Assembly (NCBI RefSeq): GCF_963855985.1
Contig: NC_087098.1
Span: 11,738,501-11,802,500 of the forward strand
From: Ostrinia nubilalis
Taxonomy: Eukaryota; Arthropoda; Insecta; Lepidoptera; Crambidae
Direction: 5' to 3'
DNA length: 64,000 nucleotides
Shown: positions 1-64,000 of the stretch, piece by piece
Numbering within the stretch: position 1 is the stretch's first letter
How the letters are laid out: every line of letters begins with the position of its first letter
The notes under the pieces: model-generated
The model's database searches: none
What the model was told of the DNA's origin: nothing
The model's input: the letters and a program-made list of their open reading frames with translations, nothing else
Program-made: the position numbers and the translations under genes

Positions 1-2264
1 TACTACATCAACTTGTGAATTTTAGTAAAATCATAAAAGGGACATACTTAGCTTTCTCTACAATAAATATGAAACGATGGCCACCCCACAGCCACTGCAG
101 GTTGTCGTGTTCTGCGCCTGCGCTTGATCTTTTTATCCCTGCAATTATATCCTTGCATCGACATCGACACTGATGGTCTACATTATATTAATCTTAAGTC
201 TAGATGTATAAAACAACCATCAATTGACAGCATTTCACTTAAGTTAATAATCTTGAAATAATAATACTTGAAGTTACTTTATTTTATGCATGTAAAAAAG
301 TTGACCATTGAACTTTTAAAAGACAGAAAATCTTAAAACCTGTTTGTTGTTGAAGATTTTTTTAATGGAAACTGAATTAAATCAATGAATCCGATGGATC
401 TTTAATAGCTCTACAAAGTAATTACTACGAGTCTATAAAAGTTTTAAACTTTTTTGAACATGCTTTTAGTTTCACGATGACTAAATAAATTACGAATTAA
501 ACTAAGTAATGCTCGTTTTGTTTTATGTCTCTTAAAAATATTAAATTTAATGAATATTTTATTTAACATCCCCACTAACTCAATAAAATTAAAACACGAG
601 TCAAGAAAAATAAACAAATTAGAACTAATTTACTTGAAGTTTATTTACATTTGCCATTTTCCGTATGCAAATTAGTCCGCAGTTTTTAATTAAAACATTA
701 TTTCAGTCGTGTCAACCTTGGAAGTCAAGTCAGGTAATAAGCACTTTTAATTATTACACTACTTAAGCATGGTTATTGCTTGCTTACCTGCAGTGTACAT
801 ATTTAAACAGCATAACTAAACTAGGACGTTTAAAGATTGCTAGCAAAACCGTAACTTACTTTTTATGTTCCTGTGTTTACCCAGTGGTCCTAAGATGGTG
901 TAAGTACGGATGAATTTACATAAGTGTATTTTTGTTATGATTGAGTTTGTAATGTAGTAAAAACTTAGATAAAACTGCAGGCAACGGATACTTAGATACT
1001 TATGTGAGGCTAGCGTTAGGTAGGTAACTTTCTTCTTTTTAACGTATCTTAAAAATTCCTTGAGATGCATACCCACCCACTAATCTGAAAGACACACTGG
1101 GCCACAGGGTGATCTTACCTGAAAACCAATAACCAAAGTATTTTTTTACTTTTATGAGCATTATTTGAGAATCGAGCCACTAGCTGGCGTACATTAGGTA
1201 CAACATATTTATCTACTTACTCGTAGCTTTACTTTAAAAAGCACCTTTACTATTGTCTTTTTCCGTGAAAGGTAGGTAGTTATCGGTGACTGAGTAGTAA
1301 AACTAAATGACTAACTAAAACAGTAAAAATAACTTGGAAAGGAGGTTCAGAGTGATTATAAGAAATGAACTCTTAATTAAGAATATTTTCTGGCATTCAT
1401 CGGGCATAATTACTTTCACCTCGGGCTTTGCATTTAAATGTTCATTAATAGAGCATTAAATTGTGTGCAACACTTTGGACTTAAGCGTTTTAAGATTAAA
1501 ATGTACTTAATTTCTTACCGTAATAGTATCTTCTATTAAAATGCTGTTTTTATTTAGTCGATATTGAATGAAATAATGACACAGGCGAAAAACTCGAATG
1601 CCGGTTGAAATTGTACGTACTCTAGATGAATTAATACAATAAAAATATTAATTAAATCTAACAATCACTCTCGGCTTAGGCATAGAAATAAAGACCCTAC
1701 ACAAGGCAGGCGATTTTTCTAACAAATAAAAAAATAATCTATTAGGTTGACTAATTTTAAACTCGATATAGCCCTACTTTTAAATGTATCGGTTGAGATT
1801 CGAATTCTCTATAAATAAGAAACGATTGCCATTAACCCTGACCGACGTTTGGTCAAATATTGGGCTTCCTCCATTAACAAACATTGGCCCAAATAGTAAC
1901 ATAGCCAAACGTCCGATACTTTTGCAATACAGCAAATAGGTACATGGTCCAAAATTAGGTTGGGATCGAGATTTGAATAAGTAATTCGGCAGATATAAGG
2001 TAAACATCAGTCTATGGAGGAGCCCGGATGATGGGATCGCTCGGATTTGAACGGGTCGCCCAACGTAATATTGGCGATGGGTATGGTGGCTATGGGTATT
2101 GTGGGAAGGGGATAAAAGAGGAACAGAACTCAGTAATGTTATTATTTATTGACTACCTACTATTAGAAGCCGGTCGATCTATTCTCATAAATAAAACACT
2201 GAATACTCAACTTTCACACTATATTGCCTTATTTTAAATACAATTCATCACATAGCATCAAAAG
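1..2264. other. AT-rich intergenic DNA, no gene seen
   Basis: Both strands show only short open frames (for example 840-1076 minus and 1780-2007 minus) with low-complexity, leucine/isoleucine/tyrosine-rich translations typical of chance frames in AT-rich DNA. No splice-bounded exon, RNA gene or repeat family was recognised. Confidence 0.6.
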
Positions 2265-2286
2265 CGCGCGGAGTCGTCTCCGCGCG
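2265..2286. repeat. GC-rich perfect hairpin, 9-bp arms
   Basis: The arms CGCGCGGAG (2265-2273) and CTCCGCGCG (2278-2286) flank a 4-nt loop in otherwise AT-rich DNA. A second, unrelated hairpin follows within 60 bp. Role unknown; it may be the remnant of an inverted-repeat element. Confidence 0.6.
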
Positions 2287-2315
2287 ACCCTCTATTCTAA
2301 CGTTTGATTTTAGCT

Positions 2316-2340
2316 TGACATTGACATTACGTCAATGTCA
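2316..2340. repeat. Short hairpin, 9-bp arms
   Basis: TGACATTGA (2316-2324) is repeated in inverted orientation as TCAATGTCA (2332-2340), with a 7-nt spacer. It lies just downstream of the GC-rich hairpin at 2265-2286. Confidence 0.5.
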
Positions 2341-2731
2341 CTATGATAGCATCTCATTGGCCACAACAATACCGTTATTTTAACGTTTTAGATTTTTCAT
2401 AATTATTAACACTACTTACTGAGTGACTTATTATGTATAATTCCTTTACATATTATAAGGATGACTATAACGGCGTTGATTATAGCCAATTAAGTAATTT
2501 TAAGGATAAAGATGCGTGCGACGGTTCTTGTATTTGTATTAGATTAGCTTTTTTGTCACGTTTCATACTTTCTGTTTAATTTGTTAAGTAGTAAAAAAAA
2601 TCTCAATTGAGATTGTAACAGTATCCTTTGTTAAAATAATGTAATGTAATACTCACAGTCACACACTTACTACAAAACATTACAAATAATTCGCGCAATA
2701 CACAAAACCCGTGTAAAACTTCACAACAAAC

Positions 2732-2947
2732 GTGAATCCTTTGCAGTGCCAATTTAAACCGTACAAAAGTTTCTATTCTTGCAGTGCACTGCCGAATTCT
2801 ATTGGGGATTCGTGTCAGTCTGCAAGCTGGAAGTGTGGTCACCCGCGGTCCCGCAGGCGACTTTATAGAGGACGAGCGTTACAGGGATCTTTTGCCGATC
2901 CGTCCGCGCTGTTCACAATAAAACCACAGCTTAAAGATAAACGGTAA
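2732..2947 (+). other. Candidate exon or 5' leader ending in a splice-donor-like site
   Basis: An open frame of 71 codons runs from 2732 to 2947, and AAACG|GTAAGT sits at its end (about 2940-2950), a good match to an insect 5' splice site. The stretch is less AT-rich than its surroundings, and an Inr-like TCAGT lies at 2815. No matching acceptor or protein family was recognised. It could equally be a decayed repeat or a chance donor. Confidence 0.2.
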
Positions 2948-2949
2948 GT

Positions 2950-3770
2950 CTATGTGAATCCAGTGACGTGCTTTACTCGGCCTGTATCAAAATTTGTTGG
3001 GGGCCCTTTCATTTAAAAAAGAAAAGGTCGTTGCAACACAGCATCTAAGACAAACACGGCATCTAAAAATTGTATTGATTGGCGGTATGGATGAAGTTAA
3101 TTTTACTTTCATTTAAGTTGGTGTAATAAGTATAAGCCAGTAGGTACCGATGGGTAGGCTTCAATGTGTGCAACTTTTCAGTAAGAGGTACTACATATTA
3201 CAGGATTAATAATTACGTCGAAAAATACAAAAATCATCTTATTAGGTATTTTCTAATTTTTTAATCTCATCGTAATCACAATATCTCCGTAACAATACTG
3301 TCATTACTTAATTAAATCGGATTTATTCTTCAAATAAAATTGTTTAAGCACTCTATTTTTTATCAGAAATCCATATTTAAGTAAATATTATTATGTAAAC
3401 AATAACACATGCTGTTATATTTGAGCTGTGCCAAAACACCTCCCCCGTTTTGCTTACATTTTGTCTCGCCGTGGCGTACTTATTGAAAATCTGTTAATAT
3501 TCCTTCCAATTCGGTTTCCCTTTGTTTGTGAACTTTATCGGAGTTTTGATTGTGTTACTTTTATCTTTTCAAGGCGCAGATGCTCCCTTTGAGAGTTCTA
3601 TCGGGTTCTTTAGTAGATCTTTTAATAAATTGCTCCTTACTTTTACTTTGTTATTTGATCTCAAGTTAATTTTTGATGGAAGGTTTTTGACATGTGGCTA
3701 AGTAGACGTTGCAGAAGATACCTTTTCAGGAGTTTAAATTACGCTAGATTTTTACTTTTGTAGTGTTGTG
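2950..3770. other. AT-rich intergenic DNA, nothing recognised
   Basis: No convincing ORF, repeat or RNA structure was seen on either strand. Confidence 0.5.
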
Positions 3771-3773
3771 TGT

Positions 3774-4015
3774 TCATGGACCAACTCTAGTATGATTGTT
3801 TAAGCTGTCATAAGCATCTGATTTGTCTTGGTTAAAGGTCAGTTTAGTAATTAGACGACTGCACATGAAGCCAAGCCAACAATGTGACATTTTAAGAAGT
3901 TTTATAAGGTGCTTTTTGGTAACAAAAATGTTTGGTCTGATGTGCTGAGCAGCATTATTTTCGACTGGTTCCAAAATTGCGAGTATTTGAAATAAAGGCA
4001 CTTAGAAACCTTTTC
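3774..4015 (-). repeat. Diverged interspersed repeat, family copy 1
   Basis: The minus-strand translation of 3774-4001 resembles that of 16114-16338. Both contain a block of the type V-(T/A)-K-(K/Q)-H-L-x-x-L-x-K, followed by MCS and a polar tail. On the DNA level both share a GACTGCACAT core and similar flanks. I read them as two old copies of one repeat family rather than genes, because neither frame starts or ends in a gene-like way. Confidence 0.45.
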
Positions 4016-4065
4016 TTGTGTCTGAAATTCAGCCAGCATTCATTCACTAAACGCCGGTCACTAGG

Positions 4066-4136
4066 ATGGTCGCGCCATCTGTTGACAAAGTTACGAAACG
4101 CGTAACGTTTCCATTTTTTCACACAGATGGCGCCTT
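4066..4136. repeat. Short inverted repeat with GCGCCATCTGT arms
   Basis: CGCGCCATCTGT near 4070 is mirrored by ACAGATGGCGCC near 4125, about 45 bp apart. It lies immediately before the MITE at 4171 and is probably the remnant of a small inverted-repeat element. Confidence 0.5.
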
Positions 4137-4170
4137 GATCTGTACGTACATTAGCCGTAGTTTGGAGGAT

Positions 4171-4317
4171 AACGCCCGTATTCACAAACGATGCTTGCAT
4201 AAGTGAAGCAGCAAATCGAACGCACAGCGTTTAATAGGGCTTTGTGATTGGTTCGTCCACCCTGTGTGTCCACGCGCACTGTGAGACCTCATAGTAATGT
4301 TTGTGAATACGGGTGTT
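4171..4317 (+). mobile_element. MITE family A, copy 1 (147 bp)
   Basis: The ends are inverted copies: AACGCCCGTATTCACAAAC on the left, and GTTTGTGAATACGGGTGTT on the right. The interior has no ORF. Related copies lie at 13,616-13,770 (opposite orientation) and 20,628-20,779. Copies 1 and 3 share the internal wording GTGAAGCAGCAAATCGAACG. It is a non-autonomous DNA element mobilised by an unseen transposase; the superfamily is undetermined because the target duplication is ambiguous. Confidence 0.85.
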
Positions 4318-4613
4318 AGCTTTGTACTTATAATAGTGTTTGTATAGTTTGCAGTATGTTGGAAAACTACGTTAGTTAAGCGAGTTAAGCACTATCTTAG
4401 CTTAGCTCTTGGTCTGAATTAGGGGTACCGTAAACTGTTCCTTTATGTGGATGTGGATTAAAATTGCAGGTGCATTGTGAAAAGTTTATTGCTTTAATTT
4501 TGTTCTTTTCCTCGGTTACGGAGATGTTGCGTGGTTTTCCTCCTCTATTGTGTCCTCCGCTTTCCTCTTTCCACCAAACGCGAATTAAACAAAACCTCAT
4601 CGTTTCAAAGAAA

Positions 4614-4859
4614 TATACAGGGTGATTCTTTGGTGCTCAAACAAAACCAGTTAATTCTACTACTCGAATACCACAATTTTTTTCGAATGCCAATATCTAA
4701 ATTCTCGAGAAATACATTGACAACCCTGTTAATTACTGATTGCTGATGACAATTTGGATGGGTATTTTCTTGAAAATTTAGACTGTCTTTTTGGGAAAGG
4801 CCTTTGAGAATTAAAATCAATCCTTTTCATTTGAGCACCTGCTGGAATCACCCTGTATA
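4614..4859. mobile_element. MITE with TATACAGGGTGATTC ends (246 bp)
   Basis: The left end TATACAGGGTGATTC is perfectly mirrored by GAATCACCCTGTATA at the right end. The inverted similarity continues inward (GGTGCTCAAACAAAA against a TTTTCATTTGAGCACC-like stretch). If TA is the target duplication, the element starts CAGGGTGATTC, as expected for a Tc1/mariner-type MITE. No coding capacity is seen. Confidence 0.8.
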
Positions 4860-4904
4860 CTGTATAGCTCTAGCTTACCGTGTCCTTTGACAAAACCTCG
4901 CGGT

Positions 4905-5351
4905 TCGCATTTGATCTTGCCCTTTATAATGAAGTGTTGTCTCCGCTTTAGTTAAAAGATGGTAATGAGAGCCCTCGACTTGTCCTTGATAATGCCGACA
5001 AAGCCCACGTTTACTTTGAACGGGAATCTTTGTGCTTCTATCGTTAAAGAAACAATGATTCGCGAACCCGTGACGGAAGATTGGGACGCTATGTTTAACG
5101 AAATTCTCAGCCTATTTTTGGGATTTACCGCATTTTCAGTTAAATCTGTAGACATAGACAACAAAGGTAAAACACAAGACTTTAAAATCTGGGTTTGTAA
5201 GCTAGACTTCATCAAATTGTACAGATTGGATTCAAAAAGCTTTGATCAGATCTGGTTATTTCCAACCAATTTAAAACTACTATTTTCTCTTTTAACGTCT
5301 CCATTCATACTGTTTAAGTTCATTTGGCACGAAATGAATCATCAGTCATAA
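4905..5351 (+). other. Unexplained higher-complexity block with a 130-codon frame
   Basis: The plus frame at 4959-5351 begins MVMRALDLSLIMPTK and is open for 130 codons; the minus frame is open over 4952-5215. A donor-like GTAAGC follows CTGGGTTT near 5197. Composition is less AT-rich than the neighbourhood up to about 5200. I recognise no protein family, and the phase is uncertain. It could be a decayed exon, a piece of an old transposon or a chance frame. Confidence 0.25.
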
Positions 5352-5870
5352 AGTTCAATTTATTTCCGAAATGCTAGGATATGTAAATGTTTACAGATTT
5401 TAGAATGTAAGTGTATTGTATCGAAGAGCCATGCCACTAAGAGTTGTAAACTTGCGAATGCATTTTTTTTAAAGAACGTAACCTTTTTCTTAAAACCGTG
5501 ATGTCATCGTCACTATTAGGAGAGGAAAGTTAAAAAAACTTTAATTTAACCAATATCTATCTATTCCACTCTCGTACCTACACATCCATAAAGCCATGTC
5601 TACACCACATCCGACTAAATTATGAAATTAAATTAAAACCTTTTTATCATTCATTTTATTGCTTCATCGCTACCTGATCGTAGGTTGTGTAAACAGATCA
5701 GTGTCCAATTACTAAAACGGTCACGGGTCGCGGCGTCGCGCGACAAAAAGTGCCGACAAGCGGCGACAGTGCGGTGGCGACCAGGAGTTTTTTTCCGGTG
5801 GTGGATGGACACAGGGGTTGTTTGGATGGTGAACACATAACTAAAAAATCTTCGAACAATCAGTGGAACA
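5352..5870. other. Intergenic DNA with a GC-rich pocket
   Basis: The DNA is AT-rich except for about 5720-5830, where GTCGCGCGACAAAAAGTGCC and GC-rich flanks occur. That pocket abuts the interspersed repeat at 5871 and may be part of it. No gene was recognised. Confidence 0.4.
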
Positions 5871-6040
5871 AAAATATCTATACTTATAATAAATCTGTAC
5901 CTAGAGAGGTTAATTCTGTGCATGAAATATATTTTCAAAATAACTATCAGGGGGTGATTAGTGATCGATACTGACGCGTAAGATAGATGAAGGGGGTAAA
6001 ACGGAATCCACGCGTACGAAGTCGCGGGCGGCCGCTAGTT
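5871..6040 (+). repeat. Widespread lepidopteran interspersed repeat fragment
   Basis: The stretch runs from CTATACTTATAATAAATCTG through TATCAGGGGGTGATTAGTG to ACGAAGTCGCGGGCGGC. This wording is familiar to me from many lepidopteran sequences as a dispersed repeat, probably the tail of a non-LTR or composite element. There is no ORF. Family name not assigned. Confidence 0.5.
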
Positions 6041-9000
6041 ATATCATAAAACTTCTATCATATTTGAAAAGTATGTGATTAGATATCACAACAAAGTGCA
6101 ACTTCCTATAATAAAAAATATTGAGCGTTGTTCTTCCTAGTTGATTAGAAACATTTCAGGCATAAATAAATCCACCTGATTGCTTTAAAAAAGAAAAAGG
6201 TAGATAGCACGATTTTCTGTTAGTGTAACTAGTGTAAAATTACTACAGTGTTACGTGAAAATTACGTCAAAAAATACCTATTAGGTTCATTAGACAAAGT
6301 ACATATTATTATCCAGCTCAAAAATCTAACATTGAAAATAGTCAAAGTTACGCATGGTTACAATAGCCTGCTACTTACCACAACACATCGACGATTTGAA
6401 AGAAAAATACTAAGAAATACTGACGAGTACTTATAAACAGAACAACAGATCCCTATAATAAAGAATAACATTGACGGTGGATTATTACAAATGTCGTTTT
6501 ATTCGGTTGTTTATTACCACTATCTCTGCCAATCACAAAACTCAATAAGTCTGCGACGCCCTGGTTCAACATCCTTTCAGTCTGTATGTCCCGCTCGTAA
6601 GGGCGTCGCTTGTCTTAAAACACACCTGCTTAGAATCTTGATATTGAATTCCCAGACTTAAAAACCAGCGAACAAGATCCCCTTGTGTTGGCCACCCCCT
6701 ACTTTTACGAAGGAAAAAGGGGCTGGTATAAGCTCCTTCACGGTTCTTCACATTCTGGTTCATTTTCTTGTCAAAAAATCATGGCAGACAATAAATGCAT
6801 GCTTTTAGACAGGGAATGCAGAATGTGATATAAATTCTGAATGATTTTTACTTTTGAAAACGTGAAAGTAATGGGTTGAATATTAATGGAAAAGTTAAAA
6901 GTAATTTTAGTATTATTGAAGACGTACGAATTCTGAATAGAAAATTCGTCTGCGGAGTCGATGTTTTTACAGGGAGGAGCAAAATTTAGACAGTTGTAGG
7001 TAGTCTTGCAGATTTTCCGTTTATTTTATTACTTTACTACCCTTTACCCATCGACTATTAGACTTTTCTAAACTTAAACTTTTCTAGATTTGGTATAGGT
7101 TTGAATTTATAGATTCTAAGGTACTACTTACCGTGCATTCGTGTTTGCTTCTTAGTATTTATTGTGCATTTCTCTCTCTATGTTTATTTAAGAGCTACTC
7201 CAACGATATTACTCCGAGTAATAATAAAATCTGCATACTGATTTTATGAAAACATGCCAAGACATTCCCATTAGTTCAATTAATTTAATCGACTCATACA
7301 TAATGACGTGCTTTATTAATTCCCTGCCACTTCTTAACCCTTCCCTTTTTTCCCAAAACAAGAACTCTATACAAGTATCGATTATCATAATCTCTATCCA
7401 CTTTACTTCCAGCTCCTTGGCTTGTCTGCTTGCGCCACAAAAACCACAATTATCAAGCTAACCATCGCGATGACGATGTCATCAATAGTTGAAAAGCATC
7501 GAAAAATCAAAGATGCCGCAACAAACTACTAAAAGTAATGTAATGCAGAGGGATACAGAAGGACTGGTGATGTATGAACACATACGACTTCGTAAAACGT
7601 GTATTTTAGTGCATTACCAAATGTGGCACTTGGAGTTTTTTTTAAGTATTAGGTAACCAAATAACAAACTAGACTAATTAAAGGCAAAAAATAATCCAAC
7701 TATCTTTATAAACCTACGACTTTATTGAATTGTTGTAATCATTAATGATACGAATGTTGTATTTTCCACAGTCATGTCAGTTTTTACTTAACAGACTGTT
7801 TGCCCTAACTTGTTGATGTAGAGTCGCAGGATATCAACTTATCGCAAGATGACGATTTTCTTTAATTGATCTATACTGAATGTATTTAGGTTATTTATTA
7901 AGTAGGTACCTATTGATATTCATTCATATTTTGTTGTTAGTTATACACGCGTTAGTTATCAAATTGTTAGTTGTTTCGATTTATATCCTTCATAGAAACT
8001 TTGCCGCATTGCTTTTCCATTACATATTCAGAACAAACCAGTATGCACTAGTCTGCATTTTGAATATAGCAATAGAATTGTTACTGATTCCATTTCCACT
8101 GTGACAGTACCCACGGGTACGCAACCGTTCAGGCGCGGACAAAAAATGCTCCTGTCAAATTCACCTTTTGTAACCCAATGGCGCGTAACGTCGGATATCG
8201 GTATCGGTAGACACATTAATTTTGAAACAAAGGGGGCAAGGTGTGCCAACAGAAAACAAAGTTGGGTAATGAAGATGGAATGGGATGCTTGCACAGTGGG
8301 AAGAATCTACATGGTTCGTGGTCATGAGGGATAAGTTTTAAGGAACTTTTGGAGAAAAGACAAATCGCATGAAAGTGAACTTTTATTACAAGATAAGATT
8401 TATGTGCCCTATTTATAATATAGGCAATTAGATTACTCTATGGCTGCACCATTTAAAATAATAGGCAAAAAACTCTACACAAATAAGTCTCAAAATAGTG
8501 TTCAAATGAGCTGCCTAAGACCACGGCATTTTAGCACTGGCAATTTTGAAAAAAAAATTCTTTATTTTAGTAGATCTCATTGTTTCTTCTGCTAAAAGAC
8601 TAACTGGGGAGGATTAAAACCCAAAGACATGATGGTAAACATGATCAGTACAATTTGGCTATCAGAGGTTAGTGTGAGTTTACATCAAAATGAAAACTCA
8701 CACTCAGCCCACAGTTTTAAAACTGGAACAGTCTCATGCAGGTGACTTTGTGTCGTGTTGTTTTGTAAAACCTTTTTTCCTCGCTATCACAATTAATATT
8801 TGAGTGTCATATCCCGTGACAACAGGTGTAGCTCTCGTCACGCCGATCCAAAATATCGCAGCCTCCCACCGTCCTACTTTTTGTTAACCATTTGTTTCAC
8901 CTGCCCGACAAAATAAGACGTCCTAAGGCCTGTAGAAGTTAGGACCGAAAAATTTAACAGTTCTTTCTTATCTTTCCGATAACAGAAGGGATTGCCTGTC

Positions 9001-9765
9001 GTTAATTGGGGCCTAATAACACCTTTTACTTTAAAGATACCGCTGATAAAGTGATCGGAGAACTTTTTGGTCCTTTCACGGTGGTTAAAGATATTGTAAT
9101 AAAATAAAATGCATTTTTAATGTTATTGGTCTGGTGAATGAATATGTTGAGGAAGGAAGTATTAACGCCATATTCTTTTTAAACAAATTCAAAAGGATAA
9201 AATTTCCTAATTGTTTTTATCAAATGAAGGCTGCTGCAGCTGTATCTTTTGGTTGGTAAGAAGCGAAGAAGAAGGTAATAGCTACGAGTAAGTATGATTG
9301 TCATTATTTTAATTACATCCTTTGTGGGTGTATTATTAGTTTTTAATCTTTTCTTACTTAAGTGCTTAAAAGTAATTTTAAGAGTAAGAAAATCTTAACA
9401 CTACATAATTTAATTCTACATGTAATTCAGTGCAATGTAGCATAATTCTCCTTTAATTCAGATCTCGGGTACGGAACCCGGGATACGTGTGTTGCTATCT
9501 CCAACTTAGTAGGTATTATGACCCACAATGAAGGACGCTTTACACGTGAAGTAACGTGTGAAGAACGACCTTTATTATCTTCACGAGGTTCTTTTGTTGG
9601 ATCTTGTCGTTACGATGAATGCTATATTGAAAGATATTGTAACAGGGTCGAACGGGCGAGTGTTCGAAAAGGTTCGAAAGGGTTTTAAGTTTTCTGCTGC
9701 CCTTGGTGAAATGTTTTTCTTTGTTTTTAATTTCAATTTCTATGACACTTCACGAAGTTTATAAT
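6041..9765. other. Long AT-rich intergenic stretch, no gene seen
   Basis: Open frames here (6248-6436, 6566-6763, 7246-7461, 7880-8104, 8028-8334, 9558-9764) are short and their translations match no family I recognise. A 10-bp inverted pair GACGCCCT/AGGGCGTC occurs near 6553 and 6600. Nothing else was recognised. Confidence 0.5.
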
Positions 9766-9805
9766 ACTTATTTACTAGTAAAGAAAGTCTTACTAGTAAA
9801 TAAGT
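9766..9805. repeat. Perfect hairpin, 16-bp arms and 8-nt loop
   Basis: ACTTATTTACTAGTAA (9766-9781) is mirrored exactly by TTACTAGTAAATAAGT (9790-9805). The composition is AT-rich. It may be a MITE remnant or a transcription-associated hairpin; no flanking gene supports a terminator role. Confidence 0.65.
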
Positions 9806-12800
9806 GTTTATATTCTTCTTTTCTATCCTTTCTTTCTTAGTCTTCTTTAGTTTTGGGCTAAATTTTGTTGAAAGAGTAGCATGAGCAGTTAATAAAACAA
9901 TAATGCAGTTGCGGCAGATTTTTGGACATTTACCAGCACCCAAGCAAAGCATAGTTTGTGCCATAGTTACCAGATATACGTAGAGACGTAGACATTAATA
10001 AAATAGTAAACACTCAGAAAAATACTATTAAATATTTCCAGGCACTCAAATGGGTCACATTACTTAACATCTGCTGGGTTACTCCCTATTACATTGTCCG
10101 TGATTTCGTGTCTAATCACCGTTAAGTGTAAACCACCACAAAGCTAAATTAATACGTGTTACGTGTGCAAACACGGATTAAGTTCTATTCATTTTATTCC
10201 TTGCGATCCTCGTAGAACTTGCGTACATTTGCTTATCGTGAGTATTGTATGAACATTCGTTACGTTTTTGTTGAAGGGTGAAGTTAAATAGCACAAAGTT
10301 ATGTGCATTTAGGTATTATGTTTTTTGGATTTTTAATTAATTTAATTGCATTGATAGGCACAATAATTTATAGTTTCAGTCGGACGGAGAGTACGAATAC
10401 AAAATCACATAATAACTGGTCCTTGAGAATCAATTTAACCTACATAAGTATTTATATGAAGTGTATTAATTAATAAACCGCATGTTTACTGGATGTACAT
10501 TTTACTGCAAAAGATCAAATTAATTTAAAGGAGGAATAATAGGTGTACAGGAAAGGAGAGCACTAATTAGTGGCGATGAAGTAAATTCTAGAGCGTCAAA
10601 AGTCATATAGCCCTCCTCATACTCATAGTCACGACTCAAAAAACTTAAATACATCATAGCTTTGACAGTTCATAGCCATATAAACGTATCCTTCACACCC
10701 CACGTGTCTCATAACTCAAGCAGCACTATCAACCGAAATACGTGATATTTTGACTAAAGGGCGACATTACGGTGGGGCCTTATAGATAAGATCTGTTAAG
10801 ACCCCTTGTGATTTAAGGCTTCATGCCGACCGTAAAGATTATCGTGCTAATGGATCGCCTAATTAATTATTAAGAACTAGGTTAAGCGTTTAACGCTACC
10901 TTAGGTTTTCGTCGTGAGAAAGTTAAATGAATTCGCGATGCGGTTTGTAGGGTTTTAGTGCGTCGTAAAATACTCGTAACATACGAGTTTAATTGGAAAA
11001 TGTAAGGTAAATAATATGGTCCGGTCATAAAGTGTGTCAAAAGTAAATTATGTTGGTAAGGTAAAGGTTATTTGGAAAACAGCAGGCCTTTTGCTGTTTC
11101 CTGTGCATTGTCAAACGCAATTATTGTATCTTTACCAATCATACGAACGTTTGTGTCCACCTAACAGTCCATTGCTGAACAAGAGCCCTCGTGGATTTCT
11201 ACAATGACCGATCCTACTCTATCCGCATTATATCAACGAAAAATCAAACAAAAATATTACGATTGCGTTTAATATCTCTAAGACTGCAGAGATAAGAATA
11301 CCTATTCAGGTCACCTATTGTAACAATGGGTCTTTGCTTACAGTCTCTTCTTCTATATAATGATAATGATAATGATAATGATAACAAGGAAGGAAGCTTT
11401 GTAATTAATCTAACGTCGCGAACAAATAGACAAATACCATCTCTACATAGTCATTAGTCTTATGCAGATCTCAAAATGGCTATATCCATTATAGTAGGTA
11501 TTCAGCTTCATAAATTGTCGTAGTGTCAAATGATTAATCGTGCCTCGGTGACGGCAATATCTTGGCTTTATGACGAACCACAGCCTGGAGAGAACAGCAA
11601 GTCATTTTCAATTAGTGTTGTATATTTTGTTAGTAGGTAGAGAACAAACGAGGGAATAGCGGAATGTAAACCTGACAGGCTAATTGGTTTTTTAATTATG
11701 CTGTCAATGCAGCAATGCAGTGAAAAGTGTAGAAATTGTGTGACAAAATTTCATTTTGACTCCATAAAACGTCACTCAAAACTCACGTGTATAGGACGTC
11801 GAGTTTTAGTAGTGAGTGAACGACAAAAGCACCAATGACATACTCCTATACCTATGTAGATATTTCTTAGCAAGGTGAACAGGCTGATCAATTTTAGCTA
11901 AAAAATCTAATTATAACACGCAATGCATAAAATTACTTAACATAAAAATATGGGACATGCACATTTAAAAGACATTGAAATTAGCGAAACATAAAACATC
12001 AGAATAACTTCTGACTTTTACGCAATAAATTATATATTTTCAAAAAGCTTTTAAACTGCTACGAGCTAAAGAGACATGCTTTATTGTAGCTCTAGTTATT
12101 AACGAAGGAAACCATTCTAAAAGTAGTTATGCTTATAACTGTAAATGTGATCTGTTTAAGGAACCTTTACGACTCTTGCCATAATAATATGTAGAGATAT
12201 TAAATAATTAAATAGATTATCTTGAGATGGATTAAGCCTTGAATAAGGCTTTCTGTCGCAAATACGTGTAAGATGCAATTAAATAACCCTCTTTCTGACG
12301 CAGTCGGGTAAATAGGGGATGAAAGCTTGTATGTGAAACATAAAGCTTTTCAAGATTAAGAAAATTCTTAGTTATTTCAGGCAAGAAATAGAGACTGTTT
12401 AGAATAAGTTTTTGATCGCGAAAGCGTGTAACATCTGCGAGCAGATTCTAGTCCTTGTATAACCACATTATAGACAATGTAAACCTTTTAGCTTAAGAGC
12501 AACACGTCACCAACATTTCATCTCAAATTCTTTGTCTCTTTGTCGTTTCAAACTCCATTAACACTTATTCTATTCAGGTGTGGCAACTCAAAGACCGTAA
12601 AAGAGCGTAAGTAATAAAGCGGTGCCACAATGGAAGCAAAGTACGCCACGCTTTGAATACTATTAAAAAACTTTTTACTACCATTTTGAGGCATTTATAG
12701 GTGAAGTTTATTGCCGTATTAACATTTATTATATTCAGTGTAAAACAAAAACCTCATATGGCTGGAAACGGATCATTAAGTACGGGAAATATGATATGAG

Positions 12801-12990
12801 AATGTTATCCAAATGGGTTTTTTTGGTAATTAATTCAATTATACCCTATTATCTGGTTGGAAAAGAGTTCAACACTGTTATCTAAAGGTATTATTTTGTA
12901 ACATAGTACCACTTTATCTTTAATTCACATTTTACTATGAGTCACCTTCTGTAATATACTATAATCCCAATTATTTCTGATAACTTTTCA
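9806..12990. other. AT-rich intergenic DNA with one microsatellite
   Basis: No ORF longer than about 75 codons and no recognisable exon. A (TGATAA)n microsatellite of about 30 bp lies at 11,357-11,386. Confidence 0.5.
11357..11386. repeat. (TGATAA)n microsatellite
   Basis: Four to five direct copies of TGATAA, ending in AACAAGG. Simple sequence repeat with no coding context. Confidence 0.8.
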
Positions 12991-13058
12991 ATTCAATACT
13001 TATCACCTAAAATTGTTTAGATAAGATGCTAAATAATTTTAGGTGATAAGTATTGAAT
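12991..13058. repeat. Perfect 24-bp inverted repeat, 20-nt loop
   Basis: The arm 12,991-13,014 (starting ATTCAATACTTATC) is mirrored exactly by 13,035-13,058 (ending GATAAGTATTGAAT). No gene is adjacent. It could be a MITE reduced to its ends or a very young foldback structure. Confidence 0.8.
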
Positions 13059-13615
13059 AGGCACTCACAGTCTTTTTGCTACGAGATTATTTAATCAGTA
13101 ATTTAAGAAAATTAGTAACTTAAGTATGTATTAAAATTATTGCCTTTACTCTGGTCTTTAAAATTAAATACTTTATGAAGCTACGCTAGCATCAATAGTG
13201 TCCACTATGATCCACTATCTGACATTAAACAGGGTGGCTATACATAAAGTCTTGTCCCGTATTCATCGCTAAGTCTTCCAAGAGGGCGGGCCATATTTCG
13301 TGGCGAGTTTAATTCCGTCCTCCACCTGACTCGCGTAATATTGGGCGAGTAAATCATCCAGACGTTTGACCTTTAAGGGAAAAATCGCAAGATAGTTCAG
13401 GATCCCGCCCTGGAGAAACTTCACTCATATTTCTTATAAATGGTGAAGCGTCAGGAACGGGGCATCGATTATAACCGGTGCTTTTAGAATCTAAGTTGGC
13501 GGGTCTCCATAAAACGATTTAAAAAAAGACCACATATCTGTAAAAAAATGTTGAATATTTACTCCATTTTTATAATCACCCAAGTTATAAAGTTTTGCTG
13601 TTCGTACCTTTAATT
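13059..13615. other. Intergenic DNA, nothing recognised
   Basis: A moderately GC-rich pocket lies at 13,255-13,500 with no open frame of note; the remainder is AT-rich. No exon or repeat boundary was seen. Confidence 0.4.
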
Positions 13616-13770
13616 ACGCCTGTATTCACAAACATTACTATGAGGTCTCATAGTGAGCGTGAAAGCACAGGGTGACATACGAGTACGAATCAATTACAGA
13701 GCTCTATTCAAAGCTGTGCGTTCGATTTCCTGCTTCACTTAAACAAGCATCGTTTGTGAATACGGGCGTT
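13616..13770 (-). mobile_element. MITE family A, copy 2 (inverted orientation)
   Basis: It begins ACGCCTGTATTCACAAAC and ends GTTTGTGAATACGGGCGTT. Internal order is reversed relative to copy 1: the GAGGTCTCATAGT block is on the left and the AAGCATCG block on the right. Flanks are TTAATT and AATTAA, so insertion into a TTAA-like site is possible. No coding capacity. Confidence 0.8.
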
Positions 13771-14891
13771 AATTAATATTATTTAATCAGTCGATATCTC
13801 TCATTTCAAAATTAATTCACTTTAAAATTAATACTTTAGTTTACTTAACGCGCAGTACAGGGATCATGTTCTAAGAAAATCTAGAGCCGTTTAGTCATAA
13901 ATAGATACGTAACTATAAATATTAGAAAAATAATCTCAAGCTAAGAATTATTAAATTTTATCGTTTCGGTTCCGTCGTTCATAGTATTATGAAAATTAAC
14001 TGTTTAAAGATGTACAAATTGCGAAACCTGTAATTAAAGGAAACCCGAGGATTCATTTTGAAAGAAAAAGAGCTATTCAGTCGAACAAACAATTGAAGTT
14101 TGTTTTTAGCGAATACTAAAAACTGTATGAATAGAAGTTTTAACAAAAGTCGGTTTTGAAAAAAAATAACAGTGAAATTTCTTTACAGATTTTGTACAGC
14201 AAAATTGAATATGAAATTCATTCAACCTCGATATAGAACAAAATAAAAAAATGTTGCTAAATAAATGGAGCCAAAACTGATATGCGAACTATGAATTTTA
14301 AAATAAACGATTTAAAACTGAGGATTTCTAACAATTTGTTAAAGTTTGACGTCATATTAATAATTAAGTAAGTACGTATATGCTTTCGTTACTACTGCAA
14401 CTACTACTGTAACTGCAATTTTGTTAAAATTATCAACTACAGGATACATTAATTATAATCATTATAACCTGCCATCGGATTGTTAAGACAATGTTCCTTA
14501 ACCACTTAGTATTTTCTCCGAACTGCGCCAACTGGCAACTAATCACATTTTTAAAATTTACCTCATCCGGTTGAAAAAACTGAGGCAAAAGTTTACGCTT
14601 TATAAATCCAGAAAATAAACGCACTAACGACTGAAATTGTAACGCAAAACCCCGGGAACTAACGTGCAACTATCATAAAAATATTTTTAAATGCACTCGC
14701 AATTAAGTGAGTCGTAAAGTGGGATTTACATCGGTCGACTTTAATCTGCGACTCACGGGATAAGTACGACTTAAGTTCGCTTAGTCCACTTTTGTATTTA
14801 GCTTTATTTTTGTTGCGAATGAAAGTAGCTAGTTAGTAGAGGTAGTAAAGTAAGCAGTTGTGATTAGATTAACCATAAGGTCTAGAAAGAT
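13771..14891. other. AT-rich intergenic DNA, nothing recognised
   Basis: Only a short minus frame (14,433-14,669) without family resemblance. Confidence 0.5.
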
Positions 14892-15126
14892 GTAGGGTAA
14901 ACCGACAGTCATTGGACGTTGCCAGTCATTGGACAAAACAACCATTGAATTTTCTTTAAATGAATATTCCTTCAAATACCTACAATGAATATTCCTTCGA
15001 AAAAACGCCCTTTTATCTCCATCAGTCGGAATCTCTCAGTTGTTGAAATAGAAATGCTATTTTTAATTCACTAAATAAGTGTCCAATAACTTTCTTAAGT
15101 GTCTAATAACTGGCAGTTTACCCTAC
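14892..15126 (+). mobile_element. MITE family B, copy 1 (235 bp)
   Basis: GTAGGGTAAAC at the left end is perfectly mirrored by GTTTACCCTAC at the right end. The interior contains CAGTCATTGGAC twice and AGAAATGCTATTTTTAATTC. The same layout recurs at 34,186-34,410, which defines the family. No ORF. Confidence 0.8.
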
Positions 15127-16113
15127 ATTAGAGCGTGCGAGTGTAAGCCAAATCCTCAAGATGCCTCTGGTTTCAAAATTAGAGAAGGTCGTTCTTTTGC
15201 AATGAGACTAAATGACCTGATGATGTTGATTGTCAGGTAAGGACATGCCACATACCTCTTAAAACTGATCTTCCATCGAATTTTACTATTCTTTTTTACT
15301 TCAAATAGAACCGTGTAAACAAAACAATAGAGAAACACGTGCAATGCCTAAAATGTAGCGAAAATTACGTGCATTTTTCACATGGAAGCGGTCTTCATAA
15401 AGACCTCTGCAATGTTAGAGAATATCTCTCCCACACTCTAGGAATCCCGGTAATTACTAGGGTTCACGAGTTATTCCCCTAAGTGTCAAGTGACAGTGCA
15501 ATCTACACACTGCAGTCATGTTGAACTTGCTATACATAGTTAATTTAATGTCTGTGTAGATTTGAATATTATATAGGCCATATTATTTTACTTGTATCTG
15601 AAATGACATTGGAAGAGAGAGAACATCATACCTACTTACAAACGTCAATAAAGTTTTTTTTTAACGAATCATCTGAAAGCACAACTTAACATAATTTTAA
15701 TTAAAAAAACCCAAACTATTATTACCCAAAATAAAACTTTCGAAGAGTTCATTTGGCCAATGAAGATACAGGTAGTAATTTGAAGATGATAGCAAACGCT
15801 GTACGATTAATTTAGGTATTTATCTCATCATCAGCAGAGATCATCATTATGTTCTAGAACTTCATAGTATATTTTTGATGAATTAAAGTGTAATTTTGGT
15901 TCTGACAGACTTCACACAGAGTTACTCGATATTCAAAGGGATTCCAATGCAGTTAAGTGATGAGAAAAGTCTGCAAAAAGTACACCAATAACCAAAGTAA
16001 AACCGGATAATTCTTCAAACATACCTTACTCATGAAAACGTCATAAAGGTATCAGCGTCCCAAATGCCGCAAATCCAGGCCTTATCTGCCCTCTCGTCAT
16101 TTATTACCGAGTA
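15127..16113. other. AT-rich intergenic DNA, nothing recognised
   Basis: Short chance frames only (15,156-15,344 minus). No repeat or exon recognised. Confidence 0.5.
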
Positions 16114-16340
16114 TCATGAAGTGACAGGTTGGTAGGGCTTGTAATCTGAGGGATCTAGGGGACGGAGAAGGCACGGACTGCACATTAAGCTGTACCAGTG
16201 TGGTACCTTATGCAGTTGTGTTAAGTGCTGTTTTGCAACGTAATTGTTTAGTTTTAGGTGCGGCAACTGCACGGTATATGATATCGAGTGTCTCAAAGGT
16301 TTCCAGTCGTAATATTCGATGTGCAATGGAGTATCCAAAA
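16114..16340 (-). repeat. Diverged interspersed repeat, family copy 2
   Basis: The minus-strand frame of this segment resembles that at 3774-4001, and the plus-strand DNA shares the GACTGCACAT core with later spaced matches. There is no start, stop or splice evidence of a gene; I read it as an old repeat copy. Confidence 0.45.
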
Positions 16341-17099
16341 TATAATACCGTTTTATAAATGAAATTATAGTAACACATGTAGTATTTTACGAAATAGCTA
16401 ACATGAGAAAAGAACGGTCCTTCATACTTTGCATCCCCTATTACACCCCTTAAAAGTTTTATTTTTGCTTCAAATGGTTATATTCTTCTTCAAAATCCCA
16501 TCCATTTAAACAAAAACTTCTTATTTTTTATTTTATGATCAGATACGAATAATATCTATCCATAATGCTGCTCATATTTTATATTTTTATGCTTAATTCA
16601 CTTCCTACAATTACAGTTTATGCGTTTTCTTTATCTAGTGAAATTAATCGTAGCGTAAAACACAAATTACCGCTTTTTGCACGATACTAACTCCAACTAC
16701 ATCACAAGAAACCAATTTAAAATACGCTTACAAATTAGTTCCACCATAATTTTGTCTTGTGAAAAATTGTTTTTCATGTGGATTTTCTAATTAGTCCGAT
16801 TCAAGATAAGCAAAATCTATTTATCGTAGCCTGTTCGCCGTATTGCTTTTAACGTATGCAAGTAATTAATTCAATTTATTAGTGTGCCAAGAAGTTTAAT
16901 TGAATCTGTACCAGTATTAGGTACCTATAAGTAGAGCGGTCCCTTACTCTTTGCTTCAATCGAGTTCTCACCTTGAACTTCCAGTTTAATTTAATTAAAT
17001 TAATTTTTGATGTGGGTTGTGAGACTGTCCCGTGAAATGTCAAAGAATAAAAATAATACAATTCTTTCATTTCTATTTTTAACACTAGCAGAATATGTC
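16341..17099. other. AT-rich intergenic DNA, nothing recognised
   Basis: No convincing gene or repeat. Confidence 0.5.
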
Positions 17100-17560
17100 A
17101 AGCGAGAGTAGTTTAAGAAAAAAACTGCATCGCTATCGATTTTATAGTTGCGTGCACGGAATTCAAATGGCATCAGCCAACAAACCATTTGTCTTGGTGC
17201 TAGGAAATACTTGTACTATGGGAAAAATACACAAAATAACCAATGTTTCGATAATACTTTGGAAGCTCTTGGACCGCATCCTACCTGATGGAATTTGATG
17301 ATCAAGCCAAAAAGGTGGATGCGAGCCGTCACCCGGAATCCTCAACCACATAGAAACTGCCTATCATTCCTCTAATTTCCGGAACACTAATCCTGTTAAC
17401 ATTGTTGTTATGACAGCAGACATAGGTAAGATGGTGGTAGCTAGCACCAACCAAACCGAGCAGAAAAAAATCCACCTATTGGGAATCGAACCCCATTTTT
17501 GGGTCTTAAGCAGTTGGTTAAGTATTCCCACTAAACCACAGAGGCAGTCTTATTGAAGTA
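17100..17560 (-). mobile_element. tRNA-derived SINE-like composite repeat
   Basis: On the minus strand an A-box-like TGGTTTAGTGGG is followed by a B-box-like GGGGTTCGATTCCC (about 17,545 down to 17,480), the arrangement of an internal RNA polymerase III promoter. Downstream the minus strand reads GATTCCGGGTGACGGCTCGC, and later a block about a 'CATCAGGTAGGATGCGGTC' type tail. That wording is typical of lepidopteran SINE tails in my experience. Exact ends and family are not assigned. Confidence 0.5.
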
Positions 17561-17847
17561 GGTAATTATAACTTTTTGGAAGTTTTTTTAAAATTTTTGT
17601 TCGAGAAACGCGTAGTAGGGCCCGAAGTTGTCCTTTCCGAGAATCTTTCGTTGCATATGAGTTATGTGTCAGGCAAATATTTTAATGCGTACACCGGCCG
17701 CATGATGCATGGCGCGAATAAATAAAAGAGGTCAAGCGTGAACTGATCGAAGAAAGAAAGATCAAGAGCAAAGCTCTATAGTTCTTACGTTATTTAATTA
17801 TCTGTGGTTACTAATACCTTTTTTTTTTCATTTATTATCATATATTA

Positions 17848-19739
17848 GACAATATCCGGGCATTCCGCAACTTCAAGGGTGACCGTTCTATTGACAAGTG
17901 GAACGCGTACAAACACGCCAGGAACCGCTGTAACAACTTGACCACAGCTGCGAAGCGACGTCACTTTCATGATAGTGTGCTATCTTCTTCTAGCTCCGAC
18001 GTCTGGAAATTCTTAAAATCACTGGGTCTTGGTAAGGCTTCTTGTAGTAATGCCCCTTCCTCATCCTTCACTCCCAACGAACTCAACTTACACTTCTCTT
18101 CGGCCACTCTCTTGGATGACACTACCAAACTCTCTACGATCTCTTACTTAAACTCTCTTCCTATTTCTTCTCCAAGCTCCTTTTCATTCTCCCCTGTCAC
18201 CGTCGATGAGACCAAAAAGTTCATCCTCTCTATAAAATCAACAGCTGTTGGCCCGGATGAGGTTAGTAGAGCGATGATACTCATTATCCTGGACGACTTA
18301 CTTCCTGTTATCACCCATATCATCAACTCCTCATTTGATCGCGGGTGTTTCCCTTCCACTTGGCGACTCGCCCATGTCATCCCTTTACCCAAACTCTCCA
18401 ACCCTACCGCATTAAACCAATTTCGTCCTATCTCCATTTTACCCTTTCTCTCTAAAGTCCTCGAAGCTGCTGCTCACAAGCAATTCTCTAAATTTGTTCT
18501 AGAAAACCATCTCCTCAGCCAATTCCAGTCTGGCTTCCGCCCGGGACACAGCACTACCACTGCACTCTTGAAAATTGTTGATGACGTCAGAGCCGGCATG
18601 GAGGAGTCACGCGTTACCGTTCTTGTATTGATCGATTTCTCTAACGCCTTCAACACGGTCGACCATGACATCCTTCTTGCCATTCTACTCCACCTCGGAG
18701 TCTCATCACCGGCCGCGGAATGGTTCTCATCCTATCTACGCGGTCGGAGACAGGCGGTGCGATTCGGTCGAGCATACTCGGAGTGGAAGGACCTTGCTAC
18801 CGGCGTACCTCAAGGGGGCATACTCTCACCTATCCTTTTTTCCGTCTTCATCAACATTCTTACTTCTCACCTTTCTTCATCCTTTCATCTCTACGCTGAC
18901 GACCTCCAACTCTACGTGCAGGCTGACCCTTCTGAGATATCTGATGCGGTTTCGCGGCTAAATGCTGATCTACACAATATCGCCGATTGGTCCGGGAAGT
19001 TCGGTGTGAAGGTCAATCCTGGCAAGTGTCAGGCGATAGTGCTGGGGAGCTCCAGGCAACTGGCTAAACTGGATCTGGGATCGGTCCCTAGTGTTGTCTT
19101 TGACGGAGTTGTCGTTAACTTCTCTCCATACGTAAAAATCTCGGACTCTTCATTGACAGCACTCTGAGTTGGTCCCAGCATGTCAGGGAAGTCAGTAGGA
19201 AGGTGATCGGCTCAATGCGGGCACTCTACCGCTTTAAAAATTTCCTCCCTTCCAGCACTAAGACCTTACTTGCTCAGTCTCTGATCCTGCCTATCCTCGA
19301 CTATGGTGATGTATGCTGTACGGACATCTCACAGGAACTTTTAAACAAGCTGGACCGCCTCTTGAACAATTGCATCAGATTTATCTTCGGTCTCCGCAAG
19401 TTTGATCACATCTCACCTTTTCGCTCGCAGCTTGGTTGGCTTCCCATCAGACAGCGTAGATATCTTCGTTCACTCTGTATGCTTCATTCAATTCTTTTCA
19501 ATCCTGACTCTCCATCTTATTTAAAAGATAAATTTCAGTACCTCCACTCCACTCACAATAGAAATCTTCGCTCTAGTCAGTCTCTTCAGCTTGCCACCCC
19601 TCATCATAGCACTGGCTTCATGTCCAACTCTTTCTTAGTCTCCGCTGTACGGCTCTGGAACGGCCTTCCGGCCAAATTACGCAAACCTTCTTCCAATTTT
19701 ACTTTCAAAAAGGCACTGCGCAAACATTTCAAGGAATGA
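17848..19739 (+). pseudogene. Non-LTR retrotransposon reverse transcriptase ORF, 5'-truncated and frameshifted (CR1/L2/Daphne-like)
   Basis: The reading frame is open from about 17,848 to 19,167 and then continues in another frame from about 19,134 to 19,739. It encodes a reverse transcriptase: the motif LIDFSNAFNTVDHDIL near 18,630 (RT block A), GVPQGGILSPILF near 18,808 (block B) and YADDLQLY near 18,891 (catalytic YxDD). The second frame carries the C-terminal region usual in CR1/L2/Jockey-type elements, with LDRLLNNCIRFIFGL and RLWNGLPAKLR. No apurinic endonuclease domain is present upstream, so the copy is 5'-truncated. The frame changes at an A5 run (19,134-19,138), consistent with loss of one base. 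The clade call is from motif wording and is tentative; the RT call is firm. Confidence 0.9.
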
Positions 19740-20030
19740 CCTTTTTTTCTCAATTTTCTCGCTATCTCAGACATGAGTGATGTTTACATCTATAATATTA
19801 TTATGTTTATGTATTTATGTGTATGTCTATTATATTTATTTGTATTATGTTATTTATTTTATGTAATCTTATGTAAGTAGGTTTATTATCAAAAATGTTA
19901 ATTTTTTGCACCGCCTTACTCTTTCTGCATGACCCGTGGTTGACTGGCAGAGAATGCCATCCGGCATTAAGTCCGCCACAGTGCATTTGTTACTTTATGT
20001 GCTGAAGTATAAATAAATAAATAAATATTA
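19740..20030 (+). mobile_element. 3' UTR and (AATA)n tail of the non-LTR element
   Basis: Directly after the stop, the sequence runs through AT-rich DNA and the block TGCATGACCCGTGGTTGACT, ending in a run of AAATAAATAAATAAATA at about 20,010-20,026. Such a short tandem tail marks the 3' end of many CR1/L2/Daphne-like elements and places the boundary at about 20,030. Confidence 0.75.
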
Positions 20031-20627
20031 CATTTTATTGCGGCAGCAAAGGTCAGGAAGGTTTTTCTGAATGCTACGAGTATTTGCGGTCAATTCTAAA
20101 TGTTGAAGTCGTCATGACTCTATGTTTTGTTACGTTTTCAGGCCTAAATAGGTGAAATAATTTTGATGAGAGTTGGTAAGTGGGTATAGAGTTATTTGGA
20201 CCGTAAAGAATATTTTCTGACTTCTACACAAATTCTAAAATATCGTCGTGAATTATTTTTCTTTTATGGAGGAATTTCAATTAGTCTACTTTTTTCTACG
20301 TTAAAATTAAACTCAAGGGCGAACAATCAAACGAGACCTCCCAGGAGTAGAGCGCTCGAAATATACATTCTTAAGTATTCGTACTCTTCTTATACTGATA
20401 ATACATCTGGCTACGGAATCCTAATTTGATGTCTCAAGCCAATACCACCAAGAAGTAACATAAATCATCAGTAATACGTTCTAAATTGCGATTTATATCT
20501 TTAATTAATACGGACAGAGCGAGAAAATATATTTTTATTACTCTTGTAGGTAAAAACCTTGTTAAAAAGCTCGATGTGCCGCCATGGCTGGATCAGGACG
20601 AAATTTAATGGACATTTAGATTGCAAT
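20031..20627. other. AT-rich intergenic DNA, nothing recognised
   Basis: One 77-codon plus frame (20,196-20,429) without family resemblance. Confidence 0.5.
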
Positions 20628-20779
20628 AACGCCCGTATTCACAAACGATGCTTGCTTAAGTGAAGCAGCAAATCGAACGGACAGCCTTGAATAGAGCTCT
20701 GTGATTGGTTCATAATTTTACATAGGTGCATTTATGCGCACTGTGAGACTTCATAGTAATGTTTGTGAATACGGGCGTA
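20628..20779 (+). mobile_element. MITE family A, copy 3
   Basis: It begins AACGCCCGTATTCACAAACG and ends GTTTGTGAATACGGGCGT, in the same orientation as copy 1 with the same internal GTGAAGCAGCAAATCGAACG. Target duplication is not clear. Confidence 0.85.
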
Positions 20780-21690
20780 AGTTTTCTAAGCAAAATGGAG
20801 ACTAACACAACAATGTTTTTTTCTGCTTTATGTCCTGGTAATAGAACTCAAAATCTATTTCTATTCAAGGTCTACATGCACATGCACTAAAGTATCCATA
20901 AAACAAAAACATACACTCGAATTCAGAACCTCCTCCTTTCGGAGTCGGTTAAAATATGTTTCTCTTTTAAAATACAAAGTTGTTTGTTTTCATATGAAAC
21001 AATAGCAAACATGCATCTAAAATGTAAAACGCTATATTATTAATATCCTAATTAAGAACTTTGTGATTTTAATTACCATATGCATGCAAGCTGCAAACTA
21101 ATAAAAAACAAAGTATACAAAGATACAGAAGGCGTAGAGTCTAATTTAGTACCTACTTTTTCTGGGAGGTAATGTATCCATTTTAAACTAAAAAATCATT
21201 GAATTGACTAGAGATTTTAAAATGCCCAAGTTGACTTTTTTACCTACAACGAGACCAATCTAATAATAGAAATTAATAGCAAACTTGGTAAGTAATCTAT
21301 TATTAGCAAATACTTGCCCTTTGGAGTCTTTCTAAATATAAACTCTGATTTAGATTACGTCAAGAACAAGAATATGATTGAAAATGTTTCACATTGTTTG
21401 CTTTTGTCACTCTAAATCTGGCCTCTAAACTCTAAACCTTTATCAAAGTAAGGAATACAAACTATGTAGTAGGCACAATATTCGCGAAAAGTTTTGAGGG
21501 TGGGTGGTTATTCTGCAAACTAATCTACTTTGTAAAAACGTTTATCGAAACCCTCATTGTTTACATAGTGAGCATGTTATTATAAGCAGCTTTTGCCGAC
21601 AAATTATTTTCCAACGGCATGAAATTTGAATGCTGTTTTGAGCCGGTTTTCACAAGTAAGTTTGCAATTTAGTTTAGTGACTTTTCTTAG
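20780..21690. other. AT-rich intergenic DNA, nothing recognised
   Basis: No supported gene or repeat before the MITE end at 21,691. Confidence 0.5.
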
Positions 21691-21756
21691 TACAGTCAGC
21701 GTCAAAGAGTTCCTGACATCCAAAGTAGCCAAAAAAGTCTTTGTTACAATAGGAAT

Positions 21757-21761
21757 AAGGT
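21757..21761. repeat. Target-site duplication AAGGT (left)
   Basis: AAGGT immediately precedes the left LTR and recurs at 28,168-28,172 immediately after the right LTR. Five bp is the usual target duplication of BEL/Pao elements. Confidence 0.9.
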
Positions 21762-22688
21762 TGTGCACGACCGCCCACTGTTGGGATCTGAAGTAGCCGC
21801 TCGGTGTGTCGGTGCGTGCACTGGGTCTGATCGGCGGAGCTCGAACCGCCAACCGTTCATCGATAGTTCTTGATAAATAAAAACGCAATGGACTGTATAG
21901 CTTCTTTAATCACTTCACAAATTCACAAATCTTCACTAAACACTATGTAGGTCCTGTCCTTAAGTCTAGAACTACACTACACTTTGCCCGTTCGAATAGG
22001 GCAACCGCGTCGCGTTTAGGAGGAGCTTAGCTCGACTCGCACTTATTCCGATTTCTCTGCACTGGACTGACTGGATTCACGAACTCACGAACTGAACTAA
22101 CTCAGGAACGAACTCACCTTTTGGGCTCGAGGCGCGCTTCTTATGTCTTGTCTGAGAGCGAGGGTTTAGTCGCGGCAATCGCCCATAATCTACGCCAATC
22201 GCCATGCCCGAATGTAGGCTATCTCTCTTTCAAACCCTCCCTCTCAGACAGACGCGTCCGTGAGCGCTCACATGCCTATCTCGCTCACTCCTAAGCGATT
22301 CCCTATCTTCTTATTCTTAATTATCTGTTTTCCTTAATTAATATGTGTCCTCTTTATTATTTTCATGTAAAAAGTAATACATAGGTTTCGTCTTTCCTTA
22401 TATATTACAATTTAACTTAGTCTTTAATAAATTACATCTTCTATAAAGAATTATTCATCATTTACCATCTTTACTTACGTAACTTACATAAACGGTTATT
22501 ATTTCCATAAATTATATATCAAGCTATTTAATATTATTACAGAGACCATCAAATACATGTTAAAACCTTAAATATTCAATAATTAACATACAAAACATAT
22601 ACATTTACAGTTTACGCGCAACGGTGTACGCATTCGTTCGCGCCACTATTTCGCCGATTTCCTCCTTCTCGGCGAGTCGTCCCCAACA
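21762..22688 (-). repeat. 3' LTR of the BEL/Pao element
   Basis: This 927-bp repeat is nearly identical to 27,241-28,167. Its ends are TG...CA in element orientation. It follows the polypurine tract at 22,689-22,700 and abuts the AAGGT target duplication on its outer side. Confidence 0.95.
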
Positions 22689-22702
22689 GTTCTCCCCCCG
22701 GC
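22689..22702 (-). promoter_or_regulatory. Polypurine tract of the BEL/Pao element
   Basis: On the minus strand GGGGGGAGAAC directly precedes the 3' LTR. This is the expected place and composition for the plus-strand DNA primer, about 20 bp beyond the pol stop codon. Confidence 0.8.
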
Positions 22703-22719
22703 GAAGCTCCCGGCGCCGC

Positions 22720-25700
22720 CTACTCCATCCTCAGCACGGCGAGCCGAGTCACGGGGCGTCGGAAGACGCCGCCCTTGGTCCGGATCTCCGCCACTCGTAC
22801 TGCTCCGTCAGGCCCCGGCCAAACTCGCTCCACGACGCCTCGCGGCCACGTGTTTCGGGGTAGGGCGTGGTCCACAACGACCACAAGGTCGCCAGGGGCC
22901 AGTTGTCGCTGCTGGTTCTGCGATTGGCCACGCGGTACCAAGGTAGGGAGGTACTCGCGCAACCATCTCCTCCAGAAGGCGTCGGCAAGCGCTTGCGTCG
23001 CGCGCCAAAGCCTCTTCTCGTCAGCGCTTGTCGGGCCCGTTAGGGGTAGACCCGATGATGTCCCCAACAGAAAGTGGTTAGGGGTGAGGGCCTCGGGATC
23101 TCGCGGATCAACCGAGACGTGGGTGAGTGGGCGAGAATTGACTGAATGCTCAGCCTCACTCAGCAATGTGGCGAGTACCTCTTCGCTCGGTACCCGCTCG
23201 CGCAGCGTGGCGGCCAATGCCACCTTGATGCTCCTGACCAGACGCTCCCACGCACCGCCCTGGTGCGGAGCGCCTGGTGGGATGAACTGCCATCGGACCC
23301 TCTGTGTGAGAGCCGCATCCTTCAGCTCCGGCAGCCACTCCTTGAACGCTGCTCGCAGTTCCTGGTCCGCGCCCCTGAAGTTGGTCCCATTGTCGGACCA
23401 GATCACTGCCGGCCATCCTCGTCGCGCCGCCATCCGGCGCAACGCCATGATTGCAGAGTCGGTGCTCAGGGAAGGTACCAACTCAATGTGCACTGCTCGC
23501 GTGGTGAGGCACGTGAAGAGTGCACCCCACCTCTTCTCTCGACGGCGCCCGATCTTCACTAGCATCGGGCCGAAGTAGTCCACTCCGCAGTGAGTGAAGG
23601 CCCGCTGAAAGTCTTTCAGTCGGGAATCAGGTAGGTCTCCAGTTATTGGCTGCTGCGGTGTCGCCTTCCTTATTCGACAAAGCTGGCACGAGTGTGCCGC
23701 TGAGCGAACCGCCGTTCTCAGCCCCAGTATTGCGTACTTTTGCCGCAACTCGTTCACGACTCTCTCATTGTTTGCATGGAGAGCCCGCTCGTGGTAATGT
23801 TTCACCAGCAACTTCGTCAGCTGATGCCTTCTGTCTAGGATGATCGGCCTTTTCACATCCTCGTCGACTGCTGCTCTTTGTATGCGACCCCTCATCTTGA
23901 TGATGCCCTCGTGCATCGCAGGGTCCAACGCGAACAGTCGACTTTCCTTTGGAATTGGCTTTCCAGTCCTCAATTCTTTCACTTCCTTGGGGAAACTCTC
24001 CTGTTGCGCCATGATGGTTAGGATCTTCTCCGCGCCTTCCAGGTGCTGCACGTCCAGTTCTCTTTTGCTCTTCGTCTTCACTCTTTGGATGAAGAGCAAT
24101 ACATACGCCAACGTCCTCACAAGTCTCTCATAGCTGGAGAATCTGCTCATGTCTATGAGGGTGTCATGTGGCTCCTCTTGCGCCGTGTGCACCGCTCGCT
24201 CCTCCAGTTCAGGCCATGAGGCCTCCGGGTCTTTCAGAAACTCGGGACCGTTGAGCCAAGTCGTCGTTATGACCTCCCCATCCAGTTTCTTCCTGGTCGC
24301 CTCGTCGGCGACGTTCATTTCTGTGGGGACCCAGCGCCATTCTTGGGGTTCGGAGTCTTCTTGGATCTCTCCCAACCTTACTTGTACGTACTGTCGCTCC
24401 AGCTTGGCGCCATTCTTTATCCAATGCAGGACGGTGCTGGAATCGGTCCAGTAAAAGGTCCGGCTGAACCGCAACCGATGTTCCCGCTTCAGGGAGACCG
24501 CGAGTCTGGTTGCGATCACTGCTGCCTGCAACTCCAGCCTTGGGATAGTCTGGGTCTTCTTTGGCGACACTCTCGCCTTGGAGGCGAGCAGGCTCACCCC
24601 GGCGCCTCCGTTCTTCTTTGGGAAGCGCGCGTATGCCACTGCTGCATAACCCTGCTCGCTCGCGTCGCAAAACATATGTAGTTCGCCCTCTTCCATTTCC
24701 CGCAAACCCACGGCTTCAGGTTCTATATTCATTGTTTCGGCCTTCTCCTCGGTGGGCTTTGTGGCCTTCCTCACACTCACACCGAGCGCCTCCATCTCTA
24801 AGTCCCACGCCACTATTTCCTCTGGGTTGTTCACGACGTGGAGAACCGTCCCACCGTTCTTCTTTATTTTCCTGAACGGCAGGATCCCATGGACCACCCA
24901 TCCCAGCGGAGTCCTAGTTGCCGCCGGCTCGTGCTTTGCTCCTCGTCTCACGTCAGTGGCCACGAGCAAGTCCCAATGATCGGCCCCTATTAGGACCTGT
25001 GGCTTCGCCTTTCCATAGGTCAGACCTTCAATGTCTTTTAAGTGCGGGTACTTCAATACACGGCCTGGTACTGTCTGAGGTGTCAGCTCGAAGTTCTTTA
25101 TCGTCCTCAATACCAGCTCGTGCTCCTCATTCTCGAACCGGCCCTTTATGTTTAACTGTACCTCGCGGCTGGCCTCTTCTTTCGTTGTCGCATTGACCCC
25201 CTTGATGGTTATGGGCCTCGGCGTCCCGCCCTTGGTTAGCGACTTCGCTAGGTCAGCGTCTATCAGTGAGACCGTAGCGCCTTCGTCCAGAAGGGCGTAG
25301 GTCCTTACCTCTCCTAGAGGGCCTCGCAGGGTCACCGGACACATCTTTAAAAGTACCTGCCGATCCGTAGTTGCGGTCGCAGTCACGACGGTCTCCTGCA
25401 CAGGCGTAGTTCTCCGGTCCGCGTGCAGCAGGTGGTGATGAGGTCTAGCACAACGATCACAAGCACGGGCTTTGCAGTTTTGCCGTCTATGAGTGGACAC
25501 TAGGCACAGGAAACGCAATCGGCACTTCTTTATCAGTTCCCACCGATCCGAATCACTTTTGTCTTTGAACCGATCACAGTCTGGCACTACGTGATCTCCA
25601 CCACAACACACGCACTTTATTTGTCTTTTATTGTCACTAACTTGTCCATTATTGTCATTGCGTTCGGTCGTTTCACTCGCGTTATATATTCGCGCACTTT

Positions 25701-26907
25701 TTTTCACTGGCGGCTTCGAAGTTGAGGCTTGCGTTCCGGAACCGGAGGCCATCGGCGTATATGAGTACATCATCGCTTTGTCCGCCTCTTCCATTAGAAA
25801 GCGAGACAGTGCTACGATGTCTGGTTCCCCCGGCCGCTTCCTGTCCGCTGCGAAGTCACACCACCTAGTCCGTGTGTGAGGATTGAGCTTCTCAATGACA
25901 TCCCTCGCCAACATAGGGTTCATCAAATATCCACTGTTATCGATGTTCTGAATAATCGACACAATATTCTGGAGCTTGATGGCGAACTTGTTGAGATCCA
26001 TTGCTGCGGCTCCTGGTTTCGGCAGATGTTTGATCTCTTGCAGCGCACGATCTATTATGTGCTCTGGCCTTCCATAGTACTGGTCTAACGTTCTCACTAT
26101 CAACACTGGATCTGCTGCAGTGTAAAGTAGAGCCGCGACGACCTCTCCCCTTAAACTTGACCGCAGCTTTGCTAGATTGTCGGCCGGTGTTCCTTTCGTT
26201 AAAATCCCGGAATCACGGATTGCCGCTCTAAACGGAAGCCACTCCGTTGCTGCTCCGCTGAATATTGGCAATTCCTGTCTGCCCGGCCGATATGCCATAT
26301 CTCTGATGGATTCTGCTAATTGCTCGATAGCGCGCCCGCTGCTTCTTTGACGTTCCCGCGCAGGCGTCCGCGTCGGCGATCTTGAGTAGCGCCCCTCATC
26401 GGGGGGCTCCCCCCGTGGCACACCCGTATCCTCAACACGCGTCGTTGTTGTCGCGGTCGCAATCGGCTGCTCGCGTAGCCAGCCTTCGACCCGCTCGTGT
26501 GCGTGGTCGCCGGTTTCGCTCGCAACTCTCTCTTCTTCTTGAATGTCTTCGATCTCGGCGGCCAAACGTTTCTTTATAAGGTCCGCTTCGAGTTCAAGTT
26601 CCTTCTTTCTAATCGCAGCCAACCGTTCCGCTGCCGCGATCTCCGCTGCTCTTATTCTGGCGGTCGCACTTGAGGTTGACCTCACTGATGGCGCACGTAT
26701 GGTCACAGTTCTTGGCACCTCTGTTCGTGAGGGTTCTCTTTCTTGCCCCTCTCCTCTCGGGGGTTCCATTTCTTGACCCTCTTCTCGTAGTGGTCCAGTC
26801 GAAGGTGATTGCGGCGGCTCCGCGAACGTTCGCCTCAGCGTGGCTTGTCGCGTTCTCGGCTGCTCCTCCGCGGGTTCCCTGCCGTCTTGGCTCCGGGTAA
26901 CCACCAT
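22720..26907 (-). CDS. BEL/Pao gag-pol polyprotein without reverse transcriptase (1,395 aa from the first ATG)
   Basis: The frame is open from a TTG at 26,958; the first ATG is at 26,907 and I take that as the start (residues below count from 26,958). Order: charged gag with a likely coiled coil (residues ~105-150), CCHC-type zinc knuckles starting CVCCGGDH (~448), aspartic protease core YALLDEGATVSLID (~553; D-E-G replaces the common D-S-G), RNase H with FCDAS (~763), RLELQA and YWTDSS, integrase zinc finger, and integrase core with DYFGPM (~1125), SDNGTNF (~1186) and GGAWERL (~1232), i.e. a D,D-E triad. Between protease (~690) and RNase H (~760) there is no RT fold and no YxDD anywhere. BEL/Pao proteins normally carry several hundred RT residues here. 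The frame is unbroken, so the loss was in-frame or selected. Confidence 0.95.
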   Translation of the reverse strand: MVVTRSQDGREPAEEQPRTRQATLRRTFAEPPQSPSTGPLREEGQEMEPPRGEGQEREPSRTEVPRTVTIRAPSVRSTSSATARIRAAEIAAAERLAAIRKKELELEADLIKKRLAAEIEDIQEEERVASETGDHAHERVEGWLREQPIATATTTTRVEDTGVPRGEPPDEGRYSRSPTRTPARERQRSSGRAIEQLAESIRDMAYRPGRQELPIFSGAATEWLPFRAAIRDSGILTKGTPADNLAKLRSSLRGEVVAALLYTAADPVLIVRTLDQYYGRPEHIIDRALQEIKHLPKPGAAAMDLNKFAIKLQNIVSIIQNIDNSGYLMNPMLARDVIEKLNPHTRTRWCDFAADRKRPGEPDIVALSRFLMEEADKAMMYSYTPMASGSGTQASTSKPPVKKSARIYNASETTERNDNNGQVSDNKRQIKCVCCGGDHVVPDCDRFKDKSDSDRWELIKKCRLRFLCLVSTHRRQNCKARACDRCARPHHHLLHADRRTTPVQETVVTATATTDRQVLLKMCPVTLRGPLGEVRTYALLDEGATVSLIDADLAKSLTKGGTPRPITIKGVNATTKEEASREVQLNIKGRFENEEHELVLRTIKNFELTPQTVPGRVLKYPHLKDIEGLTYGKAKPQVLIGADHWDLLVATDVRRGAKHEPAATRTPLGWVVHGILPFRKIKKNGGTVLHVVNNPEEIVAWDLEMEALGVSVRKATKPTEEKAETMNIEPEAVGLREMEEGELHMFCDASEQGYAAVAYARFPKKNGGAGVSLLASKARVSPKKTQTIPRLELQAAVIATRLAVSLKREHRLRFSRTFYWTDSSTVLHWIKNGAKLERQYVQVRLGEIQEDSEPQEWRWVPTEMNVADEATRKKLDGEVITTTWLNGPEFLKDPEASWPELEERAVHTAQEEPHDTLIDMSRFSSYERLVRTLAYVLLFIQRVKTKSKRELDVQHLEGAEKILTIMAQQESFPKEVKELRTGKPIPKESRLFALDPAMHEGIIKMRGRIQRAAVDEDVKRPIILDRRHQLTKLLVKHYHERALHANNERVVNELRQKYAILGLRTAVRSAAHSCQLCRIRKATPQQPITGDLPDSRLKDFQRAFTHCGVDYFGPMLVKIGRRREKRWGALFTCLTTRAVHIELVPSLSTDSAIMALRRMAARRGWPAVIWSDNGTNFRGADQELRAAFKEWLPELKDAALTQRVRWQFIPPGAPHQGGAWERLVRSIKVALAATLRERVPSEEVLATLLSEAEHSVNSRPLTHVSVDPRDPEALTPNHFLLGTSSGLPLTGPTSADEKRLWRATQALADAFWRRWLREYLPTLVPRGQSQNQQRQLAPGDLVVVVDHALPRNTWPRGVVERVWPGPDGAVRVAEIRTKGGVFRRPVTRLAVLRME

Positions 26908-26944
26908 AGTTCCAGTTGCTAATCGGGTTCTAAGTGCTCGTCGT

Positions 26945-27219
26945 CCGTAGGGTTCCAACTATGACCCGCTTCCTTACGTTCCGGTTTCCAAAGTCCGGGT
27001 TCCGTAGCTCGGGTTCCTTAGTTGGGGTTCCGTAGACCAGGGGTTCCGTAGTCCGGGGTTCCGTAGACCAGGGGTTCCGTAGTCCGGGGTTCCGTAGTCC
27101 GGGGTTCCGTAGTCCGGGGTTCCGTAGTCTGGGGTTCCGTATTCTGGGGTTCCGTAGTCCGGGGTTCCCTACCCCAGGGTTCCGTATTCCAGGGTGCCGT
27201 AGATCCAGGGGTTCCGTAG
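26945..27219 (-). repeat. 15-bp minisatellite in the BEL/Pao leader
   Basis: On the plus strand about 14 units of the type GGGGTTCCGTAGTCC fill the leader between the primer binding site and gag, with central units nearly identical and edge units diverged (GTATTCCAG, GTAGATCCA). A minus frame reads through it as RNPGLRNPGLRNPGL from an ATG inside the LTR (27,367) but overlaps the leader and LTR, so I do not call it a gene. Confidence 0.9.
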
Positions 27220-27220
27220 A

Positions 27221-27237
27221 TCCGGCTCGAAGGACCA
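27221..27237 (-). promoter_or_regulatory. Primer binding site, tRNA-Tyr type
   Basis: In element orientation TGGTCCTTCGAGCCGGA lies 3 nt inside the 5' LTR. It is complementary to the 3' end expected for a eukaryotic tRNA-Tyr (acceptor strand TCGAAGGA plus CCA). Seventeen nucleotides match the tRNA end as I know it. It would prime minus-strand DNA synthesis. Confidence 0.75.
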
Positions 27238-27240
27238 AAC

Positions 27241-28167
27241 TGTGCACGACCGCCCACTGTTGGGATCTGAAGTAGCCGCTCGGTGTGTCGGTGCGTGCAC
27301 TGGGTCTGATCGGCGGAGCTCGAACCGCCAACCGTTCATCGATAGTTCTTGATAAATAAAAACGCAATGGACTGTATAGCTTCTTTAATCACTTCACAAA
27401 TTCACAAATCTTCACTAAACACTATGTAGGTCCTGTCCTTAAGTCTAGAACTACACTACTCTTTGCCCGTTCGAATAGGGCAACCGCGTCGCGTTTAGGA
27501 GGAGCTTAGCTCGACTCGCACTTATTCCGATTTCTCTGCACTGGACTGACTGGATTCACGAACTCACGAACTGAACTAACTCAGGAACGAACTCACCTTT
27601 TGGGCTCGAGGCGCGCTTCTTATGTCTTGTCTGAGAGCGAGGGTTTAGTCGCGGCAATCGCCCATAATCTACGCCAATCGCCATGCCCGAATGTAGGCTA
27701 TCTCTCTTTCAAACCCTCCCTCTCAGACAGACGCGTCCGTGAGCGCTCACATGCCTATCTCGCTCACTCCTAAGCGATTCCCTATCTTCTTATTCTTAAT
27801 TATCTGTTTTCCTTAATTAATATGTGTCCTCTTTATTATTTTCATGTAAAAAGTAATACATAGGTTTCGTCTTTCCTTATATATTACAATTTAACTTAGT
27901 CTTTAATAAATTACATCTTCTATAAAGAATTATTCATCATTTACCATCTTTACTTACGTAACTTACATAAACGGTTATTATTTCCATAAATTATATATCA
28001 AGCTATTTAATATTATTACAGAGACCATCAAATACATGTTAAAACCTTAAATATTCAATAATTAACATACAAAACATATACATTTACAGTTTACGCGCAA
28101 CGGTGTACGCATTCGTTCGCGCCACTATTTCGCCGATTTCCTCCTTCTCGGCGAGTCGTCCCCAACA
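27241..28167 (-). repeat. 5' LTR of the BEL/Pao element
   Basis: The 927-bp direct repeat of 21,762-22,688. It would contain the element promoter in U3. One mismatch to the partner LTR was seen (27,460). Confidence 0.95.
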
Positions 28168-28172
28168 AAGGT
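28168..28172. repeat. Target-site duplication AAGGT (right)
   Basis: Matches 21,757-21,761 exactly and directly abuts the 5' LTR. Confidence 0.9.
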
Positions 28173-28220
28173 TGTGTTGTCAATTTTTTTGGCTACTTTT
28201 GCTGTCACGTACTTTTATTT

Positions 28221-28730
28221 AACGATTTTGTATTTTTTTTTTACTGTCGAGGATCTTTTTTATCCAGCCACTGCCAGTCTACATAGCAAAACTCAATACA
28301 ATGAAGTTAAGTAAATTAATATCGCCAAAGAATTTGACTTAAAGAAATCGTGATAGTTCCACAAAAACGTCACTTACTTGGTTCAACGTTACGGTCGACT
28401 TGACATCAATTTGCTCTGTGAATTTTCTTTTATCGTCATTATGATTATGGCGGGCAATATTTTTTGCTGCTTAATATTTTTTGCCAGTGGATACCTAAAT
28501 ACATAGAAGAACATTTTCGAAGCTTCGTAGAAAAATCAAGCTCTCATGCAAATCGAGTTTGAGAGCAATTTTTTTAATTTACAAGTACAAACAAATAATT
28601 CGAGCAAATTCAGCCTTTGAGCGGTTAACAATTCAGTGATTTATTTACGAAAAATATCCTCATAATGTAGATAAATATTAAAAAAAAAACACTATGCCAT
28701 TTTCTCATCCGGGTCACATCGTTCGTTTCA
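28221..28730. other. AT-rich intergenic DNA, nothing recognised
   Basis: No gene or repeat assigned between the disrupted MITE and the first RTE fragment. Confidence 0.5.
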
Positions 28731-28977
28731 GCTAAAATGACGTCCACTGCTGGACAAAGGCCTCTCTTATTTTTACAAACAATGAGGGTTTCCTTATTTC
28801 CACAAAGACCGGTCCTGCACTGTCTGCATCCAGATACTTCCCCAGATCGTTGGTCCACCCAGTGGGAGGACTGCCCACACTATGTTTTCCGGCCCGTGGT
28901 CGCCACACGAGAACTTTTCTGCCCCAACGCCATCAGTACCCTACCATCTATGTATTCTACCCACTGCCACGGCTAAT
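28731..28977 (-). mobile_element. RTE-type non-LTR 3' fragment
   Basis: Starts with ATGACGTCCACTGCTGGACA and continues with the complement of the RTE ORF C-terminus and its GGACCGACGATCTGG region. Several indels break the frame. It belongs to the subfamily that ends in a GTCTTTCGGCTGAAA-like tail (compare 42,857-43,045). Confidence 0.8.
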
Positions 28978-29312
28978 TACAAAATATCTACCTGATAATT
29001 CCAATACGTAGCATAGTGTCGTGCTTCTATGTGACCAGAGCCTTATCTCGGTATCCACATTGAAATATTGTAGTTCACAAAAACATTAGTATCACGCTAG
29101 GCGTTGCTGCGAAGTCATTGTTCTCTGTCACACGTCGTATGCAACACTGCAGTTTGCAAGTTTGCAGCAATCACTTACTGTAACGTTCTGTAACGGATTG
29201 CACGCGTTCCGCTGGTACGCTAATGACGTAATTTGTTGTTTCATTCTTAACGCCCAATCGTGAAATGTAGTCATTTTAGACCCTTATAGCGTGAATAATG
29301 AATACTTAGTTT

Positions 29313-29535
29313 AAGCCAAATGACGTCCACTGCTGGACAAAGGCCTCCCCAAAGGATTTCCACAACGACCGGTCCTGCGCTGCCCGCATCCGGGTACTTC
29401 CCGCGACCTTCACTAGATCGTCGGTCCACCTAGTAGAGGCATGCCCACACAAAATGTCTGGTCGCCACTTGAGAACTTATCTGCCCCAACGGCCATCAAC
29501 TCTACGCCCACTCCACTTGAGTTTAGCAATTTCGT
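29313..29535 (-). mobile_element. RTE-type non-LTR 3' fragment
   Basis: Begins CAAATGACGTCCACTGCTGG and contains CACTAGATCGTCGGTCCACC, the minus-strand copy of the RTE C-terminal coding region. 5'-truncated and decayed. Confidence 0.8.
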
Positions 29536-30386
29536 ATGTAATTATATTGTGCCATCCTATAAGTATGCTCAAGAGCTTTGGGGCACGTTAAGCTTCTTCA
29601 GTTCTTCAGTTGCCAGAGTGGTCGTGGGCGTCACACCCGGTCCTGTGGCAAGCCTTACAATCCGTCGCCATTCTTCCCGCACTGCAGCCTTTCTTGTGCA
29701 CTCGTGAAGTGGACCATTGATTGACGTTAAGGTATCAGTTCGATTTATTGTGTCAGGACAGTTCATTAAGACTGACACATTATTGTTGCTCTTCTATAGT
29801 TAGAATAGAATTGGCTATTTAACCTACTCATACATTTACTCCTGATACAACAATTGATGAGCCGACGCAGAATAAAGATCATTTAAATCTTGATACCACA
29901 CCAGTGTTTAATTTCACTCTTCGGCCACAAAGATAGAGTCCACAATCACTTGATCCGGCATATCGATGACCGTGCTATCGTCGAACAATTAATGTTGATT
30001 TGGTATCCGTTATTTGATTTGTATCTCGGTGTAACTGTACGTGAGACTATGGGAATTGCGCCAATTAGATCGCTAGACTATAGCACGGGATTGGTCGATC
30101 GACCGATCGGCGATAGGCCATCGCGTTAAAACAAAACAATGCCGATAAATTGGTGTGTGTGTGGGCTGCAATGGCTGATGCAAAAGGCCTATGGCATTAC
30201 GTTTAGCTGCTTGCATGGCTCCTTTATGTCGCTGGCTGCTATAGTCAATTAGGAATGTTTGATGTGTTAACATTTACCTCAATTGAAATTAAAGCTCTGA
30301 AATACTTTAATTTATACGAAAATAAATTAATAAGCACATAAACACGGCCAACAACTTATACAGCTCTATGCTCAATTGTTTCAAAC
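29536..30386. other. Intergenic DNA, no gene recognised
   Basis: Frames at 29,441-29,707 and 29,890-30,129 have no family resemblance. The DNA is somewhat less AT-rich near 29,580-29,700 but shows no exon boundary I trust. Confidence 0.45.
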
Positions 30387-30455
30387 AAAACCCCAAGAAT
30401 TTCCACGACGAGTGGTCCTACGCTGCAGGCATCCAGGCATCATCAGGCATCGGAC
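30387..30455 (-). mobile_element. Short decayed RTE fragment
   Basis: CCCCAAGAATTTCCACGACG followed by a TGGTCCTACGCTGC-like block matches the middle of the other RTE 3' fragments; both ends are lost. Confidence 0.55.
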
Positions 30456-33400
30456 CAGTTATCGATGTTCAACACCATTTTATATTAACATTATTTAACG
30501 TAATTAAACAATCATTTCACCAAAAGTTTAGTTTAAAAGCACACTTCATTGTGCTTTTGAATACTCTCTTAGTTCAGAGGTTTAAAATATCCCAAGGGAA
30601 AAATGTCTTTCCACAATAATGATTATGATAGTAGACGCAACCGTTCTGCTAACGATAGTTGTGGGTAGTTAGCCGGGGCTAATGACTGTTGTCAAAACAC
30701 ACATTTCATAATGTTAAAAGTTTATTCTTTCATAAGCGGTAGCGGTGACGAGAGCGGTAGAGCGGTAGAGCGGTTGTCATGTATAAACATGACAAGACAT
30801 TTTTGTATTTACTCGCACATCGAGTGGTCTTATTTTGTCGTGTTTTAACAATAATATTTTATGTAAAAGCAAGACACTATCAAATTCAAGAATTCGGTGA
30901 AATTTAAGACCGCATGAGAAATATCAGTTGAATAAACTCCTGAAATATACAAATTAAAAAACATATGCGACTTTCAAGTATAATACCACCAAATCATCTA
31001 AAACATCATATTAAGCGTCTTTTAGGGCTCAATCGGGTTAATGCTGAATCATTTTCTTTTCAGACAGCCATGTTGATTCTGTAAAATCATAGGATCAAGG
31101 AACAAATGTAGAGCGTTTGAGTTGCCCGCTACCGCTTATGTTACATCGAACCTGGTATAAGACGATCAATGGTAGGTAACGATACTACCTTCCGTGTGTA
31201 GTGCGATAAGAATGTTAATTATTGTTATGGGAAATGCTACTCTAAATACGCTCTTAAGTGTACTTACTTAAGGTGCTACTTGTAGTCCTCGATAGTCCAG
31301 TGGTTAGAATTTGGACACTCAACCTCAGGCTTTCTGGGTTTGTTTTCTAGGTGACGACGGTCATTGACTACTTTCGAAAGGTTGGTAAATAAATTACAAA
31401 CTATTAATTTAATTGGTATAATATCAATTGACATAATATTTAAAATACTTATTGTTTATTTCTCTAGCATTTTCTGCCTAATTAAAATGTAAAGTTATTA
31501 CTTTTATGTTACTATAACCCTGATCAAAGATAATTTTGAAATTCCGACTAAAATCTTGAAAATAAGCTTTGTCGAGTGCTTCCGAGAATTTTCTTTGGCT
31601 GTAAGCAGATAATTCCTCGAACATCAGTTTTACTGAGTTTGTACAAATACAGCACTAGAGTTTTTTGTTGTTACAAAAACAAACACAAAATATATTATAA
31701 TTAATCTTTCTCTTATAACTGTTTTCGCAAAACTAATTTTATGAGAAAGTCACAAGGAAAGTATTTTTTTATTATTTGTGATCTTGTACATAAAATTAAA
31801 TATTAAGGCAATGCTTTCTGAAAAAAGTGAATGACGAATCAGGATCTCAATCCATTGTACTAATAATATTTTCTGCTGTCATGATGCTTCAATACATTAC
31901 CTTCATACATAATTTGGTTCAAGGATAGCGAAACCCTAATAAAATTAGGTCATGGGAGGAAAAATAATATGGGAAAAGTTTCATATGAAATTTAGTAACG
32001 CAAAGTAAAAAATACCTGTTATTTTTACCAGATTGCGCCGGCTGGCTCGAAGAAGGGTTACGTTTTTTCATAGAATTTCATTAGTTCGATTACAAAAGAT
32101 TCCGCATTAGCTGGACGTGCTGTTATTATGGATGTTCATTTCAAATACAAGCTACTCCTCACACCCACTTGGCATTTGACTAAATGAGCACAGGGTAGTA
32201 AACAAAATGACAATTTAGCTTAATTAGTTTTCGGTGAATCCCATTTGTTGTGAATCAAATGTCAATTCGCTGACTTCAATTACAAATTAGACCGTTATTC
32301 AAGCAACATTACCTACGTCAATTCAGCCAAGGTGTTTACGTTTATCAAACGAGTGTGATATGAACCGGGATGGAGTATGGAGAAAGCATCATTTATAACG
32401 CGGTTCGTTGATCCCATGTCATTATAGAATGTTCGGTGATCTATGACTGAGTGGCGAACGGGGGCATAGTTGCGCGCGCTTAGGTCAAGTTTAGTTGTAA
32501 AGGTGAGTCCATAATCGAGTCCATAATCGATTAATCGATAGGTATGCTTTTAGTATTTTTAGTTATCTAGGCCCAAAAATGAAATACAATGACAAAACTT
32601 CAACTCTGATTACTATTAAAGTTTCCTTAGAGTTCATGACATAGAACCACACTTGTTTGAAGTCTCAAAGTCTGTTTGAAATGCCTTTCAAGTTTCAAGT
32701 CATCTTATACGTTTTATGTTGGTGAGGTTTTTCTTAAGTAATTTCATTAGGCACATAAGATGAAATATCTTCTCGGAATATGATTTTTAATCACACTTTA
32801 ACATTAAAACTTTGAAAGGCGCTCATTAATAGCGCTTTACAGCGTCTGTTTTTCTGATATTTTAAAGTAATTTCCAACTTCACAAAATTACCTTTAAAAC
32901 CTACAACACGCAAATTACTTTTGTGACGTAAAATGGTAATAAAACTTTTGCGTGAAGCCTTTTATCAGCGCTATAAAACAGCGTAAAGTATTGCTTTCCT
33001 ATTAAACTCTATCTGGCTGTATATCAGCACGCGAGCTGTCGCTTATACGATATACAACGGATTGATATTTAAGGGGGGAGTGTTATCGGGCTTTTGAACT
33101 TGAGTCTATCTCTGTTTGTGTCACGGATTCGAATCCTATAGCGGACAAATTTTAATGTAAGGGTGATAGATGAGCTAGACTAGAGTACTCATACGAGCAG
33201 TGACTCAAATGTGTGTTTTTCTAAAATATTGTGTGAATGAAAGCTTATTTTTCACCTACGATTTTGTTTAAAGTACTTATAAAAATTGTCATAGTCTAAA
33301 AAAAATCCCACAAAATTTTGGGAATGGTGTAGCTTTCCCCACCGCTTAACCCCATTTTGCGAAAGATTACCTTTAAAATGGTTTTATGCACAGTCAAGAG

Positions 33401-33679
33401 ATGGCGCAGGCTGTCTATTAAATCACAATGTAATAATATAGAACTTACGGAACCTACAAAACATTATCGAACATTATGAATCATACATTTTATAAAATAT
33501 TAAAAATGTTAAAAACTGATGCAACAATGTAATCGGATCTTTACAAACATGTGTTCAATCAATGCCAAATGTTAGATAGTGACGTTAGTTACACTGATCA
33601 ACCGTGTGTAAGAAGTTCAATTGTGCCTCTATTTGGATGACCAAACACAGTAGGTACCTACATAGGTATATTATAAGTA
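30456..33679. other. AT-rich intergenic DNA with degenerate tRNA-like pieces
   Basis: No gene was recognised. AGCGGTAG-type short tandem units lie at about 30,737-30,775. A-box/B-box-like wording occurs at about 31,290-31,360 (GATAGTCCAGTGGTTAGAAT) and at 33,118-33,140 (CGGATTCGAATCC); these are probably decayed SINE heads. I cannot define their ends. Confidence 0.4.
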
Positions 33680-33689
33680 CATAAGTACC

Positions 33690-33835
33690 TATATCATCAT
33701 CATCATCAGGTCATTAAGTATTTATTGCGCGACCCTTTTTAATTTGCCAGAAGCAAATGGAGGATTTGGATTTACTTACCCCACTCTGACCAGGTGGGTT
33801 AGGGAGGCGTGATGTTCACACATGTGCAGACTCAA
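33690..33835 (-). repeat. Interspersed repeat with (ATC)n end
   Basis: An ATCATCATCATCATCA microsatellite end is followed by a moderately GC-rich block (TTACCCCACTCTGACCAGGT) and then AGACTCAATAAACG. This layout resembles the 3' end of a non-LTR or SINE copy in minus orientation. Family not assigned. Confidence 0.4.
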
Positions 33836-34185
33836 TAAACGTTCATAAATACTTAAATAAATACATGCTAGGTTCAGAGAATATGTTTTCTTAAGTGATA
33901 ATGAGTTCTAAGAAACATGCTTCTTCAAAATATTTACTTACGTCTTACGTCAAAATATGTACATACGTAAGCATATTTGAAAACCACCCTATTCCAAAAA
34001 TAAGGGACGATAATACTGCTTATTATCAGATATTGCAGATCATGTACTGTAATATTTTTGGACTAAATAAATATCATTTTCATTTTCATTTTCATTATTA
34101 AGTAAACATTTCATAATTATAATAATAACGAAGTAAATATACTGTTCTCGTAAGCGTTTGATCCTTTTGAACTGACCAATTTTAA

Positions 34186-34410
34186 CTAGGGTTTTCCAGT
34201 CATTGGACGCTACCAGTCTTTGGACAAAAACCCCTTGAACGTTCTTAAAATGAATATTTCTTCAAATGCAAATTGCAACTTAAGGCCCTTTTAAATCCGT
34301 CAGAATCTCTTAGTCGTTAAAAGAGAAATGCTATTTTTAATTCAATAATAACCGTCTTATAACTCGACTACATGGCTCTTAAGTGTCAATTAACTGGCAG
34401 TTTACCTTAC
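34186..34410 (+). mobile_element. MITE family B, copy 2 (225 bp)
   Basis: Begins CTAGGGTTTTCCAGTCATTG and ends AACTGGCAGTTTACCTTAC. The interior shares CAGTC-TTGGAC doublets and AGAAATGCTATTTTTAATTC with the copy at 14,892-15,126. The ends are more diverged than in copy 1. Confidence 0.75.
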
Positions 34411-35038
34411 CACAAAAATAGCTCACTGAATTTCGGAAACATATACTAATTTTCCCCAGCTGGCATAATATTTTCCCAAAGCTCACTAGCAACGGATTTT
34501 CCGAGCAATTTTCATCATGCGACAACGGCATGTCAACTTAAACATTGACCTTATGTAGTATTAATATGTGCGATTTTCCAACAATAATTACTGATACGCA
34601 GTCGACTGTACTTCGCTCGAAAATTAGTTCTAACAATATTTCACGTTTAAATTTTAATCACAATGTTTGCATCCTAATGCACGTGAAATGCACTGCTGTG
34701 ACAACCCGCAATTATGGCGCTGAGTGTACTCAACAGCTTTATTATGCATTCAAAAATTACTCCTATTTCCAAGTCATCAAAACTCATTTTGTAACTGTAC
34801 GAAGTAAGGGTAAGGGTCCTCGCGTGTTGTCCTAATGATACATAGAAATAAATATTTAAGGGTATTTCTTCGGAGGCAAAATTTTCGATGTCTTTGGGTA
34901 TAGTTCTGTAACCAACTAACAAAATGGCATGCAATATTTTTTTTCGTATAGCTTAGCTATAGCCCAATCTGGCGCAAATAACATTTTTGACAAAATTGCT
35001 GTCTTTATACAAAATAAAAATATTTGAAATGTGATTCT
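34411..35038. other. AT-rich intergenic DNA, nothing recognised
   Basis: A 96-codon plus frame (34,545-34,835) and an 86-codon minus frame (34,674-34,934) overlap each other; neither resembles a known family. Confidence 0.45.
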
Positions 35039-35934
35039 CTGATTCATATGGTGTGTCCGTTAGCCATTTTCCGGAACAAAATGGTTGATGTAGCATTTTC
35101 CTTTTGATATATCAATATAAATTAAAATTATTTCGAAAGCTAATGAGTTGTCCTTCTACAAAAAAAATGTGTCATAATTTTAATTAAGTTAGTTTGTTCG
35201 CAAAAAAATAAATAAGCAGTGTCCGGCATAAAATACTGATTCATATGGCGTGAGCTGTTCTTGACCATAAATGGTCAGGTTTTAATCATGAGAGTCTGGT
35301 TTCTGGCGTGGAGGCAAGCCCATCTTGCAACGGATGAGCTAGAAGGCAGACGTGGAGCTGGTTGGCTTAGAACCCGGTGTGACGAAGGCAAATACTTGAT
35401 TCATCTGTGCTTGGTTCAGGTGGCATGCTGATTACAATGCCTACTTTATAAAATTACATTATTGCATTAAAAATCTAATCTGTCTTTCTTGTGATGCTTT
35501 TGGGTTATATAATCATGTAGAAAAATTACAACACTGTAGTCTGTATGTATGACGAGTTTTGCTCGATTTTAGGCAAAAAGCTGATTTATCTGTGCGTAAT
35601 TCATATGGTCAGGGCCCTATATGAATCATAACATAAATTAGTTTTTGGTCTTTCAAGCACCAAAAAAGGGTTTTTTAACTAAGAATGACATCCCAGACTG
35701 CATCTCACTTAAGACCAGGTGCGATTGCGGTCTTGTTATGAATAAAAAAAACATTATCATTTTTATGTTAAGAATAATTTGTGTTTAAACAGTAAATAAG
35801 TAGTATATCTGTTAAGCTAGCAACCATAACACAAGCATATTTGTTGCTTATTTTGTAGCTAAATGGCGCTGTATGAAATTGCCCAACGAATTATTTATTT
35901 TTATTATTATTTCAGCTACACTTATGGCGTCAAT

Positions 35935-36062
35935 AGCACATAATAATATACTGCTGAGCATAGGCCTCCAATGATTTCGAGATTATCTGATTGCCATTGC
36001 CACAACCTCTATAAGCTCATCTCACCTTCTTCACCTTGTAGGTGGACGTCTTAACAACAATA
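35935..36062 (-). mobile_element. RTE-type 3' fragment
   Basis: CTGCTGAGCATAGGCCTCCA near the left end and a TTGTAGGTGGACGTC-like block at the right match the minus strand of the RTE subfamily ending in GGAGGCCTATGTTCAGCAG. Decayed. Confidence 0.6.
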
Positions 36063-36214
36063 GCTTGGATAAGTGATACAGCTCAGTAGAGTCATCTAAA
36101 ATACCTTAGTGCCATAAGATGAAAGTCTACATCCAGTGTGTGTTTATCAGTGATGACAAATTGTACTGAAAAGCGGCCTCTCACTGTAGGCTTACGACTA
36201 TGCTTGTTTTTTTA

Positions 36215-36466
36215 TGCAATCGAATCTGTAATGAGGAGATCCGTAAACGATCTAAAGTCGCATGGTGGCATAGTCCGATGTTTTAGCAAGCTGAAGTGAT
36301 AATGGGCAGGACACATAGTATACAGAAATGATGGCCGATGGGAAAGCACGTTTCTGGAGTAGAACGTCCTCCCACAGGAAGGCGCAGGATGCAGGCCGCT
36401 ACCAACCGGTCATTATGGAAATCATTGGGAGAGGCTTATGTTCAGTTGAAATGATTATGATGATGA
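36215..36466 (+). mobile_element. RTE-type 3' fragment
   Basis: The translation retains the RTE C-terminal theme (a GHIVYRNDGRWES-like piece) in broken frames, then GGCGCAGGATGCAGGCCGCT, ATTGGGAGAGGCTTATG and an ATGATGATG-type tail at the 3' end. 5'-truncated. Confidence 0.75.
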
Positions 36467-36815
36467 CAAAATATTATGGATGTATACTAAAGTTTCAAAA
36501 AATATTTTTTCACGAATTATTGTGGAATCGTTGCATTTTATCATAACAACAGATCATTGTTTTTGTTATAATATGATTATTTTCTTAATTTAGAGCCAAT
36601 TGTATATAAATATCATAAATTTTATTTCTATTTTTGATTAATATGTAACAAATTCTGATTCATATGGGCACAAAATATTTGAACGTCGATATCTTGAAAA
36701 CTACTTTACAAAAACGAGTCCCTTATCCAAATATATGTTATTGGGTGTACCTATTTTCATATGAGTCTATGTTACAAACCTAAAATTGAATTTGAAATTT
36801 GTCCATATGAATCAG

Positions 36816-37476
36816 CCGAAGAATGCGATTTCGAAGAAATGCCCTTAATTAAAAACAAATTAACAGCTTTAGAATATTTATGGTGGCCGTTTGGGATTTG
36901 AACAATATTAATGCTGAAATAAAAGTTCGTTGTCAATGAAATTTATTCCGATTACTCTAGATCGTGTTTTGTGATGATAAAATACCTAAATAAATAATAT
37001 GTTTGTACCAATGTGTATATTTTGCTGTTATTTTAGGTAGGTACATCGCTCTGTTATAAAAACTACCTAACTTTGGGTCAGATCAAAAGTACGTGCAATA
37101 TTAAAGTACACTATTACAAATTAAACAAAGGTACTGTCTAATTTTGTGTGACATTAATTCAGTCAGTGACACGAAAAATTTCAACAATGCATTACAAACT
37201 TTTATCAGCTGATTTACAATTAACAAGAGCTTTTTGCATTATCCCCCTCAATTAGTTTTATCAGTCAGATAACTATTTAATCATTGAATTAACCGGACAT
37301 TTAACCTTCTAAATTACATCAAATCACGAAGAGGCAAAAAATCTAACGAGTCACGGGCATGCGTAGAGATCTGTTCAACTTTGGTATAGAACTGGACAAG
37401 GGCTTGTAAGAACCTATAACAGATGGTTCAGTATCTTAATTTTAAGTCATTTGAAAGTTGTTGTTTTCTTCGTTCG
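36816..37476. other. AT-rich intergenic DNA, nothing recognised
   Basis: No gene or repeat assigned. Confidence 0.5.
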
Positions 37477-37675
37477 TTTCAGCCGGAAGACGTCCACTGC
37501 TGGACAAAGGCCTCCCCCAAGGATTTCCATAATGACCGGTCCTATGCCGCTCGCATCCAGGCACCTCCCGCGACCTTCACCAGATCGTCGGCCCACCTAT
37601 TCGGCCCACACTACCTCTCTGGCCCGTGGTCGCCCCTCGAGAACTTTTCTGCCCCAACGGACATCACTCCAACAT
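37477..37675 (-). mobile_element. RTE-type 3' fragment
   Basis: Starts TTTCAGCCGGAAGACGTCCA and continues through CTTCACCAGATCGTCGGCCC to the GGCCCGTGGTCGCC region. It belongs to the GTCTTTCGGCTGAAA subfamily, inverted. Decayed by small indels. Confidence 0.8.
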
Positions 37676-39008
37676 AAAATAACATATTTGTGAAAACAAC
37701 CCCCGAAAGGTTTTTCCTCCAGTTGGTATTATGCATGTACGAGCATGAACGTGTTCTAGAAAAATCTTTGATGTTCTACAAACGGTTTTCGCCTTTGACA
37801 CGCGAAATCCTAAAAAGTTCGTTTCTTTTTTGTGCCCACGCACACCGCAAATTGAAATTGGGAGATATACCTACTTACGAAACAATATAACACGTATAAA
37901 GTAGGTTTGCATCGCATGATAAATTACCAAGTAATATTAACACGATCTTTTCAATATACAGCTTTTTAGTAATTGCGTTTTATTTGACAATAGAAATTTG
38001 GAATACGACTTTAAAAGATCGAATTAATGTTGATGTCATCAGCTTCTTGAGTCTTTCAAGAATGCCCTTTTCGTTTCAACCGAATTTCGCCAGTGCACCA
38101 AGTGGGAAGAAGAATTGAGAAGGCAATTTGTTAAATTATATGCACCGTAGAATGAATGGATATCAAAGTAACCCCATTCTTCTTTTAGCTTTGATCACAT
38201 ACTTTTTATTTTTTTTCTCAAAATTGAGCTATATTTTTTCATTTTTTATTACACGAATCGAGAGTGCTATAAAAACCGATTATTAGACTTTTTTTGTATT
38301 TTTTTACACCCACAAATTTAAAAGATATGGACCTTCAAAGTTTAAAATTGGTCAAAGTAACCCCATTATACGGCACCTAAGAGTAATGTAGATGTGAATC
38401 TACCGTATCCATGAGCTATTATGCTCGTGGAACTGTTTTGAACTTGTAAATATCATTGGTATAAGGAGACATTCCGTGAATTCCGTCTATGATGTAGGCG
38501 TGAAATTAAACGAAATCTTTTATGTGATTGTTTATCTAAGAAATAAAAATAACAAAACCTTACCCTGATTAAAATCCCAAGTTTATTTGGCTTGTTGAAA
38601 TGAGAGTCACTTACACCTACACCTATTAATACACCTTGAATCTACAGAGGAATTTATAGAGTTCAAATTTCGAGTTAAAATTATTTCTAATTGGACTCGT
38701 TTTACTTTATAAAATCGCATAAAAACCTATTGACCTAAATAAGCTTAATTTAAATACCAAATATCTGTTTAATGGTAATCACATATGTAATAAAATTTAT
38801 ATACCTACATCATGTCACAGGAAATATCTTATTACCTTTATCTTTCTGTCTTTAACTTTTTTTGAGAGTTCACAACCAAAACACAGTGTAAAAGAAAAAA
38901 TAGAAAATGCCATTTACGTTTTAAATCTGCAAGCGGTTTCTGTCGTACCTCTATATAAAAACAAAACGTAGCGTTAACATAATAGTAATACTTTTATCTC
39001 ATTCTTCC
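37676..39008. other. AT-rich DNA downstream of the first JHBP gene
   Basis: The words TCAAAGTAACCCCATT at about 38,164 and 38,360 form a direct repeat flanking a T-rich stretch, perhaps a small element. No gene was recognised. No AATAAA was seen on the minus strand close to the JHBP stop at 39,009; AGATAAAAG about 17 nt on may act as a weak substitute. Confidence 0.4.
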
Positions 39009-42000
39009 TTATTCAATAATCAGGTCCTCAACTGGCACGTGGTGGAAGAAGTGCTTGATGGAGTCTATCACCTCCCCCGTTATAGCTTTGATGATGGGAG
39101 GGCCGACCTCCTTGACGATCTCGTTGGCACTCTCCCCAAGAGATTCTCTTATGGCTTCAGCTGAAATATTAGATAAAATATTAATAATTGAAATATTAAT
39201 CAGAGAAATAGGGCAAGTTTCATCGATTCTTGATAAAGTTCAAGATATTTCTGATAAATGGCGCTGTTTGATAAAATATGAACATTGCTGATTATGTCGC
39301 TATGAAACATACTGTTATAGCATTCTCGGTCTAAGAGGTAGGTAGACCTGGTGTCTTAATTTAAAGATCTTAATCCATCTCAAGCACCAGTCTTCGCAAT
39401 AAGTAATTTTGTAAAATTTTGATTAAAAACCTATCCAACCAAAAGTGGTAGGTGATCTGAAAAATAAGTTATAATAACCTAAAAGTAACAAGCCGGTCCG
39501 TGGGTTCGTATTCTAAAACGACACCAAAAGAATCAAACTATGCATTGATTTAATTATACATATTACGCAACAAGCTCAATCTTTTATCTCCTCTTGTTGT
39601 ATTTGTTATTGTGATATTAGGCATTTAAAGCCTATGGTCTTGTTGACGCTATCCTAAGTCCAAGAAACCATACTTACTCAGTTTTTCGCTTCCAGCAAAC
39701 AGGTTAGTTAGCTCAATGTTGGCGCGCTCCTTCAGATCGTAGTTGTAATCCCAGCTGGATATGCCCCAGTGCTTCTTACCGTTTAGTTCTTCTTCTTTGA
39801 GTACAGTCTGTACGTTGATAAGGAACTTTGCTGAAAGATAATGGGTTAATTTGTTATGTTTTCATAAAAGTGGAATTCTTTTAACTCATATTTTGTTAAT
39901 ATTAAGTACCAATAGTTGTAGAGACTACAAAGTAAACATCATTTTGTACTAAAATAACACCTATTGCTTCTTCATTAAGTATCACAGTGTTTCAACTTGA
40001 TTTACCATTGTCTACTCTGTAAGATAGCAATGGGGACTCTATACAATCAACGATTGGTAGTACAAGTTGGTACATATCACTTTCCATTTACAAAAAAATA
40101 TAAGAAATAGGAAGTTCTAACATTTATGATTGTGCTAAGTGCGTTATTAATCGTATGAATAAATAAATATTCTTACTCAAAGAGACAGTCAATTTTCCCT
40201 TTCCATCTAGAGGAAGAATGAGGATTTTCCCTTTAATCTCATATTCCCCTTCCACTTTCACCGAACAGAGTAAGCCCACGTCGACTTTAGACTGAACCCG
40301 CCTGCAAAAAAGATCTCTTTTTAGGGTTCCGTAGTCATGACAAGGAACCCTTATAGTTTCGATATATTGTCAGTCTGTCTGTCTGTCCGAGGTTTTGCTT
40401 GGAAATTATTGGCACTAGGGAGCTGTAATTTTGTAGAGGTACTCGTATGTATATTAATCACGCCGACAAAACGGTAAAATAAAATTTTGAATATAACAAA
40501 ATAAAAATCAAACAAACCTGTTTAGGTAATATACTTTTTTGAAATCCTTTAGAAAAGAAACATCGGGTTTAGAAAAAGCGTGAAAAATGTATGATGAAGA
40601 TCAAAAGATCAAATTACTGGTATGTATCTACTTTATAAAATGTGGAATTGTTAAAGAATTTGTTACGCACGAATGCGTATGAGTAGGATTTAATAATATG
40701 TATACTTAAATAGTTACCTACCTACATTGCTTATAGTCTGAAATGTGGCTTATTCCACTATTCCCCATTGACAATCCCCGTCAACGGGGATTAGTGAACT
40801 TTTTGTTCACTATTTGTTAACGCCAAATTGGAGCTTATAAAGTTAAAAATAAAATCCTAATATAACGGGGAATAGTGAACAAAAAGTTCACTTAGTGGAA
40901 TAAGCCTGAAATGTTATTTGTACCAACGTTAAATGAAAAAGTCAACAAAAAGGTTTAATAAATAATATTTAATTTTCTCAAAACCATACAGCATGAGAAA
41001 ACAATAAGTGTGGGTAAGTACTAATTTGTCCACTGTACTGTTCGTACCATAACATGAATTTACATCCTTGGAGAAAGAAAGAACATCCCAATTCCAATAA
41101 TGACCATACAATAAAATAGTAAGTTGAATGACGTGTTGACAGCTTATAGAAAGTTTGTCAATATTGACTAGCCGCTGCCACTGCCACTACCACTGCCACT
41201 ACCACTACCGCTGCCACTGCCACTGCCGCTGCCACTGCCGCTGCCGCTGCCGCTGCCGCTGCCACTGCCGCTGCCACTGCCGCTGCCACTGCCACTGCCG
41301 CTCCCACTGCCACTGCCGCTGCCACTGCCACTTCCACTACCGCTGCCGCTGCCACTGCCGCTGCCACTGCCACTTCCACTACCGCTGCCGCTGCCACTTC
41401 CGCTGCCGCTGCCGCTTCCACTGCCGCTGCCGCTGCCGCTGCCTCTTCCGCTAGCACTACGACTATATCCTCACCGTTTAAATCTTTCCTGAACTTTCAC
41501 AAATATGTATTATAGGACCAAAATTAGCCATCGCCTAAAATAACGGAAGAACCGTTCTCGTGTTTTAGACAAAAGTACCTAATTCATTTTTATTTAATTT
41601 TTTATATTTGATACAACTACTTTTCCTGCAGGACCAATGTCAAATTTTGTAAGAAAAATGATTATAATAATTTGTATAAGTTTTCTATACATAATTCTTC
41701 ATATTCGAAATTCGGTCTCTTGGGAAAAGTTGTTGCATTTGAGCAGAAGAAGCAACAGTTTTTGTTTGATAAAGTACGCAGATTAAACCCTGTTTAAATA
41801 GGAAATAAAAACTTACGATATACGTTGGACTTCGCATCCTTTCATTCCTGTGACAACCACGTCTGAGGCTATGAGTTTCAAGTCTGGAGAGCTTCCATCT
41901 ATCTTGGAGATGGGTAGCGGGTCAAGAGGCTTCATGTCATACTCTGGTAGACCGGCAGCTACAATTGGCACGAGGGCTTGAGCGGATAGACGCATGCAGT

Positions 42001-42487
42001 TGACGTCGTCTATTTTGCATTTGGTGATTGAAACTAGAGACAGAAATAATAAACAATCTTAACCTTTAATTTGAAAAACATGAAGAGAAACGATGTTTAT
42101 ACTTATTTGTCAACATTTTTTATAGGCAAACAAATTACTAATCTTTAGCCGAAAATAAAATAGTATTTTAACGACACTGTAAGCCGTTTAATAGCTATTA
42201 ATTAATTAGGTACTAAGTAATATTTATGTCGCTATTTGCCATTTGATGATTATGTGCAATAAATTACGTATGTTTATTTTTCAGCTTGCACTATTCATTG
42301 AATTAATGCAGTTTTTTATGCAAAAATCGTCATCTCTTGGGTGAGTTTAAAAGAACTATAATCTACCTACTATGTCTAAGAACTTAGCGTTTATCAAAAT
42401 TAGGAATAAAAACATGAATACTTTACCAGCTAATGCTGAACAGGCCACTCCAAGCAAACATAGTAAAATTGCAACTCGCGCGCACAT
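39009..42487 (-). CDS. JHBP/takeout-family secreted protein, gene 1 (235 aa, 5 exons)
   Basis: Exons on the minus strand: 42,427-42,487, 41,817-42,033, 40,177-40,301, 39,678-39,830 and 39,009-39,160, all with GT-AG introns and phases 1, 2, 1, 1; the joined frame is open to TAA. Exon 1 is a signal peptide (MCARVAILLCLLGVACSALA). Exon 2 has the C-x6-C pair (KCKIDDVNC) and YDMKPLDPLPISKIDG, the family's 'xxLDPL' region; exon 4 has KKHWGI and LTNLFAGSEKL; exon 5 ends FFHHVPVEDLIIE. JHBP-domain proteins form an elongated fold that holds a hydrophobic ligand such as juvenile hormone, so a secreted carrier is likely; the ligand is not shown. It is the most diverged of the four paralogues: exons 3 and 4 are two and one codons shorter. 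Intron 2 holds a hexanucleotide repeat and two repeats. Confidence 0.92.
40320..40500. repeat. Common lepidopteran AGGGTTCCGTA repeat
   Basis: AGGGTTCCGTAGTCATGACA, then GGAACCCTTATAGTTTCG, GTCTGTCTGTCTGTCC and CACGCCGACAAAACGGT. I know this wording as a widely dispersed lepidopteran repeat. It lies in intron 2 of the first JHBP gene. Confidence 0.6.
40747..40906. repeat. Foldback element in JHBP gene 1 intron 2
   Basis: GGCTTATTCCACT (40,747-40,759) is mirrored by AGTGGAATAAGCC (40,894-40,906). Inside, GTGAACTTTTTGTTCAC-type palindromes occur on both sides, giving several nested hairpins in 160 bp. No ORF. Confidence 0.7.
41165..41457. repeat. Hexanucleotide (GCCACT/GCCGCT)n repeat
   Basis: About 290 bp of GCCRCT units with CCACTTCC variants, in intron 2 of the first JHBP gene. 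Frames run open on both strands purely because of periodicity (Cys/His/Arg-rich plus, Ala/Val-rich minus); I do not treat these as proteins. Confidence 0.9.
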
Positions 42488-42572
42488 TTTCGGAAACTTT
42501 ACACAAAAATTATAAAACAACAGACCCACTACAAAAACCGGCAGAACTATGGTCGGATTCTTTGAGCAAAAT

Positions 42573-42580
42573 TTATATAT
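42573..42580 (-). promoter_or_regulatory. TATA-like box, JHBP gene 1
   Basis: CATATATAAATTT on the minus strand, about 86 bp upstream of the ATG. Genes 2 and 3 have a comparable box at similar distance. Confidence 0.55.
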
Positions 42581-42784
42581 GGCACAGGGAAATTCATATT
42601 GTTTTAATATCAGCTTTATTTGTGCCTTGACCGCGAGCGAGGAGGATCATCTAAGTAGAGGCACAGACCAATCAATCATGGTTTTTATTAACTTGTTGGT
42701 AAGGACGATTGTTAATTAATCTATAAACTATGGTATATTATGTAATAGCAGAAGGTGCATTTATACAGAATCTTTGTTAATATA

Positions 42785-43101
42785 TTAGGGGTGAGTTGCA
42801 CCATCTTACTTTAACTTTGACAAACGTCAAAAATATGTCAAGCTCCATACAAAAAGTTCTTGAGTGGCGACCACGAGCTGGAAGACGTAGCGTGGGCAGG
42901 CCTCCCACTAGGTGGACCGACGATCTGGTGAAGTTCGCGGGAGGTACCTGGATGCAAGCGGCGCAGGACCGGTGTTTGTGGAAATCCTTGGGGGAGGCCT
43001 TTGTCCAGCAGTGGACGTCTTTCGGCTGAAACGAACGATAGAAAAAGTACCGGTCATTGTTGTTGTTACGGTTAAAATAAGGTGGTGCAACTCAGCCTTA
43101 G
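42785..43101. mobile_element. MITE with TGAGTTGCACCA ends, interrupted by an RTE fragment
   Basis: GGTGAGTTGCACCATCTTA (from 42,789) is mirrored by a TAAGGTGGTGCAACTC-like end at about 43,079-43,094. The inner halves, TGACAAACGTCAAAAATATG on the left and GTACCGGTCATTGTTGTTG on the right, flank an inserted RTE 3' piece. An uninterrupted relative lies at 48,422-48,533. Confidence 0.7.
42857..43045 (+). mobile_element. RTE-type 3' terminal fragment with intact C-terminal frame
   Basis: The open frame reads VLEWRPRAGRRSVGRPPTRW and later GEAFVQQWTSFG before a stop at 43,029. This is the C-terminus of an RTE-clade ORF. It ends in GGCTGAAACGAACGA, the subfamily's 3' end. It sits inside the MITE at 42,785-43,101. 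Confidence 0.8.
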
Positions 43102-44284
43102 TTTGAATGTGCTGACACGCCTCTACAAAGTAATACAATAGGTATGAACATTGAGCTTCTTACAGTCATAATTATGTTTCAAATGTATTCATTGAGTTTT
43201 CTCAATAACTTATTAGATAATGGGCACATGTAACATAGGTAGGTACTGATTATTAACATTTTAATTTGCCATTGAAATCAATTAGGTATGTTGGTGTTAA
43301 AATTTTCCTAGTGGAATATTTTGCATTGGATTTCAAATTATGGTTTTAATAGTTTTGGCGCTAATTAATTAGATTTATCAATTAAGAATCAATATCACGT
43401 ACTCGTACGTCAATATGTTGTTCGCGGTACTCAAAAAATCTAATCAAGGAATTATTTTTGACGCCACCGCTGTTAGTCAAGCCATGGCCTCTAATCCAAA
43501 ATATTTTATTATTCAAAGGTACTGACTCATTAAGGTTGCGGAATCAGCGTTGTGTAACAAATAATATAATATAATCTTAATTAATAATATCAAAACAACA
43601 CAGTATCTTTCCAAGTTTTTTAGGACGTTTATGTTTTCATTACTTAGGTAGGTATATGACGATGAGCACAATGACGTATTATTGTTATTTGACAGTATAA
43701 TTGTATGCACCTCATAAAATATAAAACACTTTTTTGAAGTTGCAGTAGACGATTTTAAACAATGCGAATTGCGCAAATACCTAATTATTATAATGAGATA
43801 CTCATTAGATAATTATTATTCTTAGTTTTATGATTTATGCGGAAAACACATTAACTTATAGACTTTTGCGCATTTTAAAGGTTTTTTGGGATACATGTAA
43901 AATATGCCAAATATGTTGCCGAGTGCTAAAATCATGTAATACTCGTAATAGCTTACGAATAACATTGAAAAATGGAAGGAACAAATTAAGAAACTTTTCG
44001 TAACAACAAGTTATTGTTACATAATTAAATTATTTTCAAGTTTTCAAGTCATGCGAATTAAAACTGCGGTAGACAAACTGAATTATTCTGTTCTGGACTT
44101 GACTATGCACTTGCCCTTCAAAAATGACAAGCTTACACCTCGTTTCCTAAATAATACTGACTTTAACCAAGTACATAAAAGCTTTATATGTTTGCGCTGA
44201 CTTGTAAAACCCCAGTCTCCCCTCAATTCGTTGCCATTTACCTACACATCAGGCCGTCGGCCGTCACGCAAACGGCCGCGGCAC
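43102..44284. other. AT-rich intergenic DNA, nothing recognised
   Basis: A short minus frame (43,513-43,776) without family resemblance. The DNA becomes CpG-richer from 44,250. Confidence 0.5.
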
Positions 44285-44292
44285 GTGTCAAC

Positions 44293-44329
44293 ATGGTCGG
44301 AGTTGCAAAACGTTGCTATTTACCAAACT
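44293..44329 (+). other. Possible first exon of a THAP-like sequence
   Basis: ATG at 44,293 opens MVGVAKRCYLPN and is followed by T|GTGAGTAAG, a donor-like site at 44,330. The C-x4-C-type spacing at a protein N terminus is reminiscent of THAP zinc fingers, but 12 residues are too few to prove it. CpG-rich DNA lies just upstream. No second exon was found. Confidence 0.2.
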
Positions 44330-44384
44330 GTGAGTAAGCTGGGGCTGATCATACAGTGACGAAGCGGGAGCGACTAGACAGAAG

Positions 44385-44928
44385 CACAAAATATAACAGA
44401 AGGTAAACTCCATACTAAGCGCGCTCGAGCCACGCACACATAGACACAACAACAAAAAAGGGGTATTATAACATTTGTTAAGTAGATGGTTGCTTACACT
44501 AAACATAAAAAACTAAATTTTCGTTTTTTAAACTACCAGTTGATTCCGGGAGGTAAGGTATTTATTTGTATTTCAATAGTTCGTTTAACGTTGACAAATT
44601 GAAAACCAACTCAATTATTAGGAATATCGAAGTGTTTTAAAGAGGTTTTAGGAATTATTGGATAATAGTGTCAACCATCAAAACATAGGTACTACGAGTA
44701 GGTACTTCCTTCTCGTGTATTTGTTTACAAACTATTACTATAATAATAACGTACTAAACATAACTACATAATTATACGTGGATATCTGTTATTGTCTTTC
44801 TTCTATAGTATTAAGAGTTACATTTTTCTATCATAACGAAATAAATGCAACACATGACAAGACAACCCTAGCGCGACGGCCGACCGCAGGTATGCAAAGC
44901 GTGAGTTTACCTTCTGTTATATTTTGTG
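44385..44928. repeat. Perfect 26-bp inverted repeat 492 bp apart
   Basis: CACAAAATATAACAGAAGGT plus six more bases (44,385-44,410) are mirrored exactly at 44,903-44,928, with weaker inverted similarity beyond (GGGAGCG.../...GCGAGAGC). The interior is AT-rich without an ORF of note. It could be the ends of a non-autonomous DNA element. Confidence 0.7.
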
Positions 44929-45059
44929 ACAGAAGCGAGAGCAATTAGTAGGGTTCGGATAATTATGTGTATTGTGTAGATATTGCTAGAAAGTTGCGTA
45001 TCGCGAATTCTACTCGTGGGCAGCACTACACTACGAACAAGCTGCAAAGCTCGTGATGT

Positions 45060-45180
45060 GTCTATTCTGTATTATTCCTACCTCTCGTTTCCACCGCTGC
45101 ACGGCAACTCCAGTGTGGTCAGTATATTCAGGACGGATTTACCTACGGTTCTATAACCAATGAAGTTTAAGTTTGTCCTA
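45060..45180 (+). repeat. Interspersed repeat with TCCACCGCTGCA core, copy 1
   Basis: CCTCTCGTTTCCACCGCTGC, CAACTCCAGTGTGGTCAG and AAGTTTAAGTTTGTCCTAAG match the pattern at 46,930-47,035 with small indels. Confidence 0.6.
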
Positions 45181-45717
45181 AGGGAAAGTTTAAACATCAT
45201 TGAACCCGCAACGAAATTAATCAGAAGAACACAGGAGGTTCGTGGTTAAGGATCCACTTCCCTCTAATGCAGATTAGATCAGCTTAGTTTCATGATTCTT
45301 ATTCTTATCATGCAACTGTGTATCGTATTTGCTGTCGTCTGTAATTTTGCCCGCTCCGTTCGCCACCATAGTCGCAGTGTAATTCTCAACGATAACATCG
45401 CCCCTTGGGAATAAATCAGTTTGCTATTGATTGGTAGTTAGTTACGCCCCGGCTAATTCATTTTCTTGGTCGATTTGTGTGCTGATATAGGGGCAAAGGT
45501 TTTATTATGCGTTCATGCTTCCGTATGATAATAACGATATGTTTGGAAGTTTAAGTTGAGGGTCGTAATGGTGATTTTTGAGGGTTTTGATGCTTTTTAT
45601 AGCCATGTGGTTCCGGCAAAGTAGTATGAGATTCATACGGAAGAAGAGTGGGGGCGGTCCTATACTCATTTTATGAGTCTAGCCAGAGTGAGGGGTGTAA
45701 GCCAAATCATACGTTTC
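45181..45717. other. Intergenic DNA, nothing recognised
   Basis: No supported gene or repeat. Confidence 0.45.
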
Positions 45718-45958
45718 ATCATCATCATCATGTCAGCCATAGGACGTCCACTGCTGAACATAGGCCTCCCCCAATGCTTTCCATGTTGATCGATTGGTAG
45801 CGGCCTACGTCCAGTGCTTCCCCGCTACCTTTACGATATCGTCGGTCCACTTTGTAGGTGGACGTCCCACGCTGCGTTTTCCGGCACGCGGCCTCCATTC
45901 CAGAACCTTGCTGCCCCATCGGCCGTCCATTCTGCGTACTTCCCTTGCGTACCTACTT
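45718..45958 (-). mobile_element. RTE-type 3' fragment with (CAT)n end
   Basis: CATCATCATCATCATGTCAG, then AGGACGTCCACTGCTGAACA and TAGGCCTCCCCCAATGCTTT, through the GGTGGACGTCCCACG region. It is the inverted 3' part of an RTE element of the ATG-tail subfamily. Confidence 0.85.
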
Positions 45959-46470
45959 AATCATCCGTTTGCCTCTGTTAAATTGGAGAAGATTGTGTTC
46001 TTGAAGACTAGGTGACCTAAAATGACGATAAAGATGTTTCTCATAGCTATTATTAAACTTGTAACTTTACGAAACCTCAATAAATATTGACTTTATTTTA
46101 TGAAGTTTAATTAATCTTTAGATTCTTATCTTGCATCAAGCAACAACAAATGAGTCTCAATTTTCTTATTTTTACCTTTAAAGTTCACTCGTCACTATTC
46201 TTTTTTTATTTTAAAACAAGCTCTGTCTGCAAGTCCAGTATGCCATTAAAACCGTCTCAGCATGCTGAGTCATGCCTCATTATACCGGTAACAGATTGCA
46301 TCGGCAATCATCTGTTTGTCAAAATAATAATAAAAATTGACAGATTCATGATAAAAGCCCCGATAGGGACGTTATTGGGAGACGATACCTTTGTGGTAGG
46401 AATTCGATGGATATTTGACCAATAAAAGTTTTTAAAGACTCGAAAGAGTTATTTCGTAAAAAAAATGTAT
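45959..46470. other. AT-rich intergenic DNA, nothing recognised
   Basis: A 91-codon plus frame (46,150-46,425) has no family resemblance. Confidence 0.45.
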
Positions 46471-46590
46471 CATCATCATCATCTCAGCCATAGGACGTCC
46501 ACTGCTGAACATAGGCCTCCCCCAATGCTTTCCATGTCACCCGGTTGGTAGCGGCCTGCGTCCAGCGCTTTCCTGCTACCTTGTAAATTG
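46471..46590 (-). mobile_element. RTE-type 3' fragment
   Basis: CATCATCATCATCTCAGCCA, then AGGACGTCCACTGCTGAACA and GGTTGGTAGCGGCCTGCG. Short, 5'-truncated copy of the same subfamily as 45,718-45,958. Confidence 0.85.
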
Positions 46591-46929
46591 TAGCTATCGA
46601 AAATTCGAATCAAACTTATTTGGTGTTAATTAACATCACTTGGATAACTAATAAAAAAATAACGTTACACAATTTTATTGCAAAATATAGTTTATAAAAT
46701 CTTCGTATAGGTAGAGTTAAAAAGGATGGATAGGTACTTCAGAGGTAAAAACACGGATATTAATCAGAAAAAAGTAAGGCAACCATTTAAGAATGTATGG
46801 AAAAACACCAATTAATTAGTGATATGATTTATGCAACTTAAATCAAATGTACCTAATATTATTTCTGTTGTTTATTTCTCGGCTTAGTATAATAGGTATT
46901 GCCGAATTGTTGACTTAGGTAGTTACGGG
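46591..46929. other. AT-rich intergenic DNA, nothing recognised
   Basis: No supported gene or repeat. Confidence 0.45.
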
Positions 46930-47035
46930 ACTATTCCCACATCTCGTTCCCACCGCTGCAACTCCTGTGTAGCCAGGATCTACAGACCGCCAATAAAAAC
47001 CCAACTAGTGAAGGTCAAGTTTACTTAGGTAGGTA
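46930..47035 (+). repeat. Interspersed repeat with TCCACCGCTGCA-type core, copy 2
   Basis: CTATTCCCACATCTCGTTCC, CACCGCTGCAACTCCTGTGT and AGCCAGGATCTACAGACC parallel the copy at 45,060-45,180. Confidence 0.6.
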
Positions 47036-47540
47036 GTTCTTTTTTTTATGTCATTTGTCTATTTCGCTTGTCTTTGTCTTTACCCACTAACACACACTGA
47101 AATCATGTCTCTATCAATGTTCATACTGCCTGTTCCACTTTCGCTCCCCCATTCTTTAAATAAATGCAATACCATATGCTCCTAAACACGCAAGAGTGCT
47201 GACATTTTTATATCTTTCGCCTCCGTGTGAAGGCACAAAATAATAGTTCTTTACAGCCCAGTATCCAGTATGATGCCAACGCGGCGCGTACGCATTCGAT
47301 GACAGTTTCATGGAGGGATAATAAAATTTATTACCCTAAAGAACATTCTACAGTATTTAAGTCGTTAAATAAATTATTAGGATTTGTCGCGGATTTCATT
47401 TGTTTTGTGCTGGTATAATTTGGTTACACTGGGAGTTTATTAGCTTCTGTTGATTTGATGACAAATGGAGTTTAATTTGCGTTTGTTTGCCAATTCGAAT
47501 TGTTGTGTTAGAAATGGCCATCCCAAATATTTTAACTATG
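47036..47540. other. Intergenic DNA, nothing recognised
   Basis: Short frames only. Confidence 0.45.
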
Positions 47541-47740
47541 GTGTAGAGCAGGGGTGGCCAACCGGTCGATCTCGACTATTAGTCCAGTCGATCGTGGCAA
47601 GGCAAAAAATACTACTCGATTGTGTACTAAACTATGCTGTTTCATTTAAGATTTCAAGAAGTATGTAAGTGGTAGATCGCCCAGAGTTTAGTAAACAGTA
47701 GATCTTATGTCTAATCAAGTTGGCCACCCCTGGTGTAGAG
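47541..47740. mobile_element. hAT-type MITE with 8-bp target duplication
   Basis: The element 47,549-47,732 begins CAGGGGTGGCCAAC and ends GTTGGCCACCCCTG (perfect 14-bp inverted ends). It is flanked on both sides by GTGTAGAG (47,541-47,548 and 47,733-47,740). An 8-bp duplication and CAGGGGTG-type ends are the hallmark of hAT elements. At 184 bp it is non-autonomous. Confidence 0.92.
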
Positions 47741-47967
47741 CTTGGCTCTACATGAGATCTGAAGAAGACTTTTTCACATGCGAGCCATACGGTTCGTCTT
47801 AGGTATACATGAAAATGTGAAAATGCTTTAGGTGGTATATTAATTCCGTAAACGAAGTCAGCTATTTTATTACATGAATTGCGAATTAACGCTACTTACT
47901 CGTAGTTTCACTCTAGTCATATTGGAATAAGCATAAGAGAAAACAAAAGAATCACTGTATTTAAGAT

Positions 47968-47973
47968 TTTATT
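47968..47973 (-). terminator. AATAAA poly(A) signal, JHBP gene 2
   Basis: AATAAA on the minus strand, about 25 nt beyond the stop of the second JHBP gene. Confidence 0.6.
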
Positions 47974-47997
47974 TACTTTAATAAAACTTTGGATTTA

Positions 47998-50838
47998 TCA
48001 GTTTAAAGCCAGTTCTTCGACTGGTACCGCTCGGAACAAGTGGTTGACGTTTTCGATGATCTTGTCAACGATGGCCTTGATGACAGGAGGACCTACCTCC
48101 ACGACGATATCGTTGCCGTTGTTTGCTATTATCTCACGGGCTGCCCTGGCTGGAAAGAAAAAAATATTTTGAATTTATTCTGTTCTGGATTCGAATTTTT
48201 TGAGATTTGAATATTGGAAATTGATGCCAGTCATGTTGAATATTGGAAATATTTTGATGCTAGTCATAGCCTGGTAGAGCCACACGATGTGAAAAAAAAA
48301 ATTGCAGGCAGACTGAGATTTGCAATTTTGGGAATAAGAAATCCCGTTTGGTTAGAAACGACATCTTACAGTTTGACTGTCCAACGAAACACGCCTTCTT
48401 TTCTATGTTTGTAAGCATATGTTAAGCTGAGTTGCACCACCTTATTTTAACCGTAACAATTAATAACAATAAATGGTGCTTTTTGTATGAAGTTTGACAA
48501 ATTTTTAAAGTAAGATGGTGCAACCCAACCTAAGTGTTTGATATTAGTTTCCAATGGGATAGACATAATATAAAATAGCGAAGTAAGTTAATAGGTATTA
48601 TTATTATGTAGGTTACTGTATCCTTTTGAGGTATTGAATTTAGATTTCGACTTTTATTTTATCCTTTTGCCTTTCGCATTAGGTACAGGCACCTTCACAT
48701 CAATTATTACCGAATTAATAAAACTGTTACGTAGTTGGGTCACTGATCAAATTTAATTACCACTCCGACTTCGCTAAATGTTATCAAATTCTGGTATTTT
48801 GTAATAACGCCCTAATTGCCTGATATTTCAATTAGTAGATTCAATGAAAAAGAAATTAGCGATTAAGGTCGGTAATTATTTTGCTGTTAGCTGTAATTGT
48901 TATTATAATATCATTTGATCAAAATTATGAGTATTTAATCTATTTATACTCGTAGCATTGTTATAATTGTTTCGTGGAACCAAAGGTTAATTTATTGGAT
49001 AGAAAATTCGATGATAATCCTTTAATTTAGTTTAGATTAGTGCTATGAAATTGAATGAAAATAAGAAGTAGATTATACGGTTCTTGATGTAATGTAGAGT
49101 TCAACAAAAATTACTACCTACTTTTATGAGCGTAATATTTCGCTTGATTGATATACTCGTAGGTACTATTTGGTGAATCTTAAATTATGAAATCTGTTGT
49201 AATAATATGTTGTTCTTTTAACTTACACATAAGTTCGTTTCCATTGAATAGATTCTCGAAGTTAACATGCGCCTTATCTTTGAGTTCGTAGGTGTAGGAT
49301 GATCCTTTTATATGCCAATGCTTCTTGCCGTCTTTGCCGATTTTCTCAACGATGTTACTGGCCACGTTCATTTGTATCTTATCTGAAACAAAAGTGATAG
49401 TTGACAAAATATTACTCAGGTATTTTGATACCTAATTGGGAACAACCCACTTGATGCCCACGTGTTAACCTTTAATAAAAAGGTGAATTCTTTTGGCATA
49501 AAACGAAAGATAATAATTAAAATTGTGTATTTTTTATTGAAATACCCATTTCAACTGACTGTGAAAATTGCATCTAGTAAATAGAAGGGTCGTGCTCCAG
49601 TAGTGGAGACTAAATGACTTGATAATTATGAACCACAAATTAAAATTATAGATCATTCACCAATCCTGTCTCAAGACTGATGGCTTACTTCGATGCTCCC
49701 TGAGAACTGGAATAAAAAATAGGAAACTTACTTAGTTCTACTTGAGCTCTGCCCTTGCCTTCAATGGGCAGCACCAGAAGCCTCCCATGCATCTCATAGT
49801 TGCCCTCAGCACGGACGTTGCAGAGGAAATTCGTTAACAACTTCGATGCTGCTAAGTCTCGCCTGTAATATTCAAAGGTAAGAATTACATTTTTTCTAAG
49901 AAAAGAAAATGTGTATGAATATTTACATTCCTTCTTAAAAAGAGATTTAAATGGAGCTACTTGTTACCAAATGAAATACCATAATAATTATTTGAAATAA
50001 ATTTTGTATAAACCTGTTGTAGACCCATCTTATTGCTTCCAGAAAAAAGACCGCCTAAGTTGTTCGTTTCCAACAATTATGTTTGTAGAGATACTTAGTT
50101 TTGTGTAATGTGTATGTATTCTATCTATCTATGCCACACTGCTTGCTGCCTTATGTGCTGATCTATAGCCAAATAACTAACACTATTTAGGTTTTATTTA
50201 TAAATAGAAACACTCACTCAATTTTAGTAGCAACGCATCCCTTTAACCCTGTCACCGCCATATTGTTGACAATAAGCTGCAGGCTGGCTGTGCTGGCGTC
50301 AACGGTTCTAATTACCAGGGGATCGAGGGCCTGGACGGCGTATTGCGGCATACCATTCGCGAACATCGGCAGGAGGGCTTGGGTTGATCGTTTCAAGCAT
50401 TTCGCATCGTGTGATGCGCATTTTGTTATGTATGGCACTGGAATGAATGGAGTCAATGACACAATTAGTTACCGTGTTTTGTTTGGTTCAATAGTATGTT
50501 TTTTTTATATCTAACGCATTTGAATAATGTACTATAATAATTACTCGTACAGTCAGTGTCAAATATCTAGTTCTTTACACCCAATGTAGCCAAAAAGTTC
50601 GTAACACTGTCTTTGTTAAAATAAGTTTGTGTTCACAACTTTTTGACGACAATGGGTGGCATGAACTATTTGACGCTGACTGTAGGTACTTTATTGTTAA
50701 CATTGTTTTCTGTGTGTTTTTCACTTCTAGCTTTTTAAAAGTATTTTTACCTTTGAAATAAAAAAAAAACAAACCTGCGTTAACGCCTGCCAAGGCCACG
50801 ACACAAAATACAAACACCAGAAGTATTTTCTGCGACAT
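47998..50838 (-). CDS. JHBP/takeout-family secreted protein, gene 2 (240 aa, 5 exons)
   Basis: Exons: 50,775-50,838, 50,218-50,437, 49,732-49,862, 49,227-49,382 and 47,998-48,149, GT-AG throughout, phases 1, 2, 1, 1, open to TGA. Exon 1 encodes a signal peptide (MSQKILLVFVFCVVALAGV). Exon 2 has KCASHDAKC (C-x6-C), YAVQALDPLVIRTVD and GLKGC; exon 3 has FLCNV and GRLLVLPIEGKG; exon 4 has GKDGKKHWHIKGSSYTYEL and FENLFNGNELM; exon 5 carries EVGPPVIKAIVDKI and ends AVPVEELALN. This is a full-length JHBP-domain protein, likely a secreted hydrophobic-ligand carrier; the ligand is not shown. The C-x6-C spacing is that of the N-terminal disulfide of lepidopteran haemolymph JHBPs; the other two conserved cysteines are about 20 residues apart. 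MITEs sit in introns 1 and 4. Confidence 0.93.
48422..48533. mobile_element. MITE with TGAGTTGCACCA ends, in JHBP gene 2 intron 4
   Basis: TTAAGCTGAGTTGCACCACC at the left is mirrored by GTAAGATGGTGCAACCCAAC-type sequence at the right (some mismatches). It is an uninterrupted relative of 42,785-43,101. Confidence 0.75.
50548..50685. mobile_element. Tc1/mariner-type MITE in JHBP gene 2 intron 1
   Basis: TACAGTCAGTGTCAAAT at the left is mirrored by TTTGACGCTGACTGTA at the right. With TA as the duplicated target, the element starts CAGTCAG. An inner pair (ACACCCAATG/GACAATGGGTG) extends the hairpin. The split copy around the BEL/Pao element (21,691) is a relative. Confidence 0.8.
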
Positions 50839-51349
50839 GACGAAAACTACACAACGTACCTTGATGAACTAAACTACAATTAAATGGTTTGGCTAACGAC
50901 CAAGTTATATAGGGACCGGATTTTTACAATGACGGAAACTTTCTTAATTAGGTGGCTATTAATAGTTGATTTTGTTGATCATCGTGATGAGCTCACTAAT
51001 ATTTATATTTCATCACAATGTAAAGTTTCCATGAATCGGCGGTGAGAGAGTAACATTCCCTTGGATCTGGGTTCGATTCCCAGATGGCATGGACATTATT
51101 TAGTGTTACAAACGTTTGTAATAGGTACAATGTAGTGTAGTGCAGTAAAAATGTAGAGTCTAATGTTCTGTCCAATATGAAGGTATGTAATTATCTCGTT
51201 ACATTTGGATACTCTTGAGTGAGTTTCACCTAAAGTGGTTTCCAAAACCATATTCTGTTTTTATATGCTTTTTGAAAGATATTTTTGTTAGATACATAAT
51301 ATGAGTTCTCCGAAGTTAAAATAAAATATTTCATTAAATAAGAGACACT
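50839..51349. other. Short spacer between JHBP genes 2 and 3, with a tRNA-like remnant
   Basis: Only 511 bp separate the ATG of gene 2 from the stop of gene 3. Besides the TATA-like box, a B-box-like GGGTTCGATTCCCAG at about 51,068-51,082 suggests a decayed SINE or tRNA-like piece. No canonical AATAAA was seen right after the gene 3 stop. Confidence 0.45.
50905..50911 (-). promoter_or_regulatory. TATA-like box, JHBP gene 2
   Basis: CTATATAACTTGG on the minus strand, about 67 bp upstream of the ATG. Confidence 0.6.
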
Positions 51350-54075
51350 TTAATCAAGAGTCAAGTCTTCAGTCGGAACTGCTTCGAAGAAATGATGGAT
51401 GGTGTCCACCACCCTGGCCACGACAGTCTTGATGACAGGAGAACCGACCTCCCTGATGATTTCGTTCCCGCTTTGCGCTATCACTCCTTCTGCCGCTTGA
51501 CCTGGCAAAAAAAAAACATGAGTAGAATATGCTACAAAAATAATATTCCTAAGGTGGCAGTCGCCAACAAATGAGTCAATAATGTATCATATCAGTAGGT
51601 TGGGATACGACCTGCCCCGGCTTCACACAGGTGCTAAGTCTAGCTAAGTCAGCCGTTTGGTGTAATGGTTTCGATACGGACTACTATGCCGAGAGGTCCC
51701 GGGTTCGATTCCTGGCCGGGCAGAAATTGAAATGATGAATTTTAATTTCTGTGTTGGGTCTGGGTGTTACTATTTATAATATGTATGTATTTACAAAAAA
51801 GAAAAAGTATTTGGGTAATGTTATATCCGTTGTCTAGTACCCATTGTACAAGCTTTGCTTAGTTTGGGACTCGAAGTGTAAAAATTAAATATTTATTTAA
51901 GTACCTATACACTAAACCTTCCTCATGAATCACTCTATCTATGTATAAAAATAATCGCTACAAAATCTAAGCATACTCGTACATAGGGACAGACAGCAGA
52001 AAGTGGCTTTGTTTATATACTATGTAGTGATTAGTGACTAGCATTAGGTAGGTATTTGTATTTTTATAAGAGTTTATAAGATGTACATTTGGATTCATTG
52101 CAGTACTCACAATGAGACTTCGTAATGATTGATAACTTCCTTAACATCTAGTTGAGAAATTATGTATCTAATTAGTTGCCTTTGTAGCAATCGTTACATA
52201 GAACCATTGAGCCTTTTTTTATGTTCTATTTAACGCTTAATTAAGGAAATCACGCAAAAGAAACATCAGCAATTGTATGATAAAATGTGAAGTCATTACT
52301 TTTCATTGAGTAGTTCAAAACATAATAATACAACCAATGCTTTTGTATGAAGTTAAAAAAATGATATTTTATTGTATTATGCAGGACTACGACAGTCCAT
52401 CGATGGACATAAGTGAATGAGAAAACAAAGAAAATGATCCAGCTTTTTCTAGTTACTGTCCGCTATTCCATTAAGGTCGTCGGTCCATCGAAGAAGGAGC
52501 CGAGATGAGGTCTTGTTCGATTCCAGAACACAATTTGTTCTGAGACAGATATGGCGGGCTAGCCCTCTGCTACTTAAACTAAGCATTTTAGAATTAAGGT
52601 AACTCACCTAACACCCTGTTTCCATTGAAAAGATTTTCAAATCTGACAGTAGACCTGTCTTTCAGGTCGTAAGTGTGCGACCAGCTCTTGACAGTCCAAT
52701 GATTTTTCCCGTCTTTCCCTTGCTTATCACTAATGTCCATGTTGACGTCAATTACTGCTTTTTCTATAATAAAAATTACAATAACGTTTAGTCAACAAAA
52801 TGATGTCGTGCCAAGCGTGCCCAAACAACTACACGCAGGAAGATTTCTCTAAATCTTAATCTCGCATGAGTTTTTTTTTACTTTCTTTAGAGTTTGTTAT
52901 GTGTAAAAGTGACATTAATAAATCTTTGTCAAGAAATACATGAGTTTTGAAGTATTTTTGATGACTTTTCTACTATACTTACTAAGATCCACGTGAACTT
53001 TTCCATTGCCTTCGATGGGCAGTACCAGTAATCGCCCAGACATGACATAGTGTCCATCTAAAGTGGCATCACACTGTATTCTCAGGAACAGTTTTGAGTT
53101 TTTTGCATCCCGTCTGAAAATAAAATGTCACTTAATTACTTAATTACTATAAATTGAAATAAGTTGGTCCACAAGGACCAACTTATTTCTAAGCCGTTGA
53201 TAAATCTACAAAAATCCTGGAAGCTGAAATTAGTTGTTGTCAAAATTAAAAAATACATAATGTATTTCACTTAGTAAACATTACAGGCACTGAAAACATT
53301 GGTGGAAATGTGGAAATAGAGATACTAAGATGTTTTATATACTGCCAAGAACATCCATTAATTAGTTTAACTGTACTTGTACTTGTCTAACTTGTATAAC
53401 CGTATGCACTTACTGAGCCTTCTTCGCTATGCAATTCCTTAGCCCTTTAACTGTTACGTTGTCCAACAACAATTTGAGAGTTGGAGACGACGAATCTATA
53501 TTTTTGAAGAATACTGGATCCAAAGTCTCGACCCCGAACTCTGGGATGCCCGCAGTGTAAATGGGTATAGCTGCTTTCGTTGACTCTTTCGCACATTTGT
53601 CATCGTCTCCTTTGCATTTGAGGAATGTCACTGAAGAAATAAATTATTTTTTCCAAAATCAAGAAAGTTAAATTCATAAATTCCTATTAAATATTTAAGG
53701 CGAAAATAAAAATTAAACTTTCCAAACAAGGAGGATTTTGATTTGAAATCATGGTTATAGCAAAGAATACGTCATGAGCCCCACTCTTATTCTTAACATC
53801 TATTAATTATTATTCATCATTGGTTTTTAGCATAGCAGGGTAAGTTAAAAGTTAAATTATGAAAAGATTGTGAAAGAAAAGAAAACATATTTTATTGTTT
53901 TTTAACCATCCGAACTCTGTAGCTGCAAATTTTCTAGTTCTAGTCATAATAAAGTAAAAAATACAGTATTGGACAAAAAAAGTGAATTAAGTGAGTGAAA
54001 AGCGTCCATCAAATTACCTGGATCAGCATTAATCACTGTGACCAGCACACTCACTAGCAATAAATACGAGAGCAT
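51350..54075 (-). CDS. JHBP/takeout-family secreted protein, gene 3 (237 aa, 5 exons)
   Basis: Exons: 54,018-54,075, 53,414-53,630, 52,983-53,113, 52,608-52,763 and 51,350-51,501, GT-AG introns, phases 1, 2, 1, 1, open to TAA. Exon 1 is a signal peptide (MLSYLLLVSVLVTVINA). Exon 2 has KCKGDDDKC (C-x6-C), the FGVETLDPVFF region and GLRNC; exon 3 has IQCDATLDGHYVMSGRLL and LPIEGNG; exon 4 has GKDGKNHWTVKSWSHTYDL and FENLFNGNRVL; exon 5 has EIIREVGSPVIKTVVARV and ends AVPTEDLTLD. Protein wording is closest to gene 4 (shared ETLDP, YVMSGRLL, REVGSPVI/REIGSPVI), so these two look like the most recent duplicates. Expected role: secreted carrier of a hydrophobic ligand; the ligand is unproven. Intron 4 holds a SINE and intron 2 a perfect hairpin. 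Confidence 0.93.
51645..51900 (+). mobile_element. tRNA-derived SINE, copy 1 (JHBP gene 3 intron 4)
   Basis: A-box-like TTTGGTGTAATGG, then CGGACTACTATGCCGAGAGG and B-box GGTTCGATTCC, followed by CGGGCAGAAATTGAAATGAT and a tail with ATATCCGTTGTCTAGTACCC. The copy at 58,484-58,726 has the same structure, which defines the family. No clear target duplication was seen here. Confidence 0.85.
53156..53189. repeat. Perfect hairpin, 15-bp arms, 4-nt loop (JHBP gene 3 intron 2)
   Basis: GAAATAAGTTGGTCC, loop ACAA, then GGACCAACTTATTTC. It lies about 43 bp downstream of the exon 3 acceptor side. Function unknown. Confidence 0.75.
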
Positions 54076-54152
54076 CTTTCTTAAAACTATGCACAACCGA
54101 AAAGACAGAATAACTTACATAAACTGCATGAAGGAAGATATCAACACTCAGT

Positions 54153-54159
54153 TATAAAG
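54153..54159 (-). promoter_or_regulatory. TATA-like box, JHBP gene 3
   Basis: CCTTTATAACTGAG on the minus strand, about 78 bp upstream of the ATG. Confidence 0.5.
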
Positions 54160-54243
54160 GACTTTGGTATTACGTTAACAATGGCGTATAATCATCTCCG
54201 TGATTTGAAATACTTGTCTATTGATAACTATTAACTGGCAATT

Positions 54244-54700
54244 ATGTCCTGCTTAGCTGATACAGGATGCGTTTGTGAGACATTATTTTATACGATGTGG
54301 TGGTCGCTTACTATGGGCCTCATAAGAAGACTCAAGGTCACCCAAAGGGCGATGGAGCGGGCTATGCTCGGAGTTTCCCTGCGTGATCGAATTAGAAATA
54401 AGGAGACCTGCAGGAGAACCAAAGTGACCGACATAGCTCGCAGAATTGCTAAAATCTAGTGGCAGTGGGCAGGGCACATAGCTCGTAGAGGTGATGGCCG
54501 TTGTGGCAGCAAAGTTCTCGAGTGGCAACCACGGGCTGAAAGACGTAACGTGGGCAGGCCTCCTACTAGGTGGATCGACGATCTGGTGAAGGTCGCGGGA
54601 AGAAGTTGGATGTGGGCAGCGCAGGACCAGTCGTTAAGGAAAGCCTCGGGGGAGGCCTTTTGTCATGCAGTGAACGAAGTGTTGACGTGTGACGAATGAA
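54244..54700 (+). pseudogene. RTE-type ORF C-terminus, decayed fragment
   Basis: From 54,316 the frame reads LIRRLKVTQRAMERAMLGVS and DIARRIAKI, meets a TAG at 54,457, then continues WQWAGHIARRGDGR, VGRPPTRWIDDLVKVAG and GEAF. This is the characteristic C-terminal tail of RTE-clade ORF proteins. It is 5'-truncated, with one in-frame stop and a damaged 3' end. It lies between JHBP genes 3 and 4. Confidence 0.88.
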
Positions 54701-55221
54701 GTGAAACGTCAAAGCCCAGCATCGGAACACTGATAAAAACGTTCATACCTACCAAATTTTGTAACTTAAACTAATTTTCATGCTGAATGCCTTTCTTAAG
54801 TTTATGACTTTTTTCTTCAAAATATAACAACAAACTAGAAACCATTGCTGTACAAGCCCTTGCTGCCTATAAAAAATCGCCCTGTACAGTTAAAGATAAA
54901 CAAGTTCAAAGAAAAGGAGTTAATATGCTGCATGCGGTCTGAAGATGACGATACTACATATTTATTGATAGTTTACAAAACATACTCGACCTTTGCCTAC
55001 TGGCCTTGTTTGTATGAAGGATTTAAAAAACGTCACCAGCTGATTTCTTCTTCTAGTTTAGCAAAATACACTCTTGACGTTGTTCACAAGGTTTAAAACA
55101 GTGTGTTCTCAGTAGATATCTTAGTCTGTTTAAATAATATTCAAGTGTAAGGTATGCTATGTTAACAGTGATTTCTAATATTACAACTACATTCTACTCC
55201 TTCACACATCACACATCATAC
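54701..55221. other. Intergenic DNA, nothing recognised
   Basis: An 83-codon plus frame (54,845-55,096) has no recognisable family. Confidence 0.45.
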
Positions 55222-55340
55222 AGGTAGCAGGAAGGCGCTGGACGCAGGCCGCTATCAACCAAGCAACATGGAAAGCATTGGGGGAGGCCTATGTTCAGCA
55301 GTGGACATCCTATGGCTGAGATGATGATGATGATGATTGT
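55222..55340 (+). mobile_element. RTE-type 3' fragment with (ATG)n tail
   Basis: GGTAGCAGGAAGGCGCTGGA, then GCATTGGGGGAGGCCTATG and GTTCAGCAGTGGACATCC, ending GATGATGATGATGATG. It is the clearest example of the ATG-tail subfamily end in this window. Confidence 0.9.
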
Positions 55341-55601
55341 ACTCCTTAAATGTCCTATCAATATTTATCAAAACTGCGTCATACTTCATCATTATCAGGT
55401 CATATAGTTTCCACTATAGGAGCATCATCATCTCTAATTTCCTAAGGGCAAATCAAGGTTACATGCCTTAAATTCTCCAGCCAGATAGGGAGGATATTCT
55501 TATATTCACGTGAAAAGTAGGTGTGGCTCCACACGACCTAAATAACGCATAATATTTTTAAAGATATAATATATGTGTGTATATTAATATATTTATTTCA
55601 A

Positions 55602-55607
55602 GTCTAT
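55602..55607 (-). terminator. AATAAA poly(A) signal, JHBP gene 4
   Basis: GACTTGAAATAAATATAT on the minus strand, about 7 nt beyond the stop codon. Confidence 0.6.
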
Positions 55608-55613
55608 TGCAGG

Positions 55614-58600
55614 ATTAAATCTTCCAATGGAACAGCATGGAAAAAGGTTTGAATTGCATCTGCAAGTTTAACAATGAGTGTGTTGATCACTGGTGATCCG
55701 ATTTCCCGGATGATTCCATTCCCATTGGCTGCCACGACAATCTCAGCTGCTTTGGCTGTAAAAATAATAAAAAGTTAAATATTTTTAATTAGGTATGTAC
55801 TTAATTAGAAAGTTAAAATGTCGCTATGAACTTTAAAAATTCAATGATGATAGGTAATCCATAAAAATTCCGACTGCGCTGAAAGAGAATTGCACACGTG
55901 ATGCCCTTTCAAAACTGGGGCTAAAACTGTCCTTTTCCTGAGTCTCAAAATATACAAAGAAAGTAAAAGAATGACAAACATCCGCTCATTTATCTCACAA
56001 ACTTTCACATTTTTTTAAACATTATCAATAGTCCCGTTAATTGCAGGGCTCAAAGAGGCGGCGGGGATAGAACCCGCGTTCCTTGGACCCTAGTTTATGA
56101 TGCAATCATATCCAATGGCGAGGATTGAAATCAACACCCTGTAGAATTGCGATGGCAGACTCGAATAATATTTACCTAAAACCTCATTTCCACCGAATAA
56201 GTTTTCTAAACGGACATGCGACTGGTCCTCCAGCTCATAGGTGTACGACCAACCCTTGATAGACCAGTGTTTCTTCCCGTCTTTCCCTTGTACATCTTTC
56301 AGGGTTACATTAAAGCTAGTGACAAATCTATCTGAAAATAAAGAACAAAATAAATAATAACCTGACTGAGAAACTTGCAGAAGTAAGTAAAAATGATTTA
56401 TACAGTGTGAGTCACGTTAAAGTGTACATATGAAAATAGATGAAACTAGACCTATTTTTATCGACAAAAAATTTTTGATATTTTTTTTAATTTTTTTATA
56501 GAATTTTTTTTCTTCCAATTACTTATTGTAAGGAAAACGTAATAACTTATAAACTAAGCGGTATATCCTGATAAAATAAAAACAGTAATAATGTTAAATA
56601 ACAGGCGATACTAAAAAAATACATAAAATACACAAAAAATGCCAACAAATAATAAAAAAATATACTTATTGAAAAAAACCTGTTTTTAAATTCGTGTTTT
56701 TTTGGTTATTTGACAAATTTCTCCAAAAAATGCCTCTATAACAGGTGGTTTTTATTACTTTGTATTATTCGCTATCGTATTATCTTTGAAAAACCAAAAA
56801 TTGCATGTCTCTACCCCTATCACAACATTTGCTATGATCGTTTGAACAAAGGCCTGCCACAACATTATTCTCCGCTACAGGTAGAGACAATTTTAATTTT
56901 AACTAAAATGCTTATTTTACTTCGAAATCTTTTGTTTTTATTAGAAATCTAACTTTTCTGTATCAAAATTACAAATCTAGAGCCATTTTCAGTTTCGTTG
57001 TTAACGAAGCGTTGAATGGCGCGCCCGGAGAGGCTTAGTTCAAATGATCATTGCAAACGTTGTGATAGGGATAGAGACATGCGATTTTTGGTTTTACGAA
57101 GGTAATACGATAGAAAATAATACAAAGTAATAAAAACTACCGGTTATAGGGGCATTTTTTGGAGAAATTTATCAAATAACCAAAAAAACACTAATTTAAA
57201 ACCAGATTTTTTTCAAAAAGTATCATTTTTTATTATTTATTATATGATCAAACGAACTTACCAAGTGAAGTTCGATCTGAATTATCCTGTTTTCGCCGAA
57301 GAGATTTATTTTACCGTGTAGTACCCCTGTACGACAAGCCAATCCGCACACAATATTCAGCGTAGTAGTAGTAAAAAACAAAAGAGCGGGCAACCCCACC
57401 CCTACCACGCTGTGGGCTCGGTGTCCGAGCGGTCTCATTATATTTAGAGAAGAGATCACATTGACGTTTACCTCCAGGGAAGAAGATATAGAAATCTTCG
57501 GGTTGGGAGGGACCTTAAATCTCTTCGGCGAAAACAGGATAATTCAGATCGAACTTCACTTGGTAAGTTCGTTTGATCATATAATTATCCTGTTTTCGCC
57601 TCCGAGATTTATTTTACCGTGTAGATGTTTAGAGCATGGATCAATGTCCATGTTAAATGGTTAAGAGAGTAAATGTCAATGTACTAAATACATAATAAAG
57701 CAATATTTTTGTATTATAATCGTATTGCATCACTTATTCATAACAATAACAAGTATCACGGTCTCAACAAGATTTTGTTCATTATAGAGTATTATTATAT
57801 ACATTTATTTGTACTTCTATTAACTGTTAAGTACGACTACTGATTGTAAAAAGTTGCCAAGACAGTTGACAGAGCATCCTGTCTATCCAGCACACTGGCT
57901 AATTGTGTCAACGTTGACAGCGGCGCAAACCGCAGGCAATACTGCCGCGTGTCGCGTGCTGTGTGGGCCGAACACCCTCGTGTCGACACTCCTTTCCTAT
58001 ATTTATCCAGTTTCATCTCAGAACTGAGCTTGACGACGGTAGTGGTTAACACCGAATCGATCACAGTGACTGCAAGGCTAACACTCTGATTGTTGTAAAA
58101 CATAGGCTCACTTGCATTTTAATTAAATAAATAAATAATGTGGTTAATTAAAACTTATTAATTTATTTGGATACAGTTTGACCAGTATTCCAAAACAGTA
58201 TTAATTTGGATTCCAAGTAACACTGTTGCGAGGAAAAAGTTTGCTTTCTATTTAATAGCACCTTTTAATAGCAATCTTTTGATTCTTGAAACCTGACCTA
58301 TAAATTATAATATTTATTTAAATAATTATATATTTCAATAAATTATATGATTTCACTAACGATATTGCTAAGCGGTGGTTATTTAATGTTATTATAGGAT
58401 GCACCCGACTTTAGAATATGCTAAGATAATAGAGTAAGGTAGGTACAATGATGTAATTGAGCATTGTAAAAATATTTATTTGTCAGTCATTTGGTGTAGT
58501 GGTTTCGAAACGGACTACTATGCCGAGAGGTCCCGGGTTCGATCCCCGGCCGGGCAGAAATTGAATTGATACATTTTAATTTCTGTGATGGGTCTAGGTG

Positions 58601-61600
58601 TTACTATGTATAATTTGTACTTATGTGTATAAAAACGGTATTTAAGTATGTTTATATCCGTTGTCTAGGACCCATAGCTTTGCTCAGTTTGAGACTAGGA
58701 GCGTAGTGTAAAATTTCGAAGGAAGGATATTTATTTGTTATTTGCGGAGTGTATAGCGGAGTCTGGTACGTTTTGTTTGATCCACGACTGCCAAATACAA
58801 AACTCACTGCCAAGGAAAGGTAAGCTTAAATGGGCAATATGGTACTACTGATGTACCTGTTGCCCCAGCATTCTATATTTTATTTTTTTTAATTTATTTT
58901 AGTGAAAAAAACGTATTAGCGTCTAAACGTATTAAAGTCTAAAAAAAAAATGGTCGCCATTCTAAGGCGAATTAATTGGAATTAATTCATGTTAATCGTG
59001 TAGAAATCTCTACGCCAGACGATAAAATATGAATTATGACTAAATATCAAACAAAGTTCAAGAAACAAAAAATAGGTTTATGTCATGTACTGAAACCAAA
59101 GCGTCTAACATTTTCTGAGACAATATTAAACCAAGCTCCTACTCCGTGTCTTTATTAAGACACCTTGATTCAGTCAGCTTCAGTATTATGACTGTGATGA
59201 TTGAATTTTTATAATCATGCTAAGAAAAAATAACAAAATACTAATTCTCAATTTATACTTCATAGAAAGGGAAGAAAGACTCATTCATTATTATGAGTTT
59301 GTGGCAGCGTTATCGATTCGTAAAATAATATCGCATTATTTTTTGGTATTATTAAAAAATGTCCTTAATCTAAACTAAAGGTTACAAGTAGTGGTAGTAC
59401 TGGTAGGTACCTACATAATACATAGTTTATTTTATGTGGTTGATTCGTTCTTTGACTGACCAAAGTCTACTAGTCCGGTTGTTATAACAAGCGGCCCGAT
59501 TTCTTTTTTGATGCGTCAATAATTTTCTGTTACATTGATTACAATGTAATTATTATTGTGTTATATTTATAAAGGCATAGTTATTATCGCTTTAACGCAT
59601 AATAAGATACTTTGCTTGTCTAAAAGATTTAGCAAGTTAAGAAATGATTCAATGTATTTCATGATGTCGCATCTCTTCTTATGAGAATTCTAACGTTATA
59701 CATAAATAATTTATACGAACCAATTGTAAAACAGTACATGGAGTTAAAACTGACCTTTTTTTTTTTTTTTTTTTTTTAGTAAATAAATAATAATAATGAT
59801 GATGAAGCCTTACTTTGTAAGACTATCAATAGTATTATTAGCATTAATCATACATTGATTAGTAGGTACAAACCTACATAATAATGTTTTTCCGATACAA
59901 GAAAAAATGACGTCATCTTATGTACCGATACAGTTTAAGGAAGCTCTTAGATTTTATCTATTATTTATAGATACAAGCTGATGAGACGTCATGAATAAAA
60001 AAATAAACTTTGTAAAAATATCAGGGCTAAAGAAAGGCCGCAAAGAGACAAACAAAAATGTTGCCTGTTTGTTCAGATACAAAACAAACATCCGTTAAAA
60101 AAAGATCATAATTCTATTTGCTTTTCAGTGGCTATTGTGTTTATGTAATAAACATAAATATTGATAAGTTTCTTTAAACCATAAATGAATCTTTTGTTAA
60201 AAGTTTAATTGCGGTTAAAATATCATCCCTTTTGAAGTGCTTAAACCACATAAACTTTGTTTAGCACCTTATATAAACGGTATCTAAGTCCACCATCTAG
60301 GAACATTTTTTTTTTTTTTTTAACAAGTGGGTAATCTGAGAATGTACTCGTGTCGACGGATGCGATTAAGAATATTCTTAATATCAACGTCTCTGCGCCG
60401 AAGTGTATAATTATTTGTTATGTATAATTAATTATGTTTACTCGCATGGTTATGATGATTATGAAAAAAATCATCTGGGTTCGAATCGGGAATCGAATAG
60501 GTATCTCGGTACAATAAATTCTGTAACCGGATATTAGGTACATTGCATTTAAAATAACAATATTTTAAGCGGCCAGCACATACCTGTACATAGATGGCGC
60601 GTCGTCTAGGGACGCGGGTTACCTTGGTGTTCTGGTCGGTCTTTAATGGCGCTTCCCGCGTTGCGTTGGCAGCGCTGGGCATGCGGCGGTGGCGGCGCGG
60701 CGCTGCGGCGTAAATAACGGCGCCTGCGCGGCGTGGTTGCGCCGCGGGCGGGTGATAGGTCTTAGCCCATCATACCATACAGCAGGGCGTAGCTTGTCGG
60801 TACGGCCTCTGTATAAAGCCTCGATTCACACAGTTATGCGAACGGCTAAAACTTAAATTACATATTCAGTGCAGCAGCCTGGATTAGTTGTCATATCAAA
60901 TAAATACCTCTTTTCCCGTTTTAGAGAATTATAATGAGTTATAGTTGTCGACCGTCGATGTAATTGGTCGACCGACCGGAAATGTAAAAAGATCTTTGTA
61001 AGTTTCCAACAAAAAAATGTGAGACTGATAAGTACTCACAATCACAATGTCAGTTAATATGAGTCGTTGCATAGAAAAAACGACATATTGTCATACTTCA
61101 TATATAAAGTAGGCATTTATTTCCACTTCGACTCGGTTCGGTCAACAAACCGGCCTAAGGTTTATTTAGGATCTTTTATTCTGACCTTATAATAGCAAGT
61201 AATGAATCTACATAAATGCACTTTGAATTTTGATCTGATACTTATTTCTTTCTTACTAGCCTTTGTATTTAGACCAATATCGATTGGTGTAATGTATAAA
61301 AATACGAAACAACAAAATTATTCAGTTACCCTTTGTAGCATTGAACAATGTGTATGGCCACAGGGTCATCGGTCGTTATAAAAGCAGGCGGAGGCTCGAC
61401 TGGGGCGAGTGCGTCCGCGGCGCCCGGTCATCATGCTCCAAGACGGTTGATGGTTCATAAGGTGTAAGGTCAAGAAGGCAAGCTCTTAATGTGGGTAGTT
61501 TCGTACAAACGCAACATTTTTCTGTATGAGCTCATTATGTTCTGTTTTTACGGCTTTTAAAAATGGCCGAAAAGAAGATACTTAACTCGTAAAAGTGAAT

Positions 61601-64000
61601 AATTTTACAATACCTGGCTATCTCGGTAGTTAATATCTCGTTTTTACTCGCTAGAGCGAAAAACGGCTACTGGTTAAAAAAATAACCGAACATAAAGTGG
61701 CTGCTGGTTAATATCTCGTATTAACGCTACTGGTTAAAAAATGACCCGCAAAATGACCGAATATAAAGTGGTTGCTGGTTAATATCTCGTATTAACTCGC
61801 TAGAGCAGAAAATGGCTACTGGGTAACATCTCGCATTACCTCGGAGAAAAAAATGGCTACTGGGTAACATCTCGCATTACCTCGGAGCAAAAGAATGGCT
61901 ACTGGGTAACATCTCGCATTACCTCGGAGCAAAAAATGGCTACTGGTTAACATCGCGCGTTAACTTGGAGCTAAAAATGGGTCAAAGTTACGCGTCGTGT
62001 CACAACGCTTATAATAAAAATGTACGAGCACTTGCACAAAATAGTTGTTACAACCAACCTTGTGTTGGGTCTAATTCTCGTCACTACACTGCACAACTTA
62101 AAATAATTACGTTTTTTGTCGGTAAAAACGTCCTGGTGACGTCACTTAAGCATTTTTCTTATACTGCGTGCGGTCGTTGCGCGTGCGCACAAAGGAATGA
62201 GACCGCTCGGACACCGAGCCCACAGCGTGGTAGGGGTGGGGTTGCCCGCTCTTTTGTTTTTTACTACTACTACGCTGAATATTGTGTGCGGATTGGCTTG
62301 TCGTACAGGGGTACTACACGGTAAAATAAATCTCGGAGGCGAAAACAGGATAATTGGCATTTTTTGTGTATTTTATGTATTTTTTTAATATCGCCTGTTA
62401 TTTAGCATTATTATTGTTTTTATTTTATCAGGATATACCGCTTAGTTTAAAAGTTATTACGTTTTCTTTACAATAAGTAATTGGAAGAAAAAATTTTTTA
62501 TAAAAAATTAAAAAAAAATCTCAAAAATTTTTTGACCTCTTTTTTGTCGATAAAAATAGGTCTAGTTTCATCTATTTTCATATGTACACTTTAACGTGAC
62601 TCACACTGTATTTAAGACCACCTCAGTAGGTACACAGTTACAAATTTTAATTGTACCTAGAGCCTTTGTACCTACCTAGGTAAAAAAAAAGAAATCTAAT
62701 CCCAGGTACGTGGCCTTTAATTTAATGAATACTATAAAACTTTACAAAACAGAACAGTTGCATACCTAGTGCGACTGACTAACTTACTAAAATAAAATAA
62801 CATTGAAAAATAACTCACTAATATCCGCGTGATTCTTTCCTTTGCCTTCAATTGGTATTAGCAGCAGTCGACCTGACATTACATAAAGGCCATTTAAAGT
62901 TACATTACATTCAATTTTGATGAATAATTTTGAATTAACGACGTCGCGCCTGAAAATGAAAACCATTAATATTTTTTTGTATCAGTTCTAGGTTCAAATT
63001 AAATATTATTTAGCATAATTATGGTAATTGCAATTACAATGGATAATTACCATTTTTGTGTTAATAATACCTATATACCTACCTAATAACCTACTCTATC
63101 GCCTCAAAAAAAATTTTGTTGCCATGACTTAAAAGGTTTTTGGATTGACCGTAACAATTACCCACTAATTCCTTCAACTTAAATATTATTTATTTTTCTA
63201 TACTTTTTAGGTCTTCCAGCCGTAGGAAGACGTAGCGTGGGCAGGCCTCCTACTAGGTGGACCGACGATCTGGTAAAGGTCGCGGGAAGAGCCTGGATGC
63301 GGGCAGCGCAGGACCGTTCATTGTGGAAAACCTTGGGGGAGGCTTTTGTCCAGCAGTCGATGTCATTTGGCTGAAACATACGAACGAACGAACTCTTTAG
63401 GTAATAATACTAAGTACCTACAGAGGAGAAGGATTGATCCTATGAGATGCTTTTTATAAAGAAGAATGAAGATAATGACCGTTATTTTATGTCCTAATAA
63501 TTAACAGTAATGAAATATTATATTGAAGTTTTCATTTTATTACAAGCTTTTATTTAATTTCATCTATTGTATACGGTGTGTGCATTAAAAGCTTCTTTAA
63601 AAAAATGACTTAAAATTGTAATTCATCATCATATCAGCCATAGGACGTCCACTGCTGAACATAGGCCTCAACCAATGCTTTCCATGTTGTCCGGTTGGTA
63701 GCAGCCTGTGTCCATCCACAAGGTGGACCGACAACATAGTAAAGGTAGCAGGAATTTTATTTATTTAAAGAAAATATACTTACTGTACCGTCCTCGCTTT
63801 ACAATTTCTAAGACCTTTGACAGTGGTGTTATACATTATCAGTTTAATGTTCAGACTTGATGAGTCTATGGTCTCGAAGAATAGTGGGTCCAGTGTTTCC
63901 ACTCCGTACTCAGGGATTCCCGCAGCAAATATTGGAATAGCTACGTTAGTAGTATTCGTCAGGCATTTCACGTCTCTTGCATTGCATTTAATTATAAAAG
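55614..64000 (-). CDS. JHBP/takeout-family secreted protein, gene 4 (5' exon outside the window)
   Basis: Visible exons: 63,784-64,000, 62,819-62,949, 56,176-56,331 and 55,614-55,755, GT-AG, phases 2, 1, 1, open to TAG. The first visible exon is 217 bp if it ends at the window edge, exactly the length of exon 2 in genes 1 and 3, so probably only the signal-peptide exon is missing. It has KCNARDVKC (C-x6-C), YGVETLDPLFFETIDSS and GLRNC; the next has IECNVTLNGLYVMSGRLL and LPIEG-type wording (LIPIEGKGKNH); then GKDGKKHWSIKGWSYTYEL and LENLFGGNEVL; the last has REIGSPVINTLIVKL and ends AVPLEDLILQ, 10 nt shorter than its paralogues. Intron 3 is about 6.5 kb because of a 6.2-kb inverted-repeat unit; intron 2 holds two RTE pieces. 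No coding damage was seen. Confidence 0.9.
56041..56120 (-). repeat. tRNA-like SINE remnant (JHBP gene 4 intron 4)
   Basis: On the minus strand GCGGGTTCTATCCCCGCC resembles a B-box stem-loop. An A-box is not convincing. It may be a decayed SINE head or a pseudo-tRNA. Confidence 0.3.
56401..56643 (+). repeat. Left outer terminal inverted repeat
   Basis: Starts TACAGTGTGAGTCACGTT and reads through ATCTATTTTCA-complementary and T-rich blocks to ACACAAAAAATGCC. It matches 62,356-62,610 inverted, with small indels in the T-rich runs. Confidence 0.9.
56644..57240. mobile_element. Nested foldback element (~600 bp) splitting the left inverted repeat
   Basis: The stretch from about 56,650 to 56,866 is mirrored by about 57,020 to 57,235: for example TTTGGTTATTTGACAAATTT against AAATTTATCAAATAACCAAA, and GCATGTCTCTACCCCTATCA against TGATAGGGATAGAGACATGC. 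The right terminal repeat has no such interruption, so this is a later insertion. The core (about 56,867-57,019) has no ORF. Confidence 0.8.
57241..57630. repeat. Palindromic junction with AATTATCCTGTTTTCGCC ends
   Basis: AATTATCCTGTTTTCGCC occurs at 57,278 and 57,583, and inverted at about 57,528-57,545. GATCAAACGAACTTACCAAG (57,244) recurs inverted near 57,560. The 38-bp piece between the two inverted TTTTCGCC ends at 57,546-57,583 is the same as that beside the left inner repeat, which suggests rearranged or multiply inserted element ends. Confidence 0.6.
57837..58088 (-). other. Terminal-exon-like ORF inside the 6.2-kb unit
   Basis: The minus frame ends ...SVLDRQDALSTVLATFYNQ with TAG at 57,837, and an AATAAA lies about 30 nt further on (57,802-57,810). 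Composition is mixed and protein-like (SSEMKLDKYRKG, ARDTRQYCLRFAPL), unlike the surrounding AT-rich DNA. An acceptor-like ...AACAATCAG precedes AGTGTTAGCC at about 58,070, giving phase 0. It may be the last exon of an internal or captured gene whose first exon could be at 60,590-60,840. I recognise no family. Confidence 0.3.
58472..58738 (+). mobile_element. tRNA-derived SINE, copy 2, with 12-bp target duplication
   Basis: The element spans about 58,484-58,726 between perfect ATATTTATTTGT duplications (58,472-58,483 and 58,727-58,738). The head has A-box-like TTTGGTGTAGTGG and B-box GGTTCGATCCC; the body matches the copy at 51,645-51,900. It inserted into the 6.2-kb unit. Confidence 0.92.
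58739..60587. other. AT-rich interior of the 6.2-kb unit, nothing recognised
   Basis: Poly-T runs lie at about 59,757-59,778 and 60,306-60,321. No ORF, exon or repeat family was assigned. Confidence 0.45.
60584..60840 (-). other. CpG-rich first-exon-like segment inside the 6.2-kb unit
   Basis: A strongly CpG-rich island in AT-rich DNA. On the minus strand an ATG at 60,682 opens MPSAANATREAPLKTD and ends ...RRRAIYVQ at ATGTACAG|GTATGT, a donor-like site at about 60,584. Upstream GC-rich sequence would be the leader. It could be the first exon of a gene carried by, or captured into, the element. No homology recognised. Confidence 0.3.
61378..61385 (+). promoter_or_regulatory. TATAAAAG box next to a GC-rich block
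   Basis: GTTATAAAAGCAGGCGGAGG lies at 61,376, followed by GC-rich sequence and an ATG at about 61,434 that opens only a few codons. It looks like a core promoter but no gene follows. Confidence 0.3.
61620..61980 (+). repeat. 41-bp minisatellite inside the 6.2-kb unit
   Basis: Units start ATGGCTACTGG at 61,812, 61,853, 61,895 and 61,936, with internal CATCTCGCATTACCTCGGAG. A fifth start lies at 61,977. Degenerate units with GGTTAATATCTCGTATTAAC occupy about 61,620-61,810. Confidence 0.9.
62196..62610 (-). repeat. Right terminal inverted repeat, uninterrupted (415 bp)
   Basis: The inner part 62,196-62,355 starts AATGAGACCGCTCGGACACC and ends GCGAAAACAGGATAATT; it runs directly into the outer part (GGCATTTTTTGTG) that ends AACGTGACTCACACTGTA. 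The left counterpart is split by about 0.6 kb. The right copy therefore shows the ancestral arrangement. Confidence 0.85.
63207..63385 (+). mobile_element. RTE-type 3' fragment (JHBP gene 4 intron 2)
   Basis: GACGTAGCGTGGGCAGGCCT, then CTAGGTGGACCGACGATCTG, and GGCTGAAACATACGAACG at the end. 5'-truncated copy of the GGCTGAAACGAACG subfamily. Confidence 0.85.
63627..63757 (-). mobile_element. Rearranged RTE-type 3' fragment (JHBP gene 4 intron 2)
   Basis: The first part (CATCATATCAGCCATAGGAC, then ACTGCTGAACATAGGCC) is in minus orientation. The last about 45 bp (ACAAGGTGGACCGACAACAT, GTAAAGGTAGCAGG) read in plus orientation. The piece is thus a head-to-head join of two RTE segments. Confidence 0.75.

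Follow-up and report, generated by a model that had tools for sequence, protein, structure and literature searches.

The 6.2-kb stretch that enlarges intron 3 of a juvenile-hormone-binding-protein (JHBP) gene is very likely a nest of non-autonomous DNA transposons: an outer element of about 1.1 kb, E1, is split by a block that carries a short and a long member of an inner family Z, i.e., Zs and Zl, together with a SINE. The stretch lies in a window of 64,000 nucleotides of Ostrinia nubilalis DNA, which is the whole of the DNA analysed here. Such layering of elements is ordinary.

Outer element and host intron

The window contains four JHBP genes, all on the minus strand, and the intron in question belongs to gene 4. 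The name of the gene rests mainly on the original prediction and on the mutual similarity of the exons, because exon 4 of gene 4 matches the Pfam JHBP family weakly (E 7.4e-05, 22.5 bits) and does not reach the cut-off of 29.2 bits. The counterparts of intron 3 in the paralogues measure 346, 349 and 219 bp, and when 6,210 bp are taken out of the 6,487-bp intron of gene 4, 277 bp remain, in keeping with the predicted match to paralogue introns of 219–349 bp. The large size of the intron is explained, as had been proposed, by a transposon-like insertion that has inverted ends and is flanked by a short duplication; the whole block lies inside intron 3 and is presumably removed with it by splicing. 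The features of the locus are as follows.

62818 to 56332, minus strand: intron 3 of JHBP gene 4, 6,487 bp, from GT/AG borders and from homologous exons in three paralogues
56397–56400: TTTA to the left of E1, read from the sequence; under a TA duplication, the TA is 56401–56402
56401–57241: left 841 bp of E1, i.e., left arm (T1 + T2), 182-bp spacer and inner right arm (57034–57241)
57242–62355: insertion in the right arm of E1; the arms join gap-free once it is removed
57242–57279, plus strand: X, the left half (38 bp) of a perfect palindrome, with the same sequence as 57545–57582 read on the opposite strand
57284–57540: Zs, short Z member, 257 bp, at the palindrome centre, with AATT flanks and inverted ends exact over 25 bp
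57545–57582, minus strand: X', right half of the perfect palindrome, from sequence comparison
57587–62351: Zl, long Z member, 4,765 bp, with AATT flanks and exact terminal inverted repeats of 38 bp
58484–58726, plus strand: SINE inside Zl, with a tRNA-like head recognised by eye, between 12-bp direct repeats
60541–60840: GC-rich stretch in Zl, 58% GC
61775–61980, plus strand: minisatellite in Zl, about 5 copies of a 41-bp unit, with weaker copies from 61629
62356–62610: remaining 255 bp of E1, the outer portion of the right arm, from alignments
62611–62614: TTTA to the right of E1, read from the sequence; under a TA duplication, the TA is 62609–62610

The terminal inverted repeats described in the original prediction are real and have the lengths given there, i.e., 243 bp on the left (56401–56643, T1) and 255 bp on the right (62356–62610). 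Aligned with each other, they are identical in 232 of 243 columns and have one 12-bp gap; the raw self-comparison match, 56400–56645 against 62354–62611, shows 91% identity over 258 alignment columns, of which 12 are gap columns. Within the window, the 18-mer TACAGTGTGAGTCACGTT has exactly two occurrences, one in each outer end and in inverted orientation; with 3 mismatches or fewer allowed, 0.06 matches are expected (100 shuffles). The TTTA reported beside both ends is present in the sequence, and since TTTA is found at 1.2% of window positions, its chance occurrence on both sides would be mildly unlikely under the TA reading. Two independent elements, one for each outer end, were considered and rejected, because both ends are parts of one inverted repeat. 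Self-comparison also bears out the long inverted repeats that had been noted inside the stretch.

T1 runs directly into a second repeat, T2 (56644–56851), and the two form one continuous left arm of 451 bases. The inverse of T2 lies at 57034–57241 and that of T1 at 62356–62610, and when 57241 is joined to 62356 the right arm is identical to the full left arm at 418 of 451 positions (92.7%); the only gap, 12 bp at position 64, falls inside T1, and the join is gap-free. Aligned alone, T2 and its inverse agree at 184 of 205 positions. The alignment scores are 212.5 for T1 and 163 for T2, to be compared with 31.5 and 26.5 for the best of 300 shuffles each, and 56646–57241 forms a single long hairpin when folded (z = −27). 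Because the arms become continuous without a gap when 57242–62355 is removed, the outer element is about 1,096 bp long (841 + 255), with arms of 451 and 463 bp and a spacer of about 182 bp, and its right arm is split by an insertion of 5,114 bp. ATT is found at 57239–57241 and again at 62353–62355, a possible duplication around this insertion. The left and right parts of E1 have GC contents of 27.5% and 22.7%, respectively. Self-comparison of the window revealed no second copy of E1, and between the arms and sites outside them it gave only short two-copy matches.

A different order of events, compatible with the same nested anatomy, would have the nest form elsewhere and the loaded E1 move into the intron by its outer ends as a 6.2-kb composite. 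The clean short duplication at the outer flanks would suit such a move, and the account of SINE insertions in PMC4016481 describes SINEs inserted into other elements and composites that kept mobilising; however, the window holds no second copy of the composite, an element that is sixfold longer and has an interrupted arm would be expected to move less well, and the model takes one step more than the sequence requires. We consider this course of events unlikely, though deserving of some weight.

The window contains further repeats. Direct repeats of 927 bp (21762–22688 and 27241–28167) are 99.9% identical and enclose an open frame of 1,412 codons (22723–26958, minus strand); the region 21762–28167 looks like a young LTR retrotransposon. 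A 450-codon frame at 17815–19164 (plus strand) has a reverse transcriptase domain (PF00078, E 5e-34) and is probably part of a non-LTR retrotransposon. A dispersed repeat family is represented in and around the JHBP cluster by about eleven pieces on both strands, at ~28.8, 29.3, 36.3, 37.4, 42.9, 45.8, 46.5, 54.5, 55.2, 63.2 and 63.6 kb.

The inserted block

With less certainty than applies to the split of E1, the block appears to hold two members of one family, Z, of which Zs interrupts a perfect palindrome about 86 bp long and Zl sits at the right edge of that palindrome. The Z end motif AATTATCCTGTTTTCGCC occurs at 57280 (plus), 57544 (minus), 57583 (plus) and 62355 (minus) and nowhere else in the window, where 0.05 occurrences are expected. 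Zs and Zl have common ATCCTGTTTTCGCC ends that start at the same base, AATT on all four flanks, and different interiors. Inward of ATCC, the four ends have 14 to 38 exact bases in common; outward, they share AATT alone; the exception is Zs, whose ends mirror each other because it sits between X and X'. Of the left 156 bp of Zs, 153 agree with the right end of Zl, and the only differences are three adjacent bases (57298–57300 versus 62335–62337). End positions 15–17 read GAA at both ends of Zs and TCC at both ends of Zl, as if, within each copy, the sequence of one end had replaced that of the other. The palindrome and its edge offer two AATT sites, both of which are occupied, and E1 offers 16, which is suggestive at most. 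No second copy of Zl or of the palindrome is present in the window, and as the same holds for E1, the status of these elements as families rests on one locus, with Zs and Zl as two copies of Z.

The inner part may be parsed in another way, in which a single small element, 57242–57582, has ends of at least 67 bp that consist of X and a Z end, and Zl inserted beside it later and came to share sequence by recombination. The inverted arms of 70 bp at 57239–57308 and 57516–57585, which are 100% identical, are what such an element would display; the sharing between the ends of Zs and Zl, however, halts at AATT, beyond which Zl borders on the far end of X' to the left and on E1 DNA to the right, and this makes the single small element a doubtful reading. 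Considerably less probable still is that Zl is no transposon, but host DNA or repair filler whose end repeats were copied from Zs. The GC-rich islands, an interior without transposase and the agreement of the right end with Zs (153/156) could be reconciled with filler, but both Zl ends have TCC over 38 exact bases where both Zs ends have GAA, and Zl therefore has a matched end pair of its own.

We return to a nest with two Z members. E1 would have entered the intron by cut-and-paste, with a transposase supplied elsewhere and most likely of the Tc1/mariner kind, and the palindrome, Zs, Zl and the SINE would each have entered at a target of their own. The Z elements would have been placed into AATT sites by a different transposase, likewise supplied elsewhere, one at the centre of the palindrome and the other at its edge within the E1 arm. 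Divergence differs between the layers: the Zl ends agree at 38 of 38 positions, the X arms at 38 of 38, and the E1 arms at 92.7%; the lower divergence of the inner layers agrees with their being younger, without proving it. Mis-assembly at the inverted repeats may also have given rise to the arrangement.

Interior of Zl and coding searches

The SINE in Zl has a relative elsewhere in the window (58482–58716 against 51648–51886, 81.6%). The 12-bp direct repeats that flank it lie at 58472–58483 and 58727–58738 and may partly be SINE tail; ARAGORN called no tRNA in the window. Apart from the SINE, Zl has no match to the rest of the window in the self-comparison. A further GC-rich stretch of Zl, 61361–61460, has 60% GC.

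The statement that the unit has no recognisable transposase holds, since neither 19 open reading frames of the unit nor the six frames of Zl contain a Pfam domain above cut-off. The six-frame scan of Zl was run with X at stops, and ATG11 alone turned up, below its cut-off; this and the other matches below cut-off (FAM70, VP1_protrusion, Phospholamban, PhoLip_ATPase_C and C5orf34_2nd) were taken as chance. For E1, three plus-strand frames of 56401–57284 and three minus-strand frames of 56402–57543, which cover its left 841 bp, gave no Pfam match, from which it follows that E1 is non-autonomous, and nothing further. A search of solved structures with two open reading frames gave no match, and protein searches with two and three candidates gave nothing at E ≤ 1. 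Part of the minus-strand frame 60431–60769, i.e., 60431–60712, matches a 94-aa hypothetical protein with 92 of 94 residues identical (98%). This protein comes from a 300-bp contig labelled Staphylococcus aureus, which is probably insect DNA contaminating a bacterial assembly, and the match shows only that another sample contains this stretch and is no evidence of coding.

At the nucleotide level, Rfam gave no match at the gathering score in 55000–64000, and two below the gathering score in 56401–62610 were taken as chance. Exact-pattern scans of element sequences yielded 0 matches in viral and bacterial contig collections, blastn against phages with 56401–57640 and 57587–62351 as queries gave no match, and neither did megablast of 56401–62610 against plasmids and E. 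coli genomes; these collections consist of prokaryotic or viral DNA, and absence from them says little. Six pieces of element sequence and a Tc3-like end were found in no paper, and TACAGTGTG was absent among the matches listed, both for text other than figures, in which sequences are not searchable.

That the 6.2 kb form one element of the foldback or Pack type from a little-known superfamily, with complex terminal repeats that include the inner palindrome, would be in line with the matching outer ends and flanks and with the unusual interior without transposase, but is very improbable: the outer repeat and the inner one make up a single arm, which is unbroken on the left, and on the right its two parts are separated by precisely the 5.1-kb block, which carries ends and AATT flanks of its own. 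The observation from which that view arose is confirmed, and its interpretation is partly supported: the nested elements expected inside the stretch are present (Zs, Zl and the SINE), whereas the single cargo-bearing element whose terminal repeats are unusual and complex gives way, on the evidence of its own repeats, to a split element of 1.1 kb.

Relation to known transposons

E1 is small (1,096 bp) and AT-rich, has terminal inverted repeats and contains no domain that was found; it is probably a MITE, and of the Tc1/mariner kind, without being formally filed there. Its termini read TA-CAGTG...CACTG-TA, which makes the Tc1/mariner type likely. Long terminal inverted repeats are known from nematode Tc3, and E1 resembles the long-repeat MITEs of the Tc1/mariner group in having TA beside CAGT...ACTG, no coding sequence that was found, a high AT content and a structure that is a near-complete inverted repeat. 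A relative of E1 that encodes a transposase did not turn up in the sequences searched. An 8-bp target duplication is a trait of hAT elements, and it was rejected for E1, as 56395–56402 (GATTTATA) and 62609–62616 (TATTTAAG) do not match. Foldback-type arms are not indicated either, there being no tandem array of internal direct repeats in the arms of E1.

The section on Tc1-like elements in PMC4054914 describes CAGT...ACTG ends with TA duplications, but gives 12–28 nt as typical for Tc1/mariner terminal inverted repeats, compared with 451–463 bp in E1. The assignment is weakened further because TTTA on both sides fits a 4-bp duplication equally well, and because CAGTG is not exclusive to the group: in the MITE table of PMC2997013, the silkworm elements BmMITE-14 to -16 start with CAGTG and have 8-bp duplications (tabulated NNNNNNNN). 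IS3EU, for which the description in PMC10045372 gives TA..TA ends and a duplication of usually 6 bp, was rejected, as the flanks of E1, GATTTA and TTTAAG, differ and form no 6-bp duplication.

The inner family Z matches no family that could be named. According to the entry for ISL2EU in PMC4482050, members of this PHIS superfamily group use the target A|AT|T, have ends that usually begin with GG and terminal inverted repeats of 6–259 bp, and average ~4,840 bp in their autonomous form. The AATT around both Z copies would follow from such a target, the 38-bp repeat falls within that range and Zl (4.77 kb) is near that mean; however, the Z ends lack an initial GG, starting, according to which duplication is assumed, with TATCCTG, ATCCTG or TCCTG, and the six frames of Zl contain neither a DDE/THAP transposase nor a YqaJ exonuclease domain. 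The AATT is palindromic, so that 2-bp, 4-bp and TA readings of the duplication all fit. Spy elements, which the same source characterises by the lack of a duplication and an AAATTT target, were rejected for Z, which has AATT on both sides.

The Pack-type idea suits, if anything, the inner family. Pack-type elements have common ends and different interiors, and this trait is seen in both Z copies (2/2), both of them at this locus. Z differs from Pack-type elements in that no captured host gene was identified and in being represented by just these two copies; as to a host-gene origin of the interior, no Pfam match exceeded its cut-off and one open reading frame matches the hypothetical 94-aa protein only.

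Taken together, a candidate giant transposon of unknown type is corrected to what is very probably a nest of ordinary elements, and exact ends are now available for three searchable families, E1, the palindrome and Z, with which repeat annotation can resolve them. If other Z copies should be found to sit in palindromes and to carry different host fragments, the family would offer a useful example of targets chosen by DNA shape.

A close parallel is the nest in Helicoverpa zea that is described in the CYP9A14 account of PMC1852546, where a MITE-like element, HzMITE3, lies within the MITE HzMITE2-1 in intron 8. The block in the present case differs in measuring 5.1 kb and in carrying several further elements, and the two are likened by description, not by sequence; in both, a MITE of about 1 kb with terminal inverted repeats, located in a moth intron, is split by a non-coding element.
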